This document shows, piece by piece, positions 1 to 45,217 of a stretch of 45,217 bases of DNA. The position numbers were made by a program, and so were the translations under genes. Positions within the stretch are counted from its first letter, which is position 1; each line of letters starts with the position of its first letter. The notes beneath the pieces are model-generated. The model saw nothing but the letters and a program-made list of their open reading frames with translations, had not been told where the DNA came from and did no database searches. The stretch spans positions 1 through 45,217 of the forward strand of contig SLLE01000026.1 in NCBI GenBank assembly GCA_007134225.1. Direction: 5' to 3'. Origin of the DNA: Tindallia sp. (lineage in GTDB: Bacteria > Bacillota > Clostridia > Peptostreptococcales > Tindalliaceae).

Positions 1-215
1 GTCAAGGCACCCCCTGCGACGTTCCCCGCTTAGATGACGTTACGACCCTGAATGGCGGGACATTCAGGCGCAACGAGCTACCCTATACTAGGCAGCTAAC
101 GCGTAATTGTTGTCTGCGTTTATCTTTAGGTGTTCCGTTCTTTTACGTGTACCCGAAACTAAAACACGGCTCGCTTCCGAAAACTCCAAACCCCCGTCGA
201 AACCATTACGCCCCC
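1..215 (-). ncRNA. ssrA: tmRNA (5' part; 3' end lies outside the window)
   Basis: Transfer-messenger RNA that rescues stalled ribosomes together with SmpB. Read on the minus strand, the RNA starts at 215 with GGGGGCGTAATGGTTTCGAC, the conserved tRNA-like 5' acceptor/D-arm segment of tmRNA. A short reading frame follows, ending in TAG at 88-90; the proposed resume codon GCA is at 115-117, giving the tag ADNNYALAA, with the ALAA tail recognised by proteases. The 3' pseudoknots and the TPsiC/acceptor half are beyond position 1. The 5' end lies one base after the smpB stop codon. The 5' end and the tag are secure; the exact resume codon is inferred from the usual tag form. Confidence 0.95.
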
Positions 216-216
216 T

Positions 217-681
217 CTATTGTTTTTGCCGCTCCCTAAGTTCCTTCCGGATCTTACGGTCGGCATCCCGTTTGGCTATGTCCTGCCGTTTGTCGTATTG
301 TGCTTTTCCCCGGGCAACTGCCAACTCTACCTTTACCAGCCCATTTTTCAGGTAAACCCTTAATGGAATCAGGGAATACCCCTTTTGCTGGACATATCCG
401 ATGAGTTTGCGTATTTCCCGTTTGTGCAATAACAACTTTCGGACTCGCAAGGGATCCGTATTGAAAATGTTTCCCTGTTCGTACGGGCTTATATGTACAT
501 TATACAGGAAAACCTCACTATTTTCAACCCGGGCATATCCGTCCTTCAAATTAATTCTACCGCCACGAATTGATTTTACTTCTGTTCCTTTTAACGCAAT
601 TCCGGTTTCATATACTTCTTCGATAAAATAATCATGCCGAGCTTTCCGATTCTGTGCTATCACTTTAACGTTTTCAGGCAT
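217..681 (-). CDS. smpB: SsrA-binding protein SmpB
   Basis: Small basic RNA-binding protein that binds the tRNA-like domain of tmRNA and brings it to stalled ribosomes. The 154 residues have the usual family length. The family signature [11 protein letters not shown] lies near residues 10-20, followed by GTEVKSIR and [10 protein letters not shown], and the C-terminal tail is rich in Lys/Arg ([13 protein letters not shown]), as expected for the tail that enters the mRNA channel. The ATG at 681 is preceded by AAAGGA inside the end of rbsK, and the two genes overlap by 8 nt, so they are probably translated from one transcript. Its partner ssrA follows after a single base. Identification is firm. 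Confidence 0.97.
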
Positions 682-1585
682 TCTGCTTCAGTCCTTTTTT
701 CATCAATTCCAATACTTCTTCTTTAGTGGGCAACGAACTTTGAGCACCAAGCTTTGTAGTGGCCAACGCTCCTGCCGCATTGGCAAAGCTTAGGGCTTCT
801 TTCATTCCTTTCTCTTCCATCAATGCAACCAGCAGAGCTGCATTAAAGGTATCTCCAGCGGCTGTGGTGTCGATGGCTTTCACTCGATAGGGCTTTCCTA
901 CGATGGCTAGTTCATGACTAATGGCCACGGACCCTTCTTCCCCCATCGTGACCACTACTTGCCGCACACCTTTTTTTAATAAAATTCGTGCGCCGGCTTC
1001 TATGTCTTCTGTTCCAGAAAGAAGAGCAAGTTCCGTTTCATTAGGAGTAATCACATCAATCATGGGATAGAGGCTATCCGGTAATTCTTTAGCAGGAGCG
1101 GGGTTCAGTAAAATATTTTTTCCGGATGCTTTCAATCGTAGAATACCGTCTTCCACGGTTTTCATGGGCGTTTCCAACTGGAACATCACCCATTCTGCTT
1201 CCTCCAGCAACTCCAGTTTATCACGAATCCAGATTTCTGTAACGTCAAAGTTAGCGCCGGGGTAAACAATAATGGTGTTATTTCCCTGTTCATCAATGGT
1301 GATCATGGCATTTCCGGAAGGTGTTTCTGTTCGCAGAATTCCTTCAGTATGAATTTTTTCCTGCTTTAACCGTTCCAGAAGCTCATCGCCGAATCCATCT
1401 TTCCCCAGGGCACCGAACATGGTGACATCGGCTCCCAATCTGGAAGCAGCAACAGCCTGATTCGCGCCTTTTCCACCTGGCACTTTCTCATAGTGGTCCG
1501 CCAGTAGTGTCTCACCTTTTTGAGGCAATCGTTGTACCTGTAATACTAGGTCCATGTTAATGCTACCTATTACGGCTATTTTCAT
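674..1585 (-). CDS. rbsK: Ribokinase
   Basis: PfkB-family sugar kinase that phosphorylates D-ribose to ribose 5-phosphate in the cytoplasm. Both family signatures are present: GGKGANQA at residues 37-44 and DTTAAGDTF at 239-247, where the Asp of AAGD (residue 245) is the catalytic base. TPNETE in the middle of the protein also fits ribokinase rather than fructokinase or adenosine kinase. Length (303 aa) is normal. It overlaps the upstream ADP-ribosylglycohydrolase-like gene by 23 nt and smpB by 8 nt. Placed after two nucleoside hydrolases, it would take up the ribose they release; deoxyribose could be a secondary substrate. Confidence 0.93.
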
Positions 1586-2984
1586 TGAGCTGTTCCCCCT
1601 CTTTTGCCCGCTTGATGGATTGAACCGTCCATTCCGTCAAACCGGAAATGGTCATTTTTTTCATGCCACGGACATACGTATCCAGATCATCTCCGATGGG
1701 TTTTTTCCACTTATCGTCAATGCCTTCAGACTCGAGAACGATTCCCAGGACAGTTGCAACCTGAGCCGCATTGCAATCAACATCCTGACCTGCCAGGGCA
1801 ATGATTTCCATTGTTTCATTAAAATTCCCATTCCCATACCACAGGGCGATGACTTCTGCTGCTGCGTTGGGATAAGCATGAATCCAGTTGTATCGGGCAT
1901 ATTTTTCTTCACAGATTCTCCATGCGTCCAACCACTTATGATGCTGTTGACATTGATGCAGAGCGAAGGTTATCACTTGATAATATTCACTTGTTTCAGG
2001 GATCAGGTCTATGCTTTGAATAAGTATTTTTCGAACATTTTTTTCACCAAAAGCCATGGATACCATCATCGCATTAAAAACTTCACCGATAATGCCATTA
2101 TTATAGTGGGAAATGGACCCGTCCATCCAGGCTAATCTGGCTGCTTCTTTCGGATTTCCTGGAGCCACCATGCCGCATATGGCGCCTCGCATTTGTGCGC
2201 CTATCCATTCATAAAAAGGATTGCTGCGGATCCCGCTTTCAGGCGGATAAATTCCCAGTTTCAAATTCCGAAGTGCAATGTCTTCTGCCGACCAGCCAAA
2301 GGGAATAAGCGCCACCCATTCATCGGCGATATCTGCTGCCGTGATTTCATATCCTTTTTCTGAAAAAGCCTTTAAAAATGCTAGCTCATAGGTAATGTCG
2401 TCATTAAAGGTGTTGGGTTTGCGCAAGTAATTTTTTACTTCTCCAAAGGTTTTCAGCAGTTGATCTGTGGTGTATCCTTCCATTGCAGTACCAATTGCCC
2501 CAGCAATAATTTGCGCCAACCAGCCTGCATGGATTTTATCTATGAAAGAATTGTCTTCGATATCTACAGCGTATGCTTTCGGAAATGATACGCAGTCCGC
2601 ATACTGTTCCCAACTCTGAAATTCTTCATAGCTCCAATAAGGATCTTTCCTATTTTGGGGTGCCTGAAACAACTCTCGAAAAATACGGGCAGTGATACGG
2701 TGGAGGGATTCCATATCTTCCGCTTTCCATGCTTTTAATCCTGGATCTATCCAGGATTCGGCGGCGGTAACATCCAGTCCACGATTCTCCATGTCCTGCA
2801 TAGCTGCGATAATCAATCGTTCCGGTGCGCCGGAACCAGGCACTTCACTATACCACCACATTTTTAACCGTTGATCTTCCATCTCTTCAACCTGTTTAAT
2901 GGTATTCCATGTTTGTTCTTCCTCTGAGAGCAGCCTGGGAATAGCATTTTTCATCAGGTTAATTTCCATTTGACGAGCTTTCAT
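1563..2984 (-). CDS. ADP-ribosylglycohydrolase-family protein
   Basis: 473-aa protein with an N-terminal extension of about 150 residues followed by an ADP-ribosylglycohydrolase (ARH/DraG-like) fold region. The two Asp-containing metal-binding segments are recognisable but altered: NDDIT at 194-198 in place of the usual TDDT, and GQDVDCNA at 399-406 in place of G-x-D-x-D-T. Family members remove ADP-ribose from proteins or small molecules with help of two Mg ions. The AGGAGG eight bases before ATG at 2984 fixes the start. It sits between nucleoside hydrolases and ribokinase, so hydrolysis of an N- or O-ribosyl small molecule is an attractive role, but this is inference. The true substrate cannot be read from sequence. 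Confidence 0.8.
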   Translation of the reverse strand: MKARQMEINLMKNAIPRLLSEEEQTWNTIKQVEEMEDQRLKMWWYSEVPGSGAPERLIIAAMQDMENRGLDVTAAESWIDPGLKAWKAEDMESLHRITARIFRELFQAPQNRKDPYWSYEEFQSWEQYADCVSFPKAYAVDIEDNSFIDKIHAGWLAQIIAGAIGTAMEGYTTDQLLKTFGEVKNYLRKPNTFNDDITYELAFLKAFSEKGYEITAADIADEWVALIPFGWSAEDIALRNLKLGIYPPESGIRSNPFYEWIGAQMRGAICGMVAPGNPKEAARLAWMDGSISHYNNGIIGEVFNAMMVSMAFGEKNVRKILIQSIDLIPETSEYYQVITFALHQCQQHHKWLDAWRICEEKYARYNWIHAYPNAAAEVIALWYGNGNFNETMEIIALAGQDVDCNAAQVATVLGIVLESEGIDDKWKKPIGDDLDTYVRGMKKMTISGLTEWTVQSIKRAKEGEQLNENSRNR

Positions 2985-3051
2985 TGAACCAGCCTCCTAT
3001 CTAAGATGTTAGAAAGCAAGTTGGGCTTTGCCTTTTCTAGCCATTAAATCT

Positions 3052-3999
3052 TTAACATCGGAAGCCTCCACTTTCATAACGTTTCATCAGCTCTTTCACC
3101 AATTCCACAAATCCTTCCCGGTTGATTTCCAGGGCTACCTGTGCGTTTGGTTCTCGGCCCGTAACCCGAAGAGTATCTACCACGGTTTTGCCAGTGGTGT
3201 GTTCTCCTTTCGTTTCTACGGTGACAAAATAGTCTTTTGTTTGGATCAGCGTCGGATCGATGACGGCTGCGATGGCAGAAGGATCATGCATAATGGCTCC
3301 TTCAAATCCAAACCGCGTCGCAAACGCATGGATGTGATGCATCATTTCCTGTGCCAGCCATATGCCATTTTTTTCCGTTGGACTCCCCATGGCATTAATT
3401 TCAGCTGCGCTGAGCCATGCCTGATGGGTACAATCCAGGCCTACCATCGTGATAGGAATGCCAGATTCAAAAACCATTTTGGCTGCCTCCGGATCTGCAT
3501 AAATATTGTACTCCGCTGCAGGCGTATCATTACCATACCCAACGGCTCCACCCATCATGGTAATCTGTGAAATTCCATCCTTTAATTTCGGATATTTCAT
3601 CAATGCAATAGCAACGTTGCTCAATGGCCCCAGTGTAATCAGGTGGATTTTTTCATTTTTTATGACGCTTAGTTCGTAAAACAAATCCCAGGCTTTTGTT
3701 TCAAGATAGTCGATTTTAGGTTCCGGTAATACCACATGTGCCATGCCGGTCTCGCCATGAACGTGACCTGCTGTTACCAACGGTCTCATGATGGGATTTT
3801 CTGCACCTCTAGCCACAGGCACCTGTTTATCCAAAAAAGAAACAATCTTTAATCCGTTCACGGCTGTTTTTTCAGCCGTCTGATTGCCGGCAACAGTAGT
3901 AATGGCTTTTACATCTAAATGATCTGAAGCTAAAGCCATGGTTAAGGCAATGGTATCATCCGTGCCTGGATCACAGTCTATGATAACGGGTATCTTCAT
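3052..3999 (-). CDS. Inosine-uridine preferring nucleoside hydrolase (copy 1)
   Basis: IunH/RihA-type N-ribohydrolase that cleaves nucleosides to base plus ribose. The calcium-binding motif DCDPGTDD occurs at residues 8-15, and the family segments LGPLSNVA, MMGGAV and AEYNIYADPEAA follow in the normal order. Length 315 aa is typical. ATG at 3999 is preceded by AGGAGG. It lies 40 nt after a second, clearly related hydrolase gene, giving two adjacent paralogues that probably differ in base preference (purine, pyrimidine or modified nucleosides). The 67-nt gap to the next gene holds no convincing ORF. Class assignment is secure; the preferred substrate is not. Confidence 0.93.
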   Translation of the reverse strand: MKIPVIIDCDPGTDDTIALTMALASDHLDVKAITTVAGNQTAEKTAVNGLKIVSFLDKQVPVARGAENPIMRPLVTAGHVHGETGMAHVVLPEPKIDYLETKAWDLFYELSVIKNEKIHLITLGPLSNVAIALMKYPKLKDGISQITMMGGAVGYGNDTPAAEYNIYADPEAAKMVFESGIPITMVGLDCTHQAWLSAAEINAMGSPTEKNGIWLAQEMMHHIHAFATRFGFEGAIMHDPSAIAAVIDPTLIQTKDYFVTVETKGEHTTGKTVVDTLRVTGREPNAQVALEINREGFVELVKELMKRYESGGFRC

Positions 4000-4039
4000 T
4001 TAGCAATCCTCCTCTTCAGATGTGCTTCTACGCCAAACC

Positions 4040-4969
4040 TCAGTCGTATTTTTTAAAGCTGTCCATAAGCAATTGAATAAAGGCTTTCCGTTCCAGATCA
4101 TACACCACATCGGTATTGGGATCTTTGCCGGTAACACCACGATAATCCACTACGGTGGCACCACTGGTGAACTCACCTTTGGTCTCTATATCCACATGCA
4201 GATGTTTGGAGGTGAAAAGTTCCGGCTTTATGAGCCAGGCAACGGCGCAGGGATCGTGAAGCGGGCTTCCTTCAAAACCCAATTTTTTATGGAACTTCGC
4301 AAAGAAATCCAGCAGTTCTGCCACCATAACAGAAACTTTTCCACCCTGGGAACGAATTGCTTCGATTTCATCGTCATAGATTTGGGCCTTATGAGTTACA
4401 TCCAGACCGCACATGGTAATGGGGATGCCGCTTTGGAAAACCAAATCCGCCGCTTCCGGATCCACCAAAATATTAAATTCAGCTGCTGGTGTCCAGTTGC
4501 CACCTACCGCAGACCCACCCATAAGAGAAATTCGTTCAATACGGTCTTTCGATTCCGGTATGGTTAAAAGCAGCGTAGCAATGTTTGTTAGTGGTCCGGT
4601 GGGAACCAGTGTTATTTTTTCTTCACTGGACATAATCACTTTTTCCATTAATTCAATAGCGCTTTTGCCAAAACTGGCGAAGGATGGTTCCGGCAGTTCC
4701 GGACCTTCCAGACCACTTTCTCCATGAACTTCCGGAGCAATTTGAAGCTCCCGTATTAAAGGATGACTGGCACCCGGTGCTACCGGGACATCTGTAATGC
4801 CGGCATAACTGAGCACCCGCATGGCATTGTTTAACGTTTTATCGCTGGTTTGATTGCCACCTACGGTTGTGACAGCCTTCACGTCAAGTTCGTCACTGGC
4901 AAAAGCCAGTAAAAGAGCCAGAGCATCATCGTGCCCCGGATCGCAGTCCATGATAATTGGTTTTTTCAT
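4040..4969 (-). CDS. Inosine-uridine preferring nucleoside hydrolase (copy 2)
   Basis: Second IunH-type ribonucleoside hydrolase, 309 aa, with DCDPGHDD at residues 8-15 and the downstream metal/ribose-binding segments GPLTNIA, LMGGSAV and AEFNILVDPEAA. It shares the same architecture as the gene that follows it, consistent with an old tandem duplication. Its ATG overlaps the stop codon of the upstream permease by 4 nt (ATGA), with GGAGG just before, so translation is coupled to the transporter. This directly links uptake and cleavage of nucleosides in the cytoplasm. Confidence 0.93.
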   Translation of the reverse strand: MKKPIIMDCDPGHDDALALLLAFASDELDVKAVTTVGGNQTSDKTLNNAMRVLSYAGITDVPVAPGASHPLIRELQIAPEVHGESGLEGPELPEPSFASFGKSAIELMEKVIMSSEEKITLVPTGPLTNIATLLLTIPESKDRIERISLMGGSAVGGNWTPAAEFNILVDPEAADLVFQSGIPITMCGLDVTHKAQIYDDEIEAIRSQGGKVSVMVAELLDFFAKFHKKLGFEGSPLHDPCAVAWLIKPELFTSKHLHVDIETKGEFTSGATVVDYRGVTGKDPNTDVVYDLERKAFIQLLMDSFKKYD

Positions 4970-5901
4970 ACTCGATCCTCCATTTTATGTCTTTTTGTTG
5001 CATTAGATTGTCTCACAGCGTATATAATCAAACCGATAATAGTGACAAGATAAGGCAACATTTGAACAAACTCTGATGGGATTCGAAAACGCTGCAATGA
5101 AGTGGAAAGAGCATCGGCAGCTCCAAAGAGAAGAGATGCCAGCAACACTCCCAAAGGTCTTCCCATGCCTAACGCCTCTGCTGCCAGGGCAATAAAGCCA
5201 CGACCTGCGGTCATATCCGTTGAAAACCTCGATACATATCCCATGGACATGTAGGCGCCGCCAAAACCTGCAAAAGCACCACTCATAATCAAGGAAATGT
5301 ACTGTACTTTCCGAACGCTTATTCCGACAGATTCTGCGGCATGAGAATTTTCTCCAACGGCACGGATCCTAAGACCCAGCGGAGTTTTATACAGCAAAAT
5401 ATATACCAGTACTACAGAAAGCAGAGAAACATAGGTTAACACATTGTGATTGGAAAAAATACCTCCTAACACTGGAATTCTGTCAATAATTGGAATAATA
5501 ATCCTTGGCAGCATCTGGCTGTTAATGGAGGAGGAAATCCCCCGGTCACCGGAAATGACAAACAGTGCGAAAATGGTTCCTCCGGAAGCCATCAGATTGA
5601 TGGCGATGGCTGCCAGAATAATGTTTGTTTTAAGGTTCAACGCAAAATAAGCTAACACCAAACCTAAAAGCATTCCAATCAAAACAGCTGCAATTAAGCC
5701 GGCCAGAGCACTCCCGGTATAACCACTGATAACAACACCGGTAAGGGCAGCTGTCAACATCGTTCCTTCCATGCTAATATTAACAACGCCCGCCTTGATG
5801 GAAATCATAGCGCCGAGGGTTGCAAAAAGAATGGGGGTTGTAACTCTCAGTACGGAATATCCAAAGGTTGTAGAAAAAATTAAATCAAAAAGACTACCCA
5901 T
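4966..5901 (-). CDS. Nucleoside ABC transporter permease (NupQ/YufQ-like)
   Basis: Membrane subunit of a BMP-type nucleoside importer, 311 aa. The sequence is a run of hydrophobic segments (about 8-10 predicted) with the BPD_transp_2-family region around LRIRAVGENSHAAESVGISV, the cytoplasmic loop that contacts the ATPase. N-terminal IKAGVVNISMEGTML is typical of the smaller of the two BMP-system permeases. It overlaps the partner permease by 8 nt and the nucleoside hydrolase by 4 nt. B. subtilis NupNOPQ and streptococcal RnsABCD are the closest described systems by gene order and protein type. Confidence 0.9.
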   Translation of the reverse strand: MGSLFDLIFSTTFGYSVLRVTTPILFATLGAMISIKAGVVNISMEGTMLTAALTGVVISGYTGSALAGLIAAVLIGMLLGLVLAYFALNLKTNIILAAIAINLMASGGTIFALFVISGDRGISSSINSQMLPRIIIPIIDRIPVLGGIFSNHNVLTYVSLLSVVLVYILLYKTPLGLRIRAVGENSHAAESVGISVRKVQYISLIMSGAFAGFGGAYMSMGYVSRFSTDMTAGRGFIALAAEALGMGRPLGVLLASLLFGAADALSTSLQRFRIPSEFVQMLPYLVTIIGLIIYAVRQSNATKRHKMEDRV

Positions 5902-6973
5902 TATTCAACCCTCCATTCTTCAATTCTTCCAGCTTCATTTGTTCCCTGACAACCACGCGATGCTTCCATCCCGCCAGCAAACGTTCTGCTGTTACAAGCA
6001 CGATCATGATCCCCTGAATGATGGCCACTACTTCACTGGGAACGTCAGAAAAACGCGCCATCACATCGGCGCCGATTCGAAGGTACCCCAGAAAAATGGC
6101 AAAAATCGGAATCAGCAGTGGATTATTTCTCGCCATGATGGCTACAATAACGCCGTCCCATCCATATCCTGGTGACTGGAACCAGGAAAACCTACTATAC
6201 ATACCAAGCAATTCTACTGCACCGCCAATCCCAGCTAAAAATCCACCTATGATCTGAGAATAGATGATAACGGCTGTTGTATTAATACCAGAGTATTCAG
6301 CGAACTTAATATTTTGGCCAGTCATTCTAATTGCATATCCCCAACGTGTTCTAAAGAGGAAGAGATAGACAAGAACAACGAACAATAATGCAATGATGAA
6401 CCCGAAATGAAGTCGTGTGCCAGGAAGAATTCTAAAGAGGCGTGCGTCTGGATTTAATCGATAGGAAGCCATGGCTCCAGCCATTTCATCACGAAAATAA
6501 TTGTTGATGAGAAAAATACCAAACCAAAACAGGATAAAGTTTAGCATCAAAGAAGACACCAGTTCACTGGCGTTAAGTTTTGCTTTCAATACAGCAGGTA
6601 CAGTACTTCCCAAACCACCGGCAATGCCACCGGCAAGAATCGCGAAAAACGGCAGCACTACTGGAGGCATTTCAAAAGTAATGGCAACCGCGGTCGCTCC
6701 AACGGCACCAATAAAAAAACCACCTTCTGCTCCAAGGTTAAACTGCTTTGCCGTGAACATCATCGACATAGCCAGACCGGTAAAAATAAAGGGAACGGTC
6801 ATTTCCAAAATATTACCAATGTAACGCATGGTGGTCAAAGGTGCGACGATAAAGTGATAAAGTGCAAAACCCGGGTCTTCACTGACGGAAAAAATAATGA
6901 TCAAGGCCAGTAAAAAGGCAGCGCCGATGGCTACAATCGTTCTGGCTGTTTCAAAAAATATTCTCCTAACCAC
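5894..6973 (-). CDS. Nucleoside ABC transporter permease (NupP/YufP-like)
   Basis: Larger membrane permease of the same importer, 359 aa, with multiple hydrophobic segments, the FNLGAEGGFFIGAVGA segment near the third helix and the coupling-loop sequence GYAIRMTGQNIKFAEYSGI. The basic N-terminus (MVRRIFFETAR) is compatible with an inside-oriented start. It forms a heterodimer with the 4966-5901 product. It overlaps the ATPase gene by 8 nt and the second permease by 8 nt, so all transporter subunits are tightly coupled. Confidence 0.9.
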   Translation of the reverse strand: MVRRIFFETARTIVAIGAAFLLALIIIFSVSEDPGFALYHFIVAPLTTMRYIGNILEMTVPFIFTGLAMSMMFTAKQFNLGAEGGFFIGAVGATAVAITFEMPPVVLPFFAILAGGIAGGLGSTVPAVLKAKLNASELVSSLMLNFILFWFGIFLINNYFRDEMAGAMASYRLNPDARLFRILPGTRLHFGFIIALLFVVLVYLFLFRTRWGYAIRMTGQNIKFAEYSGINTTAVIIYSQIIGGFLAGIGGAVELLGMYSRFSWFQSPGYGWDGVIVAIMARNNPLLIPIFAIFLGYLRIGADVMARFSDVPSEVVAIIQGIMIVLVTAERLLAGWKHRVVVREQMKLEELKNGGLNNG

Positions 6974-8519
6974 TCATCACACCTCCCAATTCTTTTTCCG
7001 ACATTCTTTTAAGGCCCAGCATATACAAGCCCAGCTCCATTTCAGTGACTACCGAAGCATCTTGAAAATAAGCCACTATTTCACCCTCATACATGACCAT
7101 GAGACTGTCGCTGAGCTCCAGCACTTCATTCAAATCTGCAGAAACTAATAAAACAGCTGTTCCTTTGTCTCTCAGTTTCACCAACTGCTTACGAATAAAC
7201 TCTGTTGAGCCTACGTCAATGCCACGGGTTGGCTGATTAGCGATAATCAATTCCGGCTCAGAGGAAAACTCTCTGGCAACAACCACTTTTTGTATATTTC
7301 CACCGGAAAGCATGCGTACCTGCTGTTTTTCAGAGGCGCATCTGATGCTGTAATCCGCGACCAATTGCTTGGCTAATTCTGTAAGCTTTTTCACGTTCAT
7401 CAAAAGTCTGATATTGTATTTTTTTTCATCAAAACGATCAGAAATCAAGTTTTCTTCAATGCTTCCATCACCAGAAACTCCATAGATCATTCGATCCTCA
7501 GGGATATGAGACACTTTCATGTCCCTAACTTCTTTAACAGAGAGCTCCGTGGTTTCTTTTCCATGAATTAATATATGTCCGCCAGAGGCCTTCTTCATGC
7601 CTGTCAACAGATCTACCAACTCACCCTGACCGTTTCCTTCCACTCCTGCAATGCCCAAAATTTGACCTGTTTTTATGTCCATGTCAATTTTTTTGACCAC
7701 CGGAGTGTCTGCATCACTATAATACGATAATTGATTCGTTTTTAAAACGGTTTTGCCAGGCTTAGCCGGTTCTTTCTCCACTTTTAACAACACGTCCCGG
7801 CCAACCATAAGCCTGGATATTTCCTGTTCACTGGTATTTTTAGTGTCATGAACTCCCATGCTTCGACCATTTCTAAGTATGGTCAATCGATCGGTGATTT
7901 GTTTCACTTCCTTTAATTTGTGGGAAATAAAAATGATGGTAAAACCCTGATTCTTAAGGTTAATTAACTCCTCAAACAATTCCTTGGTTTCCTGGGGTGT
8001 TAAAACAGCTGTCGGCTCATCCAAAATCAAAATTTCAGCACCTCGAACCAGCGCCTTCAGGATTTCAATTTTCTGTTTTTTGCCTACAGCCAAGGTATCC
8101 ACTACTGCTTTTGGGTCAATGGACAAATTGTATTTTTTCGAAACTTCATCCGTCATTTGAACTGCTTTTTTGTAATCAAAAAAAAAGTTATTTCTTTTAG
8201 GTTCAATACCCATAACCAGGTTTTCGGCAACTGTCAGGCTTGGGACCAGCATAAAATGCTGATGCACCATTCCGATCCCATAACGTATGGCTGCGCTGGG
8301 AGAAGAAATGTTGATGGTTTCTCCTTTTAACTTTATTTCTCCCTCTTCTGGCTGTTCCATCCCAAAAAGTATTTTCATCAACGTTGATTTGCCGGCACCA
8401 TTTTCTCCCACGATGGCATGGATTTCGCCTTTTCGGACGGAAAAATCTACGTTCTTATTGGCAACAATACCATTGGGATAAACTTTCGTAATGCTTTCCA
8501 TTCTTAGAATTTCTTCCAT
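6966..8519 (-). CDS. Nucleoside ABC transporter, tandem ATP-binding protein (NupO/YufO-like)
   Basis: Cytoplasmic ATPase with two fused ABC domains. The first carries Walker A GENGAGKST and the Walker B region LILDEPTAVLT; the second has GVEGNGQGE, the shortened P-loop usual in ribose/nucleoside importers, then LSGGNIQKVVVAREF. I chose ATG at 8519 (517 aa; MEEILRMESITKVYP), which matches the usual family N-terminus. GGAGGTG lies rather far upstream (about 12-14 nt). The longer reading frame from 8558 would start inside a hairpin loop and adds unusual residues. It is separated from the lipoprotein gene by two hairpins, suggesting lower expression than the binding protein. Confidence 0.92.
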   Translation of the reverse strand: MEEILRMESITKVYPNGIVANKNVDFSVRKGEIHAIVGENGAGKSTLMKILFGMEQPEEGEIKLKGETINISSPSAAIRYGIGMVHQHFMLVPSLTVAENLVMGIEPKRNNFFFDYKKAVQMTDEVSKKYNLSIDPKAVVDTLAVGKKQKIEILKALVRGAEILILDEPTAVLTPQETKELFEELINLKNQGFTIIFISHKLKEVKQITDRLTILRNGRSMGVHDTKNTSEQEISRLMVGRDVLLKVEKEPAKPGKTVLKTNQLSYYSDADTPVVKKIDMDIKTGQILGIAGVEGNGQGELVDLLTGMKKASGGHILIHGKETTELSVKEVRDMKVSHIPEDRMIYGVSGDGSIEENLISDRFDEKKYNIRLLMNVKKLTELAKQLVADYSIRCASEKQQVRMLSGGNIQKVVVAREFSSEPELIIANQPTRGIDVGSTEFIRKQLVKLRDKGTAVLLVSADLNEVLELSDSLMVMYEGEIVAYFQDASVVTEMELGLYMLGLKRMSEKELGGVMSG

Positions 8520-8545
8520 TGCTTCAAGATACACCTCCATCCTTA

Positions 8546-8573
8546 AAACTCCCGTCATAATTGGCGGGAGTTT
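8546..8573 (-). other. Intergenic hairpin just before the transporter ATPase gene
   Basis: A 9-bp perfect inverted repeat AAACTCCCG / CGGGAGTTT with a 10-nt loop ends about 26 nt before the ATPase start and next to its ribosome binding region. In the minus-strand transcript no U-run follows, so it is not a classic terminator; it may stabilise the 5' end of a processed mRNA or influence ribosome access. Confidence 0.6.
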
Positions 8574-8593
8574 CTATTAACAGTATGTAAAAC

Positions 8594-8628
8594 AGAGGAC
8601 AGGCAGAACGCGTTCCGGCCTGTCCTCT
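8594..8628 (-). terminator. Strong hairpin after the BMP lipoprotein gene (terminator/attenuator)
   Basis: Stem AGAGGACAGGC / GCCTGTCCTCT (11 bp) closes a loop that itself contains the palindrome GAACGCGTTC. It begins 33 nt after the lipoprotein stop. On the minus strand a short GTTTTAC follows, a weak U-run that fits partial termination, so the binding protein could be made in excess over the membrane subunits. Confidence 0.65.
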
Positions 8629-8660
8629 TTCTTTAACATGCAGACTCAGTCATGGTTTTA

Positions 8661-9827
8661 TTAAGGGCTCACAGAGTCTCTAAGTTCATCCAGTTCTTCC
8701 GTTGACATCCCAAGAGCGGATCTAACCGTAATTTCACCAGCATCAATCATCTCTTCTATTTCTTTAATGTAGTCTCTCAGTTCCTGATCAACGTTCTCTT
8801 GATAAAAATCATTGTTGGCTAAGCCTACAGCTTCTTCCTGAATCCCCAGAGCTTCTGCTTCACCATACGGAAGTGTTCCTTCAAGATGTAATTCCACTGC
8901 ACGCAACAACGAATTATCCACTCGCTTCAACATGGAAGTCAAAACCAGAGCGGCTTTATCCGGATCGTTTTCTGCGAATAACATAGCTTGATCCGAATCT
9001 ACACCAATAGCGTAACGATTCACTTCTTCTGCCGCATCAATCTGTCCAAGACCGGCTTGTCCGGCTACATTGAAGCCGATGTCAACGCCATCGTTGTATT
9101 GAGCCAGCGCCATTTCTTTCCCACGAGGAGAGTCGGAGAAATCACCGATATAGGACACGTAAACCTTTACATCTTCATCCACATAAAGTGCTCCCTCAGT
9201 ATATCCTACAAGGAAGTCATTGATTACCGGGATGTCCATGCCTCCAAGGAATCCAATCAGTTTCTGGCTATTGTCTGCCAATTCCATATCAGAAGTCGTT
9301 ACACTGGCTGCCAAAACTCCGGCCAGAAATGATCCTTCATTTTGCTTATATTGAATTGAATAAACATGATCCAGCCCGCCAAGGCTGTAATCAACGGAAG
9401 TATCAAAAATAATGTAGCGATTATCCGGAAACTCCGGTGCTATTTCTTCCAGGTATTCCTGCATTTGCCATGTACCGAGAATGATAATATCCCAGTCCTG
9501 CTCAGAAACGTCCCAAAGGGTTGGTTCCCAGCTGGTTTGATCATAGGACATTTCAATGGTTCTTACGTTCGCTCCAAATTCCTGTTCAATTAATTGCATT
9601 CCGTTGTGGGCTGAATCGAAGAAAGATCGATCACCCAAGGTTCCGTTGATCAAAAGCACGATATCCAGCTGGTCATCGCTGGGTTCTGCCTCTTCACCTG
9701 TTTCCGCCGGTTCTTCTGTATCTGTCGGCTCAGCTGGCTCTGCCGGCTCATCAGGACCGCCACAACCCGTCACAACCAATGAAAGAATAAGCAGAACCAT
9801 TACTAAAATACTTCCATACTTTTTCAA
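8661..9827 (-). CDS. BMP-family nucleoside-binding lipoprotein
   Basis: Extracellular substrate-binding lipoprotein of the nucleoside importer, 388 aa. The N-terminus has a Lys-containing signal peptide and the lipobox LVVTGC, so Cys22 should be lipidated. An acidic Pro/Glu/Thr-rich linker (about residues 25-52, PAEP-type repeats) tethers the PnrA/Med/BMP domain, which starts around LDIVLLINGTLGDRSFFDSA. The start is TTG at 9825-9827, preceded by GGGGG; no ATG gives a complete signal peptide. It is the first gene of the operon, 70 nt downstream of a good sigma-A promoter. By context the ligand is a purine or pyrimidine nucleoside. Confidence 0.92.
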   Translation of the reverse strand: MKKYGSILVMVLLILSLVVTGCGGPDEPAEPAEPTDTEEPAETGEEAEPSDDQLDIVLLINGTLGDRSFFDSAHNGMQLIEQEFGANVRTIEMSYDQTSWEPTLWDVSEQDWDIIILGTWQMQEYLEEIAPEFPDNRYIIFDTSVDYSLGGLDHVYSIQYKQNEGSFLAGVLAASVTTSDMELADNSQKLIGFLGGMDIPVINDFLVGYTEGALYVDEDVKVYVSYIGDFSDSPRGKEMALAQYNDGVDIGFNVAGQAGLGQIDAAEEVNRYAIGVDSDQAMLFAENDPDKAALVLTSMLKRVDNSLLRAVELHLEGTLPYGEAEALGIQEEAVGLANNDFYQENVDQELRDYIKEIEEMIDAGEITVRSALGMSTEELDELRDSVSP

Positions 9828-9895
9828 CTAATTTTTCCCCCTTTTTCTTTGTTGCCAACTTAGGACAACGGTTTTTTGTTGTTTCTGACATATTA

Positions 9896-9924
9896 ATATT
9901 ACTCCATTTAAGGTTGCTAGTCAA
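9896..9924 (-). promoter_or_regulatory. Sigma-A promoter of the nucleoside-uptake operon
   Basis: On the minus strand: -35 TTGACT (9919-9924), a 17-nt spacer and -10 TAATAT (9896-9901). It lies just after the rnr stop codon and about 70 nt before the lipoprotein start. No clear riboswitch is seen in the leader, only a small GTTG...CAAC hairpin. Confidence 0.75.
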
Positions 9925-9939
9925 TCGTTTCACGATACT

Positions 9940-12090
9940 TTAACGCCCTTCAATCAGAGAAAAATTAATCTCTCTCTGCATCATATTGACGTCATCAATT
10001 CTGACTTTTACCGCATCTCCGATGGTGTAGGTTTTTTTTGTTCTTTCACCGGTCAACTTAAGGTGATCCGGATCATACTGGTAATAATCATCATCCATAT
10101 CGCTGAGACGAACCAGGCCTTCAACTGAATTTTCCAATTCGATGAAAATTCCAAAGGAGGTAACACTAGAGATCAAGCCGTCAAATTCCTGTCCGATTCG
10201 CTCTGACATGTAGATGGTTTTTTTCATATCAACAGACTCTCTTTCTGCTTCTTCTGCACTTCGCTCCATTTCAGAAGCGTGTCTGGCAGTTTCTTCCAGC
10301 CTGGAAATCATTTTTTTGTCCTCTGATTCTTCCATGGCTTTCCCGCGGTGTAAGTGATTTTTTATAATACGGTGGATTGCCAGATCAGGATAACGTCGGA
10401 TCGGCGAAGTAAAGTGACTGTAATAGGTGGCCGCCAGACCATAATGGCCCAAAGGATCCGTCGTATAACGAGCTTTTTTCAGAGAACGAAGCATCATGGT
10501 GTTAATGACTTTTCCTTCTTTCTTGTCTTCCACTTCCTTAAGCAGCAATTGAAGTGTTTTTGGATGTACTTCACTTTGTTTTCCTTTAAGCGTATAACCG
10601 AAATGAAAAATAAACTGATTGAAGCGCATCATTTTCTCCGGGTCCGGATCTTCGTGTACCCGATAAATAAAGGGGTGCTTAAGCCAATAAAAATGTTCGG
10701 CTATTGTTTCGTTGCATGCCAGCATAAACTCTTCAATCATCCGATTGGCTGTTCGCCGTACCTCTGGTACGATGTCCACCGGATATCCCTCATCATCGAG
10801 AACTACTTTTGATTCCGGGAAATCAAAGTCAATGGCACCGCGTTCCTGCCGCTTCGAACGTAGTATTTCAGAAAGTTCTTTCATCATAAAAAAGTCTTCT
10901 GATAATTTTTTATATTTCTCCATAAGAGCTTTATCTTCGTTTTCAACGATATCACTTACATCCTCGTAAATCATTCTAGCATCAGTCTGAATGATAGATT
11001 CAAGAATTTCATGGTGAAGTACCTTTCCGTCTTTATTTATATCCATCAAAACAGATAATGCCAGTCGATCCACCTGTGGATTTAAACTGCAAATCCCATT
11101 AGAAAGTTGCGGCGGAAGCATCGGCAACACCCGGTCTACTAAATAGACACTGGTGGCTCTTTTATGAGCTTCTTTATCCAGACCACTTCCCGATCTGACA
11201 TAATTCGCCACATCGGCGATATGAACTCCCAGACGATAAACGTCATCCTTGACCTTTTCAATGGAAACTGCATCATCAAGGTCTTTGGCATCAGCTCCAT
11301 CAATCGTAACCATGCGAAGGTTTCTGAGATCTCTACGGCGCTTCATTTCTTTATCTGAAATTTCCAGTGGAATGTTTTCCGCTTCTTTCAATACTTTTTT
11401 AGGAAATACTTCAGAAAGCTGGTGTTTTTTGATGATGGCTTTCATGTCTGTTTCAGGCTGTTTTGGATCTCCCAGCACTTCGATAATTTTCCCTTCCGGA
11501 TTTCGTCGATTTTCCGGCCAAGATGTAATTTTACACACAATTTTATGCCCATTGGCCGCCTTTAGGTTTTGTTTGCCGGGAATAAAAATGTCGGCATGAA
11601 AACGCTGGTCATCTGGTACGCAAAAGCCGTGTTGCTTGCTCTTTTCATAAGTTCCCACCACTTCCACCAAGCCACGTTTTAGGATACTTACAATCTCACC
11701 TTCCGCTTTATAATCTTCTGTTGGCTCATACTTAACTTTCACCAGTACAAAGTCCTGATGCAGTGCTCCCTTCATCATATTGGCAGGGATATATACTGAG
11801 CTGATATCCGGGTGATCCGAATCAACAAACCCGTATCCCTTCCAGTGACCTATTAATCTTCCGGTCATATAACCCATTTTTTCTGGAATTCCGTAGCGTT
11901 GATGTCGGTTGCGCATGATCTGGCCGTCTTTTTCCATCTCTTCCAGAATTTTTTTAAACATCTTCTTCTGATCCTGATCAATATTCAGCTCTTCCATCAA
12001 TTCTTCCAATAGCAACGGTCGATATGCTTGCTCTTTCATAAATGATACAATAGTTTCTTTAATATTAGTTCCTCCTCTTTTAGTTCGCAT
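9940..12090 (-). CDS. rnr: Ribonuclease R
   Basis: RNB-family 3'-5' exoribonuclease. Order of domains: N-terminal winged helix (KEQAYRPLLLEELMEEL), cold-shock OB domains (GRLIGHWKGYGFVDSD), catalytic RNB domain with DGADAKDLDDAVSI, which carries the Mg-binding Asp residues, and a C-terminal S1 domain (GQEFDGLISSVTSFGIFIEL). The end has no Lys-rich tail. The reading frame is open further upstream, but family N-termini align with the segment IKETIVSFMKEQ. The ATG at 12088-12090 has no Shine-Dalgarno, whereas GAGGAGG stands 6 nt before ATT at 12061-12063, so initiation at ATT is possible. RNase R works with SmpB/tmRNA in decay of stalled mRNAs. Confidence 0.93.
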   Translation of the reverse strand: MRTKRGGTNIKETIVSFMKEQAYRPLLLEELMEELNIDQDQKKMFKKILEEMEKDGQIMRNRHQRYGIPEKMGYMTGRLIGHWKGYGFVDSDHPDISSVYIPANMMKGALHQDFVLVKVKYEPTEDYKAEGEIVSILKRGLVEVVGTYEKSKQHGFCVPDDQRFHADIFIPGKQNLKAANGHKIVCKITSWPENRRNPEGKIIEVLGDPKQPETDMKAIIKKHQLSEVFPKKVLKEAENIPLEISDKEMKRRRDLRNLRMVTIDGADAKDLDDAVSIEKVKDDVYRLGVHIADVANYVRSGSGLDKEAHKRATSVYLVDRVLPMLPPQLSNGICSLNPQVDRLALSVLMDINKDGKVLHHEILESIIQTDARMIYEDVSDIVENEDKALMEKYKKLSEDFFMMKELSEILRSKRQERGAIDFDFPESKVVLDDEGYPVDIVPEVRRTANRMIEEFMLACNETIAEHFYWLKHPFIYRVHEDPDPEKMMRFNQFIFHFGYTLKGKQSEVHPKTLQLLLKEVEDKKEGKVINTMMLRSLKKARYTTDPLGHYGLAATYYSHFTSPIRRYPDLAIHRIIKNHLHRGKAMEESEDKKMISRLEETARHASEMERSAEEAERESVDMKKTIYMSERIGQEFDGLISSVTSFGIFIELENSVEGLVRLSDMDDDYYQYDPDHLKLTGERTKKTYTIGDAVKVRIDDVNMMQREINFSLIEGR

Positions 12091-12160
12091 AATATAATTA
12101 TTCACAAATACGCCAAATCTTGAGTCAGTTCTGTTCATTTCATAACAACCTATTATAATA

Positions 12161-12445
12161 TTACCACCAGTTTCCCATATAAAACAGGGCATTATATAAT
12201 ACCGGCATGATAGCAAACCTGTGTATCAGATATAATAAAGGCACCCCTATGTAAAACAAATGTTTCTTTGTCTTATGCTTCCAAGCATACATCCCTAGCA
12301 AAATCCCCGGCGCACCTCCCAATAATGGAAAAAACAATAGATGTTTTTCCGGAATTCTCCAATTTTTCTGTATAGATCTTCTTTTATCCCAGCCCATGAT
12401 CAAAAAAGCACACAGATTAATGATGGCGTAATAAACAATTTCCAT
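12161..12445 (-). CDS. DUF1294 small membrane protein
   Basis: 94-aa protein with three or four hydrophobic segments and the DUF1294 signature: WDKRRS near the N-terminus, RIPEKHLLFF, then GGAPGILLGMYAWKHKTKK. Function of the family is unknown. GGAG 8 nt before ATG at 12445 supports this start over an in-frame GTG three codons upstream that touches the ribosome binding site. It lies 71 nt upstream of rnr and downstream of the hppA terminator, so it probably shares a transcript with rnr; I found no strong promoter for it. Confidence 0.85.
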   Translation of the reverse strand: MEIVYYAIINLCAFLIMGWDKRRSIQKNWRIPEKHLLFFPLLGGAPGILLGMYAWKHKTKKHLFYIGVPLLYLIHRFAIMPVLYNALFYMGNWW

Positions 12446-12485
12446 CCAACTCACTCCATTTATTATGTTTCAGTCAAATAAAGAA

Positions 12486-12516
12486 AACCCCCTTTTGAAC
12501 GTCGCAAAAGGGGGTT
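12486..12516 (-). terminator. Intrinsic terminator after hppA
   Basis: Stem AACCCCCTTTTG / CAAAAGGGGGTT with a 7-nt loop, followed on the minus strand by TTCTTTATTT. It begins 13 nt after the hppA stop codon. It would also form on the plus strand, but no plus-strand gene enters it. Confidence 0.9.
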
Positions 12517-12528
12517 GATGATTAGATT

Positions 12529-14538
12529 TTAAAAAAGGTTAGTCAGTGCGCCACCAAAGGCTATAAACAGAGGTGCAAAGACAACGGATACAATGGTCAT
12601 CAACTTAATCAAAATGTTGATGGATGGGCCGGAAGTATCTTTAAAAGGATCTCCTACCGTATCACCAACAACCGCCGCTTTATGGGGTTCACTTCCTTTA
12701 CCACCGTGGTGACCTTCTTCAATGTATTTCTTCGCATTATCCCAGGCTCCACCGGCATTAGCCATCATAATGGCCAAAAGGACACCTGCTCCGAGAGCAC
12801 CGGCCAGCAATCCACCCACTGCTGCAGGACCCAATAGCAAGCCCATTAAAATCGGTGCCAGTACAGCCAAAAGTCCTGGAATAACCATTTCTCTCAGCGC
12901 TGCAGCCGTGCTGATATCAACACAATTAGCATAGTCAGGCTTACCGGTTCCTTCCATAATGCCTTCAATGGTTTTGAATTGCCTCCTTACTTCTTCGATC
13001 ATTTCGTTAGCCGCTTTACCGACAGCCTCCATGGTTAATGCCGAGAATAGGAATGGCAGCATGGACCCTATCAGCAATCCTGCTATGACCGTTGGCTCTG
13101 TCAAATCAATGGAAGACAATCCTACCGCCGCTGTATAAGTGGCAAAGAGTGCCAAGGCTGTCAGGGCCGCAGAACCGATGGCAAATCCCTTACCAATAGC
13201 CGCTGTTGTATTACCAACAGCATCTAATTTGTCTGTAATTTTACGGACTCCACTTGGCAGTTCACACATTTCTGCAATACCACCCGCATTATCTGCAATG
13301 GGACCATAAGCGTCCACTGCAATGGTCATACCGGCTGTCGCCAGCATTCCAACCGCAGCAAGTGCAATTCCATAAAGACCGGCTGAAGCATATGCAACCA
13401 AAATTCCAACCACAATGAACAGAATTGGCCATACTGTTGAAAGCATTCCAACAGCCATACCACTAATAATGGTTGTTGCAGGTCCAGTCTCACATTGTTT
13501 TGCAATCCTCTTAACAGCTTCATAATCACTAGATGTATACACTTCAGTTACTTTACCAATAAGCATTCCTACAATCAGTCCAATAACCACTGCTATAAAA
13601 CCACCAAGGCCTCCCAGCAGGGATCTGCTTAGTAAAAAAGCTGCAACCACAGTAATAGCACCACTGACATACGTACCGCGATGCAGTGCTTTAGCCGGAT
13701 CTGAATCTTCGTCACCCTTCACAAAATAAGTTGCAATAACGGAAGCTATGATTCCAACAGCTGCAAGAATTAAGGGAAACAAAGCACCATTCATGCCATG
13801 TGCAAGCAGTCCAAGGGCAATCGCTGAAATAATGGATCCGACATAAGACTCAAAAAGGTCGGCACCCATACCGGCCACATCGCCTACATTGTCTCCCACG
13901 TTATCGGCAATAACTGCCGGATTTCTTGGATCATCCTCCGGAATACCGGCTTCAACCTTTCCTACAAGGTCAGCACCTACATCGGCGGCTTTTGTGTAAA
14001 TTCCACCGCCCACACGTCCAAAAAGGGCAATCGAGGAAGCACCTAATGCAAAGCCAGTAATGATAGTAGCCGCCGATTCAGGACCTTCTGCAGCGGTGAG
14101 AAAAATAAACAATCCTCCAACACCAAGTAGTCCAAGACCCACCACAGACATTCCCATGACAGCTCCACCAGAAAACGCAACACCAAGTGCTTTATTCATA
14201 CCGCTCTCTTTGGCGGCATTAGCAGTTCGAACATTTGCTTTCGTAGCCACCTGCATGCCGAAAAACCCAGCCAAGCCAGAGAACAATGCTCCGATCAAGA
14301 AACAAAGGGCTGTCAGCACGTTTATTCCAACCGCTAAAACGACGGCCAGAACAGCAACAAAAATAACAAGGGTTTTGTACTCTCTCTGTAAGAAAGTCAT
14401 CGCCCCTTCATGTATGTAGGAAGCGATCTCTTTCATTCGATCAGTTCCCGCATCCTCTTTTTCAATTTTTTGTGCAAGCACAAATGCAAAAACAAGTGCA
14501 ATAATACCTGCCACTGGCGCAGCATAAAAATAACCCAT
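12529..14538 (-). CDS. hppA: Membrane-bound pyrophosphatase (K+-dependent type, Na+ and/or H+ pump)
   Basis: Integral membrane pyrophosphatase that couples PPi hydrolysis to cation export; 669 aa, about 16 hydrophobic helices. Catalytic segments are intact: [11 protein letters not shown] (the D-x7-K-x-E motif), [19 protein letters not shown], and C-terminal [15 protein letters not shown]. The segment [15 protein letters not shown] has Ala where K+-independent enzymes have Lys, so it belongs to the K+-dependent class, which contains both Na+-pumping and H+-pumping enzymes; I cannot tell which ion is moved. AGGAGGG precedes the ATG. It sits between secG and rnr and shares the secG promoter, ending in a strong terminator. 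Confidence 0.95.
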
Positions 14539-14575
14539 TTTTCTGTGTCCCTCCTATTTAGTTTTATTCACTCTA

Positions 14576-14812
14576 TTACTGGATTGCAACAAGAATAATT
14601 GCTACAACAATAAACAATACCGCACCTGCCGTGGTTACTTTTTTCAGCACACCTTCGTAACCTCTGCCTTCCTTCCCGAAAAGCTGCTCAGATCCACCTG
14701 CAATGGAGCCTGATAAACCGGCACTTTTACCGGACTGCATTAAAATACTTGCGATTAGTACAATTGAAGCGACTACCTGTAAAATCATTAAAATGATTCT
14801 TAATCCACCCAT
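14576..14812 (-). CDS. secG: Protein-export membrane protein SecG
   Basis: Small subunit of the SecYEG translocon, 78 aa, with two hydrophobic helices (IILMILQVVASIVLIASILMQ and the segment near the C-terminus, AGAVLFIVVAIILVAIQ) joined by the conserved loop containing SGKSAGLSGSI and GG. The start is ATG at 14812 because GGGAGGTG lies directly before it; an in-frame ATG at 14827 overlaps this ribosome binding site. It is first in a secG-hppA transcript, behind its own promoter. The eno-secG-rnr order is common in Firmicutes; here hppA and a DUF1294 gene lie between secG and rnr. Confidence 0.93.
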   Translation of the reverse strand: MGGLRIILMILQVVASIVLIASILMQSGKSAGLSGSIAGGSEQLFGKEGRGYEGVLKKVTTAGAVLFIVVAIILVAIQ

Positions 14813-14847
14813 GCTTACACCTCCCATGCTATGTCGTTAACATAGAC

Positions 14848-14876
14848 ATTCTATCACAGGGATATTTTAAAATCAA
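14848..14876 (-). promoter_or_regulatory. Sigma-A promoter of secG-hppA
   Basis: On the minus strand: -35 TTGATT (14871-14876), 17-nt spacer, -10 TAGAAT (14848-14853). A short inverted repeat CTATG-N7-CATAG follows in the leader, just before the secG ribosome binding site. Confidence 0.7.
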
Positions 14877-14902
14877 CAATCTTTTAATTTCAGTTATCAT
14901 AG

Positions 14903-14932
14903 AAAAGCCGAAGGTTGATTCCTTCGGCTTTT
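14903..14932 (-). terminator. Intrinsic terminator after eno
   Basis: Perfect 12-bp stem AAAAGCCGAAGG / CCTTCGGCTTTT with a 6-nt loop, starting 10 nt after the enolase stop codon. It closes the glycolytic operon and separates it from the secG promoter. Confidence 0.92.
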
Positions 14933-14941
14933 CTTACTTCA

Positions 14942-16240
<1,299 letters not shown>

Positions 16241-16254
16241 TCATTTCTATAATT

Positions 16255-17790
16255 TTATGATTCTAAAAGAGATTTACCGGTCATTTCCTCCGGTTTTTCC
16301 AATTTCAGCATCTCCAATAGTGTGGGCGCCAGGTCGCATAACTTTCCATTCTCTTTAAGTTTTGTATGCTCCATCCCTGCCAGAATTAAGGGAACCGGAT
16401 TGGTTGTATGAGCTGTTACAGTTTTACCAGTGGTTTCATCTTCCAGCTCTTCCGAGTTACCATGATCCGAAGTTATCAAGAGTGCGCCGTTTTGCTCCAG
16501 GACTTTTGAAACGATTTTCCCAAGGCATTCGTCAACGGTTTCCAGTGCTTTTACAACTGCTCCCATCACACCGGTATGGCCTACCATGTCCGGATTGGCA
16601 AAGTTCAGGACAATCAAATCCAGGTCTTTTTTTTCCATTCGGCTCAACAGAGCCTCAGTCACCTCCGGCGCGCTCATTTCTGGTTGTAAATCATAGGTCG
16701 CCACTTTGGAAGAAGGAATTAGAATCCGTTCTTCTCCCTCATACGGCTCTTCCACGCCACCGTTTAAGAAATAAGTGACGTGCGCATATTTTTCTGTTTC
16801 CGCAATGCGAAGCTGTTTCTTCTTCGCTTTTGATAGAGTCTCTCCCAGCGTATTAACAAGACTTTGAGGTACAAACGCAACCTTTGGACCAGCAATCGTC
16901 TGGTCATACTGAGTCATGGTGACATAATAAAGAGGCATACAACCTTTTGGCCTTTTAAAAAATGCAAATTCTTCATCCATCAGGGCTCTTGTCATCTGAC
17001 GTGCCCGGTCCGGACGAAAGTTGAAAAAGATCACAGCATCATCAGCGTTAATCCGGTATTTCTGCTCTTCTGTTCCTTTGATAACCGTGGGCTTTACAAA
17101 TTCGTCGTTTTTTCCCTGATGGTAGGACTGCTTAATGGCATCCACAGCTGAATCTGCCATCAAAGCTTCTCCGTTAACCATGGCTTTGTACGCCAGCTCG
17201 GTCCGTTCCCATCGTTTATCTCTGTCCATGGCATAGTACCTTCCCGAGATAGTGGCAATTTCGCCTGTCTTTAACGCGCTCATTTTCGATTCCAGAGACT
17301 TAATGTATTCAACGGCGCTTTGTGGCGGTGTATCCCTGCCATCTAAAAAACAATGAACCGCTACTTGTTTAATTTCATATTTTTGCGCCATTTCCAGAAG
17401 TGCATAAAGATGTTCCAGATGACTGTGCACACCCCCATCAGACACTAGTCCCATTAGATGAAGTGTTTTACTCTTATCGTATGCATGCTTCATGGCTCCC
17501 GCTAAAACATCGTTTTTAAAAAAGCTGCCGTCTTTAATGGACTGACTGATGCGTGTTAATTCCTGGTAAACGACACGTCCTGCTCCTATGTTTAAATGGC
17601 CCACTTCTGAGTTTCCCATTTGGCCATCCGGCAAACCGACAGCAAGTCCACTGGCCTGAAGTTGTGTTCTTGGGTTTTCTGCCATAAGTTGTTGAAAAAC
17701 CGGCATGTTTGCTGCTTTAACTGCATTTCCTTTTGTGTTCTTTCCGATTCCTAATCCATCCAGAATCAATAATACGACAGGTTTTTTCAT
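16255..17790 (-). CDS. gpmI: 2,3-bisphosphoglycerate-independent phosphoglycerate mutase
   Basis: Mn-dependent enzyme interconverting 3- and 2-phosphoglycerate, 511 aa. It belongs to the alkaline-phosphatase superfamily: metal ligand Asp11 in LILDGLGIG, catalytic Ser61 in MGNSEVGHLNIGAGR, SDGGVHSHLEHL, and the C-terminal metal-binding segments NPDMVGHTG and TSDHGNSEEL. GGAAGG lies upstream of the ATG. It is placed between tpiA (33-nt gap) and eno (26-nt gap), the usual order of the lower glycolytic operon in Firmicutes. Confidence 0.97.
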   Translation of the reverse strand: MKKPVVLLILDGLGIGKNTKGNAVKAANMPVFQQLMAENPRTQLQASGLAVGLPDGQMGNSEVGHLNIGAGRVVYQELTRISQSIKDGSFFKNDVLAGAMKHAYDKSKTLHLMGLVSDGGVHSHLEHLYALLEMAQKYEIKQVAVHCFLDGRDTPPQSAVEYIKSLESKMSALKTGEIATISGRYYAMDRDKRWERTELAYKAMVNGEALMADSAVDAIKQSYHQGKNDEFVKPTVIKGTEEQKYRINADDAVIFFNFRPDRARQMTRALMDEEFAFFKRPKGCMPLYYVTMTQYDQTIAGPKVAFVPQSLVNTLGETLSKAKKKQLRIAETEKYAHVTYFLNGGVEEPYEGEERILIPSSKVATYDLQPEMSAPEVTEALLSRMEKKDLDLIVLNFANPDMVGHTGVMGAVVKALETVDECLGKIVSKVLEQNGALLITSDHGNSEELEDETTGKTVTAHTTNPVPLILAGMEHTKLKENGKLCDLAPTLLEMLKLEKPEEMTGKSLLES

Positions 17791-17822
17791 AAAAGTTCTT
17801 CCTTCCTGATGCTGTAACCTCT

Positions 17823-18569
17823 TTAAAAGTTGATAATACCAATAAAATCCTCGGCTTTGAGACTGGCACCACCAACCAATGCCCCGTCAATATCTTCCGA
17901 TTCCATAATTTCCGTTGTATTTTCCGGTTTTACGCTGCCACCATAAAGAATTCTGATCTGTTCGGAAATAGTGTCTCCATATTTTGAACTTAGCCATTTT
18001 CTTATTAACCCAATGGCTTCTGCCGCCTGATCCGGTGTTGCTGTTTTACCTGTTCCAATTGCCCAAATCGGTTCGTAGGCGACCACCATCTTTGCTGCTT
18101 CTTCCGGAGTAACAGTTTCCGTATTCTTTTGCAGCTGTGTTTCAAGAACTTCATTCATCCGTTCTGCTTCACGTTCTTCAAGGGTTTCACCAATGCAAAG
18201 AATTGGTGTCAGTAGCTTTTGAAAGGCTTTTTTCAACTTCATATGAATCTGATCGTCCGTCTCTCCAAAAATCTGGCGACGTTCGGAGTGTCCCAAAATA
18301 ACGTAAGAGACGCCAGCTTCCTTCAGCATATCCGCTGATATTTCCCCTGTAAAAGCACCAGAATCTTCCCAATGCATATTTTGAGCTCCAAGTTTTATGT
18401 CCGTATGCTTCAGCGCATCATGGATGCTATGCAGTAGTGTTGCCGGACAGCACACGGCCACCTCTACATCTGTATCGCCCATCCCTTCTGAGATGGCTTC
18501 TACCAATTTAATACCCGATTGACACGTCATATTCATTTTCCAATTCCCTGCAATGAATGGAATTCTCAT
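17823..18569 (-). CDS. tpiA: Triosephosphate isomerase
   Basis: TIM-barrel enzyme interconverting dihydroxyacetone phosphate and glyceraldehyde 3-phosphate. Catalytic residues are Lys11 (GNWKMN), His94 (LGHSERR) and Glu166 (VAYEPIWAIGTG); the phosphate-binding GGSVKPEN and VGGASL segments are present. The start is ATG at 18569 (248 aa), six bases after AAAGGAG; the frame extends 9 codons further up without a better site. The 41-nt gap to pgk contains no terminator. Confidence 0.97.
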   Translation of the reverse strand: MRIPFIAGNWKMNMTCQSGIKLVEAISEGMGDTDVEVAVCCPATLLHSIHDALKHTDIKLGAQNMHWEDSGAFTGEISADMLKEAGVSYVILGHSERRQIFGETDDQIHMKLKKAFQKLLTPILCIGETLEEREAERMNEVLETQLQKNTETVTPEEAAKMVVAYEPIWAIGTGKTATPDQAAEAIGLIRKWLSSKYGDTISEQIRILYGGSVKPENTTEIMESEDIDGALVGGASLKAEDFIGIINF

Positions 18570-18610
18570 AAAATGCTCCTTTCCAGATGGTTTCATTTCT
18601 GATCCCGAAG

Positions 18611-19810
18611 TTATTTTTCAGGAATTGCGTCAATGCCTGGCAGCACTTTTCCTTCCAGAAACTCAAGTGAAGCACCCCCACCGGTGGATATATGTGTCAT
18701 GTCTTTGGCAAAGCCCATTTCTTCAACGGCAGCAGCGCTGTCTCCTCCTCCCACGATGGTGATGGCTTTGCATTTAGACATGGCTTTCGCTACTGCTTTT
18801 GTGCCTTCTGCAAAGATATCAATTTCAAAAACACCCATCGGTCCATTCCAGATTACAGTTCTGGCATTCATGATTCTTTCCTCAAAAAGACCAATGGTTT
18901 TGGGTCCAATATCAACGCCAATGCCATTTTCCGGCATGCGATGGATTTCCGCTATTTCATAGCGGGCTTTCTCCGATACATCGCTGGCAGAAACCACATC
19001 CACCGGCAAAATAAAGGCAACACCTTTTTCTTCTGCTTTATGAATAAGTTCTCTTGCCATTTCAATCTTATCTTCCTCCAGCAGTGACTGACCAATTTCG
19101 AAGCCTTCTGCCCTTAAAAAGGTAAAGGCCATGCCCCCTCCAATTAATAGAACGTCCACTTTATCAATCAGGTTTTCAATCACGCCGATTTTATCGGAAA
19201 CTTTGGCTCCTCCAAGGATCGCCACAAAAGGTTTTTCTGGATTTTCAAGGGCTTTTCCCATGATATCGATTTCTTTTTCAATGAGAAAACCCATGGCGGC
19301 CGGCAGAAATTCCGCCAGTCCCGTTGTGGAGCAATGAGCTCGATGAGCTGTGCCGAAAGCATCGTTAACATAAGCAGTTCCAAGCTCAGCCAGCTCTTTG
19401 CTAAAGGATGCTTCGTTTTTTTCTTCTTCTTTGCGGAATCGAAGGTTTTGAAGCAGCATTATTTCTCCCGGCTTTAAATCCGCAGCCATCTGCTTTGCTT
19501 TTTTCCCAGTCACCACATCATCATCAGCGAAATGAACTGTTCGCTTCAGCAGTTCTTCTATTCTTTTCGCCACTGGTGCCAATGTTAATTCCGGTTTTGC
19601 TTCTCCTTTCGGTCTCCCCAGATGAGACATTAGAATCAATGAGGCATTCGCCTTCAATAGATGTTCGATCGTTGGCAAAGATGCCCTAATCCTGCTGTCA
19701 TCCGTAATGTTCCCGGATTTATCCATGGGCACATTAAAATCACAGCGCACCAGAACTTTTTCACCTTCCAGTTTCATGTCTTTCATTCTTCTTTTACTTA
19801 AAATTGTCAT
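18611..19810 (-). CDS. pgk: Phosphoglycerate kinase
   Basis: ATP-forming glycolytic kinase acting on 1,3-bisphosphoglycerate, 399 aa. [11 protein letters not shown] near residues 20-30 is the family signature; [33 protein letters not shown] and the C-terminal [13 protein letters not shown] and [13 protein letters not shown] segments are all intact. GGAGGG precedes the ATG at 19810. It is the first gene of the operon; glyceraldehyde-3-phosphate dehydrogenase, usually the preceding gene, is not in the window, its place being taken by rpoN on the same strand. Confidence 0.97.
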
Positions 19811-19861
19811 GCCATCCCTCCTTCTTCAGGTTTAAAATCAATTTAGCGTTTCTCCGGTTGC

Positions 19862-19901
19862 CTTATAGCATTTTGATAGTGATAAACCCATCAAAATTGA
19901 T
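19862..19901 (-). promoter_or_regulatory. Possible pgk promoter and operator-like dyad
   Basis: The minus strand has TGCTATAAG, an extended -10 (TATAAG at 19862-19867), about 50 nt before pgk, but no good -35 (TGGGTT at 17 nt). A perfect 12-nt palindrome ATCAAAATTGAT (19890-19901) lies just upstream and could bind a regulator. The rest of the 260-nt rpoN-pgk gap holds only the rpoN terminator. Confidence 0.4.
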
Positions 19902-19998
19902 ACCCAAAGTTTGGTTTTTTATGAACAATATTTTATTTCCAATGGAAATAGAATCCAATATCACTGCACTTCTGTTTTGCGTTATGATATCTACAAAA

Positions 19999-20030
19999 AA
20001 GAACAGATGCACATTCTGTACCCTGTTCTT
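19999..20030 (-). terminator. Intrinsic terminator after rpoN
   Basis: Stem AAGAACAG / CTGTTCTT with a 16-nt loop that can pair internally, followed on the minus strand by a run of T. It lies 41 nt after the rpoN stop codon, so the pgk operon needs its own promoter. Confidence 0.85.
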
Positions 20031-20070
20031 AGCATAAGCTAAAAGATGCTTTCTCTTCAACTCGGAAGGT

Positions 20071-21447
20071 TTAGTAGCGTTTTCTTTTGGATGATGAAGG
20101 AATTTTCATGTCCTCCCGATATTTAGCTACGGTCCGTCTGGAAATTTTGATGCCTTTTGCTGCCAACTCCGTGGTAATTCGATCATCACTCATTGGTTTT
20201 TTAGGGTTTTCATCATCTAAAATTTCACGAATATAATTTTTAATGCTTTCTGACGCCAGCCCGTCGCCGGTATCATCAGAGACACCGCTGGAGAAAAAAT
20301 ATTTCAGCTCAAAGGTGCCGGCCGGAGTTTCCACATACTTTCCATTGGTAGCACGGCTAACAGTGGATTCATGAACATCAATTTCATCGGCAATTTCTTT
20401 CAGCGTCATTGGTTTCAAATGCTTTTTTCCATATTCGAAGAAACAGCGCTGTTTTTCCACTACCTGTTCCACCACTTTATAGATTGTCTGCATCCGTTGT
20501 TCGATGCTCTTAATAAGCCACATGGCATTGTTAAATTTATCATTCAAAAACTTAACGGCTTCATCGTTTTCATCTCCGCTGGAGAGCATTTTTTTATAGT
20601 CTTTACGGATGGTTAATCGAGGAGTGTTTCGTTCATTCGGTAGAATGTAATAATCATTGCCAATTTTCTTCACAACCACATCCGGCACTACATAACGATT
20701 GTCAATACTGGCATATTTCCTTCCCGGTTTCGGTTCAAGGGTTTTTAAAAAATCACAAATATCCTGCACCTGTTCTGTTGAAATATTTAAATTCCTGGCG
20801 ATAGCAGGATATTTATTGCTGGCAATTTCATCCAGGTAAGATTCAATAATGGCATAAACGTTTTCATTTTCAACTCCCAGGTGACGGCATTGAATCACCA
20901 GACATTCACTCAAGTCACGTGCAGCGACACCATGTGGATCAAAGGTTTGGATAATACCCAAAACACTCTCCACCGCACTGATTTCCTGGTGAAGGTGTTC
21001 TGCAATTTCATTGACAGGAACCCGTAAATACCCGTTATCGTCCAGGCTGTCAATAATGTATTCACCGATTTCATGAAATTCCGCTTCCAGGTAAGTCAGA
21101 TTAAACTGAAATAATAAATGATCCTGCAGGGTAGGGTTTTGAAAAATAATATTCTCATAGTTGAAATCATTGTCACTGTTATGATGAAAAGCTTCTTTGC
21201 AGTATTCGTAGTTATCAAAGTCTTCCGCATACTCTTTCCAGTCAACCTTCTGTTCTTCCACCGGTTCCTCTTTGACTTTTTTATCTTCTTCACTGATTTC
21301 AATCATAGGATTGTTTTCAATTTGCTGTTCAATGTACTCTTCAAGCTCCAACGAGGTGAATTGCAATATCTTAATGGCTTGGCGGAGCTGGGGCGTCATA
21401 ACCAATTTTTGGGTTTGTTCCAAGTTAAGATTAAAGCCCATTTCCAT
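20071..21447 (-). CDS. rpoN: RNA polymerase sigma-54 factor
   Basis: Alternative sigma factor that recognises -24/-12 promoters and needs AAA+ activators. Region I is Gln/Leu-rich (LNLEQTQKLVMTPQLRQAIK), followed by the acidic region II, the core-binding domain, a helix-turn-helix (TLKEIADEIDVHESTVSRA) and the RpoN box near the C-terminus, here SRRTVAKYRE. The end is basic (SSSKRKRY). ATG at 21447 is 8 nt from AGGAGG and is preferred to the ATG two codons earlier. An extended -10 promoter lies 60 nt upstream. No sigma-54 activator gene is in the window, so its targets cannot be named; amino-acid fermentation genes are a reasonable guess for this type of organism. Confidence 0.96.
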   Translation of the reverse strand: MEMGFNLNLEQTQKLVMTPQLRQAIKILQFTSLELEEYIEQQIENNPMIEISEEDKKVKEEPVEEQKVDWKEYAEDFDNYEYCKEAFHHNSDNDFNYENIIFQNPTLQDHLLFQFNLTYLEAEFHEIGEYIIDSLDDNGYLRVPVNEIAEHLHQEISAVESVLGIIQTFDPHGVAARDLSECLVIQCRHLGVENENVYAIIESYLDEIASNKYPAIARNLNISTEQVQDICDFLKTLEPKPGRKYASIDNRYVVPDVVVKKIGNDYYILPNERNTPRLTIRKDYKKMLSSGDENDEAVKFLNDKFNNAMWLIKSIEQRMQTIYKVVEQVVEKQRCFFEYGKKHLKPMTLKEIADEIDVHESTVSRATNGKYVETPAGTFELKYFFSSGVSDDTGDGLASESIKNYIREILDDENPKKPMSDDRITTELAAKGIKISRRTVAKYREDMKIPSSSKRKRY

Positions 21448-21506
21448 ATTCATCGCCTCCTGATTGAACCATACGAGCTAATTTCTGCTGTTATTCTATC
21501 AGGGAT

Positions 21507-21535
21507 ATTATACCATTATTTAATACAATCTTAAA
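21507..21535 (-). promoter_or_regulatory. Sigma-A promoter of rpoN (extended -10)
   Basis: On the minus strand: TGGTATAAT, an extended consensus -10 (TATAAT at 21507-21512), with a poor -35 TTTAAG (21530-21535) at 17 nt. Located about 60 nt before the rpoN start. Confidence 0.65.
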
Positions 21536-21561
21536 GAGAAAAACAAAACCTATCGCTTATT

Positions 21562-21577
21562 TGGCATATTTTTTGCA
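21562..21577 (+). promoter_or_regulatory. Sigma-54-like -24/-12 element, antisense to grdD
   Basis: The plus strand reads TTGGCATATTTTTTGCA. GG at 21563-21564 and GC at 21575-21576 are exactly 12 nt apart as in the TGGCACG-N4-TTGCA consensus; only two consensus bases differ. Transcription would begin near 21588 and run rightwards, antisense into the 3' end of grdD. It stands between the divergent-looking but co-oriented minus-strand genes rpoN and grdD. A chance match is possible in this AT-rich gap. Confidence 0.4.
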
Positions 21578-21590
21578 TGATAAGAATGTG

Positions 21591-22775
21591 TTAACATTCT
21601 TTTTCTTCATAAACCAAATAACCGGATTGCTTTAATTTTTCAATTCCTAATTCCAAGTTATGTTCGCTTACCAAAAGCACCGGCCCTGTGCAACCCATAC
21701 CGCTTTCGGCATAAATTCCGTTTTTCCATAAGGTCTGCATAGCATATTCCACGTCCATGATGTCGATTCCAGTAATGCCGTGTGTTACTGGTTCCCCCAG
21801 TGGCGTTATCACTGATGCTTCTTTTTTACCGTCATTCTTCTCCATATGCATTTGATCCAGAATCTCTGTTAATCCAGCACTTCTCGCACTTTGAAATTCT
21901 CTCTTCGCGACCGAAATCAGATCTCCCCGCACCAGCTGTGCCGCAAACCGGATCGCATTTTCCACCACTTGTTCTCCGGAGGCTCTTGAAATGACCATGG
22001 CAATACGTTCATAAAACTCTCCAATGCCTGGTCCATATCCGGCCCCAATGGTTTCTACGTTTCCACCGCTCATAAAGGAGGCACACATTTTCATTGTAAT
22101 GTTGCCGGTAAGTGAATCCTGAACCAACACGTCCGGAGTACCGGCAATAATATCATTTCCTCTCATGATGCAACCGGAATCTGGTCTCATGGATTTCGCA
22201 AAACAGATAGAATACCCTCGGTCATTTATTTGCATCAACGCTTTTTCCACCTGTCTGGCACTTTCCACATTCAAAATTCCAACCTTTGGCTTTTCGTTCC
22301 CCATGGCTTTCGCAACGATAATTCCATACAAAGCGTTAAGCGTCATAGCAGGTCCTCGATTAATGGCAGAGGTACCTGATGTCGTCGCCAGATACATCTG
22401 TTTTCCCTTTCCCATCGTGGTCATTTTGCCAACAGAAGCAACACCTATAGGATATGCATAGTGGGTAGTGATGCACGCATCAATGATTCCATGATCCAGC
22501 ATGGTCTCCATTTTTTTATGAGCCTGCTCCTCACTGGGTGCTTCAAACTGAAGCAATCCGGTATTTTGTTTTGGACCAATCAGTACCACCTCAAAATCAC
22601 AGCTTTGAGCCGTCGAATTTTCAGCAGCTCTAACCCAGTGTTCAATACCAGTTTCACAGCCATGTGTTGTTAGTCCAATTTTAATTTTCCCGGATTTTTT
22701 ACCCGTCTCCAGCATTTCTGCCATCTCTTCAAAGAGATGGCCCATTATGTTGCGAGCATATTTTTGATTGGCCAT
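21591..22775 (-). CDS. grdD: Glycine reductase complex component C, alpha subunit GrdD
   Basis: PlsX-like subunit of protein C, which receives a carboxymethyl/acetyl group from selenoprotein A and releases acetyl phosphate. 394 aa. The C-terminal segment SGMGCTGPVLL carries Cys362, corresponding to the active-site thiol reported near position 359 in Eubacterium acidaminophilum GrdD. Other family stretches are GLTTHGCETGIEHWVRAAE and SGTSAINRGPAMTLNALYG. It follows grdC by 11 nt. An 8-bp hairpin AAGAATGT / ACATTCTT spans the stop codon. Selenoproteins GrdA and GrdB, and GrdE, are not in the window and must be encoded elsewhere if the pathway is complete. Confidence 0.95.
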   Translation of the reverse strand: MANQKYARNIMGHLFEEMAEMLETGKKSGKIKIGLTTHGCETGIEHWVRAAENSTAQSCDFEVVLIGPKQNTGLLQFEAPSEEQAHKKMETMLDHGIIDACITTHYAYPIGVASVGKMTTMGKGKQMYLATTSGTSAINRGPAMTLNALYGIIVAKAMGNEKPKVGILNVESARQVEKALMQINDRGYSICFAKSMRPDSGCIMRGNDIIAGTPDVLVQDSLTGNITMKMCASFMSGGNVETIGAGYGPGIGEFYERIAMVISRASGEQVVENAIRFAAQLVRGDLISVAKREFQSARSAGLTEILDQMHMEKNDGKKEASVITPLGEPVTHGITGIDIMDVEYAMQTLWKNGIYAESGMGCTGPVLLVSEHNLELGIEKLKQSGYLVYEEKEC

Positions 22776-22786
22776 TGATTTACACC

Positions 22787-24346
22787 TCAGTATTCATTCG
22801 TCTCTTCTTCCAATAATTCTTCAGCAATCTTTTTCATCATCATCGCCATCATTTTTCGGATTTCCTCTTCTGACACTTTCTGATCACGATGGTCTTCCAC
22901 TTCGCCTTTGTTTTTTTCCAGTATAAAAGAAACTCCGTCAAACTGATTCGTAAGCCTGGCCAGAAAAAGACTTCCTTTTCCTACAATCATAGCCCTAACG
23001 ATTTCACCATTTAAAATGGCTTTGTGAGCGTGTCCGATATATGGAATTCCGGAAGGTATATGGCCTTGCGTGGGTGCCCACCCTGGAAATCCATATTTTT
23101 CACCAAAGGTGGCCACTTCCTTCTGATTCAGTTCTTCTCTTTTAACCCCCAGGGCTGCAATCATTTTATAATTAGCCTCCGGCACGTCGCCTGCTCCTGC
23201 CGGCCGGGTAATATCCGGATTCTGCATTTCCACGGAATAGCGGTCAATGTCTTTCAGCTTAAGGCCACCTTTATCCAAGGGTGCTGTGATTAAAGAAGTG
23301 ATAACCGCTTGTGGGGATGAGCCGGTTGATACGGTATGTTTTCCCGTAAGATCTGTACGAATGATGGGATTCACACCATCATTTTCACCGATTAAAACAG
23401 CAAATCCAGCCACCATATCCTCCAAAACCGGCACGCCGCGGCGAATATGTTCTTTGGCATTCATTGCCAGCTTTGCGGAAGTTCCGCCGGCCACAACCAA
23501 CACATTGCGATGAATACCGGCCTGCACAAGTGCCGATGCTTCCAAAATGGCATGTACCGGTGCGGCGCAGAATGCCCGTGTGTCAGACCCGGAAGCGTTA
23601 ATAGCTCCTATGCCTTCCGCAATTGCTTTTGCAAAATTACCGCCACCCCGTTGATTCATATCACCGGCTGCGCTTTCAGAGCATTCAATGACATAATCGA
23701 TTTCCGCCACATCAATTTGATTGCGATCCAGCAGGTTCCATGCCGTTAACATGCCGGAGGCTTTCGTTACCATGTTTTCAAATAACACTTCGGCGGTCAG
23801 ATTAGGGTCAAATTCATGACCACGTTTTACACATCCTATTATTTGATCATTAAAAATCAAAGGCATGGCTTTCATGTTTTTAATGTGGTATTCAATGTTT
23901 TCCTCCGCTTCGCCTTCCTTTAAGCGACGAAGTTTTGTTTCGTTAAAAAGTGGATGTTGCATCAATTTCTTCCTGATCTTTGTCACAAATTCTTTTTCCA
24001 ATCGAATTAAATCAAAAACATCCGCCATTTTCAGAACGCCGATAAACTCATCCTGGCTCATAATTTCTCCATAAGCACCAAAGCGGTCGGCATTATCTGC
24101 CGGTTTGTCATACCAGGGTAACTCGTAATGCCGTAAATCTTCCGGAGGCATTTCTCCAATGTAAACCTGATGAGGCATATATTCAACTACTTCTTGAAAA
24201 CTCCTTAATGATTTTGGCAATTCATTTAAAAATGCCGACTTTGTATCCAATCTTTTTTCCAGGGTAGCAAACACACTGTTATGCCTCACAAAATCCGGCA
24301 CATGGACCAGCGTATATCCTTCACCACGGATGACTGCATATCTCAC
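22787..24346 (-). CDS. grdC: Glycine reductase complex component C, beta subunit GrdC
   Basis: Thiolase/FabH-like subunit of protein C of glycine reductase, 519 aa from GTG at 24344-24346, which stands six bases after GGGAGGT. The N-terminus RYAVIRGEGYTLVHVPDFV matches the family. Cys260 in SDTRAFCAAPVHA resembles the acyl-binding cysteine of ketoacyl synthases and is followed by NVLVVAGGTSAKLAMNAKEH. The C-terminal ~40 residues are charged (EDHRDQKVSEEE... region). It starts 4 nt after the degV stop and precedes grdD, so translation is probably coupled. Finding trmL and degV upstream, rather than trxA/grdE/grdA/grdB, is unusual. Confidence 0.95.
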   Translation of the reverse strand: MRYAVIRGEGYTLVHVPDFVRHNSVFATLEKRLDTKSAFLNELPKSLRSFQEVVEYMPHQVYIGEMPPEDLRHYELPWYDKPADNADRFGAYGEIMSQDEFIGVLKMADVFDLIRLEKEFVTKIRKKLMQHPLFNETKLRRLKEGEAEENIEYHIKNMKAMPLIFNDQIIGCVKRGHEFDPNLTAEVLFENMVTKASGMLTAWNLLDRNQIDVAEIDYVIECSESAAGDMNQRGGGNFAKAIAEGIGAINASGSDTRAFCAAPVHAILEASALVQAGIHRNVLVVAGGTSAKLAMNAKEHIRRGVPVLEDMVAGFAVLIGENDGVNPIIRTDLTGKHTVSTGSSPQAVITSLITAPLDKGGLKLKDIDRYSVEMQNPDITRPAGAGDVPEANYKMIAALGVKREELNQKEVATFGEKYGFPGWAPTQGHIPSGIPYIGHAHKAILNGEIVRAMIVGKGSLFLARLTNQFDGVSFILEKNKGEVEDHRDQKVSEEEIRKMMAMMMKKIAEELLEEETNEY

Positions 24347-24350
24347 GTGA

Positions 24351-25247
24351 TTACCTCCCACTTTGATTTATCTTCAGATCGCCTTCATAAACAGGATTCT
24401 TAGCTTCAGTCGAATAAAACATTGCCAGCGTTCCCGGGCCGGTATGTGTCCCAATGGTGCATCCGATTTCCGATATCAGGATTTCAGCTGGCTTTAGTTC
24501 TTTTTTGACTTTCGAATACAGTTCCTCTGCTCTCTCAGGTGCATCTGCATGAGAAATACCAACGGTTTTATCAGAAAAGTTTCCGCTTCGGAACACTGCC
24601 AGTTCCAGCATTTTATCCATGACTCTTTTTGAGCCGCGCACTTTATCCAATGGATCGACCAAACCATCCTTCAGGGTTAATATTGGTTTAATATTCAAAA
24701 GATTCGCCACTAATGCCTTTCCAGGATTGATGCGTCCTCCTTTTTGAAGAAACTCCACCGTATCCACCGTAAAAAGATGGTCAACCCTGGGTGCTGATTT
24801 TTCAAGGGCTTTTACAATAGTTTGGCGTTCGTGCCCTTGTTCTGCCATCCTCACTGCTTTCAATACCGACAAACCAGCACCAAAGGACAGGCTCATGGTA
24901 TCAATCACACTGATTCGCTCCGCATCCACGTCATTGCAGGCAATAACTGCCGACTGATGAGTACCGCTTGCCTTAGACGAAGCGGTAATGCATATGATTT
25001 CATAATCTTCCTTAATGTATTTTTGAAATGCATTAGCGAAGTCGCCAGGAGAAATCTGGGAAGTGCGCGGTAAAACTTCACTGCGCTTTAATTTTTCATA
25101 AAAAGCTCTGTTTGATAAATCGATACCATCCCGATATTCCTGATCTCCAAAAATAATCGTTAATGGTAATACTTCGATCCCATACTGATTAATTTGTTTC
25201 TGAGGCAAATCCGTCATGCTATCGGTTACAATTTTGATCTTTCTCAT
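24351..25247 (-). CDS. DegV family fatty-acid-binding protein (copy 1)
   Basis: 298-aa DegV/FakB-type protein: binds a fatty acid in a pocket between two domains and, in studied cases, presents it to the kinase FakA. Typical features are KIVTDSMTDLPQ at the N-terminus, RTSQISPGDF, ITASSKASGTHQSA, DTVEFLQKGGRI and the C-terminal GCTIGTHTGPGTLAMFY. GGAGGT precedes the ATG at 25247. It lies between trmL (15-nt gap) and grdC (4-nt gap). The last codons share a 21-nt exact match with sequence beside the structured repeat at 25849-25869. No FakA gene is present in the window. Confidence 0.92.
   Translation of the reverse strand: MRKIKIVTDSMTDLPQKQINQYGIEVLPLTIIFGDQEYRDGIDLSNRAFYEKLKRSEVLPRTSQISPGDFANAFQKYIKEDYEIICITASSKASGTHQSAVIACNDVDAERISVIDTMSLSFGAGLSVLKAVRMAEQGHERQTIVKALEKSAPRVDHLFTVDTVEFLQKGGRINPGKALVANLLNIKPILTLKDGLVDPLDKVRGSKRVMDKMLELAVFRSGNFSDKTVGISHADAPERAEELYSKVKKELKPAEILISEIGCTIGTHTGPGTLAMFYSTEAKNPVYEGDLKINQSGR
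24389..24409. repeat. 21-nt exact match to 25849-25869 (inside degV)
   Basis: The 3' part of degV contains 21 bases identical, in the same orientation, to the outer edge of the structured repeat at 25860. Ten of them belong to the repeat end (CTTAGCTTCAG side) and eleven to its flank. By chance such a match within 45 kb is very unlikely. Confidence 0.8.
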
Positions 25248-25262
25248 CTATCATACCTCCTT

Positions 25263-25733
25263 TTAACGCATTCCTGAAAAATTCCATTGTCTAAGCACTT
25301 CATAAGCCATAACCGCAACCGCATTGGAAAGATTAAGTGATCTGGCATCCTGATGCCTGATCATGGGCACTTTTGTAAGGTGATCGGAAAAACGGTTTAA
25401 AATATCCTTTGGTAATCCGGCGGTCTCTTTTCCAAAAAGAAGAAAGGTTGGATCCGTATAAACATAATCACTGTAAAGCGCATCACCTTTCGTGGTCGCA
25501 CAGTAGAGATTGGTGGGCTCATGTACCGTTAAAAATTCTGCAAAACTTTCGTATACCGTTAAATCTAATAAATGCCAGTAATCCAGCCCAGCACGTTTCA
25601 CCTGCCGGCTTTCCAGAGAAAACCCCATTGGCTTAATGATATGGAGCCTGGCTCCGCTTAGAACGCACGTCCTTGCAATACTGCCAGTGTTTTGTGGAAT
25701 TTCCGGTTCATGTAATACAATGTTGAGCGCCAT
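25263..25733 (-). CDS. trmL: tRNA (cytidine/uridine-34-2'-O)-methyltransferase TrmL
   Basis: SPOUT-class methyltransferase that modifies the wobble ribose of tRNA-Leu isoacceptors. 156 aa, the compact length of the TrmL group, with NIVLHEPEIPQNTGSIARTC at the N-terminus, LFGKETAGLP forming part of the knotted SAM site and IPMIRHQDARSLNLSNAVAV (written here as MIRHQDARSLNLSNAVAV) near the C-terminus. GGAGGC precedes the ATG. It is the first gene behind a strong promoter; degV, grdC and grdD follow with short gaps, so they may be expressed together. Confidence 0.94.
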   Translation of the reverse strand: MALNIVLHEPEIPQNTGSIARTCVLSGARLHIIKPMGFSLESRQVKRAGLDYWHLLDLTVYESFAEFLTVHEPTNLYCATTKGDALYSDYVYTDPTFLLFGKETAGLPKDILNRFSDHLTKVPMIRHQDARSLNLSNAVAVMAYEVLRQWNFSGMR

Positions 25734-25772
25734 ATATGCCTCCTGAAATTATTATTGTCGATGATTACACAA

Positions 25773-25800
25773 ATTATACCATATTTCATTAAACCTGCAA
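25773..25800 (-). promoter_or_regulatory. Sigma-A promoter of trmL-degV-grdC-grdD
   Basis: On the minus strand: -35 TTGCAG (25795-25800), 16-nt spacer, and extended -10 TGGTATAAT (TATAAT at 25773-25778), about 40 nt before trmL. No other clear promoter is seen before grdC. Confidence 0.75.
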
Positions 25801-25859
25801 TCTGGCTTTCTTTGTGAAATTTTCCAATTTTGGGGTATTGGTATGGACAAACAGGATTC

Positions 25860-25985
25860 TTAGCTTCAGGTTGATTTTTAACTCCATCTGAAGGTTAGAA
25901 ACCGTTATCCAGGGACGTAGCACCGCTTATCTCCCTCTTGTAACTTAGAAGAGGGAGTCTTAGCAGTGGTAGTCATCGGATAAAT
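25860..25985 (-). repeat. Structured ~125-nt repeat, copy A (inverted relative to copy B)
   Basis: Non-coding element with about 90% identity to the reverse complement of 45096-45217. Read on the minus strand, it begins ATTTATCCGATGACTACCA and ends CCTGAAGCTAA. Nested stems are TTATCC/GGATAA (outer), CACTGCT/AGCGGTG (middle, with a U-G pair where copy B has C-G) and CTCCCTCTT/AAGAGGGAG (inner), followed by an imperfect terminal hairpin bounded by CTTCAG/CTGAAG. Compared with copy B it carries a 5-nt insertion in the inner loop and has lost pairs in the terminal hairpin. It looks like a non-autonomous mobile element or an IS200/IS605-type transposon end, but no transposase is present. Confidence 0.8.
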
Positions 25986-26006
25986 CTTTCATGGGAGTTG
26001 TTTAGA

Positions 26007-26744
26007 ATGAAACCAATGACCAGTTCCATTACACATTTCTACCATAGCGGGTTTGCTGTAGAGACGGTTGATCACTTTCTGGTATTTGACTATGTATTTC
26101 CACCGGACGAAAATAATCAGGTTTTGATGAAAAAATGGATCACTCCGGAAATGTTAAAAGAAAAAAGAAATATTTATGTTTTTGTGAGCCATCACCACAG
26201 CGATCATTTTATGCCGGAAATCATGAACTGGTCTCATCAATTCCCGGGAATTCACTATGTCTTCAGCGACGATGTGCCAGTGGATCATCAGCAGAACATC
26301 CACTTTTTAAAACCGGGAGATCACCTGAAAATTAATGAAGTGACTATAAAAACCTATGATTCCACGGACGAAGGGGTTTCTTTCCTGGTACAGGTCGATC
26401 AGTTATCCTTTTTTCATTCAGGAGATTTGAATTGGTGGCACTGGAAAGACTTTTCACCAGAGAAACAAAAACAGGAAGAAAAAGAATTTAAGGATGAAGT
26501 TGAATTGATAAGTAACCAAACGATAGATGTGGCTTTTGTTCCTGTGGATCCCAGGTTAGGGGATGCCTACTATCTGGCGGGACAATACTTTTTCGAAAAA
26601 GTAAAACCTGATTTCCTTATTCCCATGCACTTTCGGGACAATTTTGACATAACACACGCCTTTTCCACAAAAATGAACGTTCCAGAGAAGTCTATCGCCA
26701 CCCTTCATAAACGAGGGGAAAAGCTGTTTTATAGTAAATCCTAA
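26007..26744 (+). CDS. Metallo-beta-lactamase-fold hydrolase (UlaG/YtkL-like)
   Basis: 245-aa cytoplasmic hydrolase of the metallo-beta-lactamase superfamily. The main metal motif is VFVSHHHSDHF at about residues 65-75 (H-x-H-x-D-H), followed by FFHSGDLNWW and the late His in LIPMHFRDN. The protein starts with ITHFYHSGFAVET, as in UlaG-like members that handle small phosphorylated or lactone compounds, but the substrate is not readable. ATG at 26007 has GGGAG nine bases upstream; an in-frame TTG three codons earlier is too near that site. It starts 21 nt after repeat copy A and ends 89 nt before the second degV gene. Confidence 0.85.
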   Translation: MKPMTSSITHFYHSGFAVETVDHFLVFDYVFPPDENNQVLMKKWITPEMLKEKRNIYVFVSHHHSDHFMPEIMNWSHQFPGIHYVFSDDVPVDHQQNIHFLKPGDHLKINEVTIKTYDSTDEGVSFLVQVDQLSFFHSGDLNWWHWKDFSPEKQKQEEKEFKDEVELISNQTIDVAFVPVDPRLGDAYYLAGQYFFEKVKPDFLIPMHFRDNFDITHAFSTKMNVPEKSIATLHKRGEKLFYSKS

Positions 26745-26785
26745 GGACCATCAAACCCGTGCTGGAATCTTAAGGAGGTTTTCGT

Positions 26786-26791
26786 TATAAT
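26786..26791 (+). promoter_or_regulatory. Possible -10 of the second degV gene
   Basis: TATAAT on the plus strand 43 nt before the gene; at 17 nt upstream stands TGGAAT, a weak -35. The 89-nt gap after the hydrolase gene has no clear terminator. Confidence 0.4.
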
Positions 26792-26833
26792 ATAACAGAC
26801 GTATGTGATTATATTAAGGGGAGGGACAAAATA

Positions 26834-27682
26834 ATGAACAGCATACGAATTATGACAGACAGCACAAGTGACTTGCCTGAAAGTGAATTGTTACAACGTG
26901 ATATTAACGTTGTTCCTTTATATGTTCATTTTGACCAGGAAGTATTTCGAGATAGTATAGACATAGATCCGAAGATGCTTTATGAAAAGGTTCAGCAAAC
27001 AGATGTTTACCCAAAAACATCCAGTCCTTCTCCCAAGGATTTCATCGATTATTTTAAACCGGTTATCGATTCGGGTCAGAATATTCTCTATATCGGTCTT
27101 TCTTCTCAACTATCATCTACCATTCAGAATGCTAGAATTGCCGCTTCAGAGTTTCCGGATCACAGGATTGAAGTCATTGATTCTCTGAATTTATCTGCCG
27201 GGATCGGGATGTTGGTTTTGGAGGCTTCCGATCTTGCCATTCAGGGAAAAAGTTTGGAAGAAATCACCGAAACCATCCATGCAATGGTACCGAAAGTTAA
27301 AACCTACTTTGCCTTAGATACACTACAATACCTGCATAAAGGTGGTCGTTGTACATCGCTTGAGAACATTGTCGGAAACATGCTTCGTATTCGTCCCATC
27401 CTTAATGTGGCGAATGGAAAAATTATCTTACAGAAAAAAGTGAGGGGCAAACGGGAGAAATTGGTGGAAGAGATGATGAACTTAACAGAAAAGGAACTTA
27501 AACCCATTGATACCAATCGGGTGATCGTTAATCACTCCTTTTGTCCGGAAATCGCAGAACGTCTTCGGGAGCATTTGAAAAAAACCCTTGAACCAAAGGA
27601 AGTAATGATGACAGAGGCCGGTTGTGTTGTCTCCTGTCACTGCGGTCCCAACACCTTCAGCATCGTTTATCGCACAAAATAG
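26834..27682 (+). CDS. DegV family fatty-acid-binding protein (copy 2)
   Basis: 282-aa DegV/FakB-type lipid-binding protein with RIMTDSTSDLPESE, KTSSPSPKDF, IGLSSQLSSTIQNA, DTLQYLHKGGRC and C-terminal GCVVSCHCGPNTFSIVY. It has the same architecture as the degV gene at 24351-25247, but clear sequence divergence, so the two may bind different acyl chains. GGGGAGGG precedes the ATG. Its last 26 nt overlap the end of cobD on the other strand, and its probable terminator lies inside cobD. Confidence 0.92.
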   Translation: MNSIRIMTDSTSDLPESELLQRDINVVPLYVHFDQEVFRDSIDIDPKMLYEKVQQTDVYPKTSSPSPKDFIDYFKPVIDSGQNILYIGLSSQLSSTIQNARIAASEFPDHRIEVIDSLNLSAGIGMLVLEASDLAIQGKSLEEITETIHAMVPKVKTYFALDTLQYLHKGGRCTSLENIVGNMLRIRPILNVANGKIILQKKVRGKREKLVEEMMNLTEKELKPIDTNRVIVNHSFCPEIAERLREHLKKTLEPKEVMMTEAGCVVSCHCGPNTFSIVYRTK

Positions 27683-28769
27683 TTTCGTGAGCCTTCTTCA
27701 GAGAATCAATGAATCGTTGATTCTCTTCTTTGTTTTTCACGGCAATTCGAAAGAAGTCATCAGGCATTCCTTTAAAATTGGAACAATCCCGAATTAAGAT
27801 CCCGTCTTCCATTAATTGGTTCCAAAGTCCCTTCACGGTCATCTTATCTGTTTTTTTGATCTGAATCAAAAGAAAATTAACAGCCGAAGGAAACACATGA
27901 TAATTTTCCATCTGTTTGATTTCCTGGTAGAGCCTCTTTCTTTCATATGCAATTATTTCCCTGACTTCTTCCAGGTAGTCTTTCGCTTCCCTGGTATTAA
28001 TGAAGTCTTTCATCGCCTCAGCGTAAGTATTGATGCTCCAGGGAATCATTTGATCGGCGTGTATTTTGGCCTTTTCCAGACTGCCATAGACTCCGTATCC
28101 CAGTCTTATCCCAGGAATGGCAAATACTTTCGTAAAGGCCCGAACAATGATCAGGTTCTTCCATTCTGCTATGAAAGGAACCATGGAATAATGCTCCTCT
28201 CTTTCCACAAAATCCATGAAAGCCTCATCAATCATCACTTGGCAGCCAATTTTGTGGCAGTGATTCAAAATTCTGAAAATCGCCTCTCTTGAGAGAAGGG
28301 CGCCAGTCGGATTGTTTGGATTGCATAAAACCAGTAAATCAAAGGATTCGTCCATAGAGTGGAGCAGTTGCGTTTCATTTAAAGAAAACGCTTGTTCCGG
28401 ATTGTTATAAAAATAAGTAATCTGGCTATTTGTTGTTCGTAACGCCGCTTCGTATTCACTAAAAGTAGGTACCGGCAGCATTGTTTTTCCAGGATTTATA
28501 AACCGAATGGCATCATGAATGATTTGTGCTGCTCCATTGCCGGGAATAATTCTCTCCTTATCAGTAACAGAATAAGTTGCCATGGCTTTTCGCAGTTCAT
28601 GATACTCCGGATCCGGATAGATTGATAGTTTGCGAACAGTGTCATTTAATACTTGTCGAAGGCCTTCCGGAAAACCCAATGGGCTAATGTTCGCGCTGAA
28701 ATCATGTATATGAAAAGGGTCTATTCCTTTTTCCCGAGCTGCTTTTAAAATATTACCGCCGTGCCCCAT
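27657..28769 (-). CDS. cobD: L-threonine-O-3-phosphate decarboxylase CobD
   Basis: PLP-dependent class I/II aminotransferase-fold enzyme that makes (R)-1-amino-2-propanol O-phosphate, the linker between corrin ring and nucleotide loop. The N-terminus MGHGGNILKAAREKG and DFSANISPLG are diagnostic for CobD. CNPNNPTG is the PLP/Asn loop, IDEAFMDF holds the ring-binding Asp, and the Lys of RAFTKVFAIPGIRLGYG forms the Schiff base. ATG at 28769 (370 aa) is six bases after AGGAGG; the frame continues nine codons upstream. It overlaps cbiB by 25 nt and the second degV gene tail-to-tail by 26 nt. The final residues (CDKRC) are encoded in that overlap. Confidence 0.94.
   Translation of the reverse strand: MGHGGNILKAAREKGIDPFHIHDFSANISPLGFPEGLRQVLNDTVRKLSIYPDPEYHELRKAMATYSVTDKERIIPGNGAAQIIHDAIRFINPGKTMLPVPTFSEYEAALRTTNSQITYFYNNPEQAFSLNETQLLHSMDESFDLLVLCNPNNPTGALLSREAIFRILNHCHKIGCQVMIDEAFMDFVEREEHYSMVPFIAEWKNLIIVRAFTKVFAIPGIRLGYGVYGSLEKAKIHADQMIPWSINTYAEAMKDFINTREAKDYLEEVREIIAYERKRLYQEIKQMENYHVFPSAVNFLLIQIKKTDKMTVKGLWNQLMEDGILIRDCSNFKGMPDDFFRIAVKNKEENQRFIDSLKKAHETILCDKRC
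27700..27726 (+). terminator. Terminator of the second degV gene, inside cobD
   Basis: Perfect 10-bp stem AGAGAATCAA / TTGATTCTCT with loop TGAATCG, then TCTTTGTTTTTC on the plus strand, 17 nt after the degV stop codon. The whole structure is within the coding sequence for the CobD C-terminus. Confidence 0.75.
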
Positions 28770-29719
28770 GTAAAGCCTCCTATCCAAAATAAACATGTTA
28801 CCATCGTAATCACAAACATCAGAGATGCGGTTCGCATCAGTCTGGTGGTTTTAAGAATCATCTCCCTTTCAATGGGGTTTTGAGCATCACCCATGCTAGG
28901 TTTGCTGACTCTTTTTCCAAAGTACATGTTATCTCCACCTAATCGAGTTTCCAAAGCTCCTGCCACTGCAGATTCCGGATAACCAGCGTTAGGACTTCTG
29001 TGTTGCTGCCTGTCTCGAAGCATGATTTTCCAGGCTTGTTTCCAGTTAAGGCCACTGACTGGAGCAGCAGCCACTAAAAGCAGTGCCGAAATCCTTGCCG
29101 GAATCATGTTTGCCAGATCGTCCAACCTAGCCGCACTTCTACCAAAATAAAGGTACCGTTGGTTTTTATATCCAATCATTGAATCCATTGTGTTGATGGC
29201 TTTGTATAAAATGGCCAGCAACGGCCCTCCTAAAAATAAATAGAATAATGGTGCCACCACACCGTCAGAAAAGTTTTCCGCCACGGTTTCAATCACAGCG
29301 CGAGATATTTCTGATTCATCCAGGTTAGTGGTTTCCCTTCCTACGATCATGGAAAGTGCTTGTCTGGCGCTTTCGAGATCTTCTCCAGCCAGGTAATCGT
29401 AAATTTGAGTAGAAACCTGATGCAGGTTTTTTACCGCTATGGTGGTATATGCCAAATAAATAGAAAAAATCAGGTTCATAGTCCAGTGAAGCGATTCAAA
29501 CAGTTCCTGAAATGCAATGACCAGCAATGCGGTCCCCATCAGAACCAACACCATTAATAACAACCCTCTAAAGAATAGCTCCTTGTTGGAGCTTTTTTTG
29601 CCTGGATATAGAATTTTTTCCAACATAGTGATCATTTTTCCGATAAAACGCACTGGGTGAGGCCAGTGTTCTGGATCTCCCAACAGTTGATCCAACAGAT
29701 AAGCCGTCAGTATCATCAT
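28745..29719 (-). CDS. cbiB: Adenosylcobinamide-phosphate synthase CbiB
   Basis: Membrane enzyme that joins adenosylcobyric acid to aminopropanol phosphate. 324 aa with several hydrophobic helices; family stretches LLDQLLGDPEHWPHPVRFIG at the start, ETVAENFSDGVVAPLFYLFLGG (shortened here to AENFSDGVVAPLFY), MDSMIGYKN and RDRQQHRSPNAGYPES are intact. ATG at 29719 overlaps the cobQ stop by 4 nt and has GGAGGG nine bases before. It overlaps cobD by 25 nt, so substrate-making and coupling enzymes are co-translated. Confidence 0.95.
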   Translation of the reverse strand: MMILTAYLLDQLLGDPEHWPHPVRFIGKMITMLEKILYPGKKSSNKELFFRGLLLMVLVLMGTALLVIAFQELFESLHWTMNLIFSIYLAYTTIAVKNLHQVSTQIYDYLAGEDLESARQALSMIVGRETTNLDESEISRAVIETVAENFSDGVVAPLFYLFLGGPLLAILYKAINTMDSMIGYKNQRYLYFGRSAARLDDLANMIPARISALLLVAAAPVSGLNWKQAWKIMLRDRQQHRSPNAGYPESAVAGALETRLGGDNMYFGKRVSKPSMGDAQNPIEREMILKTTRLMRTASLMFVITMVTCLFWIGGFTWGTAVIF

Positions 29720-31236
29720 TGACAGGAACCCTCCAAAATATCATAAATTCGTCGCATATCGACAGATTTACGAACGGTTTCAGCCAAAAGTCCATACTGT
29801 TTTTCTTTATATTCCAGAAACGATTCTCGATGAACCATCGTCTCCATATTTTCATTGTCTGATATGAATGAGAGCAATTCCCGATTAAAATCTTCGTGAT
29901 CGAAGATTCCATGGAGGTAGGTTCCCCAAACCTTACCATCTTCCGACACGGCACCGTCCGCCCGAGTCGGTGCACCCGATTCATCAATGATCATGGCAAA
30001 GGGCTTAACGTCCCTATTTAAGCGTGTCTTTCCCATGTGAATTTCATATCCACCGACAGTAATGGCCGGCATTTCATCATAAAAACATCCAGCAACCACC
30101 TCCGCATTGGCTTGAGTGGTTATTTTTTCCGGAAAAAAAGTGGTTTCCACGTGCAGCAACCCCAATCCTTCCAGCTCACCTATCTGACTTTCCACACCTT
30201 CAGGATCCAACAACTTTGTTCCCAACATCTGAAATCCTCCACATATACCAGCAATCATGCTGCCTTGATCTCGAGCGCGAAGGATAGCCCTGTCAATGCC
30301 TTTCTCTTTAAGAAACGCCAAATCAGCCAAGGTGTTTTTCGTGCCAGGAATAATCAATAAATCTGGTGAGCCAACTTCATCCGCCTTATTAATATACGTT
30401 ACACATGCAGAGGGGTGCGTTTCCAGCCAGTGAAAATCTGTAAAATTAGAAATTCTGGGTAGTCGAAGAACCCTGATATCCAAAGCTTTTTCCTTTATTA
30501 ACGTTGACTTCAACCTGGCTGCTTCGCCATCTTCCTCTTCTATGTCAAAGCTTCCGTAAGGAATAACACCCAACACCGGAATACCTGTCAATTCCTCTAA
30601 TTGTTTTAATCCAGGCTTCAGGATTTCAAAATCACCACGAAACTTGTTAATCAGGACCCCTTTAATTCGTTTGCGCTCTTCTTCCTCCAAAAGCATGACG
30701 GTACCGTATATAGATGCAAAAACACCACCACGGTCAATATCTCCGATTAACAGCACCGGTGCATCTGCCATGGCAGCCATCCCCATATTTACCAAGTCAT
30801 TTTCTTTAAGGTTTATTTCAGCAGGGCTTCCGGCTCCTTCGATCACCACCACATCCGACTCATCCTGAAGTTGTTTAAAGGCTTCGTAAATTGTTTGTTT
30901 CAATTGAGGTTTAAAGGCGTGATAATCGGTGGCATTCATATTCCCATACACTTTACCATTCACAATAACCTGAGCATCTCTTTCGCCGGTTGGTTTTAGA
31001 AGAATAGGATTCATGCAGGCTTTTGGTGGAATACCTGCTGCCTCCGCCTGAAAAACCTGTGCCCTTCCCATTTCCAGTCCTTCGTCGGTGATGTAAGAAT
31101 TAAGAGCCATATTTTGAGATTTAAACGGTGCTGCCCGCAGCCCATCGTCTTTAAAAATACGACAAAATGCGGCTGTCAAGACAGATTTCCCAACAGAAGA
31201 AGCCGTCCCCTGCAGCATTAAAGATTTATTGCTCAT
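29716..31236 (-). CDS. cobQ: Cobyric acid synthase CobQ/CbiP
   Basis: Glutamine-dependent amidotransferase that amidates adenosylcobyrinic acid a,c-diamide at four positions. 506 aa. The N-terminal ATPase has LQGTASSVGKSVLTAAFCRI, PFKSQNMALNS and EGAGSPAEINL; the C-terminal class I-like glutaminase has the nucleophile Cys in AGICGGFQMLG and a late His (YLHGIFDH). AGGAGG is followed by the ATG at 31236. The ~100-nt gap to cobC contains only a doubtful 22-codon ORF. Its presence shows the pathway from cobyrinic acid diamide onward; the upstream corrin-ring genes are not in this window. Confidence 0.96.
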   Translation of the reverse strand: MSNKSLMLQGTASSVGKSVLTAAFCRIFKDDGLRAAPFKSQNMALNSYITDEGLEMGRAQVFQAEAAGIPPKACMNPILLKPTGERDAQVIVNGKVYGNMNATDYHAFKPQLKQTIYEAFKQLQDESDVVVIEGAGSPAEINLKENDLVNMGMAAMADAPVLLIGDIDRGGVFASIYGTVMLLEEEERKRIKGVLINKFRGDFEILKPGLKQLEELTGIPVLGVIPYGSFDIEEEDGEAARLKSTLIKEKALDIRVLRLPRISNFTDFHWLETHPSACVTYINKADEVGSPDLLIIPGTKNTLADLAFLKEKGIDRAILRARDQGSMIAGICGGFQMLGTKLLDPEGVESQIGELEGLGLLHVETTFFPEKITTQANAEVVAGCFYDEMPAITVGGYEIHMGKTRLNRDVKPFAMIIDESGAPTRADGAVSEDGKVWGTYLHGIFDHEDFNRELLSFISDNENMETMVHRESFLEYKEKQYGLLAETVRKSVDMRRIYDILEGSCQ

Positions 31237-31337
31237 ATAAGATCGCCTCCTGTTGTTTCATTGGTTCTTCTCTCAGTTGCTTCTTAGAAAATGTGGTCTT
31301 TCATGCTTCAACAGAGAATTCTGTCGGCTTATTTTCA

Positions 31338-31964
31338 TCATGATTCCTCCAGTTCATCAAAATGGCAGGTATCATTCAACGTTTGAATGTATGGGTAATC
31401 GGGAACATTATTGATTAATGTCAAGCTGCAGTGATCCACTGCAAATCGCCAGTGTCCACCAGGTTCTCCAACGATCCAGTGTGACAAGATACAACGAAGG
31501 GTTCCTGAATGTGCAACGATAAGAATGGTTTGATCTGCCTCCGCTGGTTTCAGATAAGCATCAACCGTATCCATCACACGCTTATGAAAGGATGGCAAAC
31601 TTTCACCATCCGGGAAAGCGTATGCCATTCCTTCGTGGTAAATCTTATCATGTTCTTCAGGATACAGGGTTTCTATTTCTTTCATGGTAAACTGTTCCAG
31701 CTTTCCAAAGTGCATTTCTCGAAGTCCCATCAGTTTCTCGTGAAAAAGTTCATCCGGTTGATGCTGACCAATGATTTCAGCTGTTTTGACTGCGCGTTTT
31801 AGATCACTGGAAAGAATCCTATGAACCGGCATTCCTTTTATACGCTGTGCAATTAAATGAGCCTGTCGAATACCTTTGAGACTAAGCTCTGTATCTGTCC
31901 AACCACTCATTCGTTGACTCGTATTGTCATTTGTCTCTCCATGTCTTACCAAAATGATTTTCAT
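31338..31964 (-). CDS. cobC: Alpha-ribazole phosphatase CobC (histidine phosphatase family)
   Basis: Phosphoglycerate-mutase-like phosphatase, 208 aa. The catalytic phospho-His is in LVRHGETNDN at residues 5-14, with conserved SSDLKRAVKTAE and a second His in VAHSGTLRC. On sequence alone it could be any histidine phosphatase; location between cobS and cobQ, and spacing of 6 nt to cobS, support removal of the phosphate from alpha-ribazole phosphate or adenosylcobalamin 5'-phosphate. The ribosome binding site (AGGTAGG) lies inside the end of cobS. Confidence 0.85.
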   Translation of the reverse strand: MKIILVRHGETNDNTSQRMSGWTDTELSLKGIRQAHLIAQRIKGMPVHRILSSDLKRAVKTAEIIGQHQPDELFHEKLMGLREMHFGKLEQFTMKEIETLYPEEHDKIYHEGMAYAFPDGESLPSFHKRVMDTVDAYLKPAEADQTILIVAHSGTLRCILSHWIVGEPGGHWRFAVDHCSLTLINNVPDYPYIQTLNDTCHFDELEES

Positions 31965-31970
31965 TTTGAC

Positions 31971-32705
31971 CTACCTTCCTCCAAACCGTATAACCATCCA
32001 TAATAAAAATAGGGTTTCCGTAAATTCCAACAGTGCTCCCAAAGTATCACCCGTCATACCGCCTATTTTTTTATGCATTTTATGTTTAAAATAAATAACA
32101 AAGATCGGCAGAAACAAAAAGTATATCCAAGCAGAGGAAAGCTGAAGAGTTGCCAGAAGGGTGATTCCGGCAGCTATCAACACTTCTCGGATCTTAATTT
32201 TTCCTATGTAGAAATTGCCTAATCCCATGGGTCTTGCATTGGTTGATTTGTAGGCTCCGAGAACCAGCGAAAGACGGCCGAACATTGGCATCATGATTAG
32301 GATCCACCAGCGAAGCGCTGGCAATAAGGATGTCAGTAAGGCGAACTTCAACAAATAAATTAACATGAGTGCCATGACACCATGGGTTCCCAACCTGCTG
32401 TCTTTCATAATCAGGAGGATCCCTTCCCGGTTTTTTCCAGAAAAATTGCCGTCTGCCGTATCAGCAAGACCATCCGCATGAATACCACCGGTAAGAAGAA
32501 AAGAAACAACCAGCAACAGAACTGACAAAACATGAGCGGGTATCAGCGGATAAAGAATCCAATCCATCACAGCAAGAATCAGACCAATCAACAATCCAGC
32601 TAAAGGAAAAAATGCCATATGACGACAGTCGTGTTCCTCCCATACTCCAGTATCTGGAAATGGTAAGGTTGTAAGAAATTGTAGTGCCTGTGTTACATGT
32701 TTCAT
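31971..32705 (-). CDS. cobS: Adenosylcobinamide-GDP ribazoletransferase CobS
   Basis: Membrane-embedded cobalamin synthase that condenses adenosylcobinamide-GDP with alpha-ribazole (phosphate). 244 aa, about six hydrophobic segments. The Mg-binding DGLADTADG motif is in GGIHADGLADTADGNFSG near residues 75-95 and KDSRLGTHGVMAL follows. GGAGG precedes ATG at 32705. It sits 31 nt after cobU and 6 nt before cobC. Confidence 0.95.
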   Translation of the reverse strand: MKHVTQALQFLTTLPFPDTGVWEEHDCRHMAFFPLAGLLIGLILAVMDWILYPLIPAHVLSVLLLVVSFLLTGGIHADGLADTADGNFSGKNREGILLIMKDSRLGTHGVMALMLIYLLKFALLTSLLPALRWWILIMMPMFGRLSLVLGAYKSTNARPMGLGNFYIGKIKIREVLIAAGITLLATLQLSSAWIYFLFLPIFVIYFKHKMHKKIGGMTGDTLGALLEFTETLFLLWMVIRFGGR

Positions 32706-32736
32706 CGTATTCCTCCGTTACAAGACATTTGATGAT

Positions 32737-33306
32737 TCATTTAATCTTAACCGGGATTCCAGACACCACCCAATAGACTTCGTGGGACCGATGGGCAATC
32801 GTTTGGTTGACCCTTCCTACAATATCACGAAATTCCCTGGCCATCCTGTTTTGGGGTACAATACCATTTCCTACTTCGTTGGTGATCAATACAGCAGGTA
32901 CACTTAGTTTAGGCAGCACGTCCAGCAGCCTGTCCACCTCATCCGATATGGTTTTTTCAACTCTGCTTAATTCCTCCGCTGAAATGGAATCCCAGTCATC
33001 ACTCCAGGCATCTATCATAAGACGTGTAACCATCAGAGTAATGCAATCCACAAAAACGCCTTCCACTTTCCCTTGATAAGTTGGAAGGCATTGATCAAAG
33101 CGGCTGTATTCTTCCATTGTCATCCATTCACAAGGCCGATCCTCACGATGCTTACGTACTCTTTCTTTCATTTCATGATCCAAAACGGATGCCGTCGCAA
33201 TATATAGTATTTTTTCACCCTGCTCGCCAATTAACGCTTCTCCAAACCTGCTTTTTCCGCTTCTTGCTCCTCCGGTTACCAGGGTTAACCGATATTCTGA
33301 GCCCAT
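32737..33306 (-). CDS. cobU: Bifunctional adenosylcobinamide kinase / guanylyltransferase CobU
   Basis: P-loop enzyme that phosphorylates adenosylcobinamide and then forms adenosylcobinamide-GDP. Walker A GGARSGKS is at residues 10-17 from the ATG at 33306 (189 aa). RKHREDRPCEW includes the His that is guanylylated in CobU, and ITNEVGNGIVPQNRMAREFRD (given as NEVGNGIVP and AREFRD) is the conserved C-terminal part. GGAGGAGACGTC precedes the start; the frame is open 42 codons further upstream but only as overlap with ogt. It overlaps ogt by 22 nt. No cobT gene is seen nearby. Confidence 0.95.
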   Translation of the reverse strand: MGSEYRLTLVTGGARSGKSRFGEALIGEQGEKILYIATASVLDHEMKERVRKHREDRPCEWMTMEEYSRFDQCLPTYQGKVEGVFVDCITLMVTRLMIDAWSDDWDSISAEELSRVEKTISDEVDRLLDVLPKLSVPAVLITNEVGNGIVPQNRMAREFRDIVGRVNQTIAHRSHEVYWVVSGIPVKIK

Positions 33307-33833
33307 GACGTCTCCTCCGTAATTTTCATGGAGTGGATGGAATGTCCTTCCAGTTCCAATAGCTTTTGTTTGGTATCCAGTCCGCCGCCGAAACCTGTTA
33401 AATGTCCATTTTTCCCAAGAACGCGATGACACGGAATAATGATAGAAAGAGGATTTTTATTATTAGCCATCCCAACAGCCCTCACCGCTTTTGGATTACC
33501 AATATGACGGGCAATCATCCCATAAGAGGTCACTTTTCCGTAAGGTATCTGCTTTAACGCTTTCCACACCTCCAGTTGAAAAGGGGTGCCCCTTAGATCC
33601 ATCGGTATGCTAAAAAATTTCCTTTCGTGGCTAAAGTAATCGGTAAGCTGTTGAAAAGCTTCTCTTAGAATCGATTCGGCTTTTGGTAATTCGGTTGAAT
33701 CCTTTTCCGGAAAGGTTGAAACACTATCTTTTTGCAGCGGCTTAAATTCAAGACTCATTAACCCTTCCGAGGAAGCCTTCAGCTTGAACCGATAACCCTT
33801 TATATGTTGAGTCTGAGTGATGTGATCATTCAT
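33285..33833 (-). CDS. ogt: Methylated-DNA--[protein]-cysteine S-methyltransferase
   Basis: Suicide DNA-repair protein that moves the alkyl group from O6-methylguanine to its own Cys. 182 aa: variable N-terminal domain and the C-terminal domain with helix-turn-helix region (YGKVTSYGMIARHIGNPKAV) and the active site IIIPCHRVLG, with GHLTGFGGGL after it. It overlaps cobU by 22 nt and starts at an ATGA overlap with a 31-codon ORF, so it is part of the cobalamin operon transcript although it has no known role in cobalamin synthesis. Confidence 0.95.
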   Translation of the reverse strand: MNDHITQTQHIKGYRFKLKASSEGLMSLEFKPLQKDSVSTFPEKDSTELPKAESILREAFQQLTDYFSHERKFFSIPMDLRGTPFQLEVWKALKQIPYGKVTSYGMIARHIGNPKAVRAVGMANNKNPLSIIIPCHRVLGKNGHLTGFGGGLDTKQKLLELEGHSIHSMKITEETSWAQNIG

Positions 33834-33925
33834 TTATCCTTCACTCCTTTTACTCTTTTGTACGCATAACGGGCCAGTTGCCATTGCTCTCTGGCTTTCA
33901 ATTGTATCATCAGTTCCCTCTTCAT
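33830..33925 (-). CDS. Small basic ORF, 31 aa, between VanW gene and ogt
   Basis: I do not recognise this one. It starts with ATG (33923-33925), has AAGG six bases upstream, begins 14 nt after the VanW stop and ends in an ATGA overlap with the ogt start. The product starts MKRELMIQLKAREQWQLARY and ends in KRVKGVKDK; it is strongly basic, with 12 Lys/Arg among 31 residues, and is probably one amphipathic helix. Tight packing against both neighbours and the coupled stop/start argue for translation, but the length is too short to be sure. It might be a leader that couples ogt translation to the VanW gene. Confidence 0.45.
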   Translation of the reverse strand: MKRELMIQLKAREQWQLARYAYKRVKGVKDK

Positions 33926-33938
33926 TAGTTGCCTTATT

Positions 33939-35393
33939 CTATTCCTGCAATTCATCTAATACTTCTTCTGTTAGATGTTCTTCATGGTAGTTTTCCGGCA
34001 GGGCCTGCTCTAAAAATTCATCAAAGATGGATCTTGGTTTTGTACCAACCAGTATAATCCCTTTGACAGGCTGATAATGATCCCTGGACAATTCTTCCCT
34101 GTTCACTTCCTGACCGTTTTCGTAATAGATCTTGTAGGTAACGACCCGGTATCCTTTTTTGGGTTCCTGCTCCACAACGGTTTCTCCTTCGTACAACTCC
34201 GGATCTTCTTTTTCTTCGGTTTCCGGCTCAATCACTTGTGTCACTTGAGAAGCCATCGTGACTGTCTGCTTCACTTCGTTGCTGTTGCCAAATATTTGAA
34301 CATGAAGTTGATTGCCATTGATAAAGCTTTCGATAAAGACAGGATACTCATAATTGTTTTCAAACTTCAAATCAATGGCACCATAAGCAACGGTGGCATC
34401 ATGCCCCAGATCAACATATGAAACCGGTAATGAGTGATTTCTTCGCTCCACCACATTCAGATTAGCTCTGACAACTGCGTTATAGAGAGTGGTGGATACC
34501 TGACAAATGCCACCACCGATGCCCGGCACCAATTCACCACGAAGAATAACCGGTGCTTCCTGATAACCGGCAGAAGCAACTCTAGGTCCAGTGGTTTCAT
34601 TAAAGGAAAACTTTTCTCCCGGCAAAAGTAATGTCCCGCGAATGCTATAGGCTCCCAACTTTAAATTCGATGATCTCCCGGTAGTTCCTGCATTAAATCT
34701 TGTGCTGAATTCACCAATGACGCCGTCAATGGCTTTCAGATCTGCCTCCGTCGGATAAACCGTCAGTTTTTCCGTTATGACGGCGACAGACTCACCATGT
34801 TCTCCTTCCAGGGCTTCCAGAATGGACGATTTCGTTTCTTCCCGTTTAAGATCTCTTCCCTCTGTGTCCGGTGTGATGATAAATTCTCGGGATTCCCTTG
34901 TGATGGTTGCTGGAACCCCTTTTCTTGCCAATTCCACCTGCAATTTATCAAGGATCTCCTCTACAAGACCCATATCAAAACGCTCTTCCAGCTCAATGTG
35001 ATGAACCTGGTCTCTCATTCTGTAGATTTTCAGTGCGTTTTGAAGCATATTACCCTGACGACCTAAACTTATGGCCTGATCAACAGCACTATCATAATCA
35101 TAATTATACCCAATGGACTGGTAGGGGAATACCCACCTTTTGTCATCATATTCCAGAACTAGCTCCTTTTCTTCCAATTTCGATTCCATTTTTTCCTGCA
35201 AATTTTGTAGAGCTTCTTCACGTGTCTGTCCGCTGATATTCACTCCCTCTATATACACAGATGAGTGAATTTCCGGTTGGCTGGTCAACCAGTAGGCATA
35301 GCCACTCAAAGATGCCGTGACGATCATCAATGCAGCCCCAACTCCAATTAAAAAACCAATTAAAATTTTTCTTTTTTTCTCTGTCAGGTTCAT
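33939..35393 (-). CDS. VanW family protein with peptidoglycan-binding-like and G5 domains
   Basis: 484-aa exported protein of the YoaR type. An N-terminal membrane helix (residues 10-35, ILIGFLIGVGAALMIVTA) anchors it; two PG_binding_4-like regions follow (about 40-215), then the VanW domain with RFNAGTTGRSSNLKLGA, LLLPGEKFSFNETTGPR and GGGICQVSTTLYNAV, and a C-terminal G5-like domain (YKIYYENGQEVNREE). The function of VanW is not established; family members are linked to cell-wall metabolism or spore germination. AAGGAG precedes the ATG. It stands 146 nt after an acidic hypothetical gene. Confidence 0.88.
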   Translation of the reverse strand: MNLTEKKRKILIGFLIGVGAALMIVTASLSGYAYWLTSQPEIHSSVYIEGVNISGQTREEALQNLQEKMESKLEEKELVLEYDDKRWVFPYQSIGYNYDYDSAVDQAISLGRQGNMLQNALKIYRMRDQVHHIELEERFDMGLVEEILDKLQVELARKGVPATITRESREFIITPDTEGRDLKREETKSSILEALEGEHGESVAVITEKLTVYPTEADLKAIDGVIGEFSTRFNAGTTGRSSNLKLGAYSIRGTLLLPGEKFSFNETTGPRVASAGYQEAPVILRGELVPGIGGGICQVSTTLYNAVVRANLNVVERRNHSLPVSYVDLGHDATVAYGAIDLKFENNYEYPVFIESFINGNQLHVQIFGNSNEVKQTVTMASQVTQVIEPETEEKEDPELYEGETVVEQEPKKGYRVVTYKIYYENGQEVNREELSRDHYQPVKGIILVGTKPRSIFDEFLEQALPENYHEEHLTEEVLDELQE

Positions 35394-35539
35394 ATTTTCC
35401 GACTCCTTGCTTTTTTTGGAATGGCGTTCACTGGCACTTATCCCAGTATACCCAAATCTCGGTCCTCTGGGTTAATGGGAGCAATATACTCTGCCGGCTC
35501 ACCGTTATGTAGCAATATTAATTCGCCCTGAACAGCAGA

Positions 35540-35839
35540 TCAATCAAAATCAATATAATCAAATAAATCGTCAAATGTCAATGTGTCTTTTTCCGTCTCG
35601 ATGATGAAAGGACTTTCATTATATTGTATTTCTATCCTTTTTTGAATAGGATCATCATTTATTTTAGACTTTCTTTCATTTTCTTCTGTTTCCGTCAAGG
35701 CTTCCGTTTGTGACGCCAGCTCTTCAGAAAACATTTCTTCTTCATTTTCAAAACGAACTTCATCTCCTTCTTTTGTGAAATCCCTGAAAATATCTTTGTA
35801 ATATTGTATCACGGAATGGCCAATATAAACAGGATTCAT
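35540..35839 (-). CDS. Acidic hypothetical protein (99 aa) with in-frame extension after its TGA stop
   Basis: I do not recognise the family. The product is hydrophilic and strongly acidic (Asp/Glu about one third), with no signal peptide or membrane segment; it ends DLFDYIDFD. It overlaps nth by 4 nt (ATGA) and has AAAGGG upstream, which supports expression. The stop is TGA at 35540-35542; the same frame continues for 33 sense codons to TAA at 35438-35440, encoding a plausible stretch that includes GELILLHNGEPAEYIAPINP. Whether this is readthrough, a decayed longer gene, or chance is open. Confidence 0.6.
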   Translation of the reverse strand: MNPVYIGHSVIQYYKDIFRDFTKEGDEVRFENEEEMFSEELASQTEALTETEENERKSKINDDPIQKRIEIQYNESPFIIETEKDTLTFDDLFDYIDFD

Positions 35840-36507
35840 ACGGCATCACCCTTTAGGAAAGCTTGATAATATTGGCACCATTCCGTAAGCTCACACTCCT
35901 TACAGGAAGGCTTTCGGGCCTTGCAAATCCTTCTTCCATGAAGAATTAACCAGTGATGTGCTTCCGACCAGTCTTTTTTCGGGACCACTTCCATTAACTG
36001 TCTCTCCGTTTCCAGAGGGTCTTCCGCCTTTGCCAATCCCAACCGGTTTGACACCCGATTCACGTGGGTGTCCACAGCTATGGCAGGTTTTCCAAAGGCA
36101 TTACTTAACACCACATTAGCTGTTTTTCTTCCAACGCCAGGTAAATCCATCAGTGCTTCCCGGTTATCCGGGACCTGACCATTATGTTTTTCAAGAAGCA
36201 TTTGGCAGGTTTTGATGATATGTTTGCTCTTGTTTTTATAATAATTACAGCTCTTTATCTTTTCTTCCATTTCCTGACTCGTTAATGTTAAATAGTCTTC
36301 CGGTCTTTTAAATTCTGCAAACAAATCTTTCGTTACCATATTGACCCGCTGATCAGTACATTGTGCCGAAAGGATTGTGGCAATAAGGCATTCCAGCGGG
36401 TTCACAAAATCCAGTTCACTTTTGGCAGCCGGATACGTCTGAGAGAGTTTACACAGAACCTTATTGCGATGCGCTCGTTGCAGTTTTCCTTTAACTGGTT
36501 TTTCCAA
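35836..36507 (-). CDS. nth: Endonuclease III
   Basis: DNA glycosylase/AP lyase that removes oxidised pyrimidines. 223 aa: helix-hairpin-helix LPGVGRKTANVVL with the catalytic Lys, the catalytic Asp in AVDTHVNRVSNRLGL, and the [4Fe-4S] cluster Cys set in CKARKPSCKECELTEWC (C-x6-C-x2-C-x5-C) near the C-terminus. The start region has MEKPVKGKLQRAHRNKVLC. It follows ylxP by about 18 nt and overlaps the acidic hypothetical gene by 4 nt. Confidence 0.96.
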   Translation of the reverse strand: MEKPVKGKLQRAHRNKVLCKLSQTYPAAKSELDFVNPLECLIATILSAQCTDQRVNMVTKDLFAEFKRPEDYLTLTSQEMEEKIKSCNYYKNKSKHIIKTCQMLLEKHNGQVPDNREALMDLPGVGRKTANVVLSNAFGKPAIAVDTHVNRVSNRLGLAKAEDPLETERQLMEVVPKKDWSEAHHWLILHGRRICKARKPSCKECELTEWCQYYQAFLKGDAV

Positions 36508-36525
36508 TAAATTCCCTCACCTTCT

Positions 36526-36807
36526 TCAAACAATTTCCGTTTCGATGTCCACTAGCTCCATTCTGCCGTCCGATTCAATAAATCTCAACACTTCCTGCAT
36601 GGTGCGTTCAACGTGCAATTTATCATTACTGACACAGCAAAATCCTATGGTTGCCATTTTCCACTTTTCCTGGTCCGCTACTTCTGCAATGGAAACATTG
36701 TACCGACTACTGATTCGTTGCGTCAAACTTTTTACAATCATACGTTTTTCTTTCAATGATCCTCTCTCGTACATCATCATTCTAAACGAACAGATTCCCA
36801 CTTTCAT
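36526..36807 (-). CDS. DUF503 / YlxP-like small protein
   Basis: 93-aa member of the YlxP (DUF503) family: MKVGICSFRMMMYERGSLKE, KEKRMIVKSLTQRI, YNVSIAEVADQEKWKMATIGF and the C-terminal ESDGRMELVDIETEI all fit. The family is often encoded near ribosome-maturation genes; its biochemical role is unresolved. ATG at 36807 is preceded by GGAGG and overlaps the queG stop by 4 nt. Confidence 0.88.
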   Translation of the reverse strand: MKVGICSFRMMMYERGSLKEKRMIVKSLTQRISSRYNVSIAEVADQEKWKMATIGFCCVSNDKLHVERTMQEVLRFIESDGRMELVDIETEIV

Positions 36808-37853
36808 TTCTTTTCCTCCAGTAACTTGATTTGTCTTGCAGCCCATTGGGCTGTCCATCTTATCTCATTCCGTTGGTCCTCCAAAAAGGCTTCAATGTAT
36901 GAAAGTGCCTCTTCTTCACCCAAATTCCCCAAAGATTTTAATGCGTTTCGCTGCATTACTCTTCGTCCTCTCCAGCCAAAAGACCTGGAGCGAAACCGAC
37001 GGTTGAATTCCCGGTTTGACATTTGTAACAATTCCGGCAAATCCAGCCATTTACCTTCTTCAGGATATTCGAATAATGGCTCCGGTGTTGATGGTACTCC
37101 CCGGTTATGCGGACACACATCCTGGCAAATATCACACCCATACATCATGACACCGGTTTCTTTCAATGTCTTTTCTCTCATCATTCCTTTTTGTTGCAAA
37201 CGATGGGACAAACAGCGATTTTGGTCAATCTGAAAGGGTATTTTGAGAGCATTCACCGGACAAGAGGACTGGCAAGTTCCACACTCCCCGCACTTTTCAT
37301 AGGGCTGGGAAGCATACATTTGTTCGTCGAGTTCAAGGTTGGTCAATGCATAGCCGATCACAATAAAGGAGCCATAGCGGGGATGAATAAAGCAATTGTT
37401 CCTTCCGAAAAAACCAAGCCCTGCCGTAGCCGCTAAATGCCGATCTACCAGAGGACCTGTGTCAACATAAATATTCCAGTCCATATCAGGTTCGCAACGT
37501 TCTAATTCCAACATTACTTCTTTCATTCTGCTATGAAAAATCCGATGATAATCTGTTCCGAAAGCGCAACGGGCAAGGGTTCCATATAGAGACGGTCTTT
37601 TAGATACATCTGAAGACTGCAAGGTGTGGTAGGACATCAACGCTACAATGATTGTTTTGACTGATGGCATCAGTAAGGCAGGGTTGATGCGTCTCTCTAT
37701 CTCCTGCTCTTCAAATGCCGTGACGCGCTGGTCCCGATGTCTTTGTAGCAGGATTTTCCTTAGGTGCTCAGATTTTTCTGGCCTGATAACGCCGATTTCA
37801 ATGATATTACTGGATAAGGCAATCTGCCTTAGTTTTTCAATGGTCCACTTCAT
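36804..37853 (-). CDS. queG: Epoxyqueuosine reductase QueG
   Basis: Cobalamin-dependent enzyme for the last step of queuosine formation in tRNA. 349 aa: N-terminal DUF1730-type corrinoid-binding region (NWNIYVDTGPLVDRHLA), two [4Fe-4S] clusters (CGECGTCQSSCPVNAL and CDICQDVCPHNRG) and a C-terminal HEAT-like tail. ATG at 37853 follows directly the stop of the nucleoside kinase, with GGAG eight bases ahead. Its need for cobalamin gives an indirect link with the cobalamin operon further down the same strand. Confidence 0.93.
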   Translation of the reverse strand: MKWTIEKLRQIALSSNIIEIGVIRPEKSEHLRKILLQRHRDQRVTAFEEQEIERRINPALLMPSVKTIIVALMSYHTLQSSDVSKRPSLYGTLARCAFGTDYHRIFHSRMKEVMLELERCEPDMDWNIYVDTGPLVDRHLAATAGLGFFGRNNCFIHPRYGSFIVIGYALTNLELDEQMYASQPYEKCGECGTCQSSCPVNALKIPFQIDQNRCLSHRLQQKGMMREKTLKETGVMMYGCDICQDVCPHNRGVPSTPEPLFEYPEEGKWLDLPELLQMSNREFNRRFRSRSFGWRGRRVMQRNALKSLGNLGEEEALSYIEAFLEDQRNEIRWTAQWAARQIKLLEEKK

Positions 37854-39530
37854 TTAAAACGCTCCGTTACCAATAAATTCCCGAAGGATTGATGTTTTCG
37901 GGATATCATCTTCGTTTTCCAACACTACGAAATAATTCAGAAATTTAAGCAGTCGCTTAGCTTCCGGAAAATGCTGATTTCTATTATCGATCTGCCTTAA
38001 TAAAGGCTCCGCATATTTTTTCAACACGCTCAGCTCGTAGAACAAAGCCGAATTAAACATCACATCTGCATCTTCCTGGAAAGGAAAGATGTATTGTTCC
38101 TCACCCCTTCGCACAGAAGGCCACATAGAAATGGTTTTCAGCGCATCGTTTCCTCTGAACTGGTGATCTCTCACCATTCTGCGAAGCAGGCGTGTATCTG
38201 TTGTTGGAATACGATTGTGCTCGTCGATATTTAGCTGGGTCAAGCAGCTGATATAAATTTTAAACTTTTTGTCCCGGTGAATACTTTCCGTCAAGCGCTC
38301 ATTTAGCGCATGAATTCCCTCCAGAATCAATGGTTGATTCTCATCAATCTGAACAGTATCGCCCCGGTATTCGCGCTTACCAGTCTTAAAATTGAAAGTT
38401 GGGATTTCAACTGATTCTCCATCAAGCATTTTTTTCAAATCGTTATTAAAGAGTTTTAAATCGATGGCTTCAATGGCTTCGAAATTGTATTCACCATTTT
38501 CGTCCAGGGGTGATTTTTCTCTGTCTACAAAATAATCGTCCAGAGAAACCGATTTTGGCTTCAGTCCGTTTACACGCAATTGAATCATTAAGCGCCTTGC
38601 TAAACTTGTCTTGCCGGAGGATGATGGTCCCGCAATAAGAATTAATCTGCGATGATTCAAATCTTCTGCGATATAATCCGCCATCTGACCAATTTTCTTT
38701 TCGTGAAGAGCTTCGGCAATACGAATATACTCATCTTCTTTTTGAGCTACAATCAAATCGTTTAAACTGGCGACATAATCAATTTGGAGTATTTCTGCCC
38801 ATTTTTCCGATTCCCGGAAAACCTTGAATATTTTTGGATTATCCACAAATTCCGGAATCTCTCCGCCATCTTCACTTCTGGGGTACTGAAGGATAAGCCC
38901 GGGGGCGTAGAATTTTAAATCAAAAGCTTTCAGATAGCCGGTGGAAGGTACCATATAACCGTAAAAATAGTTTTTCAGCCACCCGCACTGATAAAGCTTA
39001 ATGTACGGTTTTTCTCTGTATTTCAATAACTTCACTTTATTCATCTGTCCATAATCCCTGAAAATATCAATGGCTTCTTCCACAGGAATTCTATTTTTTT
39101 TCAGTGGAACATCTTCTTCAATTATTTCTTTCATCCGGTCATATATTCGCTGTGCATCACTTTCTTCAAGAGACTTTTTATTATAGTGAACTTCACAGTA
39201 CAAGCCTTTGCTCATGGAATGCTCCACATTCACCTGGCACCCTGAGAAAAGTTCCATACACGCTCTCACCAATACAAAAGTTAAACTTCGCTTATAGATT
39301 CTCGATCCGATGGAGGAACAGGCATCCACCCATTTTATTTCACAGTCTTCGTCCAGGGTGTGAGATAGTTCTTTTAGCTCATTTCCAAGTACTGCTGCTA
39401 TAATGGGCGAACAGTTTTCACTCTGGTATTCACGGCTGATCTCTTCCAAGGTTATTCCTTTAGGATATTTCTTCTTTTCATTCTTATTAATCATTACTTC
39501 GATGACGTTGTTCCGCTCATTGGATACCAT
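37854..39530 (-). CDS. TGS-domain nucleoside kinase (uridine kinase/phosphoribulokinase type)
   Basis: 558-aa cytoplasmic protein. Residues about 8-70 resemble a TGS domain, about 75-260 resemble the second additional domain of threonyl-tRNA synthetase, and the C-terminal half is a P-loop kinase with Walker A GPSSSGKTS at 301-309, SLDDYFVDR and the phosphate-acceptor region typical of uridine kinase. Homologues in Clostridia are annotated nucleoside kinase; the exact substrate is not established. GGGAGGC precedes the ATG at 39530. A 17-nt perfect palindrome lies about 20 nt upstream. Confidence 0.85.
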   Translation of the reverse strand: MVSNERNNVIEVMINKNEKKKYPKGITLEEISREYQSENCSPIIAAVLGNELKELSHTLDEDCEIKWVDACSSIGSRIYKRSLTFVLVRACMELFSGCQVNVEHSMSKGLYCEVHYNKKSLEESDAQRIYDRMKEIIEEDVPLKKNRIPVEEAIDIFRDYGQMNKVKLLKYREKPYIKLYQCGWLKNYFYGYMVPSTGYLKAFDLKFYAPGLILQYPRSEDGGEIPEFVDNPKIFKVFRESEKWAEILQIDYVASLNDLIVAQKEDEYIRIAEALHEKKIGQMADYIAEDLNHRRLILIAGPSSSGKTSLARRLMIQLRVNGLKPKSVSLDDYFVDREKSPLDENGEYNFEAIEAIDLKLFNNDLKKMLDGESVEIPTFNFKTGKREYRGDTVQIDENQPLILEGIHALNERLTESIHRDKKFKIYISCLTQLNIDEHNRIPTTDTRLLRRMVRDHQFRGNDALKTISMWPSVRRGEEQYIFPFQEDADVMFNSALFYELSVLKKYAEPLLRQIDNRNQHFPEAKRLLKFLNYFVVLENEDDIPKTSILREFIGNGAF

Positions 39531-39549
39531 AAATAATTGCCTCCCAGTT

Positions 39550-39566
39550 TTAAGCTTGAAGCTTAA
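39550..39566. repeat. 17-nt perfect palindrome upstream of the nucleoside kinase gene
   Basis: TTAAGCTTGAAGCTTAA, arms of 8 nt with a 1-nt centre, 20 nt before the kinase start in the 117-nt gap after lepB. It could be a protein-binding operator. A perfect -35 TTGACA occurs on the minus strand at 39633-39638, but with a poor -10, so a promoter here is uncertain. Confidence 0.5.
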
Positions 39567-39647
39567 TTCATTTTCTGCAATCTATAAACATGATTCCTTT
39601 AAATCATTTAAATCATTTTTTGAAACGAGTGTTGTCAACACATTTGA

Positions 39648-40169
39648 TTATTTCAGAAATCCAAACCGATTAAACGGGTATAATCGGAAGAATGCTTTTC
39701 CAACAATATCTTCCTCTTCTATCAGTCCCAACACTCCGTCCCGACTATCCAGGCTGTTACTTCGATTATCACCCATCACAAAAAGATTGCCCTCTGGGAT
39801 TGTCATCTGAATATCGCCAATCGTAAAATCATCCCTGATATAGTCTTCTTCTAAAAGCTCTCCATTAACGTACACATCGCCATCCCGGATTGTCAGTTCA
39901 TCTCCCGGCAAAGCAATGACCCTTTTAATCAGAAGTTTTTCATCACCAGAAGCACTTAAAATCGGTGACTGAAATACAATGATATCTCTTTCCTGAGGTT
40001 CACCTCTTCGATATAAAAGTCGGTTGATCATTAAAAAATCATTTTCTTCCAGAGTATGAGTCATGGAATAATTCTTGACTATTGTGGGTTTCACAAAGGT
40101 AGTGATTAAAAGTGCGATAATAATGGAAAGAACAATCGTTTTAATCCATTCCCAAATTTCCTGTTTCAT
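39648..40169 (-). CDS. lepB: Signal peptidase I
   Basis: Membrane serine protease that removes signal peptides. 173 aa with a single N-terminal helix (KTIVLSIIIALLITTFV), catalytic Ser35 in YSMTHTL and catalytic Lys82 in LLIKRVIALPGD; FVMGDNRSNSLDSR is the conserved box E. The usual Pro of S-M-x-P-T-L is His38 here. ATG at 40169 has AGGAGG six bases upstream; the frame extends to a TTG further up without support. It is first in the long minus-strand run and has its own promoter, divergent from the next gene. Confidence 0.95.
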   Translation of the reverse strand: MKQEIWEWIKTIVLSIIIALLITTFVKPTIVKNYSMTHTLEENDFLMINRLLYRRGEPQERDIIVFQSPILSASGDEKLLIKRVIALPGDELTIRDGDVYVNGELLEEDYIRDDFTIGDIQMTIPEGNLFVMGDNRSNSLDSRDGVLGLIEEEDIVGKAFFRLYPFNRFGFLK

Positions 40170-40210
40170 CCTGATCCTCCTGTCCTGCGTTAACAATGAA
40201 AACTACTATC

Positions 40211-40239
40211 ATTTTACCATTTGAACAGGTTGAAAGCAA
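40211..40239 (-). promoter_or_regulatory. Sigma-A promoter of lepB
   Basis: On the minus strand: -35 TTGCTT (40234-40239), 17-nt spacer, extended -10 TGGTAAAAT (TAAAAT at 40211-40216), about 42 nt before the lepB start. Confidence 0.7.
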
Positions 40240-40266
40240 TGCTGGACGAAGAGTTGTGGGGAATAG

Positions 40267-40295
40267 TTGTCTTGAGCATCCAACTATGTTATTCT
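40267..40295 (+). promoter_or_regulatory. Sigma-A promoter of the YceG-like gene
   Basis: On the plus strand: -35 TTGTCT (40267-40272), 17-nt spacer, extended -10 TGTTATTCT (TATTCT at 40290-40295), 34 nt before the TTG start. It is back to back with the lepB promoter. Confidence 0.65.
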
Positions 40296-40328
40296 GAAAT
40301 TAATATTAAAGACAAGGAAGTGAAATCG

Positions 40329-40838
40329 TTGGAGAAACTTAAAGACTTGATTCATGACTATTCCGACTTGCTCCTGGCCGCTGTTATTACGGCAGCCATG
40401 GTTTTTGTTGTTTTTTGGAATTTAAATACTATTTTTGAAGAGCCTGCCGGCTCATCTGCTGCTGCTTCACAAAATTCTGAAACAACTGATTCCGATGATA
40501 CACCTGAGGAGGATTCCGATTTGGTTGTAATTGATCTTTCGGGTGAGAACACTCGAAGCGATGAAACCCAAGATACAGGTGAAGCCGAAGCAACAGACGA
40601 AACGCCAGGAGTGTCCACACCCACAACGGACACCGTTACTGTCAACATTCCCAGTGGAACACCAGGCATTGGAATTGCAAACATTTTAGCTGAACAGGGA
40701 CTTATTGCCGAGCCAGGAACATTTGTGCAGGCTGCGGAAGAACTGAATCTTGCTCTCAACCTCAAATCTGGTACCTATGATATTCCAAGGGATGCTTCTC
40801 CAGAACAGATGGTACGCATTATTGCAGGACAGGAATAG
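40329..40838 (+). CDS. Membrane-anchored protein with YceG/MltG-like N-terminal domain only
   Basis: 169-aa protein from TTG at 40329, which follows AAGGAAG by 8 nt; longer in-frame starts run through the promoter. A single helix (about residues 14-33) is followed by a linker of about 60 residues rich in Ser, Thr, Asp and Glu, and then a small domain beginning TVTVNIPSGTPGIGIANIL and including LALNLKSGTYDIPRD and PEQMVRIIAG. This domain resembles the LysM-like N-terminal module of the endolytic transglycosylase MltG (YceG); the catalytic domain is absent. A cell-wall-related role outside the membrane is likely but unproven. Confidence 0.75.
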   Translation: MEKLKDLIHDYSDLLLAAVITAAMVFVVFWNLNTIFEEPAGSSAAASQNSETTDSDDTPEEDSDLVVIDLSGENTRSDETQDTGEAEATDETPGVSTPTTDTVTVNIPSGTPGIGIANILAEQGLIAEPGTFVQAAEELNLALNLKSGTYDIPRDASPEQMVRIIAGQE

Positions 40839-40843
40839 AATAA

Positions 40844-40879
40844 GCCAGCCAGAAATACATTTGAGATTTTCTGACTGGC
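40844..40879. terminator. Bidirectional hairpin between convergent genes
   Basis: Stem GCCAG-C-CAGAAA / TTTCTG-A-CTGGC with one mismatch and a 12-nt loop, six bases after the YceG-like gene stop and 42 nt from the thioesterase stop. U-runs on either side are weak. Confidence 0.65.
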
Positions 40880-40920
40880 CTATATTTATCCCTTTATTCT
40901 TACATAATTCGATTTGGCTA

Positions 40921-41346
40921 TTATCGATTCAAATCTTCCAGTGCCTGAGCTCTTTCATGGGCACGTTTAATCAATGCGTCCTTGTTGACAATATAACGTT
41001 CCTGTTTACCCTTTGCAATTTCACCTATTTCGTCATAACAGGAGACATCGAAGAACAACGCACTACCCTCCATACGTTCCAGCTTCGCCTTCACTGTAAC
41101 CTGCATGCCTTGCAAAGTGGGCTTTTCATGCGTCACTTCGATTTTTTTACCAACGGTTATAAATCCTTCCGGTACATTTTTGCCAACCAATTCCACAGCT
41201 GCTTCAATCATCATTCCCACCAGAGCCGTTGTGGAAAAAAGTGTTTCAATACCAGCTCTTCCAAAACTGACCGTGGTGTCTTCATAGGCTACTCGTTTCT
41301 GTACACAATACTCCAGACCTTCGCTTAAAGTGAAATCTTCTTGCAT
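40921..41346 (-). CDS. FlK-like hot-dog acyl-CoA thioesterase
   Basis: 141-aa single-domain hot-dog protein. It has the Thr-x7-Glu pattern in TTALVGMMIEAAVE and the His of IEVTHEKPT that form the catalytic triad in fluoroacetyl-CoA thioesterase FlK. FlK-family members in anaerobes are of unknown substrate; a small acyl-CoA is likely. ATG at 41346 is six bases after GGGGGG; an in-frame TTG two codons earlier is less good. It is divergent from the 2-oxoacid:ferredoxin oxidoreductase genes, whose products are acyl-CoAs, and may drain one of these or remove a toxic one. Confidence 0.82.
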   Translation of the reverse strand: MQEDFTLSEGLEYCVQKRVAYEDTTVSFGRAGIETLFSTTALVGMMIEAAVELVGKNVPEGFITVGKKIEVTHEKPTLQGMQVTVKAKLERMEGSALFFDVSCYDEIGEIAKGKQERYIVNKDALIKRAHERAQALEDLNR

Positions 41347-41454
41347 GGTCAACCCCCCTTTTAGTTTTATGTTACCCTCTATTGGGTCACACTACACGCA
41401 TTTTAAGGTTAAACCGCATACTTTTTTGTTTAATAAAGTAATATTTTTTAATGC

Positions 41455-41483
41455 TTCAAAATTTTGTTGAAAAGTGATAGAAT
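41455..41483 (+). promoter_or_regulatory. Promoter of the oxidoreductase operon with overlapping dyad
   Basis: On the plus strand: -35 TTCAAA (41455-41460), 17-nt spacer, extended -10 TGATAGAAT (TAGAAT at 41478-41483), 40 nt before the first gene. The imperfect dyad TTCAA-N7-TTGAA overlaps the -35 and spacer and could be an operator. I see no clear promoter for the divergent thioesterase in the remaining part of this gap. Confidence 0.6.
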
Positions 41484-41522
41484 AGGTCTTAAACAGGATT
41501 ATCATACCAAGGAGGGTTGAAT

Positions 41523-41726
41523 ATGCCAAAAGCCATTGTCCTGGAGAAGTACTGTAAAAGCTGTAGCTTATGCGTTGAAATCTGCCCGATGAAGATTATG
41601 GCCATTAGTGAAAAAACCAATGAAAAAGGTTATTTTGTGGCCACTTGTGTTGATCAGGAAAAGTGTACTGGCTGTACCTTGTGTGCTACCGTATGCCCGG
41701 ACGTTGCTATCGAAGTATATAAGTGA
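41523..41726 (+). CDS. 2-oxoacid:ferredoxin oxidoreductase, ferredoxin-like delta subunit
   Basis: 67-aa 2[4Fe-4S] protein with CKSCSLCVEICP and CTGCTLCATVCP, the two four-Cys cluster motifs. It carries electrons from the TPP subunit to external ferredoxin. ATG at 41523 is six bases after GGAGGG. It is the first gene of a four-gene operon; order delta, alpha, beta, gamma is typical for VOR/KOR-type enzymes. Confidence 0.93.
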   Translation: MPKAIVLEKYCKSCSLCVEICPMKIMAISEKTNEKGYFVATCVDQEKCTGCTLCATVCPDVAIEVYK

Positions 41727-41749
41727 CCATTTAAAGGAGTGAGAATTAC

Positions 41750-42826
41750 GTGGAGAAAGTATTATTAAAAGGTAATGAAATTATTGGCGAGGCGGCAATC
41801 CGATCAGGATGTAAGCTTTTTTTTGGATATCCGATCACCCCTTCTACTGAAGTTATTGAGTATCTATCGGCTAATCTCCCATCTCAGGGCGGCACGGTAC
41901 TGCAGGCAGAAGATGAAATTGGTGCAATCAATATGTGCTACGGCGCTGCCTGTACTGGAAATCGTGTTCTGACCGCTTCTTCCAGTCCTGGTATCAGTTT
42001 GAAACAAGAAGGCATTTCCTATGCCGCTGCTGTTGAACTGCCGATGGTATTGGTCAATGTTAACCGATGCGGTCCAGGACTCGGTGGGCTTGGTCCTGCT
42101 CAGTCTGACTATTTCCAATCCACAAAAGGAGGCGGCCATGGAGATTACAGACTAATCGTTTTGGCACCGTCCAAAGCACAGGAATTATACGATTACACCA
42201 TGGAAGCTTTTGATTTGGCGGACCGCTATCGAAATCCAGTGATGGTTCACACAGATGGATTTCTTGGCCAAACCATGGAACCAGTTGTCTTAAAGGATCG
42301 TCCGGAAGCACCGGAAGTTGATCAGAGTTGGGTTGTCAATGGCTGCAAAGGTCGTGAAAAACGCATTCTTGCCAGTTATTCCCTGACGAATGAAGTGGGT
42401 GAAGAGAACAACCTTCACTGGGAAAAGAAATACAAGGAAATAGAGGAAAAGGAACAGCGCTGGGAATCCTTTCACACTGAAGATGCCGAATACCTGTTGG
42501 TAAGCTTCGGAACCACTGGCAGAATCTGTAAGAGCACTGTTCTGAACGCGAGAAAAAAAGGAATTAAGCTGGGATTAATTCGTCCCATCACCCTGTGGCC
42601 CTTTCCGGTTAAAGGGATCAGACCGCTGGTTGATCAGTTAAAAGGCATTGTAACAGTAGAATTAAATACCGGACAAATGATTGAAGACGTAAAACTGGCA
42701 GCAGAGTGTAAAGTTCCGATTCATCTGTATCGCCGTCAGGGCGGCATGCTGCCCACAGAAGATGAAATATTGGCTTACTTAGAAGACATTTTTCAACCAG
42801 ATGGATCCGGGGAGGTGCATGAATAA
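41750..42826 (+). CDS. 2-oxoacid:ferredoxin oxidoreductase, alpha subunit (VorB/KorA type)
   Basis: 358-aa subunit with domains I and II of the pyruvate-ferredoxin-oxidoreductase superfamily. GYPITPSTEV near residue 26, QAEDEIGAINMCYGAA and ASSSPGISLKQEGISYAA form the TPP-proximal domain; GRSGPGLGGLGPAQSDYFQS-type residues (here RCGPGLGGLGPAQSD) are conserved, and SFGTTGRICKSTVL begins the C-terminal domain. The start is GTG at 41750 with AAGGAG upstream. Substrate could be branched-chain 2-oxoacids (VOR) or 2-oxoglutarate (KOR); amino-acid fermentation makes VOR the better guess. Confidence 0.92.
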   Translation: MEKVLLKGNEIIGEAAIRSGCKLFFGYPITPSTEVIEYLSANLPSQGGTVLQAEDEIGAINMCYGAACTGNRVLTASSSPGISLKQEGISYAAAVELPMVLVNVNRCGPGLGGLGPAQSDYFQSTKGGGHGDYRLIVLAPSKAQELYDYTMEAFDLADRYRNPVMVHTDGFLGQTMEPVVLKDRPEAPEVDQSWVVNGCKGREKRILASYSLTNEVGEENNLHWEKKYKEIEEKEQRWESFHTEDAEYLLVSFGTTGRICKSTVLNARKKGIKLGLIRPITLWPFPVKGIRPLVDQLKGIVTVELNTGQMIEDVKLAAECKVPIHLYRRQGGMLPTEDEILAYLEDIFQPDGSGEVHE

Positions 42827-43578
42827 TGAAAAAAGTCTTTGAACGAACGAAAGGATTGTCGGATGCTCATTTCACTTTCTGCCCCGGCTGTACCCATGGA
42901 ACCATCATGAGGCTCATTGCTGAAGTAATGGAAGAGCTCAATATCATTGAAGATACCATTGGCGTGTCTCCCGTAGGCTGCGCTGGTTTTTGCCAGGACT
43001 TTTTTACCTGTGACTTTGTCGGAGCTGCTCACGGAAGAGCTCAGGCTGTAGCTACTGGCATTAAACGATCACTACCGGATAAAATGGTCTTTACCTATCA
43101 AGGTGATGGTGATATTGCCGCCATCGGAACGCAACATGCTATTCATAGCGCTGCCAGAGGCGAAAGAATTACGTCCATTATGGTAAACAATGCCATTTAT
43201 GGAATGACCGGCGGACAAATGGCTCCCACCACGCTGGAAGGGATGAAAACCACCACCAGCCCCTTTGGACGCGATCCTGTCAGCGCAGGGATGCCCATGG
43301 ATTTTCCTAAAATCATTGCGAATATACCCGGAGCTGTTTATGTAGCCTCCGTTTCAGTTGATTCACCCAAAAACATTAACAAAGCCAAAAAAGCCATCAA
43401 GAAAGCCTTTCAGGTACAACAGGCCGGTCTTGGCTTTGCCCTTGTCAGTATTCTCTCCACCTGCCCCACCAACTGGGGAATGTCTCCGGTGGACAGTCTT
43501 GATTGGTTAAGGGAAAACATGCTTCCAATCTACGAACTGGGCGTGTTGAAAGAAATAGAGGAGGTTAAAAACTTATGA
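42826..43578 (+). CDS. 2-oxoacid:ferredoxin oxidoreductase, beta (TPP-binding) subunit
   Basis: 250-aa thiamine-diphosphate subunit. FCPGCTHGTIMRL and VGCAGFCQDFF are cluster/TPP-region motifs, and GDGDIAAIGTQHAIHSAARG to VNNAIYGMTGGQMAPTT is the TPP-Mg motif (GDGD...NN). Its ATG overlaps the alpha-subunit stop by one base (TAATG). It decarboxylates the 2-oxoacid and hands electrons to the ferredoxin-like subunit. Confidence 0.94.
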   Translation: MKKVFERTKGLSDAHFTFCPGCTHGTIMRLIAEVMEELNIIEDTIGVSPVGCAGFCQDFFTCDFVGAAHGRAQAVATGIKRSLPDKMVFTYQGDGDIAAIGTQHAIHSAARGERITSIMVNNAIYGMTGGQMAPTTLEGMKTTTSPFGRDPVSAGMPMDFPKIIANIPGAVYVASVSVDSPKNINKAKKAIKKAFQVQQAGLGFALVSILSTCPTNWGMSPVDSLDWLRENMLPIYELGVLKEIEEVKNL

Positions 43579-44108
43579 TGGATAAAGTAATCATGGCTGG
43601 ATTTGGTGGCCAGGGAATCATGTTTCTCGGAAAAGTCCTGGCCTATGCGGGAATGACAACAGATCTGGAGTTGTGCTGGATTCCATCTTATGGTCCGGAA
43701 ATGAGAGGTGGAACTGCTAACTGTTCTGTAATTCTTTCGGACGAAGAAATTCATTCACCTGTGGTTGACCACGCCGATGCAGCTATTGTGATGAATCAGC
43801 CGGCTTATGAACGTTTTAAGTCCAAAGTGAAACCAGGTGGTGTTTTGGTTGTCAATTCCTCTTTGGCCAATGTAGGTGATCAACGAACCGATATTATCAT
43901 TATTGAAATCCCGGCCTCTGCAATCGCAAATAAACTTGGGAATGCCAACATCGCCAATATGGTATGCCTGGGAGCGCTGCTACCGTCCATGAAACTGGTG
44001 AATTGGGAAACAGTTGAAAAATCAATGGAGAAGCTTACCATTAAGCGCCCACAGTTCCTGCAGGGCAATCTTGATGCCATTAAAGAAGGTATGGAATTTG
44101 CCAAATAG
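43575..44108 (+). CDS. 2-oxoacid:ferredoxin oxidoreductase, gamma subunit
   Basis: 177-aa gamma domain: MAGFGGQGIMFLGKVLAYAG at the start, IPSYGPEMRGGTANCSVILSD (core YGPEMRGGTANCSV) and VVNSSLANVG are typical. This subunit closes the CoA-binding side of the complex. Its ATG overlaps the beta stop by 4 nt. A strong terminator follows 28 nt downstream, ending the operon. Confidence 0.93.
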   Translation: MMDKVIMAGFGGQGIMFLGKVLAYAGMTTDLELCWIPSYGPEMRGGTANCSVILSDEEIHSPVVDHADAAIVMNQPAYERFKSKVKPGGVLVVNSSLANVGDQRTDIIIIEIPASAIANKLGNANIANMVCLGALLPSMKLVNWETVEKSMEKLTIKRPQFLQGNLDAIKEGMEFAK

Positions 44109-44135
44109 GCACATAGCTTTTTTCCAGTAGTTGAT

Positions 44136-44168
44136 AAAAGCCAGATCGCAGGCTGCGATCTGGCTTTT
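44136..44168. terminator. Bidirectional intrinsic terminator
   Basis: Perfect 15-bp stem AAAAGCCAGATCGCA / TGCGATCTGGCTTTT with a 3-nt loop, between the convergent gamma-subunit gene (plus) and the XRE regulator (minus). The A- and T-tracts let it act in both directions. Confidence 0.92.
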
Positions 44169-44186
44169 CCTTTTGGAAAAAAACAT

Positions 44187-44957
44187 CTATTTTATGAAAG
44201 GGTTTTTGATCAGATGTATATAATTAAGAACACGAATCATTTCTTCCTTACTAAACGTGCAAATGGATCCTATCACATTTTGGACATTATTGTCAAAAAG
44301 GATTTCTCGCATTTCCGGTGTGATCGCCCCGATCATTTCGTCTACCTCTTCCTGCTCCAGGATCAAATAGCAAATTGAAATGCCCAGGGCTTCGCTAATT
44401 TTTTCTATGGAATCCAAAGAAGCTTGCACTTTACCATTTTCCAAATGTGTAATCATCGCTGTGGATAAACCGGTCATTACTGATAGTTCTTTTTGTGTCA
44501 TCCCACGATTTAACCTTGCATTTTTAAGTTTTTGTCCAACCACACTTTGCTTACGTTTGTTTCCAATAAACAAACTAATGGGAATCTGAAAGACTTCAGT
44601 GATAGATCTCAAAGCAGAAATGGACGCTACTTTTTCGCCTCTTTCCACTTCACTGATGTAGGTTGGCGAAAGTCCGGTTAATGTACCAAGTTCATCCAAG
44701 CTCAAACCCTTGTTCTTGCGAAGTGCACGGATTTTGTCACCGGTAGTGCCAACAGCAATGTGCTTCCAGCAGATGATGTCATCATCCGAGATTTCCAGCA
44801 CTTCCACCAACTTTGCAAAAAATTTTGGTGTTATTTCTCTTTGATCGCTTTCAATCTCCTGAAGCTGTTTGATGGGGATGCGCATATTATTCGCAAGCTG
44901 TTCCAGACTCATTTCATTTTTTTCTCTTAGATTTTTTATACTATCACCATTGACCAA
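44187..44957 (-). CDS. Transcriptional regulator with three tandem XRE helix-turn-helix domains
   Basis: 256-aa cytoplasmic protein. Three XRE/Cro-type HTH domains follow one another: IKNLREKNEMSLEQLANNM (about residues 6-60), IRALRKNKGLSLDELGTLTG (about 74-128) and LKNARLNRGMTQKELSVMTG (about 140-195), then a C-terminal tail of 60 residues with no known ligand domain. The TTG at 44957 has AAAGGG eight bases upstream and is preferred to GTG at 44966, which touches it. It is convergent to the oxidoreductase operon. Two copies of A(C/T)CATAGTTT in its promoter could be its own operators. Target genes are unknown. Confidence 0.85.
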   Translation of the reverse strand: MVNGDSIKNLREKNEMSLEQLANNMRIPIKQLQEIESDQREITPKFFAKLVEVLEISDDDIICWKHIAVGTTGDKIRALRKNKGLSLDELGTLTGLSPTYISEVERGEKVASISALRSITEVFQIPISLFIGNKRKQSVVGQKLKNARLNRGMTQKELSVMTGLSTAMITHLENGKVQASLDSIEKISEALGISICYLILEQEEVDEMIGAITPEMREILFDNNVQNVIGSICTFSKEEMIRVLNYIHLIKNPFIK

Positions 44958-45003
44958 TTTCTTCACCCTTTCAAAGTGAAATCGTGCATTATTTCTGAAT
45001 CAC

Positions 45004-45043
45004 ACCATAGTTTACATTTTATCATAGTTTTAGTCTTCAACAA
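45004..45043 (-). promoter_or_regulatory. Promoter of the XRE gene with direct repeats
   Basis: On the minus strand: -35 TTGTTG (45038-45043), 16-nt spacer, extended -10 TGATAAAAT (TAAAAT at 45016-45021). The repeats AAACTATGAT (45021-45030) and AAACTATGGT (45004-45013) flank the -10 at 17-nt spacing, a possible autoregulatory site. Confidence 0.6.
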
Positions 45044-45095
45044 TAGAATGAGTGAAGAAAAATTTTAGTCCTTCATATTATGAACATTTGCTGTA

Positions 45096-45217
45096 ATTTA
45101 TCCGATGACTACCACCGCTAAGACTCCCTCTTCTAAAAGAGGGAGATAAGCGGTGCTACGTCCCTGGATAACGCATTCTAACCTTCAGGTGGAGTTAAAA
45201 CTCCATCTGAAGCTAAA
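45096..45217 (+). repeat. Structured ~125-nt repeat, copy B (runs to the window end)
   Basis: Reverse-complement partner of 25860-25985, about 90% identical, the more regular copy. Plus-strand folding: outer stem TTATCC/GGATAA, middle CACCGCT/AGCGGTG, inner CTCCCTCTT/AAGAGGGAG, then a nearly perfect terminal hairpin (CTTCAGGTGGAGTT / AACTCCATCTGAAG, one G-U pair), ending GCTAA. Identity with copy A stops at ATTTATCCG on the left; the right edge may continue past the window. It lies 52 nt upstream of the XRE promoter. Confidence 0.8.

Follow-up and report, generated by a model that had tools for sequence, protein, structure and literature searches.

The window, a 45,217-nt stretch of DNA that makes up an entire contig (C187) of a genome from the order Peptostreptococcales, contains a sigma-54-type (-24/-12) element, TTGGCATATTTTTTGCA (21561–21577, plus strand), which lies next to the sigma-54 gene, rpoN, and points away from it. 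On balance, we favor the reading that this element is a predicted site for RNA polymerase-sigma-54 (E-sigma54) that serves rpoN itself and tunes its transcription. To our knowledge, few bacteria have had the control of their sigma-54 levels resolved. A nearly fixed outward site near the rpoN promoter would provide a testable control point in a clostridial clade that includes amino-acid fermenters.

An outward-facing -24/-12 element between grdD and rpoN

The element separates two co-directional genes on the minus strand: rpoN (20071–21453; TIGR02395, 473.7 bits), the gene with which it travels, and the neighboring grdD (21591–22775; NF040747, 492.8 bits), which encodes glycine/sarcosine/betaine reductase component C alpha. 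Beyond grdD lies grdC, encoding component C beta (22787–24361, minus strand; NF040746, 744.5 bits). On the plus strand, GG at 21563–21564 and GC at 21575–21576 set a GG-N10-GC register in which TTGGCATATTTTTTGCA fits the TTGGCAYR-N4-TTGCW consensus at 13/13 positions. This geometry predicts a sigma-54 start at about 21588 (plus strand), 12 nt past the C of GC and 3 nt ahead of the grdD stop codon (21591–21593, complement). The initial annotation had described a sigma-54-type element with GG and GC at the 12-nt distance on the plus strand, adjoining rpoN and directed into grdD, and its register, orientation, and place are all borne out.

Within the 45 kb, the 13/13 match occurs once, alongside six 11-of-13 matches; a loose form of the motif is found 3 times versus 3.41 expected, a chance level that is not surprising from sequence alone. 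Across the 2.35-Mb genome, the strict 16-mer motif TGGCAYRNNNNTTGCW has 14 occurrences, compared to 0 for the reversed control. When a scoring matrix is derived from the 13 remaining strict sites, leaving the window site out, the latter scores 20.9, within the 19.2–22.7 spanned by the 13 (99th and 99.9th percentiles of shuffled 250-bp regions, 9.8 and 15.7). It is conservation, and not sequence alone, that puts the element beyond chance. Presence in similar gaps had been set as a test, and the element is found in the grdD-rpoN gap of 6/6 sampled family relatives. In an alignment of seven f1 genomes, 13 of the 17 element columns are invariant versus 24 of 120 in the remaining gap (23/107 on the rpoN side and 1/13 on the grdD side), and the four variable columns are those that are free or half-free in the sigma-54 consensus. 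By these sequence comparisons, the -24/-12 element in the window is confirmed as genuine.

Elsewhere in the genome, all 13 remaining strict sites are followed by a co-directional ORF (at least 50 codons) beginning 40–242 nt downstream, including one (L004) whose 16-mer is identical to that of the window and whose sense ORF is 108 nt away. Seven of these 13 sites lie within approximately 1.3 kb of a Sigma54_activat domain, a family with 19 matches in the genome, 15 of them strong. No co-directional gene is found downstream of the rpoN-side site in the window, where the neighbor is convergent, and the PF00158 profile detects no activator (EBP) gene on the 45-kb contig of this 96.5% complete genome. 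The rpoN-side site is therefore the exception among the 14 strict sites, with neither a sense gene nor an activator gene on its contig.

We note several other features nearby, where gene names outside the Pfam and NCBIfam matches were assigned by eye. A hairpin scan finds a weak inverted repeat with 7-nt arms over the grdD stop (21583–21600); by the same criteria, none is present in 5/6 family relatives, and the sixth (G006) has a different weak one. The start of rpoN may be the second ATG (21447) rather than the first (21453), given its better AGGAGG spacing. The rpoN-pgk gap contains a possible operator, an inverted repeat whose arms, AAGAACAG / CTGTTCTT, are 16 nt apart (19999–20030). Upstream of grdC, two DegV/FakB-like proteins are encoded on opposite strands (24351–25247 and 26834–27682).

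The element follows rpoN and not grdD

To sample rpoN across the order, we took 118 genomes, of which 112 had a match and 110 provided upstream regions that were read; G050 and G060 were omitted because the gene start was not covered, and for G083 and G105 the upstream sequence extended only 184 bp and 471 bp, respectively. Matches within 400 bp of rpoN were counted over 13 scored positions, with GG and GC obligatory. At least 12 of the 13 positions matched in 31/110 regions, 26 of them at 13/13, and all 31 sites face away from rpoN. In 100 dinucleotide shuffles of all regions, matches at 12/13 averaged 0.34 and never exceeded 2, and none occurred at 13.

At the 12/13 level, the outward site is present in 7/7 f1, 16/17 f3, 4/4 f6, 2/3 f7, and 2/10 f9 genomes, and no outward site with at least 12/13 is found in the sampled genomes of f2, f4, f5, f8, f10, f11, and f12. 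Lowering the threshold to 11/13 adds 2/3 f8 genomes and 1/15 from f11 (G038). The G038 element, 159 bp off, appears by eye to be coding sequence and was dropped, leaving 33 carriers. At the matrix threshold, 35/110 regions have a site facing away from rpoN, including two f11 regions outside the 33. Among 21 genomes of the class from outside the order, none has an outward site at 12/13 or better, and one has an 11/13 match at 371 bp; in three of the 21, the rpoN match starts at residue 22 or later, such that the upstream region is partly coding. Because the outward site is absent at 12/13 in many families and in these 21 genomes, it is not needed for rpoN generally.

In an RpoN tree of 70 of the 110 genes, f1, f3, f6, and f7 form one clade (support 100/99) in which 29/31 rows have the outward site. 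This clade holds 29 of the 33 carriers counted at 11/13. One of its two exceptions, G112, seems to have retained the -12 half of the element with the -24 half broken. The f8 and f9 carriers fall elsewhere in the tree and may represent separate gains.

The gene past the site varies over the 33 carriers and includes grdD, a BPD_transp_2 (ABC) permease, an alpha-amylase, a pyridine-nucleotide oxidoreductase, and Hsp33 (Pfam was run on the neighbor frames of 8 of the 33, and the G063 frame had no match). In 31/33 carriers, the longest frame beyond the site is convergent, the exceptions being G023 and G013. Among the carriers, Pfam confirms a sense gene in G023 (L085) alone, where a frame for a YjjI-like glycyl radical enzyme opens approximately 272 nt downstream. 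Where grdD lies beside rpoN in another family (L022 and L040), the element is present in both cases, and it is found at none of the 21 grdD loci fetched from other genomes in which grdD is not beside rpoN (L023–L039 and L041–L044). These comparisons point to an element linked to rpoN irrespective of its other neighbors.

The element lies back-to-back with the rpoN promoter

An extended -10 (TGGTATAAT; 21507–21515, minus strand) indicates a sigma-A promoter for rpoN, 48 bp from the element, and the six columns of its hexamer are invariant in the seven-genome alignment. The promoter scan provides a weak candidate -35, TTAAGA (21529–21534, minus strand), with a spacer of 16. As the scan performs no better than shuffles (2 promoter-like sites found versus a mean of 1.7), the promoter call rests on conservation and place. 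In the window, the predicted sigma-54 start and the predicted sigma-A start of rpoN are approximately 88 bp apart.

We compared the spacing in every carrier from f1, f3, f6, f7, and f8, a set of 31. The -10 is TG-extended in all of them, with TATAAT in 30 and TACAAT in 1, and the distance from the element to the -10 is 46–49 bp in 20 carriers and 35–39 bp in 11. The two f9 carriers, in which TTGGTATATTTTTTGCT points away from rpoN at no fixed distance from a -10, are counted among the 33 but are weak. The position of the element relative to the rpoN promoter is constrained in 31/33 carriers, as for an autoregulatory site, and, at the sequence level, an outward sigma-54 site and a vegetative promoter stand back-to-back. 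We also considered helical phasing between the two spacing classes; they differ by approximately 8 bp, which is not a full turn, and we make no claim of phasing.

We searched whole genomes with a composite pattern consisting of an outward site, 34–52 bp, and TGnTATAAT. The 118 genomes gave 27 matches, one per genome, with 0 in the controls, and by coordinates all 27 lie immediately upstream of rpoN. This pattern is stricter than the carrier list, recovering 27/33 and missing G023, G030, two f8, and two f9 carriers. Across 393 genomes of the order, the earlier 118 included, there were 33 matches in 32 genomes and again 0 in the controls: 30 before rpoN (27 by coordinates and 3 by tblastn) and 3 ahead of genes encoding a Sigma54_activat domain (119–235 bits). 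These three genes are divergent from a sense gene, namely POR, an HMGL-like gene, and a transporter-like frame under the Pfam cut-off. A search of 391 genomes of the class gave a single match outside the order, before a Sigma54_activat gene (215.9 bits) whose divergent neighbor is an aconitase-X gene.

Across the genomes searched, sigma-54-system genes are thus the only ones with this layout, and the rpoN cases lack a target gene. In the four activator-gene cases (L242, L247, L248, and L249), the sense neighbor is on the sigma-54 side. Because activator genes are commonly divergent from their targets, the spacing in these four cases may be chance.

Some elements face rpoN. They are found in 10/110 genomes at 11/13 (7 f10, 2 f12, and 1 f3) and in 14/110 at the matrix threshold (1 f3, 2 f4, 8 f10, 1 f11, and 2 f12). 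In 7/13 f10 genomes (regions L098, L099, L105, L107, L109, L110, and L111), ATGGTATAATWWTTGCA faces rpoN and is laid over the sigma-A -10 box; it is a weaker -24/-12 element, scoring 15.4 compared to null 99th and 99.9th percentiles of 9.8 and 15.7. If real, the f10 element would give E-sigma54 a second route to touch its own promoter, possibly by direct competition. Outside the order, 12/13 matches face rpoN in 2/21 genomes (L158 in G146 and L162 in G136), 61 and 80 bp upstream, and sense autoregulation of rpoN is possible in these two.

A predicted role for E-sigma54 beside its own gene

We infer that E-sigma54 would bind and occupy the element as a stable closed complex and that no functional transcript arises there. 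Such a closed complex cannot melt DNA without an activator. Bound E-sigma54 and the sigma-A polymerase that serves rpoN would stand back-to-back, and the upstream edge of E-sigma54 would reach the zone of the alpha-subunit C-terminal domains of the sigma-A polymerase. With starts about 88 bp apart, the alpha-domain zones would overlap, and little space would be left between the core footprints. The core footprints would not clearly overlap, and hence simple occlusion is not assured.

Occupancy of the element would report free E-sigma54 back to rpoN. A negative sign, amounting to sigma-54 homeostasis, is most likely by analogy, because the published hints for rpoN/sigL have that sign. Downstream of rpoN, pgk, tpi, gpmI, and eno follow on the same strand (14942–20071), and no terminator-like site was found in the rpoN-pgk gap of the window; therefore, feedback on rpoN could extend to these glycolytic genes. 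More broadly, we hypothesize that a promoter has been preserved over many genera as an operator, that closed E-sigma54 is the regulator with its own gene as sole target, and that the layout of activator gene and target has been cut to its sensing half at rpoN. We advance this broader version tentatively, rating it somewhat below an even chance.

The main alternative has the opposite sign: E-sigma54, whether bound or firing outward, would stimulate the divergent sigma-A promoter of rpoN through contacts, alpha-domain sharing, or supercoiling. The back-to-back, non-overlapping layout would suit stimulation, and four activator genes with a divergent sense gene share it. In a divergent, non-overlapping pair described elsewhere, the effect was reportedly stimulation and not repression. 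However, positive feedback is a less usual design for a global sigma factor. The hints for rpoN/sigL in two papers are also negative (PMC3538637; PMC6510779), and we consider stimulation unlikely.

The initial annotation proposed that a sigma-54-dependent antisense RNA starts at the grdD stop and balances the glycine reductase C component. The geometry stands, with the predicted start 3 nt before the stop; the proposed role in grdD regulation is not supported. The absence of a terminator-like hairpin in the sigma-54 direction in 5/7 family genomes, and its weakness in the other 2, would leave room for antisense or convergent transcription to reduce grdD/grdC. Consistent with such an effect, the grd operon rises 8–60-fold in a C. 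difficile sigL mutant, for which the accessible text gives no antisense mechanism or promoter (PMC7438776). However, the element persists beside the permease, amylase, oxidoreductase, and Hsp33 neighbors, and 21/21 fetched grdD loci away from rpoN lack it. Terminator-like hairpins close to the predicted start in 12/33 carriers, the window among them with a weak one, also weigh against an antisense role. Moreover, the region that would be transcribed is neither conserved (1/13 invariant columns between the element and the grdD stop) nor structured: over its first 61 nt, the predicted RNA is no more structured than shuffled sequence, and the 8 Rfam matches within 21000–23000 are all under their gathering scores. 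No activator gene was found on the contig. As the element follows rpoN and has no sense ORF, unlike the other 13 sites of the genome, the antisense reading appears weak from these comparisons; we rejected it as the main reading and regard it as quite improbable.

Two further alternatives are, in our estimation, very unlikely. In the first, a very short sigma-54-dependent RNA (~30–45 nt) would end at a two-way terminator of the neighboring gene. A terminator-like hairpin in the sigma-54 direction starts near the predicted start in 12/33 carriers, the weak one of the window included, but by the same criteria it is missing in the other 21, its sequence varies between genera, and a terminator after an upstream gene is ordinary. 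In the second, E-sigma54 would act as a roadblock or insulator against read-through from the upstream gene into rpoN. The window could accommodate this, as our scan detected no terminator-like site between grdD and rpoN. However, in 13/33 carriers a terminator-like hairpin oriented in the rpoN direction also lies close to the site, a study of intragenic sites in E. coli reports no such effect (PMC4591121), and a roadblock would not explain why the site keeps a fixed distance from the rpoN -10.

There is almost no probability that the element is a chance motif or a piece of the U-tract of an upstream terminator: although three f6 genomes and G030 have the -12 half overlapping the terminator stem and T-run of the neighbor, conservation of the -24 half is just as high in f1 genomes, which retain the motif where no terminator is found, and the 31 sites observed versus 0.34 in shuffles and 0 in reversed-pattern controls refute chance for the clade as a whole.

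Comparison with known systems

The idea that rpoN is under feedback control is not new. The mostly open-access literature that we searched yielded no account of a sigma-54 site facing outward from rpoN or of such a layout without a target gene, and the main text of a clostridial regulon paper mentions neither rpoN, autoregulation, nor glycine reductase (PMC6615313). The element shares its sequence, TTGGCAYR-N4-TTGCW, with the canonical sigma-54 promoters of amino-acid fermenting clostridia; unlike them, it has no downstream sense gene and no activator gene on its contig. For C. difficile, the published consensus reads TGGCA-N6-[A,T]TGCT[A,T] (PMC7438776).

The idea that sigma-54 feeds back on its own gene is shared with autoregulation described for rpoN/sigL. 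Negative feedback of sigma-54 on its own gene in R. leguminosarum is cited in one paper (PMC3538637). A C. beijerinckii mutant in the DNA-binding HTH of sigma-54 has higher sigL expression, which the authors link to possible feedback (PMC6510779); this lineage is outside the rpoN upstream regions that we examined. For Clostridia and other classes, a 2025 survey took the enrichment of sigma-54 promoters before rpoN as a sign of autoregulation (PMC12316311). Its MAST scan omitted the reverse complement (-norc), and therefore, as we read it, outward sites would be missed. The window site faces away from rpoN and cannot transcribe it. Surveys limited to the sense strand are blind to sites at which the closed polymerase itself may regulate.

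The dmpR Po/Pr type likewise places an outward sigma-54 site beside the vegetative promoter of a gene of the sigma-54 system; there, the sigma-54 side drives an operon, whereas at rpoN no target is visible. The proposed tuning of rpoN also has a counterpart in E. coli, where E-sigma54 represses some sigma-70 promoters by binding competition, with a 10–60% reduction at four promoters tested in vitro (PMC4551910). In both cases, E-sigma54 would serve as a DNA-bound regulator of another promoter. The E. coli motifs, as described there, overlap the sigma-70 footprint (classes I and II), whereas the element described here lies 35–49 bp upstream of the rpoN -10.
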